Source of the DNA: Nevskia sp. | Lineage (GTDB): Bacteria > Pseudomonadota > Gammaproteobacteria > Nevskiales > Nevskiaceae | Assembly (NCBI GenBank): GCA_028291645.1 | Contig: JAQGNU010000045.1 | Coordinates: forward strand, 1 to 46,720 | Direction: 5' to 3' | Length of the DNA stretch: 46,720 bases | In this document: positions 1 through 46,720 of the stretch, piece after piece | Layout: each line of letters opens with the position of its first letter | Position numbering within the stretch: the first letter of the stretch is position 1 | Made by a program: the position numbers and the translations under genes | The notes under the pieces: model-generated | What the model saw: the letters and a program-made list of their open reading frames with translations, nothing else | What the model was told of the DNA's origin: nothing | Database searches by the model: none

Positions 1-681
1 GTGCGTTCGACGATCGACGGCGTGAAGCTGGAACAACTGAAAGATTTCGGACTCGATCCGGCGGCGTATCAGATCGTGCTGAACGATGACGCGCTCGAAT
101 TCGGCGGCACCGAACCGCTGCGTTATCAGCGCTACATTAAGACTGGCGGACACGTCGCGCTGATCGACGACCCGCAGAGTCCGGCGCTCGATGCGAACTA
201 TTCGGACCTGGTGTCGAAGCGCCTGCTGCCGGAAGGCGCCGAGATCGCCAAGATCGAGGTGCCCGGTCTAGTCGTCGCGCGCGCAGCGGCCGGACCGGGT
301 TGGACTTCGCTGCCGGCCGATGCAGCCGCGTCGTCCGATCATCTGCAGAAATTCGCCGACGCCTGGCGCGAAACCAGCGCGAGCTGGAACCAGGCGGTGT
401 CGGCGATGGAACCCGCGGTGAGCAATCCTGAAAACGCAACGATCACGCTGAAGGACGGCAGCGTAGTGCGCTTTCGCATCGTCAGCCGCGAACCGCAACT
501 GGTGCTCGAACGCAGCGATCTGAAAGTGCGCTACAACCTGCCGAAGACCGCAGTCGACCAGCTGCTGACGCTACCAGCACTGCCGGCTGCGCAGAAGCCT
601 GCGGACCCCGGCGGCTTGCCGCTGCCGACAAGCAGTGCGGCACCGTCAGTAGACAGCTCCGGAAGCAAACCGGCACCCTGA
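1..681 (+). CDS. DUF4340 domain protein, 5'-truncated by the window edge
   Basis: This is the C-terminal 226 codons of a protein of the DUF4340 family. The stretch 'FGLDPAAYQIVLND' followed by 'LEFGG' and 'RYQRY' is the repeated beta-rich pattern seen in that family. The tail (last 35 residues) is Pro/Ser/Ala-rich and probably disordered. The frame is open from base 1, so the GTG at position 1 is probably internal and the true start lies outside. In related bacteria DUF4340 genes close an operon of Gld-like ABC transporter genes (ATPase, permease, GldG-type protein) that ends just before mutM. That context is from family knowledge; the transporter genes are not in this window. The stop overlaps nothing and mutM starts 4 bases later, so the two are likely cotranscribed. 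The molecular function is unknown. Confidence 0.75.
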   Translation: MRSTIDGVKLEQLKDFGLDPAAYQIVLNDDALEFGGTEPLRYQRYIKTGGHVALIDDPQSPALDANYSDLVSKRLLPEGAEIAKIEVPGLVVARAAAGPGWTSLPADAAASSDHLQKFADAWRETSASWNQAVSAMEPAVSNPENATITLKDGSVVRFRIVSREPQLVLERSDLKVRYNLPKTAVDQLLTLPALPAAQKPADPGGLPLPTSSAAPSVDSSGSKPAP

Positions 682-685
682 CACG

Positions 686-1513
686 GTGCCCGAACTCCCC
701 GAAGTCGAGACCATCCGCCGCGGCATCGAAGCCGTGGTGCTCGGTCGTATCATCACTGCCGTCACCGTGCGCGATGCGCGTCTGCGCTGGCCGATTCCGC
801 CGGATTTCGCCGCATTCGCACAGGGCAAGCGCATCGTCGCGGTCGCGCGCCGCGGCAAGTATCTGATCTTCGATCTCGGCGGCGATCGGCTGATCGTGCA
901 CCTCGGCATGTCGGGACGCCTGTACGTCGTCAAAGGTTCCACTGCGCCGCGCAAGCACGATCATGTCGATCTGGAACTGGCGGACGATCGCGGCGATATC
1001 CTGCGGCTGCGCTTCCATGATCCACGCCGCTTCGGTGCAGTGCTGCCGTGGCCAGCCGCGCAAGCTGAGCATCCGCTGATTCAGGGCATGGGGCCGGAAC
1101 CGTTCGGCGACGCGTTCTCCGGCGAGTATCTGTTCCTGATGTCGCGTGGTCGTAGCGCGCCGGTGAAGAACTTCGTGATGGATGGCCGCATCGTCGTCGG
1201 CGTCGGCAACATCTATGCAAGCGAGGCGCTGTTCCGCGCCGGCATCCGCCCGCACACTGCCGCGGGTCGCATCACGCGCGCACGCTACGCGCGTCTCGCC
1301 GAAACCATACTCGAAGTGCTGCGCATCGCGATCGAACATGGCGGCACGACCTTGCGCGACTTCGCCAATGCGCAGGGAGAATCCGGCTATTTCCAGCAGG
1401 AACTGATGGTCTACGGTCGCGCAGACGAAGCCTGCCGCGTCTGCAAGACGGCGATCCGGCGTCTCGTCATTGGCCAGCGTTCGAGCTTTTACTGCCCGAC
1501 TTGTCAGCACTGA
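686..1513 (+). CDS. mutM: Formamidopyrimidine-DNA glycosylase (Fpg/MutM)
   Basis: MutM is a bifunctional DNA glycosylase/AP lyase that removes 8-oxoguanine and formamidopyrimidines in base excision repair. The protein starts MPELPEVETI: after Met removal the N-terminal Pro is the Schiff-base nucleophile and the next residue, Glu, is catalytic. Lys58 in 'RRGKYLIFDL' matches the conserved DNA-binding Lys57. The C-terminus has the four-cysteine zinc finger (CRVC near 252 and CPTC near 271) with the conserved Arg in 'GQRSSFYC'. The length of 275 residues is normal for the family. The start is GTG at 686, chosen because the mature N-terminal Pro is essential. It lies 4 bases after the DUF4340 stop, which suggests translational coupling. 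Confidence 0.97.
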   Translation: MPELPEVETIRRGIEAVVLGRIITAVTVRDARLRWPIPPDFAAFAQGKRIVAVARRGKYLIFDLGGDRLIVHLGMSGRLYVVKGSTAPRKHDHVDLELADDRGDILRLRFHDPRRFGAVLPWPAAQAEHPLIQGMGPEPFGDAFSGEYLFLMSRGRSAPVKNFVMDGRIVVGVGNIYASEALFRAGIRPHTAAGRITRARYARLAETILEVLRIAIEHGGTTLRDFANAQGESGYFQQELMVYGRADEACRVCKTAIRRLVIGQRSSFYCPTCQH

Positions 1514-1603
1514 CACGCGTCGCTGGATCATCAGCTGCGGCACACTCAGCACCTGAAAAAACGTTCGGCTTTTCGACGTCCAGTTTTTTGGAGGAACACC
1601 ACG

Positions 1604-2917
1604 ATGCTGCTCGCCGAGCCCCTGAGTTTGCGTTGCGGCGCGACCATACCGAATCGTCTGTGCAAGAGCGCGATGACCGAAGGCTTGGCCGATGCCTGGC
1701 TGCGGCCGACGGTGCGCCACGTCGAGTTGTATCGGCAATGGTCCGAAGGTGGCGCCGGCCTGCTAATTTCCGGCAACGTGATGATCGACCGCCGGGTGCT
1801 CGAACGACCCGCCAATGTCGCGATCGATCCGGCGCCGACCGATGCGGCAACGATGCAGCGGCTGCGCGCCTGGGCACAGGCCGGCACCATCGCTGGCAAT
1901 CATCTGTGGATGCAGATCAATCATGCCGGCCGGCAATCGCCACGCTACGTCACGCGCGAACCGCTGGCACCGTCGGCGGTGCAATTGAAGTTGCTTGCCA
2001 ATTACGCCAAACCGCGCGCGCTGACCGAAGATGAAATCCTCGATCTGATCCAGCGCTACGCGCGCGTAGCCGCGACCGCACGCGAAGCCGGCTTCACCGG
2101 TGTGCAGGTGCACGCCGCGCACGGCTATCTGATCTCCTCGTTCCTGTCACCGGTGACCAATCAACGCCGCGATGCCTGGGGCGGCAGCCTGCAGAATCGT
2201 GCGCGCTTCCTGTTGGAGACGCTGAAAGTAGTGCGCGCAGAAGTTGGCAAGGATTTCCCGGTCGGCATCAAACTCAACTCCGCCGATTTCCAGAAAGGCG
2301 GCTTCACCAACGAGGAATGTCTGCAGGTGGTGGAATGGCTCAACGACGCCAATCTCGATCTGCTGGAAATTTCCGGCGGCACCTACGAACAACCGCGGCT
2401 GCTCGGTTACGAGGGCAAAGCGGATTCGCAGGCCGGTCCGCATGTGGCGGAAACCACACGGCGCCGCGAAGCCTATTTTCTCGACTACGCCGCAGCGATC
2501 CGCAAGGTCGCGAAGATGCCGCTGCTGGTGACCGGCGGTTTCCGCACTCGCATCGGCATGGATGACGCACTGGCCGCGAACGAGTGCGACATGATTGGCC
2601 TCGGCCGACCGCTGTGCGGCGAACCGGACATTCCGAAACGGCTGCTCGCCGATCAGCTGCAGGAATTACCGCGTTACGAAAAACGCATGCAACTGGGCAA
2701 GGGCATCCTGGCACCCACCACGCCGATCTTCCTGTTCCGGCTGATCAACGTATTCGGTCAGCAGGGCTGGTACTACCTGCAGCTATTCCGGCTTGCCGAC
2801 GGTCTGAAACCGGATTACAAATTGGGCGTTTTCACTGCGTTTTGGCGTTATCTGCTGGACGAATACAATAAGGCGTGGACGCTGCATCGCAGTCGCTCGC
2901 GCGAACCAGGCGCCTGA
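1604..2917 (+). CDS. NADH:flavin oxidoreductase, old yellow enzyme family
   Basis: This is an FMN-dependent TIM-barrel oxidoreductase of the old yellow enzyme family, which reduces activated C=C bonds with NAD(P)H. Family motifs seen include 'VHAAHGYLISSFLSP' with the substrate-binding His pair, followed by 'NQRRDAWGGSLQNRARF', and 'MIGLGRPLCGEPD' for the FMN phosphate near the end of the barrel. The barrel takes about residues 1-360. The last 75 residues form an extra hydrophobic/aromatic segment ('INVFGQQGWYYLQLFRLADG') found in some bacterial members. The ATG at 1604 has a strong ribosome-binding site (GGAGGA at 1590-1595). The length is 437 residues. The physiological substrate cannot be read from the sequence; annotation as 2,4-dienoyl-CoA reductase would go too far, because no Fe-S cysteine cluster is present. 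Confidence 0.9.
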   Translation: MLLAEPLSLRCGATIPNRLCKSAMTEGLADAWLRPTVRHVELYRQWSEGGAGLLISGNVMIDRRVLERPANVAIDPAPTDAATMQRLRAWAQAGTIAGNHLWMQINHAGRQSPRYVTREPLAPSAVQLKLLANYAKPRALTEDEILDLIQRYARVAATAREAGFTGVQVHAAHGYLISSFLSPVTNQRRDAWGGSLQNRARFLLETLKVVRAEVGKDFPVGIKLNSADFQKGGFTNEECLQVVEWLNDANLDLLEISGGTYEQPRLLGYEGKADSQAGPHVAETTRRREAYFLDYAAAIRKVAKMPLLVTGGFRTRIGMDDALAANECDMIGLGRPLCGEPDIPKRLLADQLQELPRYEKRMQLGKGILAPTTPIFLFRLINVFGQQGWYYLQLFRLADGLKPDYKLGVFTAFWRYLLDEYNKAWTLHRSRSREPGA

Positions 2918-2976
2918 GTGGCGGTCTCAACTTAAGCGCCGACTCGTATGGCGCTGCCGTTTTGGAGGGTGTTCCG

Positions 2977-3516
2977 ATGAAACTTAGTTATTCGCTGTTT
3001 GCCGTCGCCACGCTGGCCGCCAGCGCTTCCACTTTCGCGATCGATGATTCGGCCAAGATTCCCGCACCGTCGGTTCCGCTGCCGCCCGCTGCGCAGGTCC
3101 AGCCGCAGCCGACCGAAAGTCCCTCGGCGCCGGCGGTCGTCGTCCCGCCAGCTTCACAGAAGACCGCAGCCGCAACCGATTGCCCAACCGAAGTCGGCAG
3201 CAGGATCCGGTCTGCGTCGTGTAACGCGTCGGTGGTGCGGTCCTACAGCAATGACGAACTGTCACGTACCGGCGAGACCAACCTCGGCGCCGCGCTCAGC
3301 AAGCTCGATCCTTCGGTGAACTACCGGGGGGCGCGCGAGCCCGCTGGCTTCTGCGGCTTAATTGAGCACGCGCGGAATCGCCAGGCGGAACGGATCGATG
3401 CGCGCATCGAAGTTTTCGCCGTCGGTCGTCACCATCTGAAAACTGCCGTGCATGGTGCCGACCGGTGTCGTCAGCGGGCAGCCGCTGGTGTACTGGAATT
3501 CCTCGCCCGGCTTTAA
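2977..3516 (+). CDS. Small secreted protein of unknown function with a TonB-plug-like segment; 3' end doubtful
   Basis: The ATG at 2977 has a good ribosome-binding site (GGAGGG about 8 bases before) and starts a clear signal peptide (MKLSYSLFAVATLAASASTFA). A Pro/Ala/Gln-rich stretch follows, then a short region with two Cys and the pattern 'GSRIR...DELSRTGETNLGAAL' leading into 'KLDPSVNYR'. That pattern resembles the beginning of TonB-dependent receptor plug domains, but no barrel follows. The same frame then runs on to 3516, overlapping the convergent apaG gene by 159 bases with low-quality sequence. A run of six G at about 3325-3330 is suspicious: losing one G would end the protein at a TAA at about 3360, right at the apaG stop. 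The N-terminal two thirds are credible and the last 50 residues are not. Confidence 0.5.
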   Translation: MKLSYSLFAVATLAASASTFAIDDSAKIPAPSVPLPPAAQVQPQPTESPSAPAVVVPPASQKTAAATDCPTEVGSRIRSASCNASVVRSYSNDELSRTGETNLGAALSKLDPSVNYRGAREPAGFCGLIEHARNRQAERIDARIEVFAVGRHHLKTAVHGADRCRQRAAAGVLEFLARL

Positions 3517-3741
3517 GGTCGGCTGGTAGCCGACGACGCCGGGGCCACGCACTTCTTCGATGCGGCCTTCACCATCGGTGATGATCCAGTGGCGCGAGAT
3601 CAGCTGCACCGTCTCCGCGCCCTGGTTGCGGATGGTGATGTGATACGCGAACAGATAATGCTCGTTCGACGGATCGCTCTGTTCCGCGATGTAGCGCGGC
3701 TGCACCTTGATGCAGATATCGCGGGTCGTGGTTTCGCTCAT
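3358..3741 (-). CDS. apaG: ApaG protein
   Basis: ApaG is a small single-domain protein (DUF525, immunoglobulin-like beta sandwich) of poorly defined biochemical role. In enterobacteria it sits beside apaH (Ap4A hydrolase). The translated sequence has the family signature: 'YLFAYHITIRNQG' followed by 'VQLISRHWIITDG', then 'VRGPGVVGYQP' and a 'GSFQMV' strand near the end. The start is placed at the ATG complementary to 3739-3741, giving 127 residues, the usual family length; the reading frame extends upstream but without family similarity. It lies 17 bases downstream of the sufT-like gene on the same strand and is probably cotranscribed with it. Its 3' end is overlapped by the doubtful tail of the secreted-protein frame on the other strand. 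No apaH or ksgA is seen nearby. Confidence 0.95.
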   Translation of the reverse strand: MSETTTRDICIKVQPRYIAEQSDPSNEHYLFAYHITIRNQGAETVQLISRHWIITDGEGRIEEVRGPGVVGYQPTLKPGEEFQYTSGCPLTTPVGTMHGSFQMVTTDGENFDARIDPFRLAIPRVLN

Positions 3742-3758
3742 GGTGGTGCGCACAAGGC

Positions 3759-4304
3759 TCACATGAAGCCGGCTTGCAGCTGCGCTTCTTCGCTCATCAT
3801 GTCGCGCGTCCACGGCGGGTCGAACACCAATTCGACATCTGCTTCAGTCACGCCGGGCACCCGCACTGCCTTGTCGCGTACATCCGCCACCAGCACTTCG
3901 CCCATGCCGCAGCCCGGTGCGGTCAGGGTCATGCGTACGCGCGCCTTCCAACTCTTGTCTTCGTTCGGCTCGAGGCGACATTCGTAGATCAGGCCGAGGT
4001 CGACGATGTTGATCGGAATTTCCGGGTCGTAGCAGGTTTTCAGCTGCGTCCACACTGCGGCTTCGACTTCCGCTTCGCTGGCGTCGGCCGGCAGTTCCGG
4101 CACGGCGTCGGCCTGACGCCCGATCGCGTCGGCGTCCTTGCCTTCGATGCGGAACAGATGACCCTGCACCTGCACCGTGTAGCTGCCACCGAGCGCCTGC
4201 GTAATGGTTGCTTCCGCGCCCTCCGGCAGTTCCACTTTGGTACCGGCGGGAATCAGGGTGCCCACGACATCGCGCGTGAGTGTGGCAGTTTGGTCGGAAT
4301 ACAT
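3759..4304 (-). CDS. sufT: SufT-type Fe-S cluster maturation protein (MIP18/DUF59 domain)
   Basis: This protein belongs to the SufT group of Fe-S cluster maturation factors, which help deliver clusters to apo-proteins. The MIP18/DUF59 domain covers about residues 75-181: 'DPEIPINIVDLGLIY' at 93-107 and 'LTAPGCGMG' with the invariant Cys132 are the diagnostic motifs. The first 70 residues are the family-specific extension with a beta-rich 'GTLIPAGTKVELPEG' start. The length of 181 is standard when the ATG complementary to 4302-4304 is used; the frame is open for 40 more codons upstream without recognisable similarity. In many genomes sufT closes the suf operon. Here it stands alone with apaG and no other suf gene is visible, so the symbol rests on sequence only. 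Confidence 0.88.
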   Translation of the reverse strand: MYSDQTATLTRDVVGTLIPAGTKVELPEGAEATITQALGGSYTVQVQGHLFRIEGKDADAIGRQADAVPELPADASEAEVEAAVWTQLKTCYDPEIPINIVDLGLIYECRLEPNEDKSWKARVRMTLTAPGCGMGEVLVADVRDKAVRVPGVTEADVELVFDPPWTRDMMSEEAQLQAGFM

Positions 4305-4505
4305 GGGATGACGATGAGGGCACTCGCGCCCGTTTAAAGACTGATCGAACCGCAGCGAGGTGCGGACGTTGATCTTAAACGCGTCGCGCCGTGGCTGCAT
4401 CAGCCGGCCGCGCCGCATCGTCATCGCCCGCGACCGGCTTAAGGCTTGTGACAGCTCGCGAATGGTTGCAGGATGCTGCTTCCCAAGGCTCTCGAAAAAT
4501 CAGCC

Positions 4506-5237
4506 ATGCACGTACTCGCTCGTTACTGCAGCTTCGTCGTTCTCACCGCCGCTTGCGCCGGCGCCGCCTTCGCCGATACGCCGCCGGATCGTCGCGCGGT
4601 AACGGTCAACGGCCGCGGCGAAATCCTGGCGACACCGGATCGCGCGCGGCTGGCGATGAGTGTCGAAGTGATCCGCCCCGACGTCCGCAGCGCGCAGACC
4701 GAGGTCAATCGCATCGTGCGCGATTACCTCGCCAACGCGCGTGCGCTCGGCGCCAAGGACGAGGACATCTCTACCGCCGGATTGAGCATCCGCGCGGAAT
4801 ACGACTACTCTGGCAAGAACGGACGCAAGTTCCTGGGGTATCACGTCACCCGCGGGCTGCAGGTCGTGGTGCGCGATCTCGACAAGATCGGCGACTTCCT
4901 GCTGCGCGCCACCGATGCCGGCATCAACACTGTTTCCGATCCGCAGCTCGAATCGTCGAAGGCGGAGGACTATCAGAGGCAGGCGCTGGCCAAAGCGGCG
5001 GTCGACGCGCGGGCGAAGGCACAGGTGCTCGCCGACACGCTCAACGTCAAACTCGGCGCGGTGCATACGCTCAATGCCAATAGCGACTACGAACAGCCGC
5101 AGCCGCCGCGTCCGATGGTGATGATGAAGATGGCTGCCGCGCCGGAAGCCGACGGTAACAGCCAGATGGGCTTTTCCGCCGGCCAGCTGCAATATTCGGC
5201 GACGGTCTCTGCGGAGTTCGATCTGCTCGCGCCGTAA
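4506..5237 (+). CDS. SIMPL domain (DUF541) periplasmic protein
   Basis: This is a SIMPL/DUF541 family protein with an N-terminal signal peptide (MHVLARYCSFVVLTAACAGAAFA), so it acts in the periplasm. After the signal, 'VTVNGRGEILATPDRARLAMSVEV' is the classical opening of the domain. 'DISTAGLSIRAEYDY', 'GYHVTRGLQVVVRDLDKIG' and the Ala/Lys-rich helix 'ALAKAAVDARAKAQVLADTL' follow in the family order, and the C-terminal strand 'YSATVSAEFDL' closes it. The length is 243 residues. The start at 4506 is preferred because it gives a normal signal peptide; an ATG at 4473 in the same frame would add 11 residues and has an overly close AGG. Some members have been linked to oxidative stress tolerance, but the function here is unknown. 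Confidence 0.88.
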   Translation: MHVLARYCSFVVLTAACAGAAFADTPPDRRAVTVNGRGEILATPDRARLAMSVEVIRPDVRSAQTEVNRIVRDYLANARALGAKDEDISTAGLSIRAEYDYSGKNGRKFLGYHVTRGLQVVVRDLDKIGDFLLRATDAGINTVSDPQLESSKAEDYQRQALAKAAVDARAKAQVLADTLNVKLGAVHTLNANSDYEQPQPPRPMVMMKMAAAPEADGNSQMGFSAGQLQYSATVSAEFDLLAP

Positions 5238-5331
5238 CGCCTACCGGTTCCATCCGCCCCGATCATGGAGTGGTCACACGGCGCCCTTAGCCTGTGCGAT
5301 TACGCTTAGACGTGCGTATTTCCTGCGCCAA

Positions 5332-5340
5332 TGTGATAAT
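5332..5340 (+). promoter_or_regulatory. Possible extended -10 promoter for purEK
   Basis: TGTGATAAT reads as an extended -10 element (TGn plus GATAAT) 32 bases before the purE start. No good -35 is seen at the right distance, which extended -10 promoters can tolerate. It is the only promoter-like string in the 135-base gap between the SIMPL gene and purE. Confidence 0.35.
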
Positions 5341-5372
5341 TCCAAGCTTTTCCGCCGCCGTTCCGACTGAAA

Positions 5373-5918
5373 GTGCCGAAAGCCCGCCCGCCCGCAGCTC
5401 TGCGCAAGACGATTCCGCTCGTCGGCATCATCATGGGCTCGCGCTCCGACTGGGAGACGATGGCGCACGCCGCCGCCAAACTCGACGAACTCGGCGTGGC
5501 CTACGAAACCCGCGTGGTGTCGGCGCATCGCACGCCGGACTTGCTGTTTGAATACGCCGCTAGCGCCGCTGCCCGGGGCTTGCGCGTGATTATTGCCGGC
5601 GCCGGTGGCGCCGCCCATCTGCCGGGAATGGTGGCCGCCAAGACGCAACTGCCGGTGCTGGGCGTGCCGGTGCAGTCGAAAACACTGAGCGGGCTTGATT
5701 CGCTGCTTTCGATCGTACAGATGCCCGCAGGCATTCCGGTGGCGAGCTTGGCTATCGGTACGGCGGGCGCCGCAAACGCAGGCTTATTCGCGGCGGCGAT
5801 TCTGGCGCTGCAGGATGCCGCGCTGTCGCGCCGTCTGGCCGCCTTCCGCAGCCAGCAGACCGCGCGCGTGCTGGACGATGCCGACCCCTCCGTTCCGAGC
5901 CAGCCGCTCGTTCGCTAG
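5373..5918 (+). CDS. purE: N5-carboxyaminoimidazole ribonucleotide mutase (class I PurE)
   Basis: PurE moves the carboxyl group of N5-CAIR to give 4-carboxy-AIR in de novo purine synthesis, working directly after PurK. Class I features are clear: '[14 protein letters not shown]' at the phosphate-binding start, '[15 protein letters not shown]' with the catalytic His52, '[15 protein letters not shown]', and '[22 protein letters not shown]'. The length is 181 residues; the first 13 form a short extension, and the last 20 or so are a Ser/Pro-rich tail. The start is GTG at 5373; no better start lies between it and the upstream in-frame sequence. purK follows after 12 bases, which indicates a purEK operon as in most gammaproteobacteria. 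Confidence 0.97.
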
Positions 5919-5930
5919 CGATCATTTCTC

Positions 5931-7019
5931 GTGAGAGTCGGCATACTCGGCGCTGGCCAATTGGGCCGGATGTTGGCTTTGGCGGGCTACCCGCTGGGCC
6001 TCGAATTCGTCTTTCTCGATCCTGCTGCAGAGGCTTGCGCATCGCCTTTGGGTGCGCACCTGCACGCCGATTACGTCGATCAAGCAGCGCTGACAACTTT
6101 TGTGCAACAGATCGACGTCGCCACCTATGAGTTCGAGAACGTGCCCGTGCTGGCGGCGGATTTCGTCGCCGCTCGGATACCGCTGAGACCCGCTCCCAAG
6201 GCCTTGACTGCGGGCCAGGATCGGCTTGGCGAGAAACAGCTGTTTCAGCAGCTCGGCATCCCGGTGCCGCGTTACGCGCCGGCAAATTCGCTGGCCGAGT
6301 TGCAGCAGGCCGCTGAGCACACCGGTCTGCCGGCCGTGTTGAAGACGCGGCGCATGGGCTATGACGGCAAGGGTCAGGCACGTCTGCGCGGTGCCGCGGA
6401 CTTCGACGAAGCCTGGCGCGCGCTCGGTGCACAGGCGCTGATCCTCGAGGCTTTCGTACCGTTCGAGCGCGAGGTGTCCTGCCTCGGCGTGCGTGCACTC
6501 GACGGCAGCGTCGCGTTCTATCCGCTGGTTGAGAACGTGCATCGCGATGGCATTCTGCGCACCTCGCGACCGCGCGCAAACGATCCGTTGCAGGCCGAGG
6601 CCGAGCGGCATCTGCGGCGCTTGATGGAACATCTCGACTACGTCGGCGTGCTGGCGTTCGAATTCTTCGTTGTCGATGGTCAGCTGCTGGCCAACGAGAT
6701 TGCGCCGCGCGTGCACAACTCCGGGCACTGGACCATCGAAGGCGCCGAGACCTCGCAGTTCGAAAACCATTTGCGTGCGATCACCGGCTTACCGCTCGGC
6801 AGCACCCGGCTTCGCGGTGCCTCGCTGATGCTGAATTTCATCGGTGAACTGCCGCCGCTGCGCCACCTGGCGGCGATTGAGAATCTGCACGTGCATCAGT
6901 ACGGCAAGACGCCCAAGCCGCTACGCAAGGTTGGTCATGCGACGCTGACCGCCCCGTCGACGGTCGCATTGGACGCAGCAATCCCGCCGCTGCAGGCCGC
7001 ACTCGCCGCTTATTTGTAG
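5931..7019 (+). CDS. purK: N5-carboxyaminoimidazole ribonucleotide synthase (PurK)
   Basis: PurK is an ATP-grasp enzyme that uses ATP and bicarbonate to carboxylate aminoimidazole ribonucleotide on N5, supplying the PurE substrate. The N-terminal 'VGILGAGQLGRMLALAG' is the pre-ATP-grasp nucleotide-binding-like fold. 'TYEFENVP' at 65-72 is the PurK signature, 'VLKTRRMGYDGKGQ' is the ATP-grasp lysine loop, and 'NEIAPRVHNSGHWT' holds the metal and substrate ligands. The length of 362 is typical. The start is GTG at 5931, 12 bases after purE. It converges on gyrB with only 34 bases between the stops. That gap is A+T-rich, with a weak AGCTG/CAGCT pairing and no strong terminator. Confidence 0.97.
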   Translation: MRVGILGAGQLGRMLALAGYPLGLEFVFLDPAAEACASPLGAHLHADYVDQAALTTFVQQIDVATYEFENVPVLAADFVAARIPLRPAPKALTAGQDRLGEKQLFQQLGIPVPRYAPANSLAELQQAAEHTGLPAVLKTRRMGYDGKGQARLRGAADFDEAWRALGAQALILEAFVPFEREVSCLGVRALDGSVAFYPLVENVHRDGILRTSRPRANDPLQAEAERHLRRLMEHLDYVGVLAFEFFVVDGQLLANEIAPRVHNSGHWTIEGAETSQFENHLRAITGLPLGSTRLRGASLMLNFIGELPPLRHLAAIENLHVHQYGKTPKPLRKVGHATLTAPSTVALDAAIPPLQAALAAYL

Positions 7020-7053
7020 TCTTACAGCTGCTTATTTATTTATAATCAGCTAG

Positions 7054-9456
<2,403 letters not shown>

Positions 9457-9500
9457 CTACCTTCTGAAAATAAACCTAGGTACAGACTGCAAAAGCTGAA

Positions 9501-9516
9501 TGTTCCACGTGGAACA
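9501..9516. other. parS: parS-type ParB binding site
   Basis: TGTTCCACGTGGAACA is a perfect 16-base palindrome identical to the chromosomal parS centromere core (TGTTCCACGTGGAACA, also written TGTTNCACGTGNAACA), as described in pseudomonads. It lies between dnaN and gyrB, about 3 kb from the candidate origin, which is where ParB sites cluster. parA and parB are not in this window. Confidence 0.88.
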
Positions 9517-9535
9517 TCTCGCTAGTTCGCTCGCC

Positions 9536-10639
9536 TTACAGCCGCATCGGCATGACGACGTACTTATTTTCCTTGTGCTTCGGGTCGTAAATCAGTCCGC
9601 TGGCGTCCGCGCTGCGCAGCTCGATGACGACATCTTCGCTATCAATCGCATCCAAGGCGTCGAGCAGATAATTCACATTGAAGCCAATTTCGAGTGGATC
9701 ACCTTGATACGTCACCTCGATTTCTTCCTGTGCTTCTTCCTGGTCCGGATTTTGTGTTTCGATGCGCAGGGTCGTCGCATCAAGCTGTAGACGCACACCG
9801 CGGAATTTCTCGTTGGACAGCACCGCCGCGCGCGCCAGCGCCGAGCGCAATCGTTCGCGATGGCTGCTGAGCTGCTTGTCTGAATTATCCGGCACCACGC
9901 GTTGATAGTCCGGAAAGCGGCCATCGATCAGTTTCGACAGCAGCTTTAACTCGCCGGTATCAACTTCGATCTGGCCTGCCGATATGCGGATATCGATTTC
10001 CTGCGTCGACTGCTCGAGCTGACGCTGCAATTCCATCACCGCCTTGCGCGGCACGATCGCCTGGATGTCCTTCGCCACCGTGATGTCACTGTCTTTCTCG
10101 GCCAGCGCCAAACGGTGTCCGTCCGTCGCAACCGCGCGCAATTTTCCGGTTTTCAATTCCAGCATCAAACCGTTCAAGTAGTAACGGACGTCCTGCTGCG
10201 CAATCGCAAACTGCGTGCGATTGATCAAATCCTTCAGATCTCCGCCGCGCAGCTTCACCGAGACTTCTGCTCCCGCGCTCGCCATCAGCGGGAACTCTTC
10301 CGCCGGCAGACAAGACAGCACGTAACGGCTTTTGCCGGAGCGGATCACGGCGCGTGCCTGATCCTGCTCGATCGTCACACTGGCACCTTCGGGCAGTCCG
10401 CGACAGATGTCGTGCAGCTTGCGCGCGGGCAAGGTCATGCGTCCCGGCGCGACATTCTGTATTCGGATACGGCGTTCAGCCTGGAGTTCGAGATCGCTCG
10501 CCGTGATCGACAGTTCGTCGTCACTGGCAACCATCAAGACGTTGCTGAGAATCGGCAACGACTGGCGTCTTTCCACCACGCCGATTACCGATTGAATTGC
10601 GCCCAGCAACTCACCGCGCGAAGTCTGGATGTTCATCAT
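9536..10639 (-). CDS. dnaN: DNA polymerase III subunit beta (sliding clamp)
   Basis: DnaN is the ring-shaped processivity clamp of the replicative polymerase. The 367 residues hold three clamp domains. The start 'ELLGAIQSVIGVVERRQSLPILSNVLMVASDD' and the end 'LIYDPKHKENKYVVMPMRL' are the family hallmarks; the last residues help form the pocket that binds clamp-interacting peptides. Domain 2 contains 'YYLNGLMLELKTGKLRAVATDGHRLA'. The start at 10639 is the first of two adjacent ATG codons (the second at 10636 is equally possible), and no clear Shine-Dalgarno sequence precedes either. It follows dnaA on the same strand after the 242-base gap that carries the DnaA boxes. gyrB follows downstream. 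Confidence 0.98.
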   Translation of the reverse strand: MMNIQTSRGELLGAIQSVIGVVERRQSLPILSNVLMVASDDELSITASDLELQAERRIRIQNVAPGRMTLPARKLHDICRGLPEGASVTIEQDQARAVIRSGKSRYVLSCLPAEEFPLMASAGAEVSVKLRGGDLKDLINRTQFAIAQQDVRYYLNGLMLELKTGKLRAVATDGHRLALAEKDSDITVAKDIQAIVPRKAVMELQRQLEQSTQEIDIRISAGQIEVDTGELKLLSKLIDGRFPDYQRVVPDNSDKQLSSHRERLRSALARAAVLSNEKFRGVRLQLDATTLRIETQNPDQEEAQEEIEVTYQGDPLEIGFNVNYLLDALDAIDSEDVVIELRSADASGLIYDPKHKENKYVVMPMRL

Positions 10640-10694
10640 TATTTATTAAGTAGCTTATGAAATACTTATGCTAATAATAGGGTGAGTGCCTAAC

Positions 10695-10703
10695 CCTGGA
10701 TAA
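10695..10703 (-). promoter_or_regulatory. Weak DnaA box
   Basis: The minus strand reads TTATCCAGG, which matches the first seven bases of the TTATCCACA consensus. It lies in the A+T-rich part of the dnaA-dnaN gap near the proposed unwinding region. Confidence 0.35.
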
Positions 10704-10793
10704 CTTCTAAATAACCTTTAAGTTCAAAATGTTGCGAGCAAACATCGAGCCGCATGCGCGGCTTGTTTTAGGCAGCATTTCAGACTGATGACC

Positions 10794-10802
10794 TGTGGGT
10801 AA
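10794..10802 (-). promoter_or_regulatory. DnaA box (one mismatch)
   Basis: The minus strand reads TTACCCACA, one mismatch from the TTATCCACA consensus. It lies 26 bases from the perfect box at 10829 and in the opposite orientation, forming a pair in the proposed origin. Confidence 0.55.
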
Positions 10803-10828
10803 ATAAGCCCCGACAGGTTAACCATAAA

Positions 10829-10837
10829 TTATACACA
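10829..10837 (+). promoter_or_regulatory. DnaA box (TTATACACA)
   Basis: TTATACACA fits the TTATNCACA DnaA box consensus exactly. It lies 45 bases downstream of the dnaA stop codon, in the dnaA-dnaN gap. Confidence 0.75.
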
Positions 10838-10881
10838 GGACATGCAGCGCGGCATTCCCAGCTTGGGCATTTTCATCACGG

Positions 10882-12225
10882 TCAATTTGTTAGTACTCGC
10901 TGTAGATTCTCGAAGTCTTCCCGCAGGCGTTCATCGATATCCCGCAACTCGGCGATTTTGCGGCATGCATGCATTACTGTGGTGTGGTCTTTGTCGAAAG
11001 CCGAACCGATCTCCGGGTAGCTGTGCTGTGTGAGTTCCTTGGCCAACGCCATCGCCACCTGGCGTGGTCGCGCTAACGAACGCGTACGCCGTGGTGACGA
11101 TAGATCCGACAGCCGGATGTTGTAATAGCCGGCCACCGTGCGCTTGATGTTGTCGAGCGTCACCGCCCGATCGTAGGAAGCCAACATGTCGCGCAGACAG
11201 GATCGTGCGAATTCGACGGTGACCGCAGTGCCGGTGAGGCGTGCGGATGCACTCAGTCGATGCAGCGCACCTTCGAGCTCGCGTACGTTCGAGCGAATCC
11301 GCTGTGCAACCAGGATGGCCACATCTTCCGGCAGACGAATCCCCATCGAATCGGCCTTGCTTAACAGAATTGCGATGCGGGTTTCGAACTCAGGCGGCTC
11401 GATCGGGACCGACAAGCCCCAGGTGAAACGCGACTTGAGGCGATCGTCGAGCGCGTCGAGCTCGCGTGGATAGCGATCGCAGGTCAACACGATCTGCTTG
11501 CGACCGTCGATCAAGGCATTAAAAGTGTGAAAGAACTCTTCCTGCGACTGCTCCTTGCCGGCAATGAAATGAATGTCGTCGATCAACAGCGCGTCAGCCG
11601 AACGATAAAAATTCTTGAACTCGGCGACGCGGCCGAACCGGATCGACGATACGAACTGATTCAGCCATTGTTCGGCACCGACGTAAACGATGCGGGCGGA
11701 GGGTGAACGCGCCAGCACGGCGTTGCCGATACTGTGCATTAAATGCGTCTTGCCGAGACCGGACTCGCCATAGATCAGCAGCGGGTTATAGACATGGCCC
11801 GGGCTGCTGGCGACTTGCTGACCTGCCGCGCGTGCCTGCGAGTTTGATTTTCCCTCGATGAAGGAGTCGAGCGTATAGCGCGGGTCGAGTCGGCCGAAAG
11901 TGTGGCCGGCCAGTGGCTCCGCGACCGTCGCCACCGTGGCGATTGGCGCTGCCGCTGGCGGCGTTTCTCGGCTCGACTCGGTAGCGCTGCCCACCGCAAG
12001 ATTGACGGCCACGTCGTAGCCGGCAAGTTTTGAAAGCACTCTCTGAATCTTCGGCAGAAAGTCCGAGCGCACACGCTCGAGAACCATCCGGTTGGGTGCC
12101 AGCAAAGTCAGTTGATCGGCCGATTCCACTGCGCGCAGCGGCCGAATCCAGGTGCTGATTTCACGATCGGGCAGTTCGGATTCGAGCTTTTCCAGGCATT
12201 GGTCCCAGTAGTTTTCGCCTAACAT
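10882..12225 (-). CDS. dnaA: Chromosomal replication initiator protein DnaA
   Basis: DnaA is the AAA+ ATPase that binds DnaA boxes and opens the origin. Domain I begins 'YWDQCLEKLESELPDREISTWIRPL', and a variable Ala-rich linker follows. The AAA+ core contains Walker A 'GESGLGKT' at 153-160, 'LLIDDIHFIAGKEQSQEEFF' (Walker B region) and the sensor/arginine-finger segment 'LKSRFTWGLSVPIEPP'. The C-terminal DNA-binding domain has 'RPRQVAMALAKELT' and 'SYPEIGSAFDKDHTTVMHAC', the DnaA signature. The start is uncertain. The ATG at 12225 gives MLGENYWDQC, the expected N-terminus (447 residues); a GTG at 12267 would add 14 residues. Neither has a good ribosome-binding site. A consensus DnaA box 86 bases upstream suggests autoregulation. 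Confidence 0.96.
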   Translation of the reverse strand: MLGENYWDQCLEKLESELPDREISTWIRPLRAVESADQLTLLAPNRMVLERVRSDFLPKIQRVLSKLAGYDVAVNLAVGSATESSRETPPAAAPIATVATVAEPLAGHTFGRLDPRYTLDSFIEGKSNSQARAAGQQVASSPGHVYNPLLIYGESGLGKTHLMHSIGNAVLARSPSARIVYVGAEQWLNQFVSSIRFGRVAEFKNFYRSADALLIDDIHFIAGKEQSQEEFFHTFNALIDGRKQIVLTCDRYPRELDALDDRLKSRFTWGLSVPIEPPEFETRIAILLSKADSMGIRLPEDVAILVAQRIRSNVRELEGALHRLSASARLTGTAVTVEFARSCLRDMLASYDRAVTLDNIKRTVAGYYNIRLSDLSSPRRTRSLARPRQVAMALAKELTQHSYPEIGSAFDKDHTTVMHACRKIAELRDIDERLREDFENLQRVLTN

Positions 12226-12310
12226 GCAGCGCACGCGTGTGGGAGAAGAGGCATGACTAAAATTCACAGCGGATCGATACGGAGGACGAGTCTAGCCTGC
12301 ACGTCGGAAG

Positions 12311-12319
12311 TTATCCACA
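12311..12319 (+). promoter_or_regulatory. Consensus DnaA box upstream of dnaA and rpmH
   Basis: TTATCCACA matches the consensus exactly. It lies in the 167-base divergent gap between dnaA and rpmH, just upstream of the rpmH -35 element, so it could serve autoregulation of dnaA, origin function or both. Confidence 0.75.
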
Positions 12320-12330
12320 AGTGCCACCGG

Positions 12331-12360
12331 TTGCTCATCGAGCTCTGCGCGGCTTATACT
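12331..12360 (+). promoter_or_regulatory. Sigma70-type promoter for rpmH-rnpA
   Basis: TTGCTC (12331-12336) and TATACT (12355-12360) are separated by 18 bases and match the sigma70 -35 and -10 consensus well (4/6 and 5/6). The predicted transcript start lies about 25 bases before the rpmH ATG. Confidence 0.65.
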
Positions 12361-12392
12361 GACCGACTGTAATTCGTCCGAGTAATGAGCAA

Positions 12393-12527
12393 ATGAAACG
12401 CACTTTTCAGCCGCATACCTTGCGCAGAAAGCGCACGCACGGCTTCCGCGCACGTATGGCCACGAAAGGTGGACGTCTGGTTCTCGCGCGCCGTCGCGCC
12501 AAGGGTCGCAAGCGGTTAATCCCGTAA
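12393..12527 (+). CDS. rpmH: 50S ribosomal protein L34
   Basis: L34 is a small, very basic protein of the large ribosomal subunit. The 44 residues start [18 protein letters not shown] and continue with '[22 protein letters not shown]', matching the family along its full length. It is encoded in the classical origin-proximal order rpmH-rnpA-yidD-yidC-mnmE, divergent from dnaA. The ATG is preceded by a good promoter but only a weak GAG ribosome-binding site. The frame needed for rnpA overlaps its final codons in another phase: the stop TAA (12525-12527) shares two bases with the GTA proposed as the rnpA start. Confidence 0.97.
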
Positions 12528-12898
12528 GCGAAGCGGACTCGGTCGGGTATAAGTTTGCCCGCAGCTCGCGCCTATTAAGGCCGGGCGAGTTCGAAAGCAC
12601 TTTCGCCAAGGGTCACCGGATCACGCGCAAACCCGTGGGTCTGGTGTTCGCCGGCAATCAAATGGACGCCGCGCGACTGGGGTTGGCGATATCGAAGAAA
12701 GCGGTGCCGCTGGCAACCCGGCGAAATCGTCTGAAACGAGTGATACGCGATGCGTTTCGCCAGGTCGCACACACACTGCCCGCGGTCGATGTAGTGATCT
12801 ATATGCAAGCTGGTAGCGCTACGCTCAGCGCGCCGGAATTGCGGCGAATCCTGACGCAACTGTGGGTCAAGGTAGTCGAACGATGCGCCTCATCCTGA
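12524..12898 (+). CDS. rnpA: Ribonuclease P protein component; start codon non-canonical or unresolved
   Basis: RnpA is the protein subunit that helps the RNase P RNA cut 5' leaders from pre-tRNAs. The frame translates '[20 protein letters not shown]', then '[28 protein letters not shown]', which carries the RNR signature of the family, and ends with the usual C-terminal helices. It stays open from 12389, through all of rpmH in another phase, to the TGA at 12896-12898. The first ATG/GTG/TTG/CTG in this frame is GTG at 12635, which would remove the conserved '[12 protein letters not shown]' region. The GTA at 12524, overlapping the rpmH stop as GTAA, is the best-placed start and gives a normal 124 residues. 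An alternative is a single-base sequence error. The gene identity is secure; the 5' end is not. Confidence 0.9.
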
Positions 12899-13098
12899 TT
12901 GGTCTCGTCCGCTTGTACCAAGTGACGATCAGCGCTTGGCTGCCACCCCGTTGCCGTTTTTATCCCAGTTGTTCGACCTATGCGATCCAGGCGCTGGAAC
13001 GCCATGGCGCCGGTCGCGGCAGCTGGTTGGCTGCGCGACGCATCTGTCGCTGCCATCCCTTAAACCGCGGCGGGCTCGACCCGGTACCGGAAACCTAG
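12883..13098 (+). CDS. yidD: Membrane protein insertion efficiency factor YidD
   Basis: YidD is a small inner-membrane-associated protein that improves YidC-dependent insertion. The 71 residues carry the family pattern: an amphipathic start ([17 protein letters not shown]), then '[15 protein letters not shown]' and '[18 protein letters not shown]'. The ATG at 12883 overlaps the 3' end of rnpA by 16 bases, a common arrangement that couples the two genes. yidC follows 3 bases after the stop. Family members are typically 70-90 residues, so it is complete. Confidence 0.95.
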
Positions 13099-13101
13099 CG
13101 C

Positions 13102-14769
13102 ATGGAAAATCGCCGCACGATTCTTTTTGCCGTCATCGGCGTCTTGCTGTTTCTGCTCTATCGCGCCTGGGAAACCGACGTCAGCGAAGCCGCACAGGCG
13201 CAGGCTGCGCAAGCGGAGCCGGTGGCCGCTGCGGTCGATGCAGTGCCGAACACGAGCACGGCAACAACGGCAGCCGCCGCCGTTGCGCCGGCCGGCAACG
13301 TCGCCGTCAGTGCCAGCAGCGAGCGCATCCGCGTCTTCACCGACAAATTCGAAGCGGAAATCGATCCGGCCGGCGGCGATTTGCGCCACGTCGAATTGCT
13401 CGACTACGCCGAAGACAAGAAGACGCCCGACAAGAAGCTCGCGCTGCTCGATGATCACAACGGGCACTTCTTCATCCTGCAAAGCGGGTTGGCCGGTGCC
13501 GACAAACCGCTGACCAGTGGTCAGACGCTGTATCACGCCGCACAAAACGAATTTCGCCTGGTCGATGGCACCGACACGCTGGAAGTGCCGCTCGAAGCCA
13601 CCGACGCCAGCGGTTACACGGTCCATAAGGTATTCCGCTTTCATCGCGGCAGTTACGAACTCGAACTTGAGCAGACGCTCGACAATGCTGGCACGCAGGC
13701 CTTGTCTGCGAGCCCGTATGTGCGCTGGCAGCGCACCGCGGTGGCGGTCGGCCACGAGCCGCCGTTCACGCCGACGTTCATGGGTCTCGGTGTCTACGAA
13801 CAGAAGCCAGGCACGACCGAATACCGTTTCGAGAAGATGAGCTTCAAGGATCTCGACAAGAAGATCTACAACTCGAGCCAGACCGGCGGCTGGATCGCAA
13901 TGCTGCAGCATTACTTCGTCGCCGCGATCATTCCGCCACCGGACGAAGCCGCGACCTTCAGCGGCAAACCGGCGACGCCGGGTTATCAGGGTCAGTATGT
14001 CGGCGCGTTGAAGCCGGTAGCCGCCGGCGCCAAGCAGAGCTTCACCACACGTCTCTACATCGGTCCGAAACAACAAGGCTCGCTCGATGCGATCACGCCG
14101 GGACTCGAGCTGACCGATAACTATGGTCTGTTGTCACCGGTGGCGAAGCCGCTGTTCTGGGTTCTGAAGACGTTCCATTCCTTTACCGGCAACTGGGGTT
14201 GGTCGATCATCCTGCTGACGCTGCTGGTAAAGGGCGCGTTCTATCCCTTGTCCGCCGCGCAATACAAGTCTGCCGCGAAGATGCGCCGCTTCACGCCGCG
14301 CATCCAGGAACTGAAGGAGCGCTTCGCCGACGATCGTGAACGCCTCAACAAGGCGATGATGGAGCTGTACAAGAAGGAAGGCTTCAACCCGCTTGCCGGC
14401 TGCTGGCCGCTGTTGGTGCAGATGCCTGTATTCTTTGGGCTCTATCGCGTCTTATATGAGAGTGTGGAGCTGCGTCAAGCGCCGTTCGTGCTGTGGATGC
14501 AGGATCTGTCGGCGGCCGATCCGATCTTCATCATGCCGGTCCTCTACGGTGCCAGCATGTGGGTGCAACAGCGTCTGTCGGGCCAGACCGCGACGATGGA
14601 CCCGGCACAGCAGAAGGTCATGAACGTGATGCCGATCGCGTTGACCGGCCTGTTCCTGTTCTTCCCGGTCGGTTTGGTGCTGTACTGGCTGGTCAGCAAC
14701 CTGATCGGCATCGCTCAGCAATGGATCATCACTCAACGTCTGGCAAAGGAAACGCCCGCGCGGCGCTGA
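13102..14769 (+). CDS. yidC: Membrane protein insertase YidC
   Basis: YidC inserts and folds inner-membrane proteins, alone or with SecYEG. The 555 residues have the gram-negative layout. There is an N-terminal transmembrane anchor ('TILFAVIGVLLFLLYRAW'), then an Ala-rich linker and a large periplasmic beta-sandwich domain from about 70 to 340. The conserved Oxa1-type core follows from about 355 ('NWGWSIILLTLLVKGAFYPL') with five membrane helices in total. 'QMPVFFGLYRVLYESVELRQAPF' and 'GLVLYWLVSNLIGIAQQW' are diagnostic. The ATG at 13102 follows the yidD stop by 3 bases, so rpmH-rnpA-yidD-yidC are read as one unit, with mnmE 19 bases further on. Confidence 0.98.
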   Translation: MENRRTILFAVIGVLLFLLYRAWETDVSEAAQAQAAQAEPVAAAVDAVPNTSTATTAAAAVAPAGNVAVSASSERIRVFTDKFEAEIDPAGGDLRHVELLDYAEDKKTPDKKLALLDDHNGHFFILQSGLAGADKPLTSGQTLYHAAQNEFRLVDGTDTLEVPLEATDASGYTVHKVFRFHRGSYELELEQTLDNAGTQALSASPYVRWQRTAVAVGHEPPFTPTFMGLGVYEQKPGTTEYRFEKMSFKDLDKKIYNSSQTGGWIAMLQHYFVAAIIPPPDEAATFSGKPATPGYQGQYVGALKPVAAGAKQSFTTRLYIGPKQQGSLDAITPGLELTDNYGLLSPVAKPLFWVLKTFHSFTGNWGWSIILLTLLVKGAFYPLSAAQYKSAAKMRRFTPRIQELKERFADDRERLNKAMMELYKKEGFNPLAGCWPLLVQMPVFFGLYRVLYESVELRQAPFVLWMQDLSAADPIFIMPVLYGASMWVQQRLSGQTATMDPAQQKVMNVMPIALTGLFLFFPVGLVLYWLVSNLIGIAQQWIITQRLAKETPARR

Positions 14770-14788
14770 CGCGCAGGGTCAGGCTTGC

Positions 14789-16153
14789 ATGACCCTCGCT
14801 GCCGACACCATCGTTGCCATCGCCACTGCCGCGGGCCGCGCGGGTGTCGGCATGATCCGCATCTCGGGACCGCAGGCACGTCGCGTTGCCGAAACCATTG
14901 CCGGACCCGTGCCGCAGCCGCGAATGGCGTCGCTGCGACGTTTCCGGCGTAGCGATGCCACCGTATTGGACGAAGGCTTGTTGCTGTATTTTCCCGGCCC
15001 GCATTCGTTCACCGGTGAGGATGTTGTCGAACTGCAGGCGCATGGCAGTCCGATAGCGCTCGCCGAAATCGTCGAAGCGCTGTGCCTGGCTGGCGCGCGC
15101 ATGGCGCAACCCGGCGAATTCTCCGAGCGGGCATTTCTGAATGGGCGGATGGATCTGGCGCAAGCCGAAGCCGTCGCCGATCTGATCGACGCCAGTAGTC
15201 GCGCTGCCGCGCGTGCCGCGACGCGTTCGGTGCAGGGCGAGTTCTCGCAGTGCATCGAAGGCGCAGTGGAATCCTTGATCCAGCTGCGCGTGCTGCTTGA
15301 AGCCGCACTTGATTTTGCTGACGAGGAAGTTCCGGCGGCGTCGCCAGCCGCAGTCCGCGCACGGCTTGAGGTCATCGCGACGGAACTCCGCGCAGTGCAG
15401 CACGCAGCGGCGCAGGGCCGCCGTTTGCGCGAAGGCATGCGCGTTGCGATTGCCGGGCGCCCCAATGTCGGCAAGTCGACCTTGCTGAATCGCCTGGCCG
15501 GCACCGAAGCCGCCATCGTGTCACCGCAGGCCGGCACCACGCGCGACGTACTGCGTGAACACATCGTCATCGACGGTTTGCCGCTGACCATCGTCGACAC
15601 CGCCGGTCTGCGCGAGAGCGAGGACGCGATCGAGCGCGAAGGCGTGCGCCGCGCGCAGACGGAGATTGCGCAGGCCGAACTGGTGCTGTTGGTCATCGAT
15701 GACCGCAGCAACGGCGACGATGCAACCCCAGAACAACTGCTGCCGTGGATCGATAAAAATCGAAACCTGCAGACGCTGATCGTGCGCAACAAATGCGATC
15801 TCAGCGGTGTAGTCGCGGGTCCCGACGTTGACCAACAGGGGGGCGCCGTGCTGCGTGTTTCAGCGGCCACCGGCGCCGGCTTTGATGCACTGGTCGCTGC
15901 ACTCAAACATGCGGCCGGGCTCGACGACAGCGGCGCGCAGATCTATTCGGCGCGCGCACGCCATCTCGAGGCGCTGCAAGACGCGCAGCTGCATCTGCAG
16001 GCCGCGCTGAAACGGTCGAGCGAGCACTTCGATGCCGTGCTGATCGCGGAAGAACTGCGGCTGGCGCAACAGGCGCTCGAAGCGATTACCGGCAAGTTCA
16101 GCAGCGAGGATTTACTGGGACGAATCTTCGCGACTTTCTGTCTCGGCAAGTAA
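14789..16153 (+). CDS. mnmE: tRNA modification GTPase MnmE
   Basis: MnmE works with MnmG to make the 5-(carboxymethyl)aminomethyl modification on wobble uridines of certain tRNAs. The N-terminal folate-binding domain starts 'DTIVAIATAAGRAGVGMIRISG'. The G domain has the P-loop 'GRPNVGKS' at 223-230, 'VSPQAGTTRD' (G2), 'DTAG' (G3) and 'NKCD' (G4). The C-terminal CLGK motif with Cys451 is present and complete. The length of 454 is standard. The start is ATG at 14789, 19 bases after yidC. In many relatives mnmG, rsmG, parA and parB follow mnmE; here they do not, and the next gene is an unrelated Nudix-type protein. Confidence 0.98.
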   Translation: MTLAADTIVAIATAAGRAGVGMIRISGPQARRVAETIAGPVPQPRMASLRRFRRSDATVLDEGLLLYFPGPHSFTGEDVVELQAHGSPIALAEIVEALCLAGARMAQPGEFSERAFLNGRMDLAQAEAVADLIDASSRAAARAATRSVQGEFSQCIEGAVESLIQLRVLLEAALDFADEEVPAASPAAVRARLEVIATELRAVQHAAAQGRRLREGMRVAIAGRPNVGKSTLLNRLAGTEAAIVSPQAGTTRDVLREHIVIDGLPLTIVDTAGLRESEDAIEREGVRRAQTEIAQAELVLLVIDDRSNGDDATPEQLLPWIDKNRNLQTLIVRNKCDLSGVVAGPDVDQQGGAVLRVSAATGAGFDALVAALKHAAGLDDSGAQIYSARARHLEALQDAQLHLQAALKRSSEHFDAVLIAEELRLAQQALEAITGKFSSEDLLGRIFATFCLGK

Positions 16154-16286
16154 GGCGTCGAACAGAGAATCAGAGCGCGGCCTCAAGCTCGCGCAGATGA
16201 TTGCGCTGCGCTAAGGTGTGCCCAATATGCGGCTGCAAATCGGTTGACCCTCGTCGTCATTCTTGGCCGCCCGTTATGGAGTGAGC

Positions 16287-17270
16287 GTGACCGCATTGCT
16301 CAAATACTGCCCGCAGTGTTCGCGCCCGCTGGTGGTGGGCGAGCACGGCGGCGCGCAGCGACTCGCTTGTACCGATGCGCAATGCGGCTACGTGCATTGG
16401 GACAATCCGGTGCCGGTCGTTGCTGCGATCGTCGAACATCAAGGTCAGGTGATCCTGGCGCGCAATGCACTGTGGCCGTCCGGCATGTTCGCGCTGATCA
16501 CCGGCTTCCTCGAGAAGGACGATCCGAATCCGGAGTCCGGTGTGTTGCGCGAAGTCGAAGAGGAGCTGGGGCTGAAAGGACGCGTCGCCGGCTTCGTCGG
16601 GCACTATCCGTTCGAGCGCATGAATCAGTTGATCATCGCCTATCACGTCGTCGCCGAAGGCGAAGTCGTGCTGGGCGAGGAATTGGCCGAATACAAACAT
16701 GTGCCGTTCGAACAGATCCGGCCCTGGCCGGCCGGCACCGGCTATGCGGTGCGCGATTGGCTGCTGCGGCAAGGCATCACGCCGCTGCCGTTCGATCGGC
16801 GCTTCCTGGCGCGCATTCGCAATTTCCGCGCAATCGACACAAACCTGCTGACCGCAGGCCAGCCGACCGCGGAGGAACTGACTGCGGTCAGTGCCTGCGG
16901 TGTCGACACCGTGATCAACCTGGCGCTGAGCACTTCCGATCACGCATTGGCAAACGAGCGCGCCGTGGTCGAGAAACTCGGCATGCGCTACCTGCATATT
17001 CCGGTCGAATGGGAACAGCCGCGGCGGCAGGACTTGTTGCAGTTCAGCGCGGCGATGGCAGCGGAGCGAGCTGCAGGGCGAAGCGTGTTCGTGCATTGCG
17101 CGGCCAACAAGCGCGTCTCCAGTTTCGTCATGCTCGACCGGGCGTTGCATCTCGGTGTGCCGCTCGATGAAGCCGAGCGCGACTTACACGCGATCTGGCA
17201 ACCCGATCCGATTTGGGCGAGCTTTATTCAGGCGCAGCTGGCCGCCGCGCGCCCGGTTGCAAACAATTGA
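16287..17270 (+). CDS. Fusion of a zinc-ribbon Nudix hydrolase and a dual-specificity-phosphatase-like domain
   Basis: The N-terminal half is a Nudix hydrolase with a zinc ribbon (CPQC at 8-11, Cys28, Cys33, then 'WDNPVPVVAAIV'), as in NudC/YjhB-type proteins that cleave nucleoside diphosphates linked to another group. Its Nudix box runs from G73 to L96. The catalytic REVEEE core is intact (R88, E89, E92, E93), but the first part has Asp for the conserved Glu and one extra residue. The C-terminal half (about 180-327) looks like a dual-specificity phosphatase ('TAGQPTAEEL', 'CGVDTVINL'). Its P-loop 'HCAANKR' has Cys271-x4-Arg276 instead of the canonical Cx5R, so activity is doubtful. The start GTG at 16287 has GGAG five bases upstream; GTG at 16281 and TTG at 16263 are alternatives. 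The substrate is unknown. Confidence 0.8.
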   Translation: MTALLKYCPQCSRPLVVGEHGGAQRLACTDAQCGYVHWDNPVPVVAAIVEHQGQVILARNALWPSGMFALITGFLEKDDPNPESGVLREVEEELGLKGRVAGFVGHYPFERMNQLIIAYHVVAEGEVVLGEELAEYKHVPFEQIRPWPAGTGYAVRDWLLRQGITPLPFDRRFLARIRNFRAIDTNLLTAGQPTAEELTAVSACGVDTVINLALSTSDHALANERAVVEKLGMRYLHIPVEWEQPRRQDLLQFSAAMAAERAAGRSVFVHCAANKRVSSFVMLDRALHLGVPLDEAERDLHAIWQPDPIWASFIQAQLAAARPVANN

Positions 17271-17509
17271 TCACCCAATTGATCGTCGGATAGCGCGAAA
17301 AAGCACTGGTCATACGTGAAATCCGCCTGATATTGTGTGCGCTATCGTACGGTGCGCGATGCCTTCGATTCGTATCGTGGTTAAAGGGTGGGTGAGAAAT
17401 CGCGACCGTGTTTTGTCAGCACGGCTCGAACCATGCAGATAGTTGGAGTTAAATCTGTAGGGACCGACAGAGCCTCGAAAACCAACAAGATATCTCGGGA
17501 GATTTCAGG

Positions 17510-18763
17510 ATGAAGCGCAAAACGTTTGAGTACATCGGCAAGGCAATCTTGCTGACGGGTTGCTCGGTGCCGCTCGCCGCAATCGCTGGTGAGGGCGCGT
17601 ATGTCGGACTGGAGGGCGGCGCGAATTTCGGCCGCAGTCAGTCCTTCAAAATCTATGGTTATAACGGCCTGTTCAACGTACCGGATGGCAGCTACGTCGC
17701 CAGCACCAAGCTGAAGACCGGCTGGCTTGCGGGCGCGGTGGCCGGGTACTCGTTCGAGAGCGGTCTGCGGCCGGAGTTCGAACTGGACTACCGGCGCAAT
17801 GACTTCAAGAGCGGATCGCTGCGCAATGGTTCGCAGGCCAGCGATGTCGGCGGCTTCGAGAACGCCGATACCGCGATGGCCAACATCTGGTTCGATTTCT
17901 TCAAGTCAGGCTGGGTGCATCCGTATATTGGTGGCGGCCTCGGCGCTGCACGCGTGGCGATTCGCCATCCCGCGTTTGATCAAACCACTAATCTGCGCAG
18001 CTGGTTCGATACCGTGTTTGCCTATCAAGGCGGCGCCGGCATCGGCTTCGATCTTGGCGAGCACGTGACGCTGTCGATCGACTATCGCTACCTCGAGACC
18101 GAACGCGCGCGGTTCAATCTGCTGAACGACCAGCCCAATACCTCGATCAAGGCGGACTATCGCACGCACTCGGCGATGCTCGGCCTGCGCTACTCGTTCG
18201 GTAAACCCGCGCAGCCGGTGGCCGCGCCCGAGCCGCCGGTGCAAGTCATACCGGTCGAAGAACCGCCGCCGGCACCGGAGCCACCACCGCCGCCGCCATG
18301 CCAGGCACCGGAGCCGGGTCAGCCGATCAATCTGCAAGGTTGCAAGACCGGCGACACGGTCGTATTACGTGGCGTCAATTTCCTGTTCGACAAGGCGACG
18401 CTCACGGTCAACGCCAAGACGCTGCTGAACCAAGTCGCCGATGCGCTGCAGGCGCGTGCCGACATCAAGGTCGAGATCGACGGTCACACCGACGGCAAGG
18501 GTTCGGTTGCGTACAACCAGAAGCTGTCGCAGCGACGCGCCGATTCGGTCCAGCAATATCTGCTCGGCCGCGGCATCGACGGTTCGCGCATGACCACACG
18601 TGGCTTCGGCAAGAGCAAACCGATCGCCGACAACGCCACCGACGAAGGCCGCGAGATCAATCGCCGGGTTGAGTTGACGGTGACCGATGCGGCCGCAAAT
18701 CTGGCCCCGGTCGAAACCGAAACGGGCCCGGTCGGGAGCGACGCCGCGCCGGCCGCGCCGTAA
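17510..18763 (+). CDS. OmpA-family outer membrane protein
   Basis: This is a two-domain outer membrane protein. After a signal peptide (cleavage near 'AIAGEGAYVG'), residues of about 28-235 form an eight-stranded OmpA-like beta barrel with alternating aromatic strands ('YVGLEGGANFG', 'YIGGGLGAARVAI', 'SAMLGLRYSFG'). A Pro/Glu hinge and a Cys pair about 15 residues apart ('PCQAPEPGQPINLQGC') lead to the C-terminal OmpA peptidoglycan-binding domain. That domain has 'VNFLFDKATLTVNAK', 'VEIDGHTDGKGSVAYNQKLSQRRADSV' and 'NRRVELTV', including the Asp and Arg that bind diaminopimelate. The ATG at 17510 has a GGAG-type ribosome-binding site. A 239-base upstream gap suggests its own promoter and leader, and a perfect hairpin terminator follows. 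Confidence 0.93.
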   Translation: MKRKTFEYIGKAILLTGCSVPLAAIAGEGAYVGLEGGANFGRSQSFKIYGYNGLFNVPDGSYVASTKLKTGWLAGAVAGYSFESGLRPEFELDYRRNDFKSGSLRNGSQASDVGGFENADTAMANIWFDFFKSGWVHPYIGGGLGAARVAIRHPAFDQTTNLRSWFDTVFAYQGGAGIGFDLGEHVTLSIDYRYLETERARFNLLNDQPNTSIKADYRTHSAMLGLRYSFGKPAQPVAAPEPPVQVIPVEEPPPAPEPPPPPPCQAPEPGQPINLQGCKTGDTVVLRGVNFLFDKATLTVNAKTLLNQVADALQARADIKVEIDGHTDGKGSVAYNQKLSQRRADSVQQYLLGRGIDGSRMTTRGFGKSKPIADNATDEGREINRRVELTVTDAAANLAPVETETGPVGSDAAPAAP

Positions 18764-18777
18764 GGCGATTTGCAACA

Positions 18778-18811
18778 GCGAGCCCTGTCCGCAGATGCGG
18801 ACAGGGCTCGC
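18778..18811 (+). terminator. Intrinsic terminator after the OmpA gene
   Basis: A perfect 15-bp GC-rich stem (left arm 18778-18792, right arm 18797-18811) has a 4-base AGAT loop. It begins 15 bases after the OmpA stop codon. The following bases (GTCGTTTGAG) form only a short T tract. It isolates the porin gene from the downstream riboswitch. Confidence 0.85.
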
Positions 18812-18870
18812 GTCGTTTGAGCGCATCGAGCGAAAAAGTCGACGCGCCCGCGCAAGCTCCGTACACTGCA

Positions 18871-19003
18871 GCGGTTCATTGGGGAGTAGCCGCTTTCTGC
18901 GCTGTTGCAGAAAGGCACGCGTCAACACACTTGGCCGCGAGGCCATGGCGCATGCAACCGCCCGTTTCGGGCAGGGTCTGGCGAGACCTTTGACGCGAAG
19001 GCC
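18871..19003 (+). ncRNA. yybP-ykoY (Mn2+-sensing) riboswitch
   Basis: The leader holds the conserved core of the manganese riboswitch in order: GGGGAGTAGCC at 18881-18891, CGTCAACA at 18919-18926 and GCGAGACCTTTG at 18981-18992. Between them are perfect hairpins: CTTTCTGC/GCAGAAAG (18893-18900 with 18907-18914), TGGCC/GGCCA (18932-18936 with 18941-18945) and GCCCG/CGGGC (18960-18964 with 18968-18972). It precedes a Gdt1/MneA-type manganese exporter, a classical target of this riboswitch. CGCGTCAA (18918-18925) is also complementary to TTGACGCG (18990-18997), which could form a competing structure without Mn2+. Confidence 0.88.
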
Positions 19004-19010
19004 AGTCCTT

Positions 19011-19056
19011 GGGTTGGACGGTGGTGTTCGTGTCATTGGCTCGCACCGTCCGACCC
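19011..19056 (+). promoter_or_regulatory. Expression-platform hairpin of the Mn2+ riboswitch
   Basis: GGGTTGGACGGTG (19011-19023) pairs with CACCGTCCGACCC (19044-19056) over 13 bp with one G-U wobble. The stem ends 14 bases before the ATG at 19071, beside the weak ribosome-binding site (GGGA at about 19058-19061), and no T run follows. Control of translation is therefore more likely than termination. This is inferred from pairing only. Confidence 0.6.
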
Positions 19057-19070
19057 TGGGAAACCGCTCC

Positions 19071-19640
19071 ATGGAAGCTCTCGCAATCTCCACCGCGTCG
19101 GTCGCGCTCGGCGAACTCGGCGATAAGACGCAGTTGCTGTCGCTGCTGCTCGCCGCGCGTCTGCGGCGCCCGCTGCCGATCATCGCCGGTATTTTCTTGG
19201 CGACGCTGGCGAATCATTTTCTGGCCTGCCTGCTCGGCACCGTCGCCGGCGAGTGGCTCAGCCCGCAGAACCTGCGCTGGGTACTCGGCATCTCGTTCCT
19301 GGTGGTCGCGGTCTGGGTGCTGATCCCCGACAAGCTCGACAACAGTGAAGTCGAGACCCGTTCCAATTACGGCGTGTTCGCCCTGACCGCCGTCACTTTT
19401 TTCATCGCGGAAATGGGCGACAAAACCCAGATCGTCGCCGTCGCCCTGGCGGCGCGCTACGAGGCGTTCTGGAGCGTGGTGGCCGGCACCACGCTCGGCA
19501 TGATGCTGGTCAACGTGCCGACGGTCCTGTTTGCAGAGCGCGCGATGCGCTGGATTCCCCTCAGAGCAGTACACATTGCCGCGGCGGTGATCTATGCCGT
19601 ACTCGGCGTATTGACGCTGCTGGGTTATTCGCAGACCTGA
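19071..19640 (+). CDS. TMEM165/Gdt1 (UPF0016) family manganese exporter
   Basis: Members of this family (MneA in Vibrio, Gdt1 and TMEM165 in eukaryotes) move Mn2+ or Ca2+ across membranes; bacterial ones protect against manganese excess. The 189 residues contain two copies of the signature E-x-G-D-K-T, 'ELGDKTQ' at 15-21 and 'EMGDKTQ' in the second half, each starting a bundle of membrane helices (six in total). The ATG at 19071 is chosen because the first signature must lie near the N-terminus. The same frame is open back to 18687, but that part is the riboswitch leader and is not protein. Control by the yybP-ykoY element directly upstream supports a manganese role. Confidence 0.93.
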   Translation: MEALAISTASVALGELGDKTQLLSLLLAARLRRPLPIIAGIFLATLANHFLACLLGTVAGEWLSPQNLRWVLGISFLVVAVWVLIPDKLDNSEVETRSNYGVFALTAVTFFIAEMGDKTQIVAVALAARYEAFWSVVAGTTLGMMLVNVPTVLFAERAMRWIPLRAVHIAAAVIYAVLGVLTLLGYSQT

Positions 19641-19887
19641 GGCTGCTCGCTCGCACGCAGCCCGATCGGCTTGAGCGCGATCAATGCAAGCACGGCGGCG
19701 TTGGGGTAGCCTAGCGATCGTGTTGCGCCGTTATCGGGCAACGCGAACTTCATGGCCTGAACACCCGCACAGAGCTGGTGTCCCTTGCCCACGAATCTGC
19801 ATCCGGTTTGCCGCAGCCCACTGCTGCATTCGGCCACGAGAGACGCGGCCGAGCACACCGCATGCCCCGACAGCGGGAGCTGTGCAC

Positions 19888-22572
19888 ATGACCATGGAAG
19901 AACCGAGACCGAACGCTGAACAGGGCGATACGGATCCGCAGGAAACGCGAGAGTGGCTGGAATCGCTCGCAGCGGTGCTGGAACACGAGGGTCCCGAGCG
20001 TGCGCATTTTCTGCTCGAGGCACTGCAGGAAAAGGCGCGCTTGTCCGGGGCCTACATTCCGTTCTCGCCGAACACGGCGTACGTCAACACGATTCCGCCG
20101 CACAAGGAAGAACGCTCGCCGGGCGACCATGCGCTCGAATGGAAGCTGCGCTCGATCATGCGCTGGAATGCGATGGCGATGGTGGTCAACGCCAATCGCG
20201 AGCACTCCGGCATCGGCGGCCACATTGCCAGTTTCGCATCGGCGGCCACGCTGTACGACGTCGGCTTCAACCATTTCTGGAAGGGCCCCGAGCATCCCGA
20301 TGGCCCCGACATGGTGTTCGTGCAAGGTCATTCGACGCCCGGCATTTATGCGCGTGCCTATCTGGAAGGCCGTCTGAGCGAGGAGCAGCTGCGCAATTTC
20401 CGCATCGAGAGCGAACGCGGCAAGGGCCTGAGCTCCTATCCGCATCCCTGGCTGATGCCGGACTTCTGGCAATTCGCCACCGTCAGCATGGGCTTGGGTC
20501 CGATCATGGCGATCTACCAGGCACGGCTGATGAAGTATCTGCAGCATCGCGGCCTCGCCAAGACCGATGGCCGCAAGGTCTGGTGTTTCTGCGGCGACGG
20601 CGAAATGGATGAACCCGAAAGCTTGGGCGCGATCGACATCGCCGCGCGCGAGCAGCTCGACAACCTGGTGTTCGTCGTCAACTGCAATCTGCAGCGGCTC
20701 GACGGCCCGGTGCGCGGCAACGGCAAGATCATCCAGGAGCTCGAAGGCGTATTCCGCGGCGGCGGCTGGAACGTCATCAAAGTGATCTGGGGCGGTAGCT
20801 GGGATGCGCTGATCGCGCAGGACAAGACCGGCCTGCTGATCAAGACCTTCAACGAAACCGTCGACGGTGAATACCAGAACTACAAAGCCAAGGGCGGCGC
20901 CTATACGCGCGAGCATTTCTTCAAGAAATATCCGGAAGTGGAACAGCTGGTCGCGACCATGAGTGACGACGACATCGCGCGTCTCAACCGCGGTGGCCAC
21001 GATCCGCACAAGGTCTATGCCGCCTATGCGGCCGCAAGCAAACATACCGGCACGCCGACGGTGATTCTGGCGAAGACGGTCAAGGGTTATGGCATGGGCG
21101 AGGCCGGCGAAGGCCAGAACATCACCCATTCGGCGAAGAAGATGGGCGAGAACGCGCTGAAGACATTTCGCGATCGTTTCCAGATTCCGGTGTCCGACGA
21201 ACAGATCAAGGACACGCCGTTCTACAAGCCGGCCGAAGATTCGCCGGAGATCAAATATCTGAAAGCGCGGCGCGAGGAGCTCGGCGGTTCGCTGCCGCAC
21301 CGCAATCGCCGTGGCGACACGCTGGAAATTCCGCCGCTGTCGATTTTCGATCGCCTGCTGCAGTCCACCGGCGAACGCGAAATCAGCACGACGATGGCTT
21401 TTGTGCAGCTGCTGCAAATGCTGTTGCGCGACAAGAAGGTCGGTTCGCGCGTAGTGCCGATCATTCCGGACGAAGCGCGCACTTTCGGCATGGAAGGCAT
21501 GTTCCGGCAGCTCGGCATCTATTCAGTGGTCGGCCAGAAGTACAACCCGGAAGACGCCGATCAGCTGGCGTTCTACAAGGAAGACATCAAGGGCCAGATT
21601 CTCGAAGAAGGCATCACCGAAGCGGGTTCGATGTCGAGCTGGATCGCCGCGGCGACCAGCTACTCGAACCATGGCGTCAGCCTGATTCCGTTCTACATTT
21701 TCTATTCGATGTTCGGCTTCCAGCGCACCGCGGATCTGGCCTGGGCTGCGGGCGACATGCGCGCACGCGGCTTCCTGCTTGGCGGCACTGCCGGGCGCAC
21801 GACCTTGAACGGCGAAGGACTGCAGCACGAGGATGGTCACAGCCATCTGTTCAGTTCGACCATTCCGAACTGTCGCAGCTACGATCCGGCCTACGCCTAC
21901 GAAGTCGCGGTGCTGCTGCATCACGGCATGCGCGAGATGTATGTCGAACAGCAGGATCACTACTACTACCTGACGCTGCAGAACGAAAACTATCCGCACC
22001 CGGCGATGCCGGCCGGCGTGGAAAGCGGCATCGTCAAAGGCCTGTATCTGCTGAAACCCTGCGAGAAACCGAACGAGCTGCATGTACAGCTGCTCGGCTC
22101 CGGTTCGATCCTGCGCGAAGTGCTGGCCGCGGCGGATTTGCTGCTGCAGGATTGGAAAATCACCGCCGATGTCTGGAGCGCGCCGAGCTTCACCGAGCTG
22201 GCCCGCGACGGCCAGGACGCCGAACGCCATAACCTGCTGCACCCGGAAGCAGCGCCACGCAAGAGCTACGTCGATGAATGTCTCGGCGGCATGGCCGGTC
22301 CGGCGATCGCCGCGACTGACTACATCAAGGCCTACGCCGAGCAAATTCGGCCGTTCGTGCCGATGGGTTATCACGTGCTCGGCACCGACGGTTTTGGTCG
22401 CTCCGACACGCGTGAGAACCTGCGCGACTTCTTCGAGGTCGATCGTCGCTGGGTCACGATCAAGGCGCTGTTCGCGTTGGCGCAGGCCGGACAGGTGAAG
22501 TCAAGTCTAGTCAGCGAAGCCATGCAGAAATACGGCATCCACGTCGGCAAGCCGAATCCGGCGAAGGAATAG
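19888..22572 (+). CDS. aceE: Pyruvate dehydrogenase E1 component, homodimeric
   Basis: AceE is the thiamine-diphosphate-dependent E1 of the pyruvate dehydrogenase complex; it decarboxylates pyruvate and transfers the acetyl group to the lipoyl arm of AceF. The thiamine motif starts with GDG at 236-238 ('CGDGEMDEPES') and ends in 'VFVVNCN'. Other homodimeric E1 marks are 'NREHSGIGGHIASFASAATLYDVGFNHFW', 'GHSTPGIYARA' and 'NGEGLQHEDGHSHL'. The length of 894 is close to E. coli AceE (887). The start is ATG at 19888 with GGAG 8 bases before it; a second ATG lies at 19894. The 247-base upstream gap shows no gene. aceF follows after 2 bases, so the two form an operon, and no lpd gene follows. Confidence 0.98.
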   Translation: MTMEEPRPNAEQGDTDPQETREWLESLAAVLEHEGPERAHFLLEALQEKARLSGAYIPFSPNTAYVNTIPPHKEERSPGDHALEWKLRSIMRWNAMAMVVNANREHSGIGGHIASFASAATLYDVGFNHFWKGPEHPDGPDMVFVQGHSTPGIYARAYLEGRLSEEQLRNFRIESERGKGLSSYPHPWLMPDFWQFATVSMGLGPIMAIYQARLMKYLQHRGLAKTDGRKVWCFCGDGEMDEPESLGAIDIAAREQLDNLVFVVNCNLQRLDGPVRGNGKIIQELEGVFRGGGWNVIKVIWGGSWDALIAQDKTGLLIKTFNETVDGEYQNYKAKGGAYTREHFFKKYPEVEQLVATMSDDDIARLNRGGHDPHKVYAAYAAASKHTGTPTVILAKTVKGYGMGEAGEGQNITHSAKKMGENALKTFRDRFQIPVSDEQIKDTPFYKPAEDSPEIKYLKARREELGGSLPHRNRRGDTLEIPPLSIFDRLLQSTGEREISTTMAFVQLLQMLLRDKKVGSRVVPIIPDEARTFGMEGMFRQLGIYSVVGQKYNPEDADQLAFYKEDIKGQILEEGITEAGSMSSWIAAATSYSNHGVSLIPFYIFYSMFGFQRTADLAWAAGDMRARGFLLGGTAGRTTLNGEGLQHEDGHSHLFSSTIPNCRSYDPAYAYEVAVLLHHGMREMYVEQQDHYYYLTLQNENYPHPAMPAGVESGIVKGLYLLKPCEKPNELHVQLLGSGSILREVLAAADLLLQDWKITADVWSAPSFTELARDGQDAERHNLLHPEAAPRKSYVDECLGGMAGPAIAATDYIKAYAEQIRPFVPMGYHVLGTDGFGRSDTRENLRDFFEVDRRWVTIKALFALAQAGQVKSSLVSEAMQKYGIHVGKPNPAKE

Positions 22573-22574
22573 TC

Positions 22575-24296
22575 ATGGCCAAGGAAATGGAGGTGTCGGT
22601 CCCCGATATCGGCGACTACGAGTCGGTGCCGGTGATCGATGTGCTGGTGAAGGTCGGTGATCAGGTCGAGAAGGAAGCGCCGCTGGTCACGCTCGAATCG
22701 GACAAGGCAACGATGGATGTGCCGGCGCCGATGGCCGGCACGGTCAAGAGCATTCGGCTGAAAGTTGGCGACAAGGTCAAGCAGGGCAGTGCCGTACTGG
22801 TGCTGGAAACCAGCGAGGGCGACGCTGCGAAACCGCAGCCGGCCGAGCCGGCAGCAAAAGCGCAACCGGCGGAGGCGCCGAAGGCAGCATCGAAAGCCGA
22901 GGCCAGCAAACCGGACGCTACGAAAGCAGTAGCGGACAAGCCGGCGGCTGCGACCGGCACGAAGAAATCGGCGCCGGCGGCAGGCGCCAAGCAGGACGTG
23001 ACGGTGCCCGACATCGGCGACTATCACGACGTACCGGTGATCGACGTGCTGGTCAAGGAAGGCGATGTCGTCGCCAAGGACGACACGCTGGTCACGCTGG
23101 AATCGGACAAGGCGACACTCGACGTACCGGCGCCGGCCGCCGGCACGGTGCGATCGCTGAAACTGAAAGTCGGCGACAAAGTTTCGAAAGGCGCGGCGGT
23201 CTGTACCTTGGAAGTCGCTGCGGCGGACGCTGCCGGCAGCGGAACTGAATCTGCCGCACCCGCCACGCCGGCCAAGCCCGCAGAGAAGCAGGACGCTGAA
23301 AACCTGCCCGCCGCACCCGGCAATCTCGGCGCTGCACCGTTGCCGCCGCCGGCTTCGCGCCTGCCCTCGGCCGACGTTGCCGATGCATCTGCAGCGATTC
23401 CGCACGCGAGCCCCTCGATCCGCAAATTCGCACGCGAGCTGGGCGTCGACCTGAGCCAGATCAAAGGTTCGGCGCCGAACGGCCGCATTGCGCGCGAGGA
23501 CGTGCAGGACTACGTCAAGAAATCCCTGGCATCGCCGCCTGCGGGGAGTGCGGCGTCGTCGGCCGGTGCCGGCATCCCGAAAATCCCGACAATCGACTTC
23601 GCCCAGTTCGGATCTGTTGAAACGAAACCCTTGGCGCGCATCCGCAAATTGTCGGCGGCGCACGTGCATCGCTCCTGGCTGAATATTCCGCATGTCACCC
23701 AGAACGACGAAGCCGACATCACCGAACTCGAAGCCTTCCGCAAGTCGCAGAGCGAGGACAGCGGCGTCAAGTTGACGCTGCTGCCGTTCATCATGAAAGC
23801 GGTGGCGAAGGCGATCGAGGCCTATCCGGAGTTCAGCTCCTCGCTGTCGCCGGACGGCGAAAGCCTGATCCAGAAGCACTACATGCATATCGGCTTCGCC
23901 GCCGATACGCCGAATGGCCTGGTGGTGCCGGTGGTGCGCGATGTCGATAAGAAGGGCATCGTCGCCCTCGCGCAGGAAACCTCGGAGCTGGCGAAGAAGG
24001 CGCGCGACGGCAAGCTCAAGGGCGACGACATGAAGGGCGGCTGTTTCTCGATCTCGAGTCTCGGCGGCATCGGCGGCAGCCATTTCACGCCGATCGTCAA
24101 TGCGCCGGAAGTCGGCATCCTCGGCGTGTCGCGCTCAACCATCAAGCCGGTCTGGGACGGACACGCGTTTCAGCCGCGGTTGATGGTGCCGCTGTCGCTG
24201 TCCTACGATCATCGCGTGATCGACGGCGCCTACGCGGCGCGCTTCATCGTGCTGCTGGTCAAGCTGCTATCGGATCTGCGCAAGCTGTCCTTGTAG
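22575..24296 (+). CDS. aceF: Dihydrolipoamide acetyltransferase (PDH E2)
   Basis: AceF is the structural core of pyruvate dehydrogenase and passes the acetyl group to CoA. Domain order: lipoyl domain 1 (about 1-80) with the lipoylated Lys44 in 'LESDKATMDVPAP'; an Ala/Lys/Pro linker; lipoyl domain 2 (about 140-215) with Lys179 in 'LESDKATLDVPAP'; another linker; the E1/E3-binding domain ('SPSIRKFARELGVDLSQIKGSAPNGRI', about 278-315); and the catalytic domain ending 'LSLSYDHRVIDGA' with catalytic His546. Two lipoyl domains in 573 residues is common in proteobacteria outside the enterics, where there are three. The start is ATG at 22575, 2 bases after aceE. The two lipoyl domains are close internal repeats at both protein and DNA level. 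Confidence 0.98.
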   Translation: MAKEMEVSVPDIGDYESVPVIDVLVKVGDQVEKEAPLVTLESDKATMDVPAPMAGTVKSIRLKVGDKVKQGSAVLVLETSEGDAAKPQPAEPAAKAQPAEAPKAASKAEASKPDATKAVADKPAAATGTKKSAPAAGAKQDVTVPDIGDYHDVPVIDVLVKEGDVVAKDDTLVTLESDKATLDVPAPAAGTVRSLKLKVGDKVSKGAAVCTLEVAAADAAGSGTESAAPATPAKPAEKQDAENLPAAPGNLGAAPLPPPASRLPSADVADASAAIPHASPSIRKFARELGVDLSQIKGSAPNGRIAREDVQDYVKKSLASPPAGSAASSAGAGIPKIPTIDFAQFGSVETKPLARIRKLSAAHVHRSWLNIPHVTQNDEADITELEAFRKSQSEDSGVKLTLLPFIMKAVAKAIEAYPEFSSSLSPDGESLIQKHYMHIGFAADTPNGLVVPVVRDVDKKGIVALAQETSELAKKARDGKLKGDDMKGGCFSISSLGGIGGSHFTPIVNAPEVGILGVSRSTIKPVWDGHAFQPRLMVPLSLSYDHRVIDGAYAARFIVLLVKLLSDLRKLSL

Positions 24297-24428
24297 GTGT
24301 GCGGCAACGGTGCACCTGTAACGGCGGAAGGGAGTGGCAAGGGCGGTGTCGCAGGCATCACAATGGCGGCTGTGCTGGCGTCCGCCGCTGGCTAGGCGTT
24401 ACCCATCCAAGCACCTGAGTTTGCTGCC

Positions 24429-24701
24429 ATGAAGAAGAACGCACCGGAAGCCGCGCCACCTAAGGCCGTGGCCAAAAAGAAAGCCAAAGTCAAGGCGCCG
24501 GCCGCTACGGTGGCCGAAGTGCCGTCGCCGGTGGTCGCGCCCGAGCCGCGCAAGTCGACCGCCGACTTGCTGCGTGAAGCGCTGGCGGCGAAGCAGGCCG
24601 GACCTGCCGCCGGCGCGCCGCGGCTGCGGCCGCAGATGGGCGGTGGCAAAGTGGCGAAGGACGCCGAACGGCGCAGCGGAAAATCCAGAAAGGTCCATTG
24701 A
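24429..24701 (+). CDS. Small Lys/Ala/Pro-rich basic protein
   Basis: This is a 90-residue, strongly basic, low-complexity protein. Residues 1-40 are Lys/Ala/Pro repeats (such as 'PPKAVAKKKAKVKAP'), residues 42-55 look like a short helix ('KSTADLLREALAAK'), and the end 'RPQMGGGKVAKDAERRSGKSRKV' looks more specific and may be a conserved motif. No signal peptide or membrane segment is seen. The ATG at 24429 lacks a clear ribosome-binding site. It stands alone between aceF and the DUF885 gene. Its composition suggests nucleic-acid binding in the style of histone-like tails, but this is inference from composition only, and I do not recognise a family. Confidence 0.55.
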   Translation: MKKNAPEAAPPKAVAKKKAKVKAPAATVAEVPSPVVAPEPRKSTADLLREALAAKQAGPAAGAPRLRPQMGGGKVAKDAERRSGKSRKVH

Positions 24702-24744
24702 CTGTGCGCAGGCTCTGCGCGCCCAGCTCGGTTTAGGGGAATTG

Positions 24745-26604
24745 GTGAAACTCAAGAAACAGATCCTGCTCGGACTGTCGGCGCTCGTCGTCACTGCTGC
24801 CTGCAGCACAACGCCACCGGCCGAGGAGCCACAGCAAATCGCCACGATCGAAGAGCCGCCGGCGGCGCCGCCGGTCGCCGCACCGGTGCTGAAGCTGAAC
24901 GATGTCGCCACGGCCTACGTCAAGCTGGTGCTGGCGTTGGGACAAGTGGACGCCGATTACGTCGACGCGTTTTACGGCCCGGCCGAGTGGAAAACCGAAG
25001 CCGCCCAGAATCCGAAGAAGTTGCAGCAGATCGAGGAAGAAGCGCAGGAACTGATCGCCGCGCTCGGCAGTGCCGATACGTCCGCGGACGATGGCGATCC
25101 GGAAGCGCTGGCGCTGCGCAAGAGCTATCTGAAAAACCAGCTCGGTTCGCTGACTGCGCGCGCACGCCTGTTGCAGGGCGAGCGGATGTCGTTCGACGAC
25201 GAAGCCCGTGCGCTGTACGACGTCGATCCGCCGCATTACGCCGAGACCGATTTCCAGCCGGTGCTGAAAATCATGGACGGTCTGCTGCCGAAAGGTCCGG
25301 GTTCGCTGGCCGAGCGTTATAACCGCTACATCGAACAGTACGCGGTGCCGGCCGCGCGACTCGAAACGGTCATGCGCACCGCCATCGGCGTCGCGCAGTA
25401 CCGCAGCGCGGCGCACCTGCAGCTGCCGCCGGGCGAGCGCTTCGATCTGGCCTTCGTCAGCGGCAAGCCCTGGAGCGCCTACAACTGGTACCAGGGCAAC
25501 TACGTCAGCCGTATCGAGGTCAACACCGACCTGCCGATCCCGATCAGCCGCGTGATCGAACTGGCGGCACATGAAGGCTATCCAGGACATCACGTCTACA
25601 ACGGCCTGCTCGAGCAGGCGCTGCTGCGTCAGCGCGGTTGGCCGGAATATCAGATTTACGCGCTGTTCTCGCCGCAGTCGTTCATCGCCGAAGGCTCGGC
25701 CGATTTCGGGATCGGCATGGTCTTCCCCGGCAACGAGAAACTGGAATTCACCCGCGAGCTGTTCCAGTTGTCCGGCTTCGATACGAAACAGGCCGCCAAT
25801 TATCTGGAAGTGGTCGACGCGGCGAAGGCGCTGGCGCCGGCCGCGATCGAGGGTGCACGCCGCTATCTGGATGGCGAGTTCAGCACCGACTCGCTGCTCG
25901 CCTGGCTGCAGAAATATACGCTGGCCTCACCGGCCCGCGCCAAGCAGCGCCTCGCGTTCATCGAGCGTTACCGCAGCTACATCATCAACTACAGCTATGG
26001 CGAAGAGATCGTGCGCGACTTTGTCGAAAAGGAAGGCGACAAAACGCCGGGCTCGGCCAAGCAGTGGCAGGCATTCACAGCGCTGCTGAGCACGCCGCGT
26101 ACACCGACTGCGCTGCAAACCGGACCGAAGCCGCTGCCGCTGGTGCTGCCGGCTTCGACGTCGATCGTCATATCGACACCCGAAGCGGCTGATGCAGCGC
26201 CGCCCAGCGATCGAGCGGAAGCCGCCGTGGCGGCACCCAAGCTGCCGCCGCCGGTTACCGCGCCACAGCCACCGACGCCCGCGGCTGCGGCACCCAAAGC
26301 TGCAGCGAAGGCCAAAGCGCCGCCCAAGGCGAAGGCAATTCCCAAGGCCAAGGTGCCGCCGGCAAAGCGCGCGCCGCCGCCGGCGGCAAAGAAGGCCGAG
26401 CCCAAGCCCGGCCTGGCTAACTCGGCCGAATTCAAACATTTCATCGCGGGCAAGCCGACGCCGGCGCAATTCCACAAACGCTATCCGAACGTATCGCTGA
26501 TTCTGTTCGGCAGCGTTTCCAGCAAGGAATACCGCACCGACAACAGCCGCTACTTTGCCCAACTCGACGGCCGCGGGCGCGTTATCGGGGGCAAATTCAA
26601 GTAA
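24745..26604 (+). CDS. DUF885-family lipoprotein with an extra C-terminal domain
   Basis: The start GTG at 24745 (AGGGGA just upstream) gives a lipoprotein signal, 'KKQILLGLSALVVTAAC', so the mature protein is lipid-anchored at Cys20. Residues of about 50-470 are a DUF885 domain, a probable zinc peptidase fold, with 'HEGYPGH' at 276-282 and a downstream helix 'FIAEGSADFGIGMVFPGNEK' that carries the likely third ligand. A long Ala/Pro/Lys linker (about 480-555, 'PKAAAKAKAPPKAKAIPKAK') follows. The last 60 residues form a separate small domain ('FKHFIAGKPTPAQFHKRYPN', 'DNSRYFAQLDGRGRVIGGKF'). Length 619. The DUF885 part is shorter than usual. The extra domain is not a standard part of the family, and the linker resembles the basic protein just upstream. 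Confidence 0.85.
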   Translation: MKLKKQILLGLSALVVTAACSTTPPAEEPQQIATIEEPPAAPPVAAPVLKLNDVATAYVKLVLALGQVDADYVDAFYGPAEWKTEAAQNPKKLQQIEEEAQELIAALGSADTSADDGDPEALALRKSYLKNQLGSLTARARLLQGERMSFDDEARALYDVDPPHYAETDFQPVLKIMDGLLPKGPGSLAERYNRYIEQYAVPAARLETVMRTAIGVAQYRSAAHLQLPPGERFDLAFVSGKPWSAYNWYQGNYVSRIEVNTDLPIPISRVIELAAHEGYPGHHVYNGLLEQALLRQRGWPEYQIYALFSPQSFIAEGSADFGIGMVFPGNEKLEFTRELFQLSGFDTKQAANYLEVVDAAKALAPAAIEGARRYLDGEFSTDSLLAWLQKYTLASPARAKQRLAFIERYRSYIINYSYGEEIVRDFVEKEGDKTPGSAKQWQAFTALLSTPRTPTALQTGPKPLPLVLPASTSIVISTPEAADAAPPSDRAEAAVAAPKLPPPVTAPQPPTPAAAAPKAAAKAKAPPKAKAIPKAKVPPAKRAPPPAAKKAEPKPGLANSAEFKHFIAGKPTPAQFHKRYPNVSLILFGSVSSKEYRTDNSRYFAQLDGRGRVIGGKFK

Positions 26605-26714
26605 TTGATCGTCGTCGATCAGTCGCGCAGCCGGCGCCGCTCGCTATACTGCGGGCATACGGTGCCGGCTCTGGCGCGCCGACTTATTGCAACGGATTTG
26701 AGGGAGGTTTAACG

Positions 26715-27239
26715 ATGTCGGATGCGAAGCTGTTCCGCCGTATCGCACGCTTGGACGAAGAATTTCCGGGGCAGCTCGCCGCGTTCAAGCCGGCGCTGAA
26801 AGGCCTGGTCCCGGACGATATCAACTTCACTGAAGATTCCTACGACGAGTTGTTCGTACTGCTCGCCGCCGCGCTGTACTACGCGCGCGATGCGCGGCTG
26901 CGCAAGGCCTCGGCCAACAAATCCGGCGGCAATCCGAAGCTGGTTTCGGTGCTGATGGATGAAGGCGTCAAGGACAAGGATGCGGTGCTGGCCGAGCGTA
27001 TTCTCGATCGCATCGCGCCATATGCGCCGCCGAAAGTGGTGATCGCCACGCTGGCAACGATGCACGCCAGCCAGAGCCACGAGTTCCGCGAATATCACGG
27101 CGCGATTCAGCGCATCGTTGCGGATCTGTACCGCATCGTCAGCGGTTTCGAACCGGCGGAGTTCTGCCCGAAAGCGCTGGTGCGCTGGGCCTCCGGACCG
27201 AATCGCCCGACAATTTATGCGGCGCTGGCCGGCGACTAA
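26715..27239 (+). CDS. Conserved-looking cytoplasmic protein of unknown function
   Basis: I do not recognise this 174-residue protein. It has no signal peptide or membrane helix and looks mostly helical, with charged helices such as 'DSYDELFVLLAAALYYARDARLRKA' and 'KDKDAVLAERILDRIAPYAPPKV'. A His-containing stretch 'ASQSHEFREYHGAIQRI' could bind metal. The ATG at 26715 has an excellent ribosome-binding site (GAGGGAGG at 26700-26707), so it is clearly expressed. A TATACT-like -10 at 26645-26650 may be its promoter, but no -35 was found. After the stop (TAA 27237-27239) the same frame stays open for 38 more codons, described separately. Confidence 0.75.
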   Translation: MSDAKLFRRIARLDEEFPGQLAAFKPALKGLVPDDINFTEDSYDELFVLLAAALYYARDARLRKASANKSGGNPKLVSVLMDEGVKDKDAVLAERILDRIAPYAPPKVVIATLATMHASQSHEFREYHGAIQRIVADLYRIVSGFEPAEFCPKALVRWASGPNRPTIYAALAGD

Positions 27240-27356
27240 AGCGGCAAGCGGCTGCGCGACTGCGGTTTCAAGCCCGACGGTCGCACGGCGGTTTTGCTGG
27301 GGATGCGGGGCCGATTTGAAATGCTCGGCGCGGCCGGGCTGATTGCTGCACGCTAA
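27240..27356 (+). other. In-frame open stretch after the 26715-27239 stop codon
   Basis: Directly after the TAA at 27237-27239 the same frame continues for 38 sense codons to a TAA at 27354-27356 and translates to plausible protein ('GKRLRDCGFKPDGRTAVLLG'). It has an internal ATG but no ribosome-binding site. It could be a remnant of a longer C-terminus lost to a stop mutation, or chance in high-GC DNA. The evidence is weak. Confidence 0.25.
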
Positions 27357-27364
27357 TCGGCGTC

Positions 27365-27757
27365 ATGACCTCGAAATATCGCGGTGGACGGACCACGCTG
27401 GCGGGACGTGCGATCGAGCGCGAAACCCTGGTCCGCGCCGACTACCAGGCGATCCTGCGGCGCGTCGCCGAAATTCCGCCCGGCAAGGTTGCGACCTATA
27501 CCCAGATCGCCTGGCTCGCCGGTTTGCCGGGGCGTGCGCGGTTGGTCGGTCGCGTACTCGGCGAACCGCATGGTCTCGACGTACCTTGGCATCGCGTGAT
27601 CAACGCGCAAGGCAAGCTGTCGCTGCCAATCAACAGCGAGCCCTACCTGGAACAGCGGCGGCGCCTGCGCGAGGAAGGCGTGCTGTTCAAGGGCGAACGC
27701 ATCGATCTGCGGCGCTATCAATGGCGTTCGCTGGACGAATCACCACTGCTCGACTGA
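27365..27757 (+). CDS. Alkyltransferase-like protein (MGMT family, ATL/YbaZ type)
   Basis: This is the DNA-binding domain of the O6-alkylguanine-DNA alkyltransferase family. The usual active-site PCHR is replaced by 'PWHRV' with Trp75, so it cannot accept alkyl groups. Such ATL proteins (YbaZ in E. coli, Atl1 in yeast) bind O6-alkylguanine tightly and pass it to nucleotide excision repair. The domain is complete: 'AILRRVAEIPPGKVATYTQIA', 'VGRVLGEP', then the Trp motif and 'LREEGVLFKGERIDL'. The length is 130 residues, about 20 of them an N-terminal extension. The start is ATG at 27365. uvrD, a helicase of the same repair route, lies elsewhere in the window. A bidirectional terminator follows. 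Confidence 0.92.
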   Translation: MTSKYRGGRTTLAGRAIERETLVRADYQAILRRVAEIPPGKVATYTQIAWLAGLPGRARLVGRVLGEPHGLDVPWHRVINAQGKLSLPINSEPYLEQRRRLREEGVLFKGERIDLRRYQWRSLDESPLLD

Positions 27758-27795
27758 ACCGGCGCCGATAGCAGCAAATACGGGCATCCAAATAA

Positions 27796-27830
27796 AACGG
27801 CCCCGGCCGCATTGCGCGACCGGGGCCGTT
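27796..27830. terminator. Bidirectional intrinsic terminator
   Basis: AACGGCCCCGG (27796-27806) pairs perfectly with CCGGGGCCGTT (27820-27830), 11 bp with inner CGC/GCG pairing. A-rich sequence precedes it (AATAAA) and TTCGGAAAA follows. It lies between the convergent ATL gene and the first M13 peptidase gene and could serve both. On the minus strand the following TTTATT gives the better T tract. Confidence 0.8.
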
Positions 27831-27840
27831 CGGAAAACGT

Positions 27841-29922
27841 TTACCAGATGCTGACGCGCTGCTCCGGCGGCAGATACATCTTGTCGCCTTCCTTCAGACC
27901 GAAGGCATCGTAGAAGCCCGGTTGATTGACCAGCGGCGCATCGCCGCGCACCGCCGGCGGCGAATGCGGATCGGACTTGATGCGCACCACCGCTTCGTTC
28001 TCGCGCACCTTGCCGCGCCACACCTGCGCCCAGCCGGCGAACAGGCGCTGCGGGCCGGTGAGGCCGTCGATCAGCGGTGCATCCTTGCCGTTCAGCGAGA
28101 TCTTGTAAGCCTTGTAGGCGATCGCCAGACCGGAGTTGTCGGCGATGTTCTCGCCGAGCGTCAACTCGCCGTTGACGTGGAAGCCGGGCACCGGTTCATA
28201 CGCGCTGTACTGCGCCACCAGCGCCTGCGTCTTCGCCTTGAACTTGTCGTGATCGTCCTTGGTGAACCAGTCGCGCAGATTGCCGTCGGCATCGTACTGG
28301 CTGCCCTGGTCATCGAAGCCGTGCGAAATTTCGTGACCGATCACCGCACCGATGCCGCCGTAGTTCACCGCGTCGTCGGCCTTCACGTTGAAGAACGGCG
28401 GCTGCAGGATCGCCGCCGGAAACACGATCTCGTTCATCTCCGGATTGTAGTAGGCGTTGACCGTCTGCGGCGTCATTTCCCACTCGCTGCGATCGATCGG
28501 CTGACCGAGCTTGTCGATATTGCGCTGATACTCGAACTCGCTGGCACGTTCGACATTGCCGACCAGATCATCCTTGGCGAACGTGAGCTTGCTGTAGTCG
28601 CGCCACTTGTCCGGGTAGCCGATCTTCAGCATCAGCTTGTTGAGCTTTTCCTGCGCGGCCTTCTTCGTGTCCGGGCCCATCCAGTCAAGCGTTTCGATGC
28701 TGCTGCGGTACGCGGCGATCAGGTTCTGCACCAGTGCCTGCATGCGCGCCTTGCTCTCCGGCGGGAAATACTTTTCGACGTAGAGCTTGCCGAGGCCTTC
28801 GCCGATCGAGTCGTCGACCAGCGCCACGCCACGCTTCCAGCGCGGACGGTTCTGCGGAATGCCGCGCAGGCTGGTGCCGTAGAACGCGAAGCGCTCGTCG
28901 ACGAACGGCTTGCTCAGGAACGGTGCGGCAGCCGATAGCAGGCGCCACTTGAAGTAGGTCTTCAGCACCGGCAGCGGCGTTTTCTGCAACAGCTTGCCGA
29001 GCGCGCTGAAGTAGGTCGGCTGGCTGACGATGACATAATCAAGCTTGCCGTCGACGCCGGCTGCTGTCAGGTAGCTCTTCCAGTCGTAGGCCGCCATCAA
29101 CTTCGGCAGATCGGCCAGCGGAACCTTGTTGTAGGTCTTCACCGGATCGCGGTTTTCGACCTTGCTCCATTGAATCTTCGCCAGCTCGGTTTCGAGCGCG
29201 ACGATATCCTTGGCAGACTTCGCCGCGTTCTTGTCGCCGGCGAGCTTCAGCATCGCTTCGATATGCGTAGCGTACTTGCCGCGCGCATCCTTCAGCTTGT
29301 CGTCGTCCTTCAGGTAGTAGTCGCGGTCCGGCAGGCCGAGGCCGGCCTGGCCGAGATCGACGATGTACTTGGTCGAATCCTTCGCATCCAGATGCACCGC
29401 CGGTTCATACGGCGCGCCGACGCTGATCTGGTTCAGATGCGCGATCAGCGCTGGGATTTCCTTCTTGTCCTTGATCGCGTCGATCTTGGCAAGCTCGCCG
29501 GCGACCGGCTTCAGGCCGAGTTCTTCCAACTTCGGCTCGTCGAGGAAGCTGGCATAGAGCGCGTCGATCTTCTGCGCGTCGGCGTCGGTCGGCGCGTTGC
29601 CGAGACCTTCGATCAGCGTCTTCAGCTGTTCCTGGGCGTCGTCGTCGAGTTTCGAGAACGAGCCGTAGACGCCCTTGTCGGCCGGAATCTCGGTGGTCGC
29701 GAGCCACTTACCGTTGATGTGTTTGTAGAAGTCGTCCTGCGCACGCACCGCATCGTCGGTGAACTGCAGATCGACGCCGGAGGCCAGCGTCGGCGCGGCG
29801 GCAGCCGCGGCGATGTCGGTCTTGGCCGGCGCTTCGGCGGGTTTCGAGCAGGCGCCGAACAAGCAGGCGCCGAGCGCCAAGCCGAGCATGTAGCCTGAAG
29901 CCTTGAATGAAAGTCGGTTCAC
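27841..29922 (-). CDS. M13 family zinc metallopeptidase lipoprotein (copy 1)
   Basis: This is a neprilysin-like M13 metallopeptidase, anchored as a lipoprotein (signal with Cys pairs in 'GLALGACLFGACSK') and acting in the periplasm or outer membrane on peptides. The N-terminal M13 domain begins 'AQDDFYKHINGKWLATTEIPADKG'. The peptidase domain holds 'HEISH' at 530-534 followed by 'GFDDQGSQYDADGN', and 'GENIADNSGLAIAY' provides the glutamate zinc ligand. The C-terminal 'AFGLKEGDKMYLPPEQRVSIW' is typical, ending in Trp, although many relatives have Cys a few residues before. The length is 693. The upstream neighbour is a close paralogue with 125 bases between, so this is a tandem duplication. 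The exact peptide substrates are unknown. Confidence 0.95.
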   Translation of the reverse strand: MNRLSFKASGYMLGLALGACLFGACSKPAEAPAKTDIAAAAAAPTLASGVDLQFTDDAVRAQDDFYKHINGKWLATTEIPADKGVYGSFSKLDDDAQEQLKTLIEGLGNAPTDADAQKIDALYASFLDEPKLEELGLKPVAGELAKIDAIKDKKEIPALIAHLNQISVGAPYEPAVHLDAKDSTKYIVDLGQAGLGLPDRDYYLKDDDKLKDARGKYATHIEAMLKLAGDKNAAKSAKDIVALETELAKIQWSKVENRDPVKTYNKVPLADLPKLMAAYDWKSYLTAAGVDGKLDYVIVSQPTYFSALGKLLQKTPLPVLKTYFKWRLLSAAAPFLSKPFVDERFAFYGTSLRGIPQNRPRWKRGVALVDDSIGEGLGKLYVEKYFPPESKARMQALVQNLIAAYRSSIETLDWMGPDTKKAAQEKLNKLMLKIGYPDKWRDYSKLTFAKDDLVGNVERASEFEYQRNIDKLGQPIDRSEWEMTPQTVNAYYNPEMNEIVFPAAILQPPFFNVKADDAVNYGGIGAVIGHEISHGFDDQGSQYDADGNLRDWFTKDDHDKFKAKTQALVAQYSAYEPVPGFHVNGELTLGENIADNSGLAIAYKAYKISLNGKDAPLIDGLTGPQRLFAGWAQVWRGKVRENEAVVRIKSDPHSPPAVRGDAPLVNQPGFYDAFGLKEGDKMYLPPEQRVSIW

Positions 29923-30047
29923 GGGGAATCCTTGAGTGCTAGCGTTGAATCACAATGTACCGCGCGATCGCCGCGCGGGCCGAAAATCAGAAATCCGCAG
30001 TGGCGGCAAACCGGCCGGCCGCTGCGGATATTACTAGACGCACAGGC

Positions 30048-32138
30048 TTACCAAATCCCAACGCGGCGCTCGGGCGGCAGATACATCTTGTCGCCTTGCT
30101 TGATGTCAAATGCGCTATAGAAGCCAGGCTGGTTGACCACCGTGCCGTTGCCGCGAAATTCCGGCGGCGAATGCGGATCGGTTTTGATCAGCTCGATGGC
30201 GAAATTGTCGCGCAGCTTCTCGCGCCAGACCTGCGCAAAGCCCATATAAAATCTCTGTATGCCGCTGAAGCCGTCGAGGCTCGGTGCTTCCTTGCCGCCG
30301 AGATCGATCTGGTAGGCCTTGTAGGCGATCGCCAGGCCGGAGTTGTCGGCGATGTTCTCGCCCAGCGTCAGCGCGCCGTTGACGTGATACCCCGCGAGCG
30401 GCACGAAGGCATCGTATTCGGCCACCAGCGCCTTGGTCTTGGCGGCGAATTTCGCGTGATCGTCCTTGGTCCACCAGTCGCGCAGATTGCCGTCGCCGTC
30501 GTACTGCGCGCCCTGATCGTCGAACGCGTGGCTGATCTCGTGGCCGATCACCGCACCGATGCCGCCGTAGTTCACCGCATCGTCAGCCTTCACGTTGAAG
30601 AACGGTGGCTGCAGGATCGCCGCCGGGAAGGTGATGTCGTTCAGTTCCGGGTTGTATTCGGCGTTGACCGTTTGCGGCGTCATGCCCCACTCGCCGCGAT
30701 CGATCGGCGTGCCGAGCTTGTTGATCGTGCGCGCGTATTCGAACGCATTGGCGTGGCGGATGTTGCCGAACAGATCATCCTTGGCGACTTCCAGTTTCGA
30801 GTAATCGCGCCACTGGTTCGGGTAGCCGATCTTCACCGCGATCTTCGCCAGTTTGGCCTGCGCTTCCTTCTTGGTGTCGGCGCTCATCCAATCGAGCGTG
30901 TCGATCCCCTGCTTGTACGCGGCCAGCAGATTGTTGACCAGCGCTTCGACGCGTGCCTTGTTCTCCGGCGGGAAATACTGCGCGACGTAGAGCTTGCCTA
31001 AGCCCTCGCCGATCGCGGTTTCGACCAGTGCCACCGCACGCTTCCAGCGCGGTCGGTCTTGCGGCACGCCGCGCAGGGCGGTGCCCTTGAACGCGAAGTT
31101 CTCGACGACGAACGAGTTGCTCAACGCGCTGGCGCCGTCGTTCAGCACATGCCACTTGAAATAATTCTTCCATAGCGGCAGCGGCGTTTTCGCCAGCAGC
31201 TTGCCGAAGCCGCTGAGGTAGCTCGGCTGGCCGACGATGACGTAATCGGTCTTGCCGGCGATGTCGGCTGCTTTGATGAAACCGTCCCAGTCGAAGCCCG
31301 GCGCCAGCTTCGGCAGATCGACCAGCATCACCTTGTTGTAAGCCTTGATCGGATCGCGCAGCGTAACCTTGTCCCACTGCAGTTTCGCCAGCTCGGTTTC
31401 GAGCGCGACGATGTCTTTTGCATTTTTCGCCGCCGCCTTGTCGCCGGCAAGCCGCAGCATCTTCTCGACATGCTGCAAATACTGGTCGCGGATCGTCTTC
31501 AGCTTGGCGTCGTCGTTCTTCAGGTAGTAGTCGCGGTCCGGCAGGCCGATGCCGCTCTGCTGCAGGTCGGCGACGTATTTGGTTGAATCCTTGTTGTCCT
31601 GATGCACCGCCACCACGAACGGCAGCGTCGTCTCGTTCGGACCGAAGTCGCCCGGCTGCGACAGCTTCTTGCCGAGCGTGCCGATCAGCGCGGCCAGTTC
31701 CTTCTTGTCCTTGACCGCGTCGATCAATGCGAAGTCCGCATCGAGCGGCTTCAGGCCCAGCTCTTCGAGCTTGGCTTCGTCCATGAAACTGTTGTAGAGG
31801 TCGCCGATCTTCTGCTTGTCTGCATCGCCGGCACCGTCTTTCGCGGCGGCTTCGATCAGCGTCTTCAGCTGCTCCTGCGCGTCATCGTAAAGTTTGGTGA
31901 AGGCGCCGTAGCCCGGCTTGTCCGCCGGGATTTCGGTGGCCGCCAGCCATTTGCCGTTGACGTGCTTGTAGAAGTCGTCCTGGATGCGGACGCTGTCGTC
32001 GGCATACTGGGTTTCGATGCCGGACAGCAGCGCCGGCGGTGCCGCAGCCGGTGCGGTCGGCGCAGGCGTTTCCGCCGGTTTGCTACAAGCCGCAAGCAAG
32101 GCGGCGCCGATGCAGGCGCTGAAAAAGTTTGGCTTCAC
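30048..32138 (-). CDS. M13 family zinc metallopeptidase lipoprotein (copy 2)
   Basis: This is the paralogue of the gene at 27841-29922, with the same domain order and clear identity along the whole length. It has a lipoprotein signal ('FFSACIGAALLAACSK', lipobox LAAC), the M13 N-terminal domain ('IQDDFYKHVNGKWLAATEIP'), 'HEISH' at 533-537 with 'AFDDQGAQYDGDGN', and 'GENIADNSGLAIAYKAYQ'. It ends 'YLPPERRVGIW' and is 696 residues long. The start is GTG at 32138; an ATG ten bases upstream is in another frame. The 125 bases to copy 1 hold no clear terminator, so the pair may be cotranscribed. The substrate segments in the first third differ most, which suggests that the two copies have diverged in specificity. 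Confidence 0.95.
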   Translation of the reverse strand: MKPNFFSACIGAALLAACSKPAETPAPTAPAAAPPALLSGIETQYADDSVRIQDDFYKHVNGKWLAATEIPADKPGYGAFTKLYDDAQEQLKTLIEAAAKDGAGDADKQKIGDLYNSFMDEAKLEELGLKPLDADFALIDAVKDKKELAALIGTLGKKLSQPGDFGPNETTLPFVVAVHQDNKDSTKYVADLQQSGIGLPDRDYYLKNDDAKLKTIRDQYLQHVEKMLRLAGDKAAAKNAKDIVALETELAKLQWDKVTLRDPIKAYNKVMLVDLPKLAPGFDWDGFIKAADIAGKTDYVIVGQPSYLSGFGKLLAKTPLPLWKNYFKWHVLNDGASALSNSFVVENFAFKGTALRGVPQDRPRWKRAVALVETAIGEGLGKLYVAQYFPPENKARVEALVNNLLAAYKQGIDTLDWMSADTKKEAQAKLAKIAVKIGYPNQWRDYSKLEVAKDDLFGNIRHANAFEYARTINKLGTPIDRGEWGMTPQTVNAEYNPELNDITFPAAILQPPFFNVKADDAVNYGGIGAVIGHEISHAFDDQGAQYDGDGNLRDWWTKDDHAKFAAKTKALVAEYDAFVPLAGYHVNGALTLGENIADNSGLAIAYKAYQIDLGGKEAPSLDGFSGIQRFYMGFAQVWREKLRDNFAIELIKTDPHSPPEFRGNGTVVNQPGFYSAFDIKQGDKMYLPPERRVGIW

Positions 32139-32318
32139 GTTTCTTCATCCCCTAAAGTTGCGCGCGTCCGGCAGGCAGGCGGCACTGCCGGAAGTGCTGA
32201 TTGGTTTGGATGCCGCAAACCGCCGGCGGGTTTAAGGCGCGACGCAAGCCGTATCGATGCGCCCGCATAATCGACATCAAATGCAATTAGGCTGGATCGT
32301 CTCCGGGGAGATTTTGGA

Positions 32319-33008
32319 ATGCGCATTCACTGGCTGCAACACGCGGACTTCGAGGATCTCGGCTGCATCGGTCCCTGGCTGGCGGCGCATGGCCATGTGG
32401 TCAGCGCGACGCGGCTGTATGCCGGCGAACGGCCGCCGCCGACCGCGAATTTCGACGCGCTGATCGTGATGGGCGGGCCGATGAACATCTACCAGCACGA
32501 GCGCCATCCCTGGCTGGTGCCGGAGAAAGCATTGATCCGCGGCGCGCTCGACAGCGGTAAACGGGTGCTCGGCCTCTGCCTGGGCGCGCAGCTGCTGGCC
32601 GACGTGCTCGGCGGGCCGGTGACGCGCAATGCCGACCGCGAGATCGGCTGGTTTCCGGTGACGCTAACCGAAGCGGGCCGCGCCGCGCCGCTGCTGGCCG
32701 ATCTGCCGGACAGCTTCACCGCGTTTCACTGGCACGGCGATACCTATGCGCTGCCGCCGGACGCGCAGCAACTCGCCTTCAGTGAAGCCTGCGCACAGCA
32801 GGCTTTCAGCGCCGTCGCCGGCCGCGCGCTCGGCCTGCAGTTTCACCTGGAAGTGACGCAGGCCAATGCGCAGATCTGGTTCGAGCACGCGCGGCCGAAA
32901 GTCGCGCGCTACGTGCAGACGCCGGAACACATCCTCGCGCAGCCGGCCTGTTTCGATGACAACAACCGCTTCATGCGTTCGATTCTGGCGCGCTTCCTTG
33001 CCGAATGA
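32319..33008 (+). CDS. Class I glutamine amidotransferase (GMP synthase-like)
   Basis: This is a stand-alone class I glutamine amidotransferase of the GMP-synthase-like group, which releases ammonia from glutamine or hydrolyses gamma-glutamyl compounds. The nucleophile Cys87 is in 'VLGLCLGAQLLADVLGG', and the His176/Glu178 pair of the triad is in 'LGLQFHLEV'. The oxyanion segment 'VMGGPMNIYQHERHPWL' is also typical. There is no synthase domain; the length of 229 is normal for this group. The start is ATG at 32319 with GGGGAG about 12 bases before and TGGA closer. It is divergent from the M13 genes by 180 bases and convergent with the glycosyltransferase. The biological partner is not evident from the context. 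Confidence 0.9.
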   Translation: MRIHWLQHADFEDLGCIGPWLAAHGHVVSATRLYAGERPPPTANFDALIVMGGPMNIYQHERHPWLVPEKALIRGALDSGKRVLGLCLGAQLLADVLGGPVTRNADREIGWFPVTLTEAGRAAPLLADLPDSFTAFHWHGDTYALPPDAQQLAFSEACAQQAFSAVAGRALGLQFHLEVTQANAQIWFEHARPKVARYVQTPEHILAQPACFDDNNRFMRSILARFLAE

Positions 33009-33121
33009 GCCGGCGCCATTGATCGTGCTTGCGACAGCAAGAAACCAAGTCGCGCAGACATTTCAACAAGGGTTTTTTGGGGGCTCTTCGCGTGCTCCGC
33101 GCGAAAACCTTGTGACGCGTT

Positions 33122-34327
33122 TTAAGTAGGCGCGACCATGCGGCGCTGCGAAGCGCGTGATTTCGGCGTCGGTTCGGTTTCTACTTGTGGTGGTTCCGGC
33201 ACTTTCACGCTGGTATGTCCCCAGCGCTTTTTGGTCGCCGCCCGCAGCGGCTGCTCGCGGCGGATTTCCTCGATGAAGCGGCGCAGCGTCGCGCGCGCTT
33301 CGGCGCGGCCGTCGCGCGCGTGCTCGCGCATATTGCCGCGATACCAGTCGTAATTACCGAGGAAGCGATCGATGTCGCTCGGATTGAGTTGCAGCCGGTC
33401 GCCGCGCATGCCGACACCCATGCGCTCGATCATGTGAGCGTTGAGGCGTTGCTCGAAGGCTTCTTCCGGCAAGGCCAGGATCGGCTTGCCGAAATGGATT
33501 GCCTCGCCGATCAGCTGATTGCCGGCGGTCGACAGCACCGCCTTGCAGTCGGCCAGATCGCGCACGAAACCGGCGTTGCTCGGTGCGCGGAAGTCGAGGT
33601 TCTCGATCTGCCCGCGGAACGGCGTGCCGTAGACCACCACCGGAAAATCCAGCAGCCGCAAAGCGCGATCGATATGCGGCAGATACTGATGCTCGCCCTT
33701 GTTGAAGTAGGCCAGCAGGAAGCCGCCGCCGTCATCGCGCGTGGTCGGTTGCACGCGCAGCACTTCGTCGCGCAGCATCGGACCGACCACCTGCACGCCC
33801 GGATAGGCCGCTTCCGCCGGATAGAAGCTGGCGATCAGGATGCGTTCCGGCACGCCCATCAGCGTGCGATAGCCGATTGCATCGCGGCGTCCGAGCAGCC
33901 ACAGCTCGGGCGGGAAATGCGGTTTGCAGTAGGCGATGATGCCGACGTGATCGAAACTGATACGGGGTAGTCCAAGCCTGCGCGCAGCGCGATGCGTCCA
34001 GGCTTCCGAGTCGGAAATCACCAGCTCGATGCCGCGTGCCTTGAATTCGCGCTCGACCAGTTCGGAGCCGCCGCCGCCGAACATCAGATCGGTCATCGGT
34101 GCGAAGTTTCTGCGCAGCGTCTGCGGCGCGGAGTGGCCGCCGTGATCGTTGTAGACGTAACCGATGGTCGGAATGCGCACGGTCGGATACAAGGGTGCGA
34201 GCACCTCGTAGGCATCGCCGCCGGCGAATACGGTGACCTCGTGCTCGGCCAGTAACTCCGGCAGCACCGCGCTGGTCCGCATCGCGTGGCCGCGGCCATA
34301 GCCCATAACGCCGTAGGCAATTCGCAT
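33122..34327 (-). CDS. Glycosyltransferase of the MJ1255/VC2487 type
   Basis: This is a GT-B fold glycosyltransferase related to the MurG/GT28 superfamily. The N-terminal 'MRIAYGVMGYGRGHAMRTSAVL' is the glycine-rich acceptor loop seen in the MJ1255/VC2487 group. The C-terminal half has the nucleotide-sugar site: 'AVLSTAGNQLIGEAIHFGKPILALPE' matches the usual S/T-x-G-x-x-x-x-x-E-A pattern. The last 50 residues are a basic, Pro-rich tail. The start is placed at the ATG complementary to 34325-34327, with GAGGA 8 bases before; this gives 401 residues and a proper N-terminus, while the open frame extends upstream without meaning. The sugar and acceptor cannot be read from the sequence. No other polysaccharide genes lie nearby. 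Confidence 0.85.
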   Translation of the reverse strand: MRIAYGVMGYGRGHAMRTSAVLPELLAEHEVTVFAGGDAYEVLAPLYPTVRIPTIGYVYNDHGGHSAPQTLRRNFAPMTDLMFGGGGSELVEREFKARGIELVISDSEAWTHRAARRLGLPRISFDHVGIIAYCKPHFPPELWLLGRRDAIGYRTLMGVPERILIASFYPAEAAYPGVQVVGPMLRDEVLRVQPTTRDDGGGFLLAYFNKGEHQYLPHIDRALRLLDFPVVVYGTPFRGQIENLDFRAPSNAGFVRDLADCKAVLSTAGNQLIGEAIHFGKPILALPEEAFEQRLNAHMIERMGVGMRGDRLQLNPSDIDRFLGNYDWYRGNMREHARDGRAEARATLRRFIEEIRREQPLRAATKKRWGHTSVKVPEPPQVETEPTPKSRASQRRMVAPT

Positions 34328-34470
34328 CTGTCGCGTCCTCGCCCTTTGATCCCCAAGGAGAATAAGAAGCTTTGCTGACACGCAGATGGCACGCAGATGA
34401 CGGCCGTGTGACCGCAACGGCGCGCGCTCATCGGTATGATGGAGCGCTATACAGCCAGCCACAGTTCCCA

Positions 34471-35208
34471 ATGTTTGACTTCGGTCCGTTCTTCACCCCC
34501 GAACTCGCAGCCGCTTTTCTGACGCTCGCAGCACTCGAAATCGTCCTAGGCATCGACAACATCATTTTCCTGTCGATCACTGCCGCCAAATTGCCGCCGG
34601 CCCTGCAGGCGCGCGGCCGCACTATCGGCCTGGCCGGCGCGATGATCACGCGCATCGCGCTGCTGCTGTCGCTGGCCGCACTGGCGCGGCTCACCAGCAC
34701 CTGGGTCACGGTGCTGGGCCAGGATCTATCCGGCCGCGATTTCATCCTGCTGCTCGGCGGCCTGTTCCTGATCGGCAAAAGCACGCTGGAAATCCGCGAG
34801 CAATTGCACGGCGGTCCGCATGTGGAAGCCGCGACTGGCGAGCGCAAGTACGCCAGTTTCTGGGCGACCATCGTGCAGATCATGATTCTGGATATCGTGT
34901 TCTCGCTCGACTCGGTGATCACCGCCGTCGGCATGACCAAGAACGTGCCGGTGATGATCGCCGCGATCGTCCTCGCCGTTATCGTGATGATGTTCTTTTC
35001 CGGCTTCGTTTCGCGCTTCGTCGAAGCGCACCCGACCGTACGCACGCTGGCGCTGAGTTTCCTGGTGTTGATCGGCATGTCGCTGGTCGCCGAGAGCCTC
35101 GACTTCCATGTGCCGAAGGGCTATCTCTACTTCGCGATGGCGTTCTCGACCGCGGTTGAACTGATCAACCTGCGCGTACGCAAAATGACGGGGCCGCAGG
35201 TCGAGTAG
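34471..35208 (+). CDS. TerC family integral membrane protein
   Basis: TerC proteins are polytopic membrane proteins first linked to tellurite resistance; bacterial members are now tied to Mn2+ export during protein secretion. The 245 residues have about seven membrane helices and the family motifs 'LEIVLGIDNIIFLS' and 'MILDIVFSLDSVITAVGM', each with a buried acidic residue, plus 'EAHPTVRTLALSFLVLIG' and the C-terminal 'YFAMAFSTAVELIN'. The start is ATG at 34471, giving the standard N-terminus 'MFDFGPFFTPELAAAFLTL'. A TATGAT at 34435-34440 may be its -10 element. No yybP-ykoY element precedes it, unlike the other manganese-type exporter in this window. Confidence 0.93.
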   Translation: MFDFGPFFTPELAAAFLTLAALEIVLGIDNIIFLSITAAKLPPALQARGRTIGLAGAMITRIALLLSLAALARLTSTWVTVLGQDLSGRDFILLLGGLFLIGKSTLEIREQLHGGPHVEAATGERKYASFWATIVQIMILDIVFSLDSVITAVGMTKNVPVMIAAIVLAVIVMMFFSGFVSRFVEAHPTVRTLALSFLVLIGMSLVAESLDFHVPKGYLYFAMAFSTAVELINLRVRKMTGPQVE

Positions 35209-35228
35209 CAAGCTGTGGCGCCGCTACG

Positions 35229-38200
35229 TTACGGCGCCTTCGTCACCGCGATCGCGTTGTCCGAGGCGATGCGATCGATCAGTTTGTTCAGCGGATCGAT
35301 GCCGGCCTTCAGCGGCTTTTGATCGACCATCAGCTTGTAGCTGCTATCGCCGCTGACGACGCGCCGCTTCTGAATCTGTAGCACCTTGTCGTCTTCGCCG
35401 AGTACGCCGATGTCGACCAGATCGTTCATCGGCGCCTCGGTCTCCGCACCGCTGCCGTCCGCGTGCATTTTCTTGGCGTGGACCTGGATGTCGACCTCGA
35501 ACTTGCCATCCGGCAACTCGCGGTAGCTCGCCTGTGTGGCGCGGTTGTCGTACAGCGTGATGCTCTCGAACAGATCGTTCAGCAGCGACTGCTGATCGGG
35601 CGGCGTCACCTTGCCGAGTTCCGCCAGCAGATCGCGCGAAGTCGGATACGGCGGCTCCTGGAATTTCCAGCGTTCGACAAAGGCGCGCAGCGCCTGGTTC
35701 ACCGCGTCCTCGCCGATCACGTCCTGCAGCGCATACAGCGTCAGGCTGCCTTTCGAGTAATGCACATAGGCGGCGCCATCGGCGCGGAATAGCGGCTGCT
35801 CTTTCTTGCTTTCGGTACTGCGGCCGAGCAGATAGCGATCGAGTTCGTAGCGCAGGAAGCGCCGCATCTTGGTATCGCCGTACTTGTGCTTCAGCACCAT
35901 CAGCGCGGAATACTCGGCCAGGCTTTCGGTGATGAACTCGCCGCCCTGTACCTCGGCCGGCATCTCCTGATGTCCCCACCACTGATGCGCGATCTCGTGC
36001 GCGGTGACGAAGTAGGGATAATCGATGTCCTTCGGATCCTGGTCATCGACTTTCGCGGTGAAGCCGATCGCTTCCGAAAACGGCACCGTGTTCGGGAACG
36101 ATTCGGCGAAGCGCGCATAGCGTGGAAACTCGATGATGCGCAGAATCTTGTGCTGATACGGGCCGAAATTGCGGGTGAAGTAATCGAGCGAATCCTTGAC
36201 GCCAGCAATCATCCGGTCGAGGTCGAACTCGTGCCCAGGCTGGTAGTCGATCTCGATCGCGACTGCCTGGTCGCCGCTACCCCACTGATCTTTCCGCACC
36301 GCGTAGCGGCCCGACTGGATCGGATAGATCGCCGCCATCTTCGAGTCCATCTGATAGTGGAAATAGGCGCGGCCATTTTCGATCCACTGCTTGTCCAGAT
36401 AGCCCGAAGTCGTCGCGATCTGATCGGCGTCGGTGCTGATCGTCGCGCTGTAGGCGATCCAGTCGGCGTCGCGCGCGAAGCCCTGCTGCTGCCAGCGCTT
36501 ATCGTCGAGGTCGTGCGCGCGCTCCTTGGGCGCCAATCCGAACTTCTTGCGGTCGCGATCGGATTCAAGTTCGCCGCCTTCGGCGTAACCGAAGCTCGGC
36601 ACGAAGTCGGAAACCTCGCCCAAGGCGGCACCCAGGAAGGTGCCGTTGTCGAGCACCACGCTCTCGGCGCCATTATTCGTAAAGCCGTGCATCTGATAGA
36701 CCACGTCGAACGTGCAGGCGGTGATCGCACCCGGCGCCAGCGGCGTATCCAGCCGGTAGTGGAACCAATACAGATCGCGATCGGAATCGATCAGCTTCGA
36801 TGGAATCCCGAAATCGATGCTCTGAATATCGGCGGTGCGCGGCAGCAGCACGTACAGATCGACGATCGGCTGATCGGTCTTGTTGACCAAGCTTAGCGTG
36901 CCGCCCAGTTGCGCGCGGTGCCGATGCGGAAACAGATCGGCCTTCAAGTCGATGGCCGTAATCTTCGGTTGCGGCGCGTATTCCAGCGATTTGTAACGCT
37001 GCTCGTACTCCGCCTGCAGCCGTTGCAAATCGTATTGCGAGCGGAATGGATTCAGCACGTGGGTGTTGTAGAAAATCCAGCCGCCGCTGGCGGCGAAAAC
37101 CAGCGCGGCCATTGCGGCGACACCGATCGATGACGCGCTCAGGCGCCGACGCGCGATGCCGACGCGCAAGCGCAGACCGCTGTCCTTGCCGCGCACCCAC
37201 AGCAGATTCGCAGCGACCAAAAGCACGACTGCTGCCGCGCCCCAGTACAGCTGGAACCAGCGCAGCGCCGGCAGGAAATGACCGTAGCCGTTGATGTCCG
37301 AATACTTGATGTCCGGCAGACTGCCGAAGCGGTACAGACGATCCTCGAACCCGAAGTCCGGCAGCTTCGACAGCACCACGAACAGCAGTACGACGATGAA
37401 GTGCGCGAGATATTTCTGGTTCACCAGCACATGAATGGTGAGCGCCAGCGCACCGATCACGCAGTAGCGCGGCCATTGCAGTGCGTACAGCTCGAACAGG
37501 TAGTGGCCGATTTCCAGCTTGGTGTAACCCTGCCACAGCTGGATGCCGATACTGCACAGCATCACCACCGCCAGCAGCAGGCCCTGAATCACAAACAGCG
37601 TGACGAGCTTGCTGAAAAAGCCGAGCCAGACCGGTACCGGTGTGCTGTCGACGATCTCGTCGATCCGTGCATCGCGTTCGCGCCAGACCAGTTCGCCGGC
37701 ATTGATGGCGGTGATGATCAGGATGAACAGCGCGAAGAAGCCCGACGTGACTTCGAGCACCTGATAGGTCAGCGGCCAGGTGTTGGTGCCGTAAATATTG
37801 CCGAGGTTCTTGGCGCTGCCGACGACGAACACTGCGCCGCCGGCGACCACCGCATAAAAGCGCGGATTCTTGACCGTCTCGCGCAGGAACAGCGCGATCA
37901 TCGCCGGCAACATGCGCAGATACGCACGCGTGCTGTGATCAAGCGCGGCTTGCAGTGCTGGCTTGGCGAGTGCGCCCGGCGAAGTCGTTGCGGCGGCGAC
38001 CAGCGCGGCCTTGTGTTTCGCCTTGCGCGAGCGCGGCGTGCCGGCGCTGCCGAAATCCATACTGAACGCGCGATAGCCGATGGCCGTGATCAGTAATCCG
38101 AATCCCAGCCAGATCGCGCGATTCCACAACAGCACGCCTTCGAAGGGAACCTGCCGCGTGTTCTTGTCAGCCACGCTCCAATAGCGCGTCAGTACGTCGA

Positions 38201-38858
38201 TTGCGGTGGTGCCGATCGGATCGATCAGCGCCGACAGCCGCTTGTTGTCCATGTCGCCGAGCAGGTTTATTGCCAGCAGATAGCCGATCAGCACGAATAC
38301 GCCGGCGATGTAGACCGGCGCCATCGCGCGCGTGAGTGCGGCGATAACGAAGAACACGCCGCCGAGCCACAGCATGTTCGGCAGTAGCGTGAACAGATAC
38401 GGCCGCACAAAGGATTGCAGCGAAAACGCTGCGACTTTCGCTGGGTCCACCCCCGGCCAGTGCGCACCGATCTGAAACCCGATCGCGACGCCGACAAAGA
38501 TCAGCATCAGCGTCAGGTAAGCACCGATGAAACGTCCAAAAAAATAATCGCGCTTGCGGATCGGTGCGGTGAAGAAGAAATGGAACGTGCCGTGCTCGAA
38601 ATCCTGCTGCACCGCGCGGCCCATCATCGCCGCGACGATGGTGACGCCGATGAAGCCGAAGATCGTTAGGCCCATCGCCAGCGGATACGGACTGTTGATG
38701 AAAATCTTGTCGCCGAAGCTGACATGCGCGTGTTCGAAGGCGCCGCCGGCCGCGGCCATCCACAGTCCGGCGATCAGCGTATAGAGCGCGAGATAAGCCC
38801 AGGTCGAGATCAGGCGCAGGCGTGCACGGAATTCAAATGCAGCGATGGTCAGCATCAC
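35229..38858 (-). CDS. ABC-2 type permease fused to an M1 family aminopeptidase
   Basis: This 1209-residue protein joins two parts. Residues of about 1-575 are an ABC-2 type permease with two bundles of membrane helices (first from 'LISTWAYLALYTLIAGLWMA'; second after 'AMIALFLRETVKNPRFYAVV'). A last membrane helix near 588 ('IGVAAMAALVFAASGGWIFY') leads to residues of about 610-1209, an extracytoplasmic M1 metallopeptidase. Its zinc motif is 'HEIAH' at 954-958 within 'TAHEIAHQWWGHQ', with the third ligand in 'FITESLAEYSAL' (Glu978). Such fusions exist in databases as 'ABC transporter permease/M1 family aminopeptidase', so the join is natural. It starts 6 bases after the partner ATPase gene. 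The transported substrate is unknown; a coupled export and trimming role is inferred. Confidence 0.93.
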   Translation of the reverse strand: MMLTIAAFEFRARLRLISTWAYLALYTLIAGLWMAAAGGAFEHAHVSFGDKIFINSPYPLAMGLTIFGFIGVTIVAAMMGRAVQQDFEHGTFHFFFTAPIRKRDYFFGRFIGAYLTLMLIFVGVAIGFQIGAHWPGVDPAKVAAFSLQSFVRPYLFTLLPNMLWLGGVFFVIAALTRAMAPVYIAGVFVLIGYLLAINLLGDMDNKRLSALIDPIGTTAIDVLTRYWSVADKNTRQVPFEGVLLWNRAIWLGFGLLITAIGYRAFSMDFGSAGTPRSRKAKHKAALVAAATTSPGALAKPALQAALDHSTRAYLRMLPAMIALFLRETVKNPRFYAVVAGGAVFVVGSAKNLGNIYGTNTWPLTYQVLEVTSGFFALFILIITAINAGELVWRERDARIDEIVDSTPVPVWLGFFSKLVTLFVIQGLLLAVVMLCSIGIQLWQGYTKLEIGHYLFELYALQWPRYCVIGALALTIHVLVNQKYLAHFIVVLLFVVLSKLPDFGFEDRLYRFGSLPDIKYSDINGYGHFLPALRWFQLYWGAAAVVLLVAANLLWVRGKDSGLRLRVGIARRRLSASSIGVAAMAALVFAASGGWIFYNTHVLNPFRSQYDLQRLQAEYEQRYKSLEYAPQPKITAIDLKADLFPHRHRAQLGGTLSLVNKTDQPIVDLYVLLPRTADIQSIDFGIPSKLIDSDRDLYWFHYRLDTPLAPGAITACTFDVVYQMHGFTNNGAESVVLDNGTFLGAALGEVSDFVPSFGYAEGGELESDRDRKKFGLAPKERAHDLDDKRWQQQGFARDADWIAYSATISTDADQIATTSGYLDKQWIENGRAYFHYQMDSKMAAIYPIQSGRYAVRKDQWGSGDQAVAIEIDYQPGHEFDLDRMIAGVKDSLDYFTRNFGPYQHKILRIIEFPRYARFAESFPNTVPFSEAIGFTAKVDDQDPKDIDYPYFVTAHEIAHQWWGHQEMPAEVQGGEFITESLAEYSALMVLKHKYGDTKMRRFLRYELDRYLLGRSTESKKEQPLFRADGAAYVHYSKGSLTLYALQDVIGEDAVNQALRAFVERWKFQEPPYPTSRDLLAELGKVTPPDQQSLLNDLFESITLYDNRATQASYRELPDGKFEVDIQVHAKKMHADGSGAETEAPMNDLVDIGVLGEDDKVLQIQKRRVVSGDSSYKLMVDQKPLKAGIDPLNKLIDRIASDNAIAVTKAP

Positions 38859-38864
38859 GCGGGC

Positions 38865-39761
<897 letters not shown>

Positions 39762-39930
39762 CGACCTTCCCTGTAGTGCCGCAAGCGGCGCGCTTGCGGT
39801 GCAGATCCAATGCAGCCTCCACCGCACGCTAGAGTCGCGGCGGAAGAGCGTCAACTGAGCTTTGTCACGGCTTAGATGTGACTAGGCAAGTAAACGGATG
39901 CAGCGGCGGCGCGGCGGTTAAAATGCCCGC

Positions 39931-42195
39931 ATGTATCAACCGCCCGAGCTGAACCCCGACATCGCGCCGCTGATCGCCGCGCTCAATCCCGCGCAGAAGG
40001 AAGCGGTGACGGCGCCGCCGGAACACCGGCTGGTGCTCGCAGGTGCGGGATCGGGCAAGACGCGCGTGCTGGTGCATCGCATCGCCTGGCTGGTCGCGGT
40101 CGAGAACATCTCGCCGCATTCGATCCTGGCGGTGACGTTCACCAACAAGGCCGCCGCCGAAATGCGCGGCCGCATCGAGCAGCTGCTCAACGTGCCGGTG
40201 CGCACGATGTGGGTCGGCACCTTCCACGGCATCGCGCACCGCATGCTGCGGCTGCACTGGCGCGAAGCGAAACTGCCGCAGAATTTCCAGATTCTCGATG
40301 CGGACGATCAGCAGCGCCTGGTCAAGCGCATCTTGCGCAGTCTCGACATGCCGGAGGAACAGTGGCCGCCGAAGCAGGTCACTGCCTACATCAATGCGCA
40401 GAAGGACGAAGGCCGCCGGCCGCAGTCGCTGCAGGACCAAGGCGATTACGCGCAGCGCCAGCTGGTGCGTGCCTACACCGCGTATCAGGTGCAGTGCGAA
40501 AGCGCCGGCCTAGTCGATTTCGCCGAACTGCTCCTGCGTGCTTTCGAGCTGTGCCGCGACGTGCCGGAAATCCAGGCGCATTACCGTGCGCGCTTCCGCC
40601 ACATCCTGGTCGATGAGTTCCAGGACACCAACACGCTGCAATACGCCTGGCTGCGCGTGCTCGCCGGCGAGCGCGGCGTGCTGTTCGCGGTCGGCGACGA
40701 CGATCAGAGCATCTATTCCTGGCGCGGCGCCAAAGTCGAAAACATGGTGCGGCTGGCGAAAGATTTTCCCGGCACCGAGGTGATCCGGTTGGAGCAGAAC
40801 TACCGCTCGACCGGCACCATCCTGAAAGCCGCCAATGCGCTGATCGCGAAGAACAGCAGCCGTCTCGGCAAGAACCTGTGGACCGAGGACGGCGAAGGCG
40901 CGCCGATCCAGCTGTATGCCGCGTTCAACGAATACGACGAGGCCGAGTTCGTCGTCAACCGCATGCGCGAGCATCTCGATGGCCGCGCACGCTATTCGGA
41001 TCTGGCGGTGCTGTACCGCTCCAACGCGCAGTCGCGCGTGCTCGAAGAAGTGCTGATCCGGCAACGACTGCCGTACCGCATCTACGGCGGCCTGCGCTTT
41101 TTCGAACGCATGGAAGTGAAAGATGCGCTGGCCTACCTGCGGCTGGTCAGCAATCGCGACGACGACGGCAGTTTCGAGCGCACCGTCAACACGCCGGCGC
41201 GCGGCATCGGCGCCACCACGATCGAGCGTCTGCGCCAGATCGCGCGCGAAGGCGGCGTGTCGCTGTGGAAAGCCGCAGTCGGCGCCGGTCCGGCGCTCGG
41301 CCGCAGCGCCGGCAATCTGAAACAGTTCCTCGATCTGATCGAAGGCTTGGCGCGCGACACGGCCGGCGAGCCGCTATCGAAGATCATGGACCTGACCATC
41401 GAACGTTCCGGTCTGCGCGCGCATTATCAAAAAGAGAAGGGCGAGCAGGCCGAATCGCGACTGGAAAATCTCGACGAGTTGATCAACGCCAGCCGCAGTT
41501 TCGAGCGACCGCCGGAAGACGACGAACTCGACCCGCTCAATTCCTTCCTCGCGCATGCCGCGCTCGAAGCCGGCGAAGGCCAGGCGCTGGCCGGCGAAGA
41601 CAGCGTGCAGCTGATGACGCTGCACTCGGCCAAGGGCCTGGAATTTCCGATCGTGTTCATGGTGGGTGTGGAGAACGGCCTGTTCCCGAATCAGCGCGCG
41701 CTCGACGAAGGCAGCCTCGAAGAAGAGCGCCGCCTGTGTTACGTCGGCATCACCCGCGCGCGCCAGCAGCTCTATCTCAGCTATGCCGAAGTGCGACGCG
41801 TGCACGGCGTCGAGCAGATCGGCTCGCCGTCGATTTTCCTGCGCGACATTCCGCCCGAATGCGTGGTCGAAACGCGACCGCGCGCCGGCATCCTGCGGCC
41901 CAGCTTCGCCGGTGGTGCGCGCAGTTCCGGCGCTGGCTATGGCGGCGGCGGTTACAGTTCACGCGAACCGCGGCCACGCTACGGCGAGGGCTACAACTTG
42001 CAGCGCACGCCGATCACAAACGCGCCGGCCTACGGCGGCTTCAAACTCGGCGCGCAGGTACGCCATGTGAAGTTCGGCGAAGGCACCATCGTCTCGTTCG
42101 ACGGCGACGGCGAGCGCACCCAAGTCGAAGTACGTTTCCGTAACGCCGGCACCAAACGGCTGATGCTGTCGCAAGCCAAGCTCGAAGCGGTCTAG
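39931..42195 (+). CDS. uvrD: DNA helicase II (UvrD)
   Basis: UvrD is a superfamily 1A 3'-5' helicase that acts in nucleotide excision repair, mismatch repair and the removal of RecA filaments. It has Walker A 'AGAGSGKTR' at 37-45, motif Ia 'AVTFTNKAAAEM', motif II in 'HILVDEFQDTN', motif III 'FAVGDDDQSIYSWRGA', motif IV 'LEQNYRS', motif V 'TLHSAKGLEFPIVF' and motif VI in 'EEERRLCYVGITRAR'. The C-terminal tail has a Gly/Tyr-rich linker and then the RNA-polymerase-binding-like Tudor segment 'VRHVKFGEGTIVSFDGDG'. The length is 754 (E. coli 720). The start is ATG at 39931. A 42-residue gene follows after 12 bases. Confidence 0.96.
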   Translation: MYQPPELNPDIAPLIAALNPAQKEAVTAPPEHRLVLAGAGSGKTRVLVHRIAWLVAVENISPHSILAVTFTNKAAAEMRGRIEQLLNVPVRTMWVGTFHGIAHRMLRLHWREAKLPQNFQILDADDQQRLVKRILRSLDMPEEQWPPKQVTAYINAQKDEGRRPQSLQDQGDYAQRQLVRAYTAYQVQCESAGLVDFAELLLRAFELCRDVPEIQAHYRARFRHILVDEFQDTNTLQYAWLRVLAGERGVLFAVGDDDQSIYSWRGAKVENMVRLAKDFPGTEVIRLEQNYRSTGTILKAANALIAKNSSRLGKNLWTEDGEGAPIQLYAAFNEYDEAEFVVNRMREHLDGRARYSDLAVLYRSNAQSRVLEEVLIRQRLPYRIYGGLRFFERMEVKDALAYLRLVSNRDDDGSFERTVNTPARGIGATTIERLRQIAREGGVSLWKAAVGAGPALGRSAGNLKQFLDLIEGLARDTAGEPLSKIMDLTIERSGLRAHYQKEKGEQAESRLENLDELINASRSFERPPEDDELDPLNSFLAHAALEAGEGQALAGEDSVQLMTLHSAKGLEFPIVFMVGVENGLFPNQRALDEGSLEEERRLCYVGITRARQQLYLSYAEVRRVHGVEQIGSPSIFLRDIPPECVVETRPRAGILRPSFAGGARSSGAGYGGGGYSSREPRPRYGEGYNLQRTPITNAPAYGGFKLGAQVRHVKFGEGTIVSFDGDGERTQVEVRFRNAGTKRLMLSQAKLEAV

Positions 42196-42207
42196 GGAGA
42201 GCAAGCC

Positions 42208-42336
42208 ATGAACGCAGTCGAATGGGCACTGATCGTCGGCATCATCGCGATTCTGGTGGGGCCGTTTCTGGCGCTGAAGGCAGTGGCGAAATTTCGTTCG
42301 CGGCGACGTGGTGCTAGCGAACCCGATAAGAAGTAA
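42208..42336 (+). CDS. 42-residue single-pass membrane protein downstream of uvrD
   Basis: This short gene encodes MNAVEWALIVGIIAILVGP and then a basic tail (KAVAKFRSRRRGASEPDKK). One hydrophobic helix (about residues 5-24) is followed by positive residues, which predicts the N-terminus outside and the tail inside. The ATG at 42208 has a strong AGGGAG ribosome-binding site (42194-42199) that overlaps the uvrD stop codon, so translation is probably coupled. Gammaproteobacteria often have small DUF2897-type membrane proteins of this shape; membership is possible but not proven. The function is unknown. It is the last core gene before the restriction-modification module. Confidence 0.65.
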   Translation: MNAVEWALIVGIIAILVGPFLALKAVAKFRSRRRGASEPDKK

Positions 42337-42345
42337 TCGCGAATG

Positions 42346-42374
42346 ATGACAAAAGACGTCTAGACGTCTATAGT
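42346..42374 (+). promoter_or_regulatory. Sigma70-type promoter of the methyltransferase gene
   Basis: ATGACA (42346-42351) and TATAGT (42369-42374) match the -35 and -10 consensus (5/6 each) with an ideal 17-base spacer. The predicted transcript start near 42381 is only about 10 bases before the first ATG (42391), so the message has a very short leader with no ribosome-binding site. The spacer is filled by a palindrome. Confidence 0.7.
42354..42369. promoter_or_regulatory. 16-bp palindromic operator inside the methyltransferase promoter
   Basis: AGACGTCTAGACGTCT is a perfect inverted repeat that also reads as two AGACGTCT half-units, each containing GACGTC. It sits in the spacer and touches the -10 element, so any protein bound here should block the promoter. 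The candidate binder is the methyltransferase's own N-terminal domain. Methylation at the embedded sites is the other possible control. Confidence 0.65.
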
Positions 42375-42390
42375 CCATGCGTTCGTCCGC

Positions 42391-43545
42391 ATGGCATCTC
42401 TCATGAAGCGCAGACCAGGTGAAGTTCGGGATGCAATAGTCTCAATTCTGGATAGCCGTCCGGCGGGTGCCTCAGTTGCAGAAATTGCGGCCGGCGTGAC
42501 TGAGTTGATCGGTGCGACCCCGCAATCTTCGGTCCGCTCGTACCTGCGGTTAAACACTCCCGAAGCATTTCTGCGCAGCGAGCGTGGTCGATATCAATTG
42601 AATGAGACGGTTCCGGCCGAATATGCGCGAACGCGCTCAGCGAAAGTCGCACCAGAGACTTTCTCTTACAACGAAGCCACGCTCCACTGCGCGGATTGTT
42701 TGATGTGGCTAAAGGATCAGGAGGCCAACTCGATTCACGCGGTGGTGACCGATCCGCCTTATGGATTGATTGAGTATTCCGAAGGCGAGCAGCACAAACT
42801 GCGTAGCGGCAAAGGCGGAGTCTGGCGTATCCCGCCGTCGTTCGACGGGAGTCGGCGCGCGCCACTCCCTCGGTTTACCGTGTTGTCGAAAAGTGACATT
42901 GAGGCGCTCTACGAATTCTTTCTTAACTGGGGTAAGGCGCTATCGCCTGTCTTGGTTCCGGGCGCCAACCTGATCGTCGCCAGCAACCCGCTGCTGTCCT
43001 ACGTGGTATCCAGTGCTCTGGCCCGCGCTGGTCTGGAGCGACGCGGCGAAATCGTTCGCTTGGTAATGACGATGCGCGGTGGCGATCGGCCGAAAGCGGC
43101 GCATGAAGAGTTCGAAGGCGTCAGCGTGATGCCGCGTTCGATGTGGGAGCCCTGGCTGGTTTTCCGCAAACCGATTGAAGGTCGCGTGCAGGACAACTTG
43201 CGTAAATGGAAAACCGGCGGGTTTCGGCGCCCTTCGTCGGCGCGACCCTTTGGTGACGTGATCGCGTCTGCACCGACGCATAAAGCCGAGCGGAGTCTTG
43301 CACCTCATCCAAGCCTCAAACCGCAGGCATTTCTGCGGGAGCTGGTGCGTGCATGTCTGCCGCTCGGCGAAGGGCTCGTTTTGGACCCGTTCGCAGGTTC
43401 CGGCTCGACTTTGGCTGCTGCTGTGGCCGTGGGCTATTCAAGTATCGGACTGGAGAAAGATGCCGCGTATTTCTCGATGGCGAAAGAAGCGATTCCTAAG
43501 TTATCAAGATACCGCCGCGAGCCCAGTTATGGCTTGAGTTTGTAA
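42391..43545 (+). CDS. Type II DNA methyltransferase, beta class (N6-adenine or N4-cytosine)
   Basis: This is the modification enzyme of a type II system. Motif IV 'TDPPYGLI' (DPPY at 121-124) comes before motif I 'DPFAGSG' at 332-338, which defines the beta class; the target recognition region lies between. Residues of about 1-75 form a winged-helix-like DNA-binding region ('GEVRDAIVSILDSRPAGASVAEIAAGV', then 'SSVRSYLRLN' and 'GRYQLNE'), not needed for catalysis and possibly regulatory. The start is ATG at 42391, with ATG at 42403 as the alternative; neither has a ribosome-binding site. Length 384. Codon use and GC look lower than in flanking genes, suggesting transfer. It overlaps the endonuclease gene tail to tail by 19 bases. 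The recognition sequence is unknown. Confidence 0.92.
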   Translation: MASLMKRRPGEVRDAIVSILDSRPAGASVAEIAAGVTELIGATPQSSVRSYLRLNTPEAFLRSERGRYQLNETVPAEYARTRSAKVAPETFSYNEATLHCADCLMWLKDQEANSIHAVVTDPPYGLIEYSEGEQHKLRSGKGGVWRIPPSFDGSRRAPLPRFTVLSKSDIEALYEFFLNWGKALSPVLVPGANLIVASNPLLSYVVSSALARAGLERRGEIVRLVMTMRGGDRPKAAHEEFEGVSVMPRSMWEPWLVFRKPIEGRVQDNLRKWKTGGFRRPSSARPFGDVIASAPTHKAERSLAPHPSLKPQAFLRELVRACLPLGEGLVLDPFAGSGSTLAAAVAVGYSSIGLEKDAAYFSMAKEAIPKLSRYRREPSYGLSL

Positions 43546-44135
43546 ATCCAGCTGCGCCGGAGTTTTTCAATTCCCTTGCGATCCAAGGTCGCCGTACGAG
43601 TTCCAAGCTCGCCACGCTCATTGCGGCGAAAGTCGTCTTTCGTAACGTGCCCCAAATAAACCTCGGTGAAGATCATTGGCGATCGTTCAGACGTCGGTTC
43701 GGTCAAATTGTCCAGCGTATACACAAACACACACATCCATTGATTGCGCGCACCGTGAGTGTCGACGGCGCCGCCTGTCTTTCGTGTGGTCTTGATCTCG
43801 ACTCCTTCTTCACCGGCCTTTGCAGAATTCTTGCTGTAGACCCCGTTTACGACGAGGTCAGGGTGGCCATTGAAATAGGTGTTTACGCGGAGCGCACGCG
43901 AATGCTTTGCAAGCGATGCAGTCAGCATGTCGGATAGCAGACCCGACATGATCGCCGGGCGCAGTAAATCATCCAGACGATCTAAGCCACGGCGGATCAG
44001 TTCGCGGTTGACGTCGGTAAAAAAATCGTAGGCATCCTGCATCGCAAGCTCGAAGTCTTTTAAGCGCAACTCGAATGGCAGCTCAGCTTCAAGATTGAAC
44101 AATTGAGGATCAACGACGTGTCGAATCGATTTCAT
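43527..44135 (-). CDS. Probable type II restriction endonuclease (PD-(D/E)xK)
   Basis: I do not recognise the exact family, but the 202 residues hold a PD-(D/E)xK nuclease motif: Pro92-Asp93 in 'NGHPDLVVNGVY' and Glu113-x-Lys115 in 'GVEIKTTRK', spaced 19 residues apart as in restriction enzymes. The N-terminus is helical ('FELRLKDFELAMQDAYDFFTDVNREL'). There is no methyltransferase or helicase domain. The ATG at 44135 has a GGAG ribosome-binding site about 7 bases upstream. The gene starts 14 bases after the stop of the SPOR-domain gene on the same strand, without a visible promoter between, so it is probably transcribed from the argS operon. It converges on the methyltransferase gene with a 19-base overlap, which supports a restriction-modification pair. 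Confidence 0.85.
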   Translation of the reverse strand: MKSIRHVVDPQLFNLEAELPFELRLKDFELAMQDAYDFFTDVNRELIRRGLDRLDDLLRPAIMSGLLSDMLTASLAKHSRALRVNTYFNGHPDLVVNGVYSKNSAKAGEEGVEIKTTRKTGGAVDTHGARNQWMCVFVYTLDNLTEPTSERSPMIFTEVYLGHVTKDDFRRNERGELGTRTATLDRKGIEKLRRSWIYKLKP

Positions 44136-44149
44136 CGGTTGCTCCGAAA

Positions 44150-44809
44150 CTAGCCCGCCTTCACCTTGATCAACATGCCCTTGATGTCATTGCTCTCCAG
44201 CCGCTGCAGGATTTCCTGCGCCTTGGCGAGATCGTTTTCCGGACCGATGCGCACGCGGTACCAGGTCGCGCTCTGGTCGATGGTGACCTGCTCGATCTTC
44301 GATTCGACGCCGAGCAGCGCCAGATTGGCGCGGCCTTTCTCGGCTTCGTCGCGCGTCTTGTAGGCGCCGACCTGAATCAGATACTGGCCCGGTGCTGCGA
44401 TCGTCGCAGCCAGCGCCGGATTCGCCGGCTTGCCGGTTTTCGCGGCTGCTGCTGCGTCCTCACGCGGGATCACCACTTCATAGCTCGGCAGCATTTCGTA
44501 GAACGCGAAACGTGAAGGCTGCTTCGGCGGCAGCGCGATCGGCTTCTTGCTGTCGTCCTTGCCGGCGGTCGCGGAACCCGTGCTCGTCGTCGTGGCCGCG
44601 GCGCCTTTGCCGAGCTGCGTCGCTGGTGCCGGGCGCTCGATCCAGACGATCGCGGCGACCACCAAACCGATTGCCAGTCCAACGACGATGCCGGCCCAGC
44701 CGGGCAGTCCACCACCGCGCTTGCCCGGCGCAGGCTTGCGCGTGGGCGTGCGATTCGCCGGCCGATTGTTATTCGGCCGATTCGGCGGACGGGCGTAGTC
44801 GCGCGCCAT
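44150..44809 (-). CDS. SPOR domain membrane protein (FtsN-like)
   Basis: This is a bitopic inner-membrane protein: a basic cytoplasmic tail (1-36, Pro/Arg/Asn-rich), one membrane helix (about 38-57, 'WAGIVVGLAIGLVVAAIVWI'), a low-complexity periplasmic linker and a C-terminal SPOR domain (about 141-219, 'GQYLIQVGAYKTRDEAEKGRANLALLG', ending 'DIKGMLIKVK'). SPOR domains bind glycan strands bare of stem peptides at the division septum. The position right after argS (3 bases between) matches the FtsN-like SPOR gene of the priA-argS-SPOR-hslVU cluster in pseudomonads and relatives. Length 219. A role in division is inferred from the domain and gene order. hslV does not follow here; the restriction endonuclease gene does. 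Confidence 0.93.
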   Translation of the reverse strand: MARDYARPPNRPNNNRPANRTPTRKPAPGKRGGGLPGWAGIVVGLAIGLVVAAIVWIERPAPATQLGKGAAATTTSTGSATAGKDDSKKPIALPPKQPSRFAFYEMLPSYEVVIPREDAAAAAKTGKPANPALAATIAAPGQYLIQVGAYKTRDEAEKGRANLALLGVESKIEQVTIDQSATWYRVRIGPENDLAKAQEILQRLESNDIKGMLIKVKAG

Positions 44810-44812
44810 CGC

Positions 44813-46501
44813 TTACATCTGCTCCGGCGCGTTGACGCCGAGCAGCCCCAGTCCATTGCGCAGCACCTGCCGCGTCGCCACGGCGAGTGCGACGCGTGCA
44901 TTGCGCAACTCGACGTTGTCGAGCAGCAGTTGATGGCTGTTGTAGAAGCCATGGAACGCCGCGGCGAGTTCGCGCAGGTATTGCGCGACCAGATGTGGTT
45001 CGAGCGTGCTCGCCGCGATCTCGACGATTTCCGGGAAGCGCGCCATCTGCGCGGCCAGCGTAAGTTCCAGCGGCTCGGTCAGCGCCGCCAGCGCGGCGAC
45101 CCCAGCGGCCTGCTCCCAGCTCAAGCCGCGCTCGCCGAGTTGGCGCAGCACGCTGCAGACGCGCGCATGCGCATACTGGATGTAATACACCGGGTTGTCG
45201 TTGGTCTGCGCGCGTGCCAGGTCGATGTCGAACACCAGTTGCGAATCGGCTTTGCGTGCGACCAGGAAGTAGCGCGTGGCGTCGCGGCCGGCTTCCTCGA
45301 TCAGATCGCGCAGCGTGACGTAGCTGCCGGCACGCTTGGAAATCTTCATCTCCTCGCCGCCCTTTATCACCGTCACCATCTGGTGCAGCACATATTCCGG
45401 CCAGCCCTTGGGGATGCCGATGGCGAGCGCCTGCAGGCCTGCACGCACGCGCGCAATCGTGCCGTGATGATCCGCGCCCTGCTCGTTGATCACGCGCACG
45501 AAGCCGCGCTGCCATTTGCTGACGTGGTAGGCCACGTCCGGCACGAAGTAGGTATAGCTGCCGTCGGACTTGCGCATCACGCGGTCCTTGTCGTCGGCGA
45601 AGTCGGTAGTCTTCAGCCACAGCGCACCGTCCTGCTGGAACGTGTGGCCGCTGGCGCTCAAGCCCGCGACGGTCTGCTCGACCTTGCCCTCGCTGTAGAG
45701 CGAAGACTCGAGGTAGTACAGATCGAAGTGCACGCTGAAGGCTTGCAGGTCCAGATCCTGTTCGTGGCGCAGATAGGCCACCGCGAATTCGCGTATCGCA
45801 TCGAGATCATCTGGATTGGCTACGGCGGTCACCGCACGATCGTCGGCGGCGACGGACGCGCCGACCAGATAAGCAGCGGCGACATCCTTGATGTAGTCGC
45901 CGCGATAGCCGTTGTCCGGCCAGCCCGGCTGTTCCGGTTCGACGCCCTTGCAGCGCGCTTGCACCGACAGCGCCAGATTGTTGATCTGCGCGCCGGCGTC
46001 GTTGTAGTAGAACTCGCGCGCGGTCTGCCAGCCGCTGGCTTCGAGCAGTCGTGCGAGGCAATCGCCGACCGCGGCACCGCGGCCGTGACCGACATGCAGC
46101 GGCCCGGTCGGATTGGCCGAAACGAACTCGACCATCGCGCGCTTGCCCGCACCTTGCGCATTGCGGCCGTAGTCATCGCCGCGCGTCAGCACTTCGGCGA
46201 CTACGGCTTGAAACGCCGCCGGCGCCAGAAAGAAATTGATGAAGCCCGGCCCGGCGATCTCGACCTTGGCGACCGTCGGCGATGCCGGCAGCAGTCGCAC
46301 CAGAGCTTCGGCGAGCTGACGCGGCGCCTTGCCCAGGGGCTTCGCCAGCAGCATCGCCAGGTTGCTGGAGAAATCGCCGAAGCGCGGATCCTTGGTTGGT
46401 TCGAGCAGGATCGCAGGCACGGCGGCAGGCCGCGCGCCGGAGTGTTCGGCGAGCACGGCGTCGAGCGCTACGCCCAGCAGGGTTTGCAGTTGCGGTTTCA
46501 T
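44813..46501 (-). CDS. argS: Arginyl-tRNA synthetase
   Basis: ArgS charges tRNA-Arg. It is a class I synthetase with the HIGH-type motif 'HVGHG' at 136-140 within '[13 protein letters not shown]'. 'KISKR' in '[19 protein letters not shown]' stands for KMSKS, as is usual in ArgS. The N-terminal Add-1 domain (about 1-115) recognises the tRNA D-loop, and the C-terminal DALR anticodon-binding domain ends '[12 protein letters not shown]'. The length of 562 is normal. The start is the ATG complementary to 46499-46501. It lies 104 bases downstream of priA and 3 bases upstream of the SPOR gene on the same strand, so it is the middle of a leftward operon. Confidence 0.98.
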
Positions 46502-46605
46502 CGTCGAGACTTTTGCGAGCGCGGATTGTAACGGCTGCGTTGCGTTGCAGCAGCGACGCTGCTCACCGCAGCGTTCGGAAACTCGGTAGGTTTCAGAACA
46601 CGGCT

Positions 46606-46720
46606 TCAGAACAGATCGGCCGGATCGACATCCACCGACCAGCGCACGCCGTGCGCGGCCTGCACCGGTTCCGCCTGCGCGATCCAGCTGTCCAACATGC
46701 GATGCAGCGCGGCGCGCGAG
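46606..46720 (-). CDS. priA: Primosomal protein N' (PriA), C-terminal end only
   Basis: The last 38 codons of a leftward gene run off the window edge. They translate to '[17 protein letters not shown]' and then '[15 protein letters not shown]' followed by TGA (complement of 46606-46608). The ending R-W-x-x-D-V-D-P-x-x-L-F is the characteristic C-terminus of the PriA replication-restart helicase. The position upstream of argS and a SPOR gene fits the priA-argS-SPOR order of gammaproteobacteria. Only the tail is visible, so domain integrity cannot be judged. Confidence 0.85.

Follow-up and report, generated by a model that had tools for sequence, protein, structure and literature searches.

The palindrome that fills the promoter of a DNA methyltransferase gene in a 46,720-nt stretch of Nevskia sp. 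DNA (the window) very likely serves as operator in a type II restriction-modification system that regulates itself, and as the binding site of the methyltransferase's own winged helix. For this best explanation, we infer the binding, the repression, the stoichiometry, and the dosage purpose. The features concerned are collected in Table 1.

Table 1. Positions in the window of the promoter elements, the candidate operator, and the two genes of the system
Feature	Coordinates	Strand	Basis
-35 element ATGACA, methyltransferase promoter	42346..42351	+	sequence; consensus scan, 10/12 jointly with -10
-10 element TATAGT	42369..42374	+	sequence; consensus scan
16-bp palindrome AGACGTCTAGACGTCT, candidate operator with one flanking A/T per side	42354..42369	.	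sequence
Conserved operator core GACGTC-TA-GACGTC, 14 bp	42355..42368	.	12 fixed positions identical in 93 loci
Winged-helix domain, ~aa 6-72, proposed operator-binding part	42406..42606	+	predicted fold, profile matches
Beta-class DNA methyltransferase, 384 aa, PF01555, proposed autorepressor	42391..43545	+	
Convergent putative restriction endonuclease, 202 aa, P92 D93 ... E113-x-K115	43527..44135	-	

The palindrome, its promoter, and the two genes

Re-reading of the positions confirmed the arrangement described in the earlier note, that is, ATGACA, 17 bases (42352-42368), and TATAGT, with AGACGTCTAGACGTCT running from base 3 of the spacer to base 1 of the -10 element. A promoter scan returned this pair as the sole sigma-70-like site of 42150-42600 (10/12 matches; shuffles, 0.3). 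The exact 16-mer was present as a single copy genome-wide, and when up to 3 mismatches were allowed, it had 1 match in the window versus a shuffle mean of 0.10. The window contains six perfect palindromes of at least 16 bp, one of which is 18 bp long. The bare length of the palindrome is unremarkable in the window; it is conservation that sets AGACGTCTAGACGTCT beyond chance. The conserved element is the 14-bp core; its two central bases varied among the loci compared, as did the A/T on either side of it. A perfect 7-bp inverted repeat, CCATGCG-N6-CGCATGG (42375-42394), lies just past the -10 element and spans the methyltransferase start codon. The longest perfect palindrome of the window, ATGTTCCACGTGGAACAT (9500-9517), resembles a parS centromere site.

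The methyltransferase matched PF01555 (E 5.6e-18) and PADLOC MTase_II (E 4.5e-109). In beta-class enzymes, the DPPY motif (IV) stands ahead of the FxGxG motif (I) in the chain. The same order was found in the window protein (P0001), where DPPYG (motif IV, residues 121-125) precedes FAGSGS (motif I, residues 334-339), and the beta class assigned previously thus holds. No C5-cytosine methyltransferase family was present among the listed family matches of this protein, and PF01555 is an N6/N4 family.

The region preceding the catalytic motifs had been called winged-helix-like, and the structural model gave a confident winged helix there, with three helices and a two-strand wing (pLDDT 93-96 as 10-residue block means over residues 11-70). 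Alignments of 76 and 69 relatives placed a nearly invariant SSxRSYLxLN motif on the third helix, in the position of a recognition helix. The methyltransferase therefore carries a fused N-terminal domain that is predicted from this model to bind DNA. Winged-helix fold matches in the PDB were generic (Rok, TtgV, Fur), with none at E <= 0.001, and a sequence search for solved relatives of the domain gave nothing firm. Matches of the domain to curated repressor families were weak and scattered. The HARE-HTH family (PF05066) did not match the window domain and matched 7 of 76 members weakly (best E 0.0018). Among 398 genomes of the phylum, the winged-helix profile matched two, both on this methyltransferase family, and no winged helix of this kind was found outside the family.

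The neighboring gene is convergent with the methyltransferase gene and overlaps its end. The 202-residue product had no Pfam, NCBIfam, or convincing PDB sequence match. Its residues P92-D93 ... E113-x-K115 (PD...ExK) were invariant among its relatives, and its predicted fold (mean pLDDT 90) best matched EcoRV and NaeI, although weakly (best E 2.3e-3). Within the pair, this protein very probably acts as the endonuclease. A convergent member of the same family was found in 72 of the best 80 of 534 genome-contig loci (14 of these 72 being partial matches), and 8 of the 80 had no match. Judged by sequence, the pair in the window is a type II restriction-modification system with predicted cleavage activity. 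In 14 of the 80 genome-contig loci (L029, L042, L063, L066, L095, and others), the endonuclease was found only partly in one frame, as if it were decaying while the methyltransferase and the operator persist. The G+C content of the pair (42340-44140) is 0.56, and that of the endonuclease is 0.52, compared to 0.62 for the window. This is in keeping with acquisition of the pair between a helicase gene and a SPOR-like/ArgS pair (genes named by eye).

Occurrence of the site with and without the winged helix

Bacterial and archaeal contigs of one genome collection were scanned with two patterns that covered the catalytic domain only. The best 80 of the 534 methyltransferase relatives were examined, which biases this set toward full-length, near relatives of the window gene. 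All of these 80 relatives carried the winged helix, and all 80 had a perfect GACGTCNNGACGTC within 300 bp upstream. Of 2175 control windows taken from the 94 loci of this upstream comparison, 0 came within one mismatch of GACGTCNNGACGTC.

Among the 94 distinct winged-helix loci, window included, GACGTC-N2-GACGTC was perfect in 93. The comparison of promoters at homologous loci suggested in the earlier note thus found the core of the palindrome conserved. In the logo of the 93 loci, which was anchored on the operator match itself and included no winged-helix locus without a match, the 12 fixed positions were identical, and positions outside the promoter carried 0-0.2 bits. The middle two bases were pyrimidine-purine in 81 of the 93 loci, and the flanks were A/T-rich. 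The two GACGTC units were spaced by 2 bp in 94 neighboring pairs, and every other spacing occurred at most once. In a plasmid sample (ten regions out of 184 plasmid records with a match), GACGTC-NN-GACGTC stood upstream of every domain-bearing region. According to the tree labels and plasmid records, the carriers cover about eleven phyla, as well as plasmids and phage contigs. The phylum labels, taken as given and in many cases belonging to metagenome bins, are Pseudomonadota, Nitrospirota, Acidobacteriota, Myxococcota, Verrucomicrobiota, Gemmatimonadota, Chloroflexota, Planctomycetota, Hydrogenedentota, Methylomirabilota, and Actinomycetota.

The one exception was L248, which was recovered when 398 genomes of the phylum were searched for the winged helix and has both this domain and the methyltransferase. 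One of its GACGTC units is intact and the other has three mismatches, and the site lies between -35- and -10-like hexamers. The endonuclease was not detected in L248, where the locus ends ~0.6 kb past the methyltransferase gene. Genomes were also drawn without selection by similarity (369 of the class, 398 of the phylum, and 85, 2, and 197 of three orders). The winged-helix carriers in these draws were G000, G085, G174, and G398, and three of these four, the genome of the window included, had a perfect site. Scans of viral sequences with two longer patterns gave 28 and 97 stretches, of which three contained the winged helix (L154, L173, and L246). L154 and L173 lie on contigs that had already been found by protein, and the match of L246 scores the same as that of L017. 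A GACGTC pair was also observed on a viral contig (L227:422-435), ~110 bp past a stretch weakly similar to the C-terminal part of the methyltransferase. The enterobacterial plasmid version had no megablast match in E. coli genomes.

Relatives that lack the winged helix had GACGTC-N2-GACGTC in 0 of 18 cases (L005, L006, L016, 14 viral loci, and L273), with two of the viral loci, L120 and L121, being short, distant, look-alike matches. In L020 and L022 (copies L107 and L110), which have no site, the endonuclease is 68% and 70% and the methyltransferase 58% and 62% identical to that of the window, respectively. L111 has two GACGTC within 400 nt in another arrangement. When the class genomes were searched for the pattern, G141 and G303, two carriers without the winged helix, yielded none genome-wide. 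L273, from the genus of the window itself, contains a winged-helix-less relative of the methyltransferase; the operator is absent, and the endonuclease was not detected. A helix-turn-helix regulator, perhaps a classical controller protein, is located near the winged-helix-less genes of L006 and L016 (recognized by eye in L006 and annotated in L016).

In a tree of 111 catalytic domains, which includes some identical rows and some flagged long branches, the winged helix and the operator changed together once (support 92/92). The association therefore reflects one event followed by deep conservation, and not repeated co-gain. FastTree with 28 rows placed L248 among the winged-helix loci and L273 with L005.

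The probable reader of the site and alternative explanations

The perfect site was retained in six loci where no endonuclease was detected within ~4 kb of downstream DNA, which makes the endonuclease dispensable for the site. As the catalytic domain without a winged helix is not accompanied by the site, the winged helix is left as the candidate binder. Moreover, the system moves between phyla on plasmids and phages, so its regulator should be encoded by the system itself. From these comparisons, the palindrome is most likely the operator of the winged helix, through which the methyltransferase would repress itself; both binding and repression are deduced from sequence. The repressor operator proposed before, with the N-terminal winged helix as its suggested reader, gains support from the presence of the site in 93/94 loci with the domain and 0/18 without it, and from its position over the promoter.

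GACGTC is a classical 6-bp restriction site, and the earlier note had considered that methylation of the GACGTC units could tune the promoter. In such a system, these units would be its own recognition sites, their methylation would weaken the promoter as in CfrBI, AhdI, and LlaDII, and the winged helix would have some other role. Control by promoter methylation is a known type (available parts of PMC12707154 and PMC3874152), and methylation of GACGTC is reported for two haloarchaea in the available parts of PMC11556058 and PMC12160562. GACGTC was also somewhat under-represented near carriers (146 seen versus 187.5 expected). However, this under-representation ranks only 21st of 64 palindromes, and a similar deficit was observed near winged-helix-less relatives (19 seen versus 29.6 expected). 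No palindrome clearly stood out as the recognition sequence when site avoidance was analyzed in the pooled 441 kb flanking 80 carriers. L020 and L022, whose endonucleases and methyltransferases are similar enough for the specificity to be probably the same, nevertheless lack the site, and the fixed 2-bp spacing would be unneeded for methylation control. These two observations disfavor tuning by methylation, which we regard as improbable. The two ideas could also be combined, with the winged helix reading GACGTC in a methylation-dependent manner, so that binding at the operator would be tuned by whether the site carries the mark set by the enzyme. Some winged helices, those of DpnI and its relatives, do sense adenine methylation (PMC11037411, available part), but nothing in the data requires such reading here, and this combination likewise appears improbable. 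A broader proposal would make the winged-helix controller, whether stand-alone or fused to a beta-class methyltransferase, a separate and widespread lineage of restriction-modification control in which GACGTC reading is coupled to the system's own methylation. We consider this quite unlikely. If true, a methylation-coupled controller, with a single operator word that hardly differs between about eleven phyla, would let the enzyme gauge the work it has completed in addition to how much of it is present.

Any promoter palindrome could in principle be bound by a transcription factor of the host that has no link to the system. Against this stands the finding that the site is the same across about eleven phyla and also on plasmids and phage contigs, as a mobile system would have to bring its regulator along. 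In addition, the pattern was found in only 23 of the 369 class genomes, and its reversed control in more (by eye, among the matches listed); the pattern being rarer than its control, nothing points to a regulon of the host. A host factor is thus extremely improbable. The pattern was also considered as a genome-wide regulon and rejected. Among the 23 pattern loci retrieved (L249-L271), only L258 (G174) and L260 (G085) have the winged helix, the window being the third such case.

Proposed control and its relation to known systems

A sigma-70-like pair (at least 9/12) was found near the site in 55 of the 93 loci, compared to 1.1% of random segments. In 53 loci, the whole operator was located inside the span from the -35 start to the -10 end. 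The -35 element starts 8-10 bases before the operator in 43 loci (9 in the window) and 2 bases before it in 10 loci. A protein bound at this position should collide with RNA polymerase, and repression would therefore be the natural outcome. Activation is possible at the remaining 38 of the 93 loci, since no sigma-70-like pair was recognized there. The promoter of the endonuclease gene was tried as a second operator target and rejected. Among the 58 regions upstream of endonuclease genes in L024-L103, none had the pair and 3 had a single GACGTC, so the control seems to be methyltransferase-only.

We propose that the N-terminal winged helix of the methyltransferase recognizes GACGTC-N2-GACGTC as a symmetric site, on which two methyltransferase subunits would probably be brought together on the operator DNA. 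With the site between and against the -35 and -10 elements, the bound methyltransferase would exclude RNA polymerase. Upon entry of the system into a new cell, the promoter would be free and the methyltransferase would be made fast, until the accumulating protein shuts its own gene. Methylation might in this way be held at a level that protects the host and not incoming phage. The endonuclease, transcribed convergently from its own promoter without the site, would be left out of this switch, which would act on the methyltransferase alone.

The logic of autorepression is known from C5 methyltransferases (SsoII, Ecl18kI, EcoRII); the enzyme class, the DNA-binding fold, and the operator differ. 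In M.SsoII and M.Ecl18kI, an N-terminal helix-turn-helix region of ~70 residues binds a 15-bp quasi-palindrome in the promoter and lowers the enzyme's own expression (PMC3978073, available part). The window system resembles them in the fusion of an N-terminal DNA-binding region to the methyltransferase and in the palindromic site in its own promoter. In contrast, M.SsoII and M.Ecl18kI are C5-cytosine enzymes with a C-protein-like HTH and the operator AGGACAAATTGTCCT, whereas here a beta-class amino-methyltransferase with a winged helix is paired with GACGTC-N2-GACGTC. Furthermore, repression of their methyltransferase gene stimulates the endonuclease gene, while the genes in the window are convergent. 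The promoter competition described for SsoII and Ecl18kI in the available parts of PMC3978073 and PMC12707154 is thus unlike the methyltransferase-only control proposed here. M.EcoRII, M.MspI, M.ScrFIA, and M1.LlaJI, all C5-DNA methyltransferases, repress their own genes and leave the endonuclease gene unaffected, as far as the available part of PMC3978073 states. The control in the window seems to be methyltransferase-only like theirs, but the enzyme is of the beta class. In CfrBI, AhdI, and LlaDII, the methyltransferase promoter is likewise the control point, but it is controlled by methylation of a promoter site with no fused domain (PMC12707154, available part). A conserved site of short 6-bp palindromes repeated over the -10 element of a defense promoter is described for RptR of a type I restriction-modification defense island. 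Unlike the window system, RptR is a separate alpha-helical repressor of a type I system and reads TAGCTA in 9-bp direct repeats (both from the available part of PMC12255303).

In the literature searched, with REBASE and most subscription papers outside the search, no beta-class methyltransferase with a fused winged-helix autorepressor was found, and GACGTCTAGACGTC occurred in one paper, on a plant factor (available part). The system in the window would extend fused-repressor control from C5 methyltransferases to the N4/N6 class. It also provides many natural examples of a single regulator-operator pair, with an almost unchanging operator and a variable protein. These open the winged-helix DNA-recognition code, the step between split and fused forms, and the purpose of autorepression by the methyltransferase to direct tests, and the operator offers a simple tag by which such systems can be annotated from sequence.

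The claim that there is no separate C protein applies to the window, but not to three actinobacterial plasmids (L007, L008, and L015). In these, a small ORF of its own, just upstream of the methyltransferase, encodes the winged helix, and the site precedes this ORF. The small ORF is missing from the incomplete gene table of these loci. Those C proteins whose structures have been solved belong to the Xre family of HTH proteins (PMC3978073, available part), and C proteins act by positive feedback and later repression (PMC12707154, available part). The split actinobacterial form resembles C.AhdI, C.Esp1396I, and C.Csp231I, which are small system-encoded DNA-binding proteins, in gene order. It is unlike the C proteins in that the domain is a winged helix and the site stands before the methyltransferase (or the split winged helix) and not before the endonuclease. 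A further arrangement was observed on a Microvirga plasmid (L009), where the endonuclease was not detected. This plasmid has a second winged-helix ORF (1593-1964), which is stand-alone and divergent from the fused methyltransferase, and the operator is located at the start of both ORFs, between the two coding domains.
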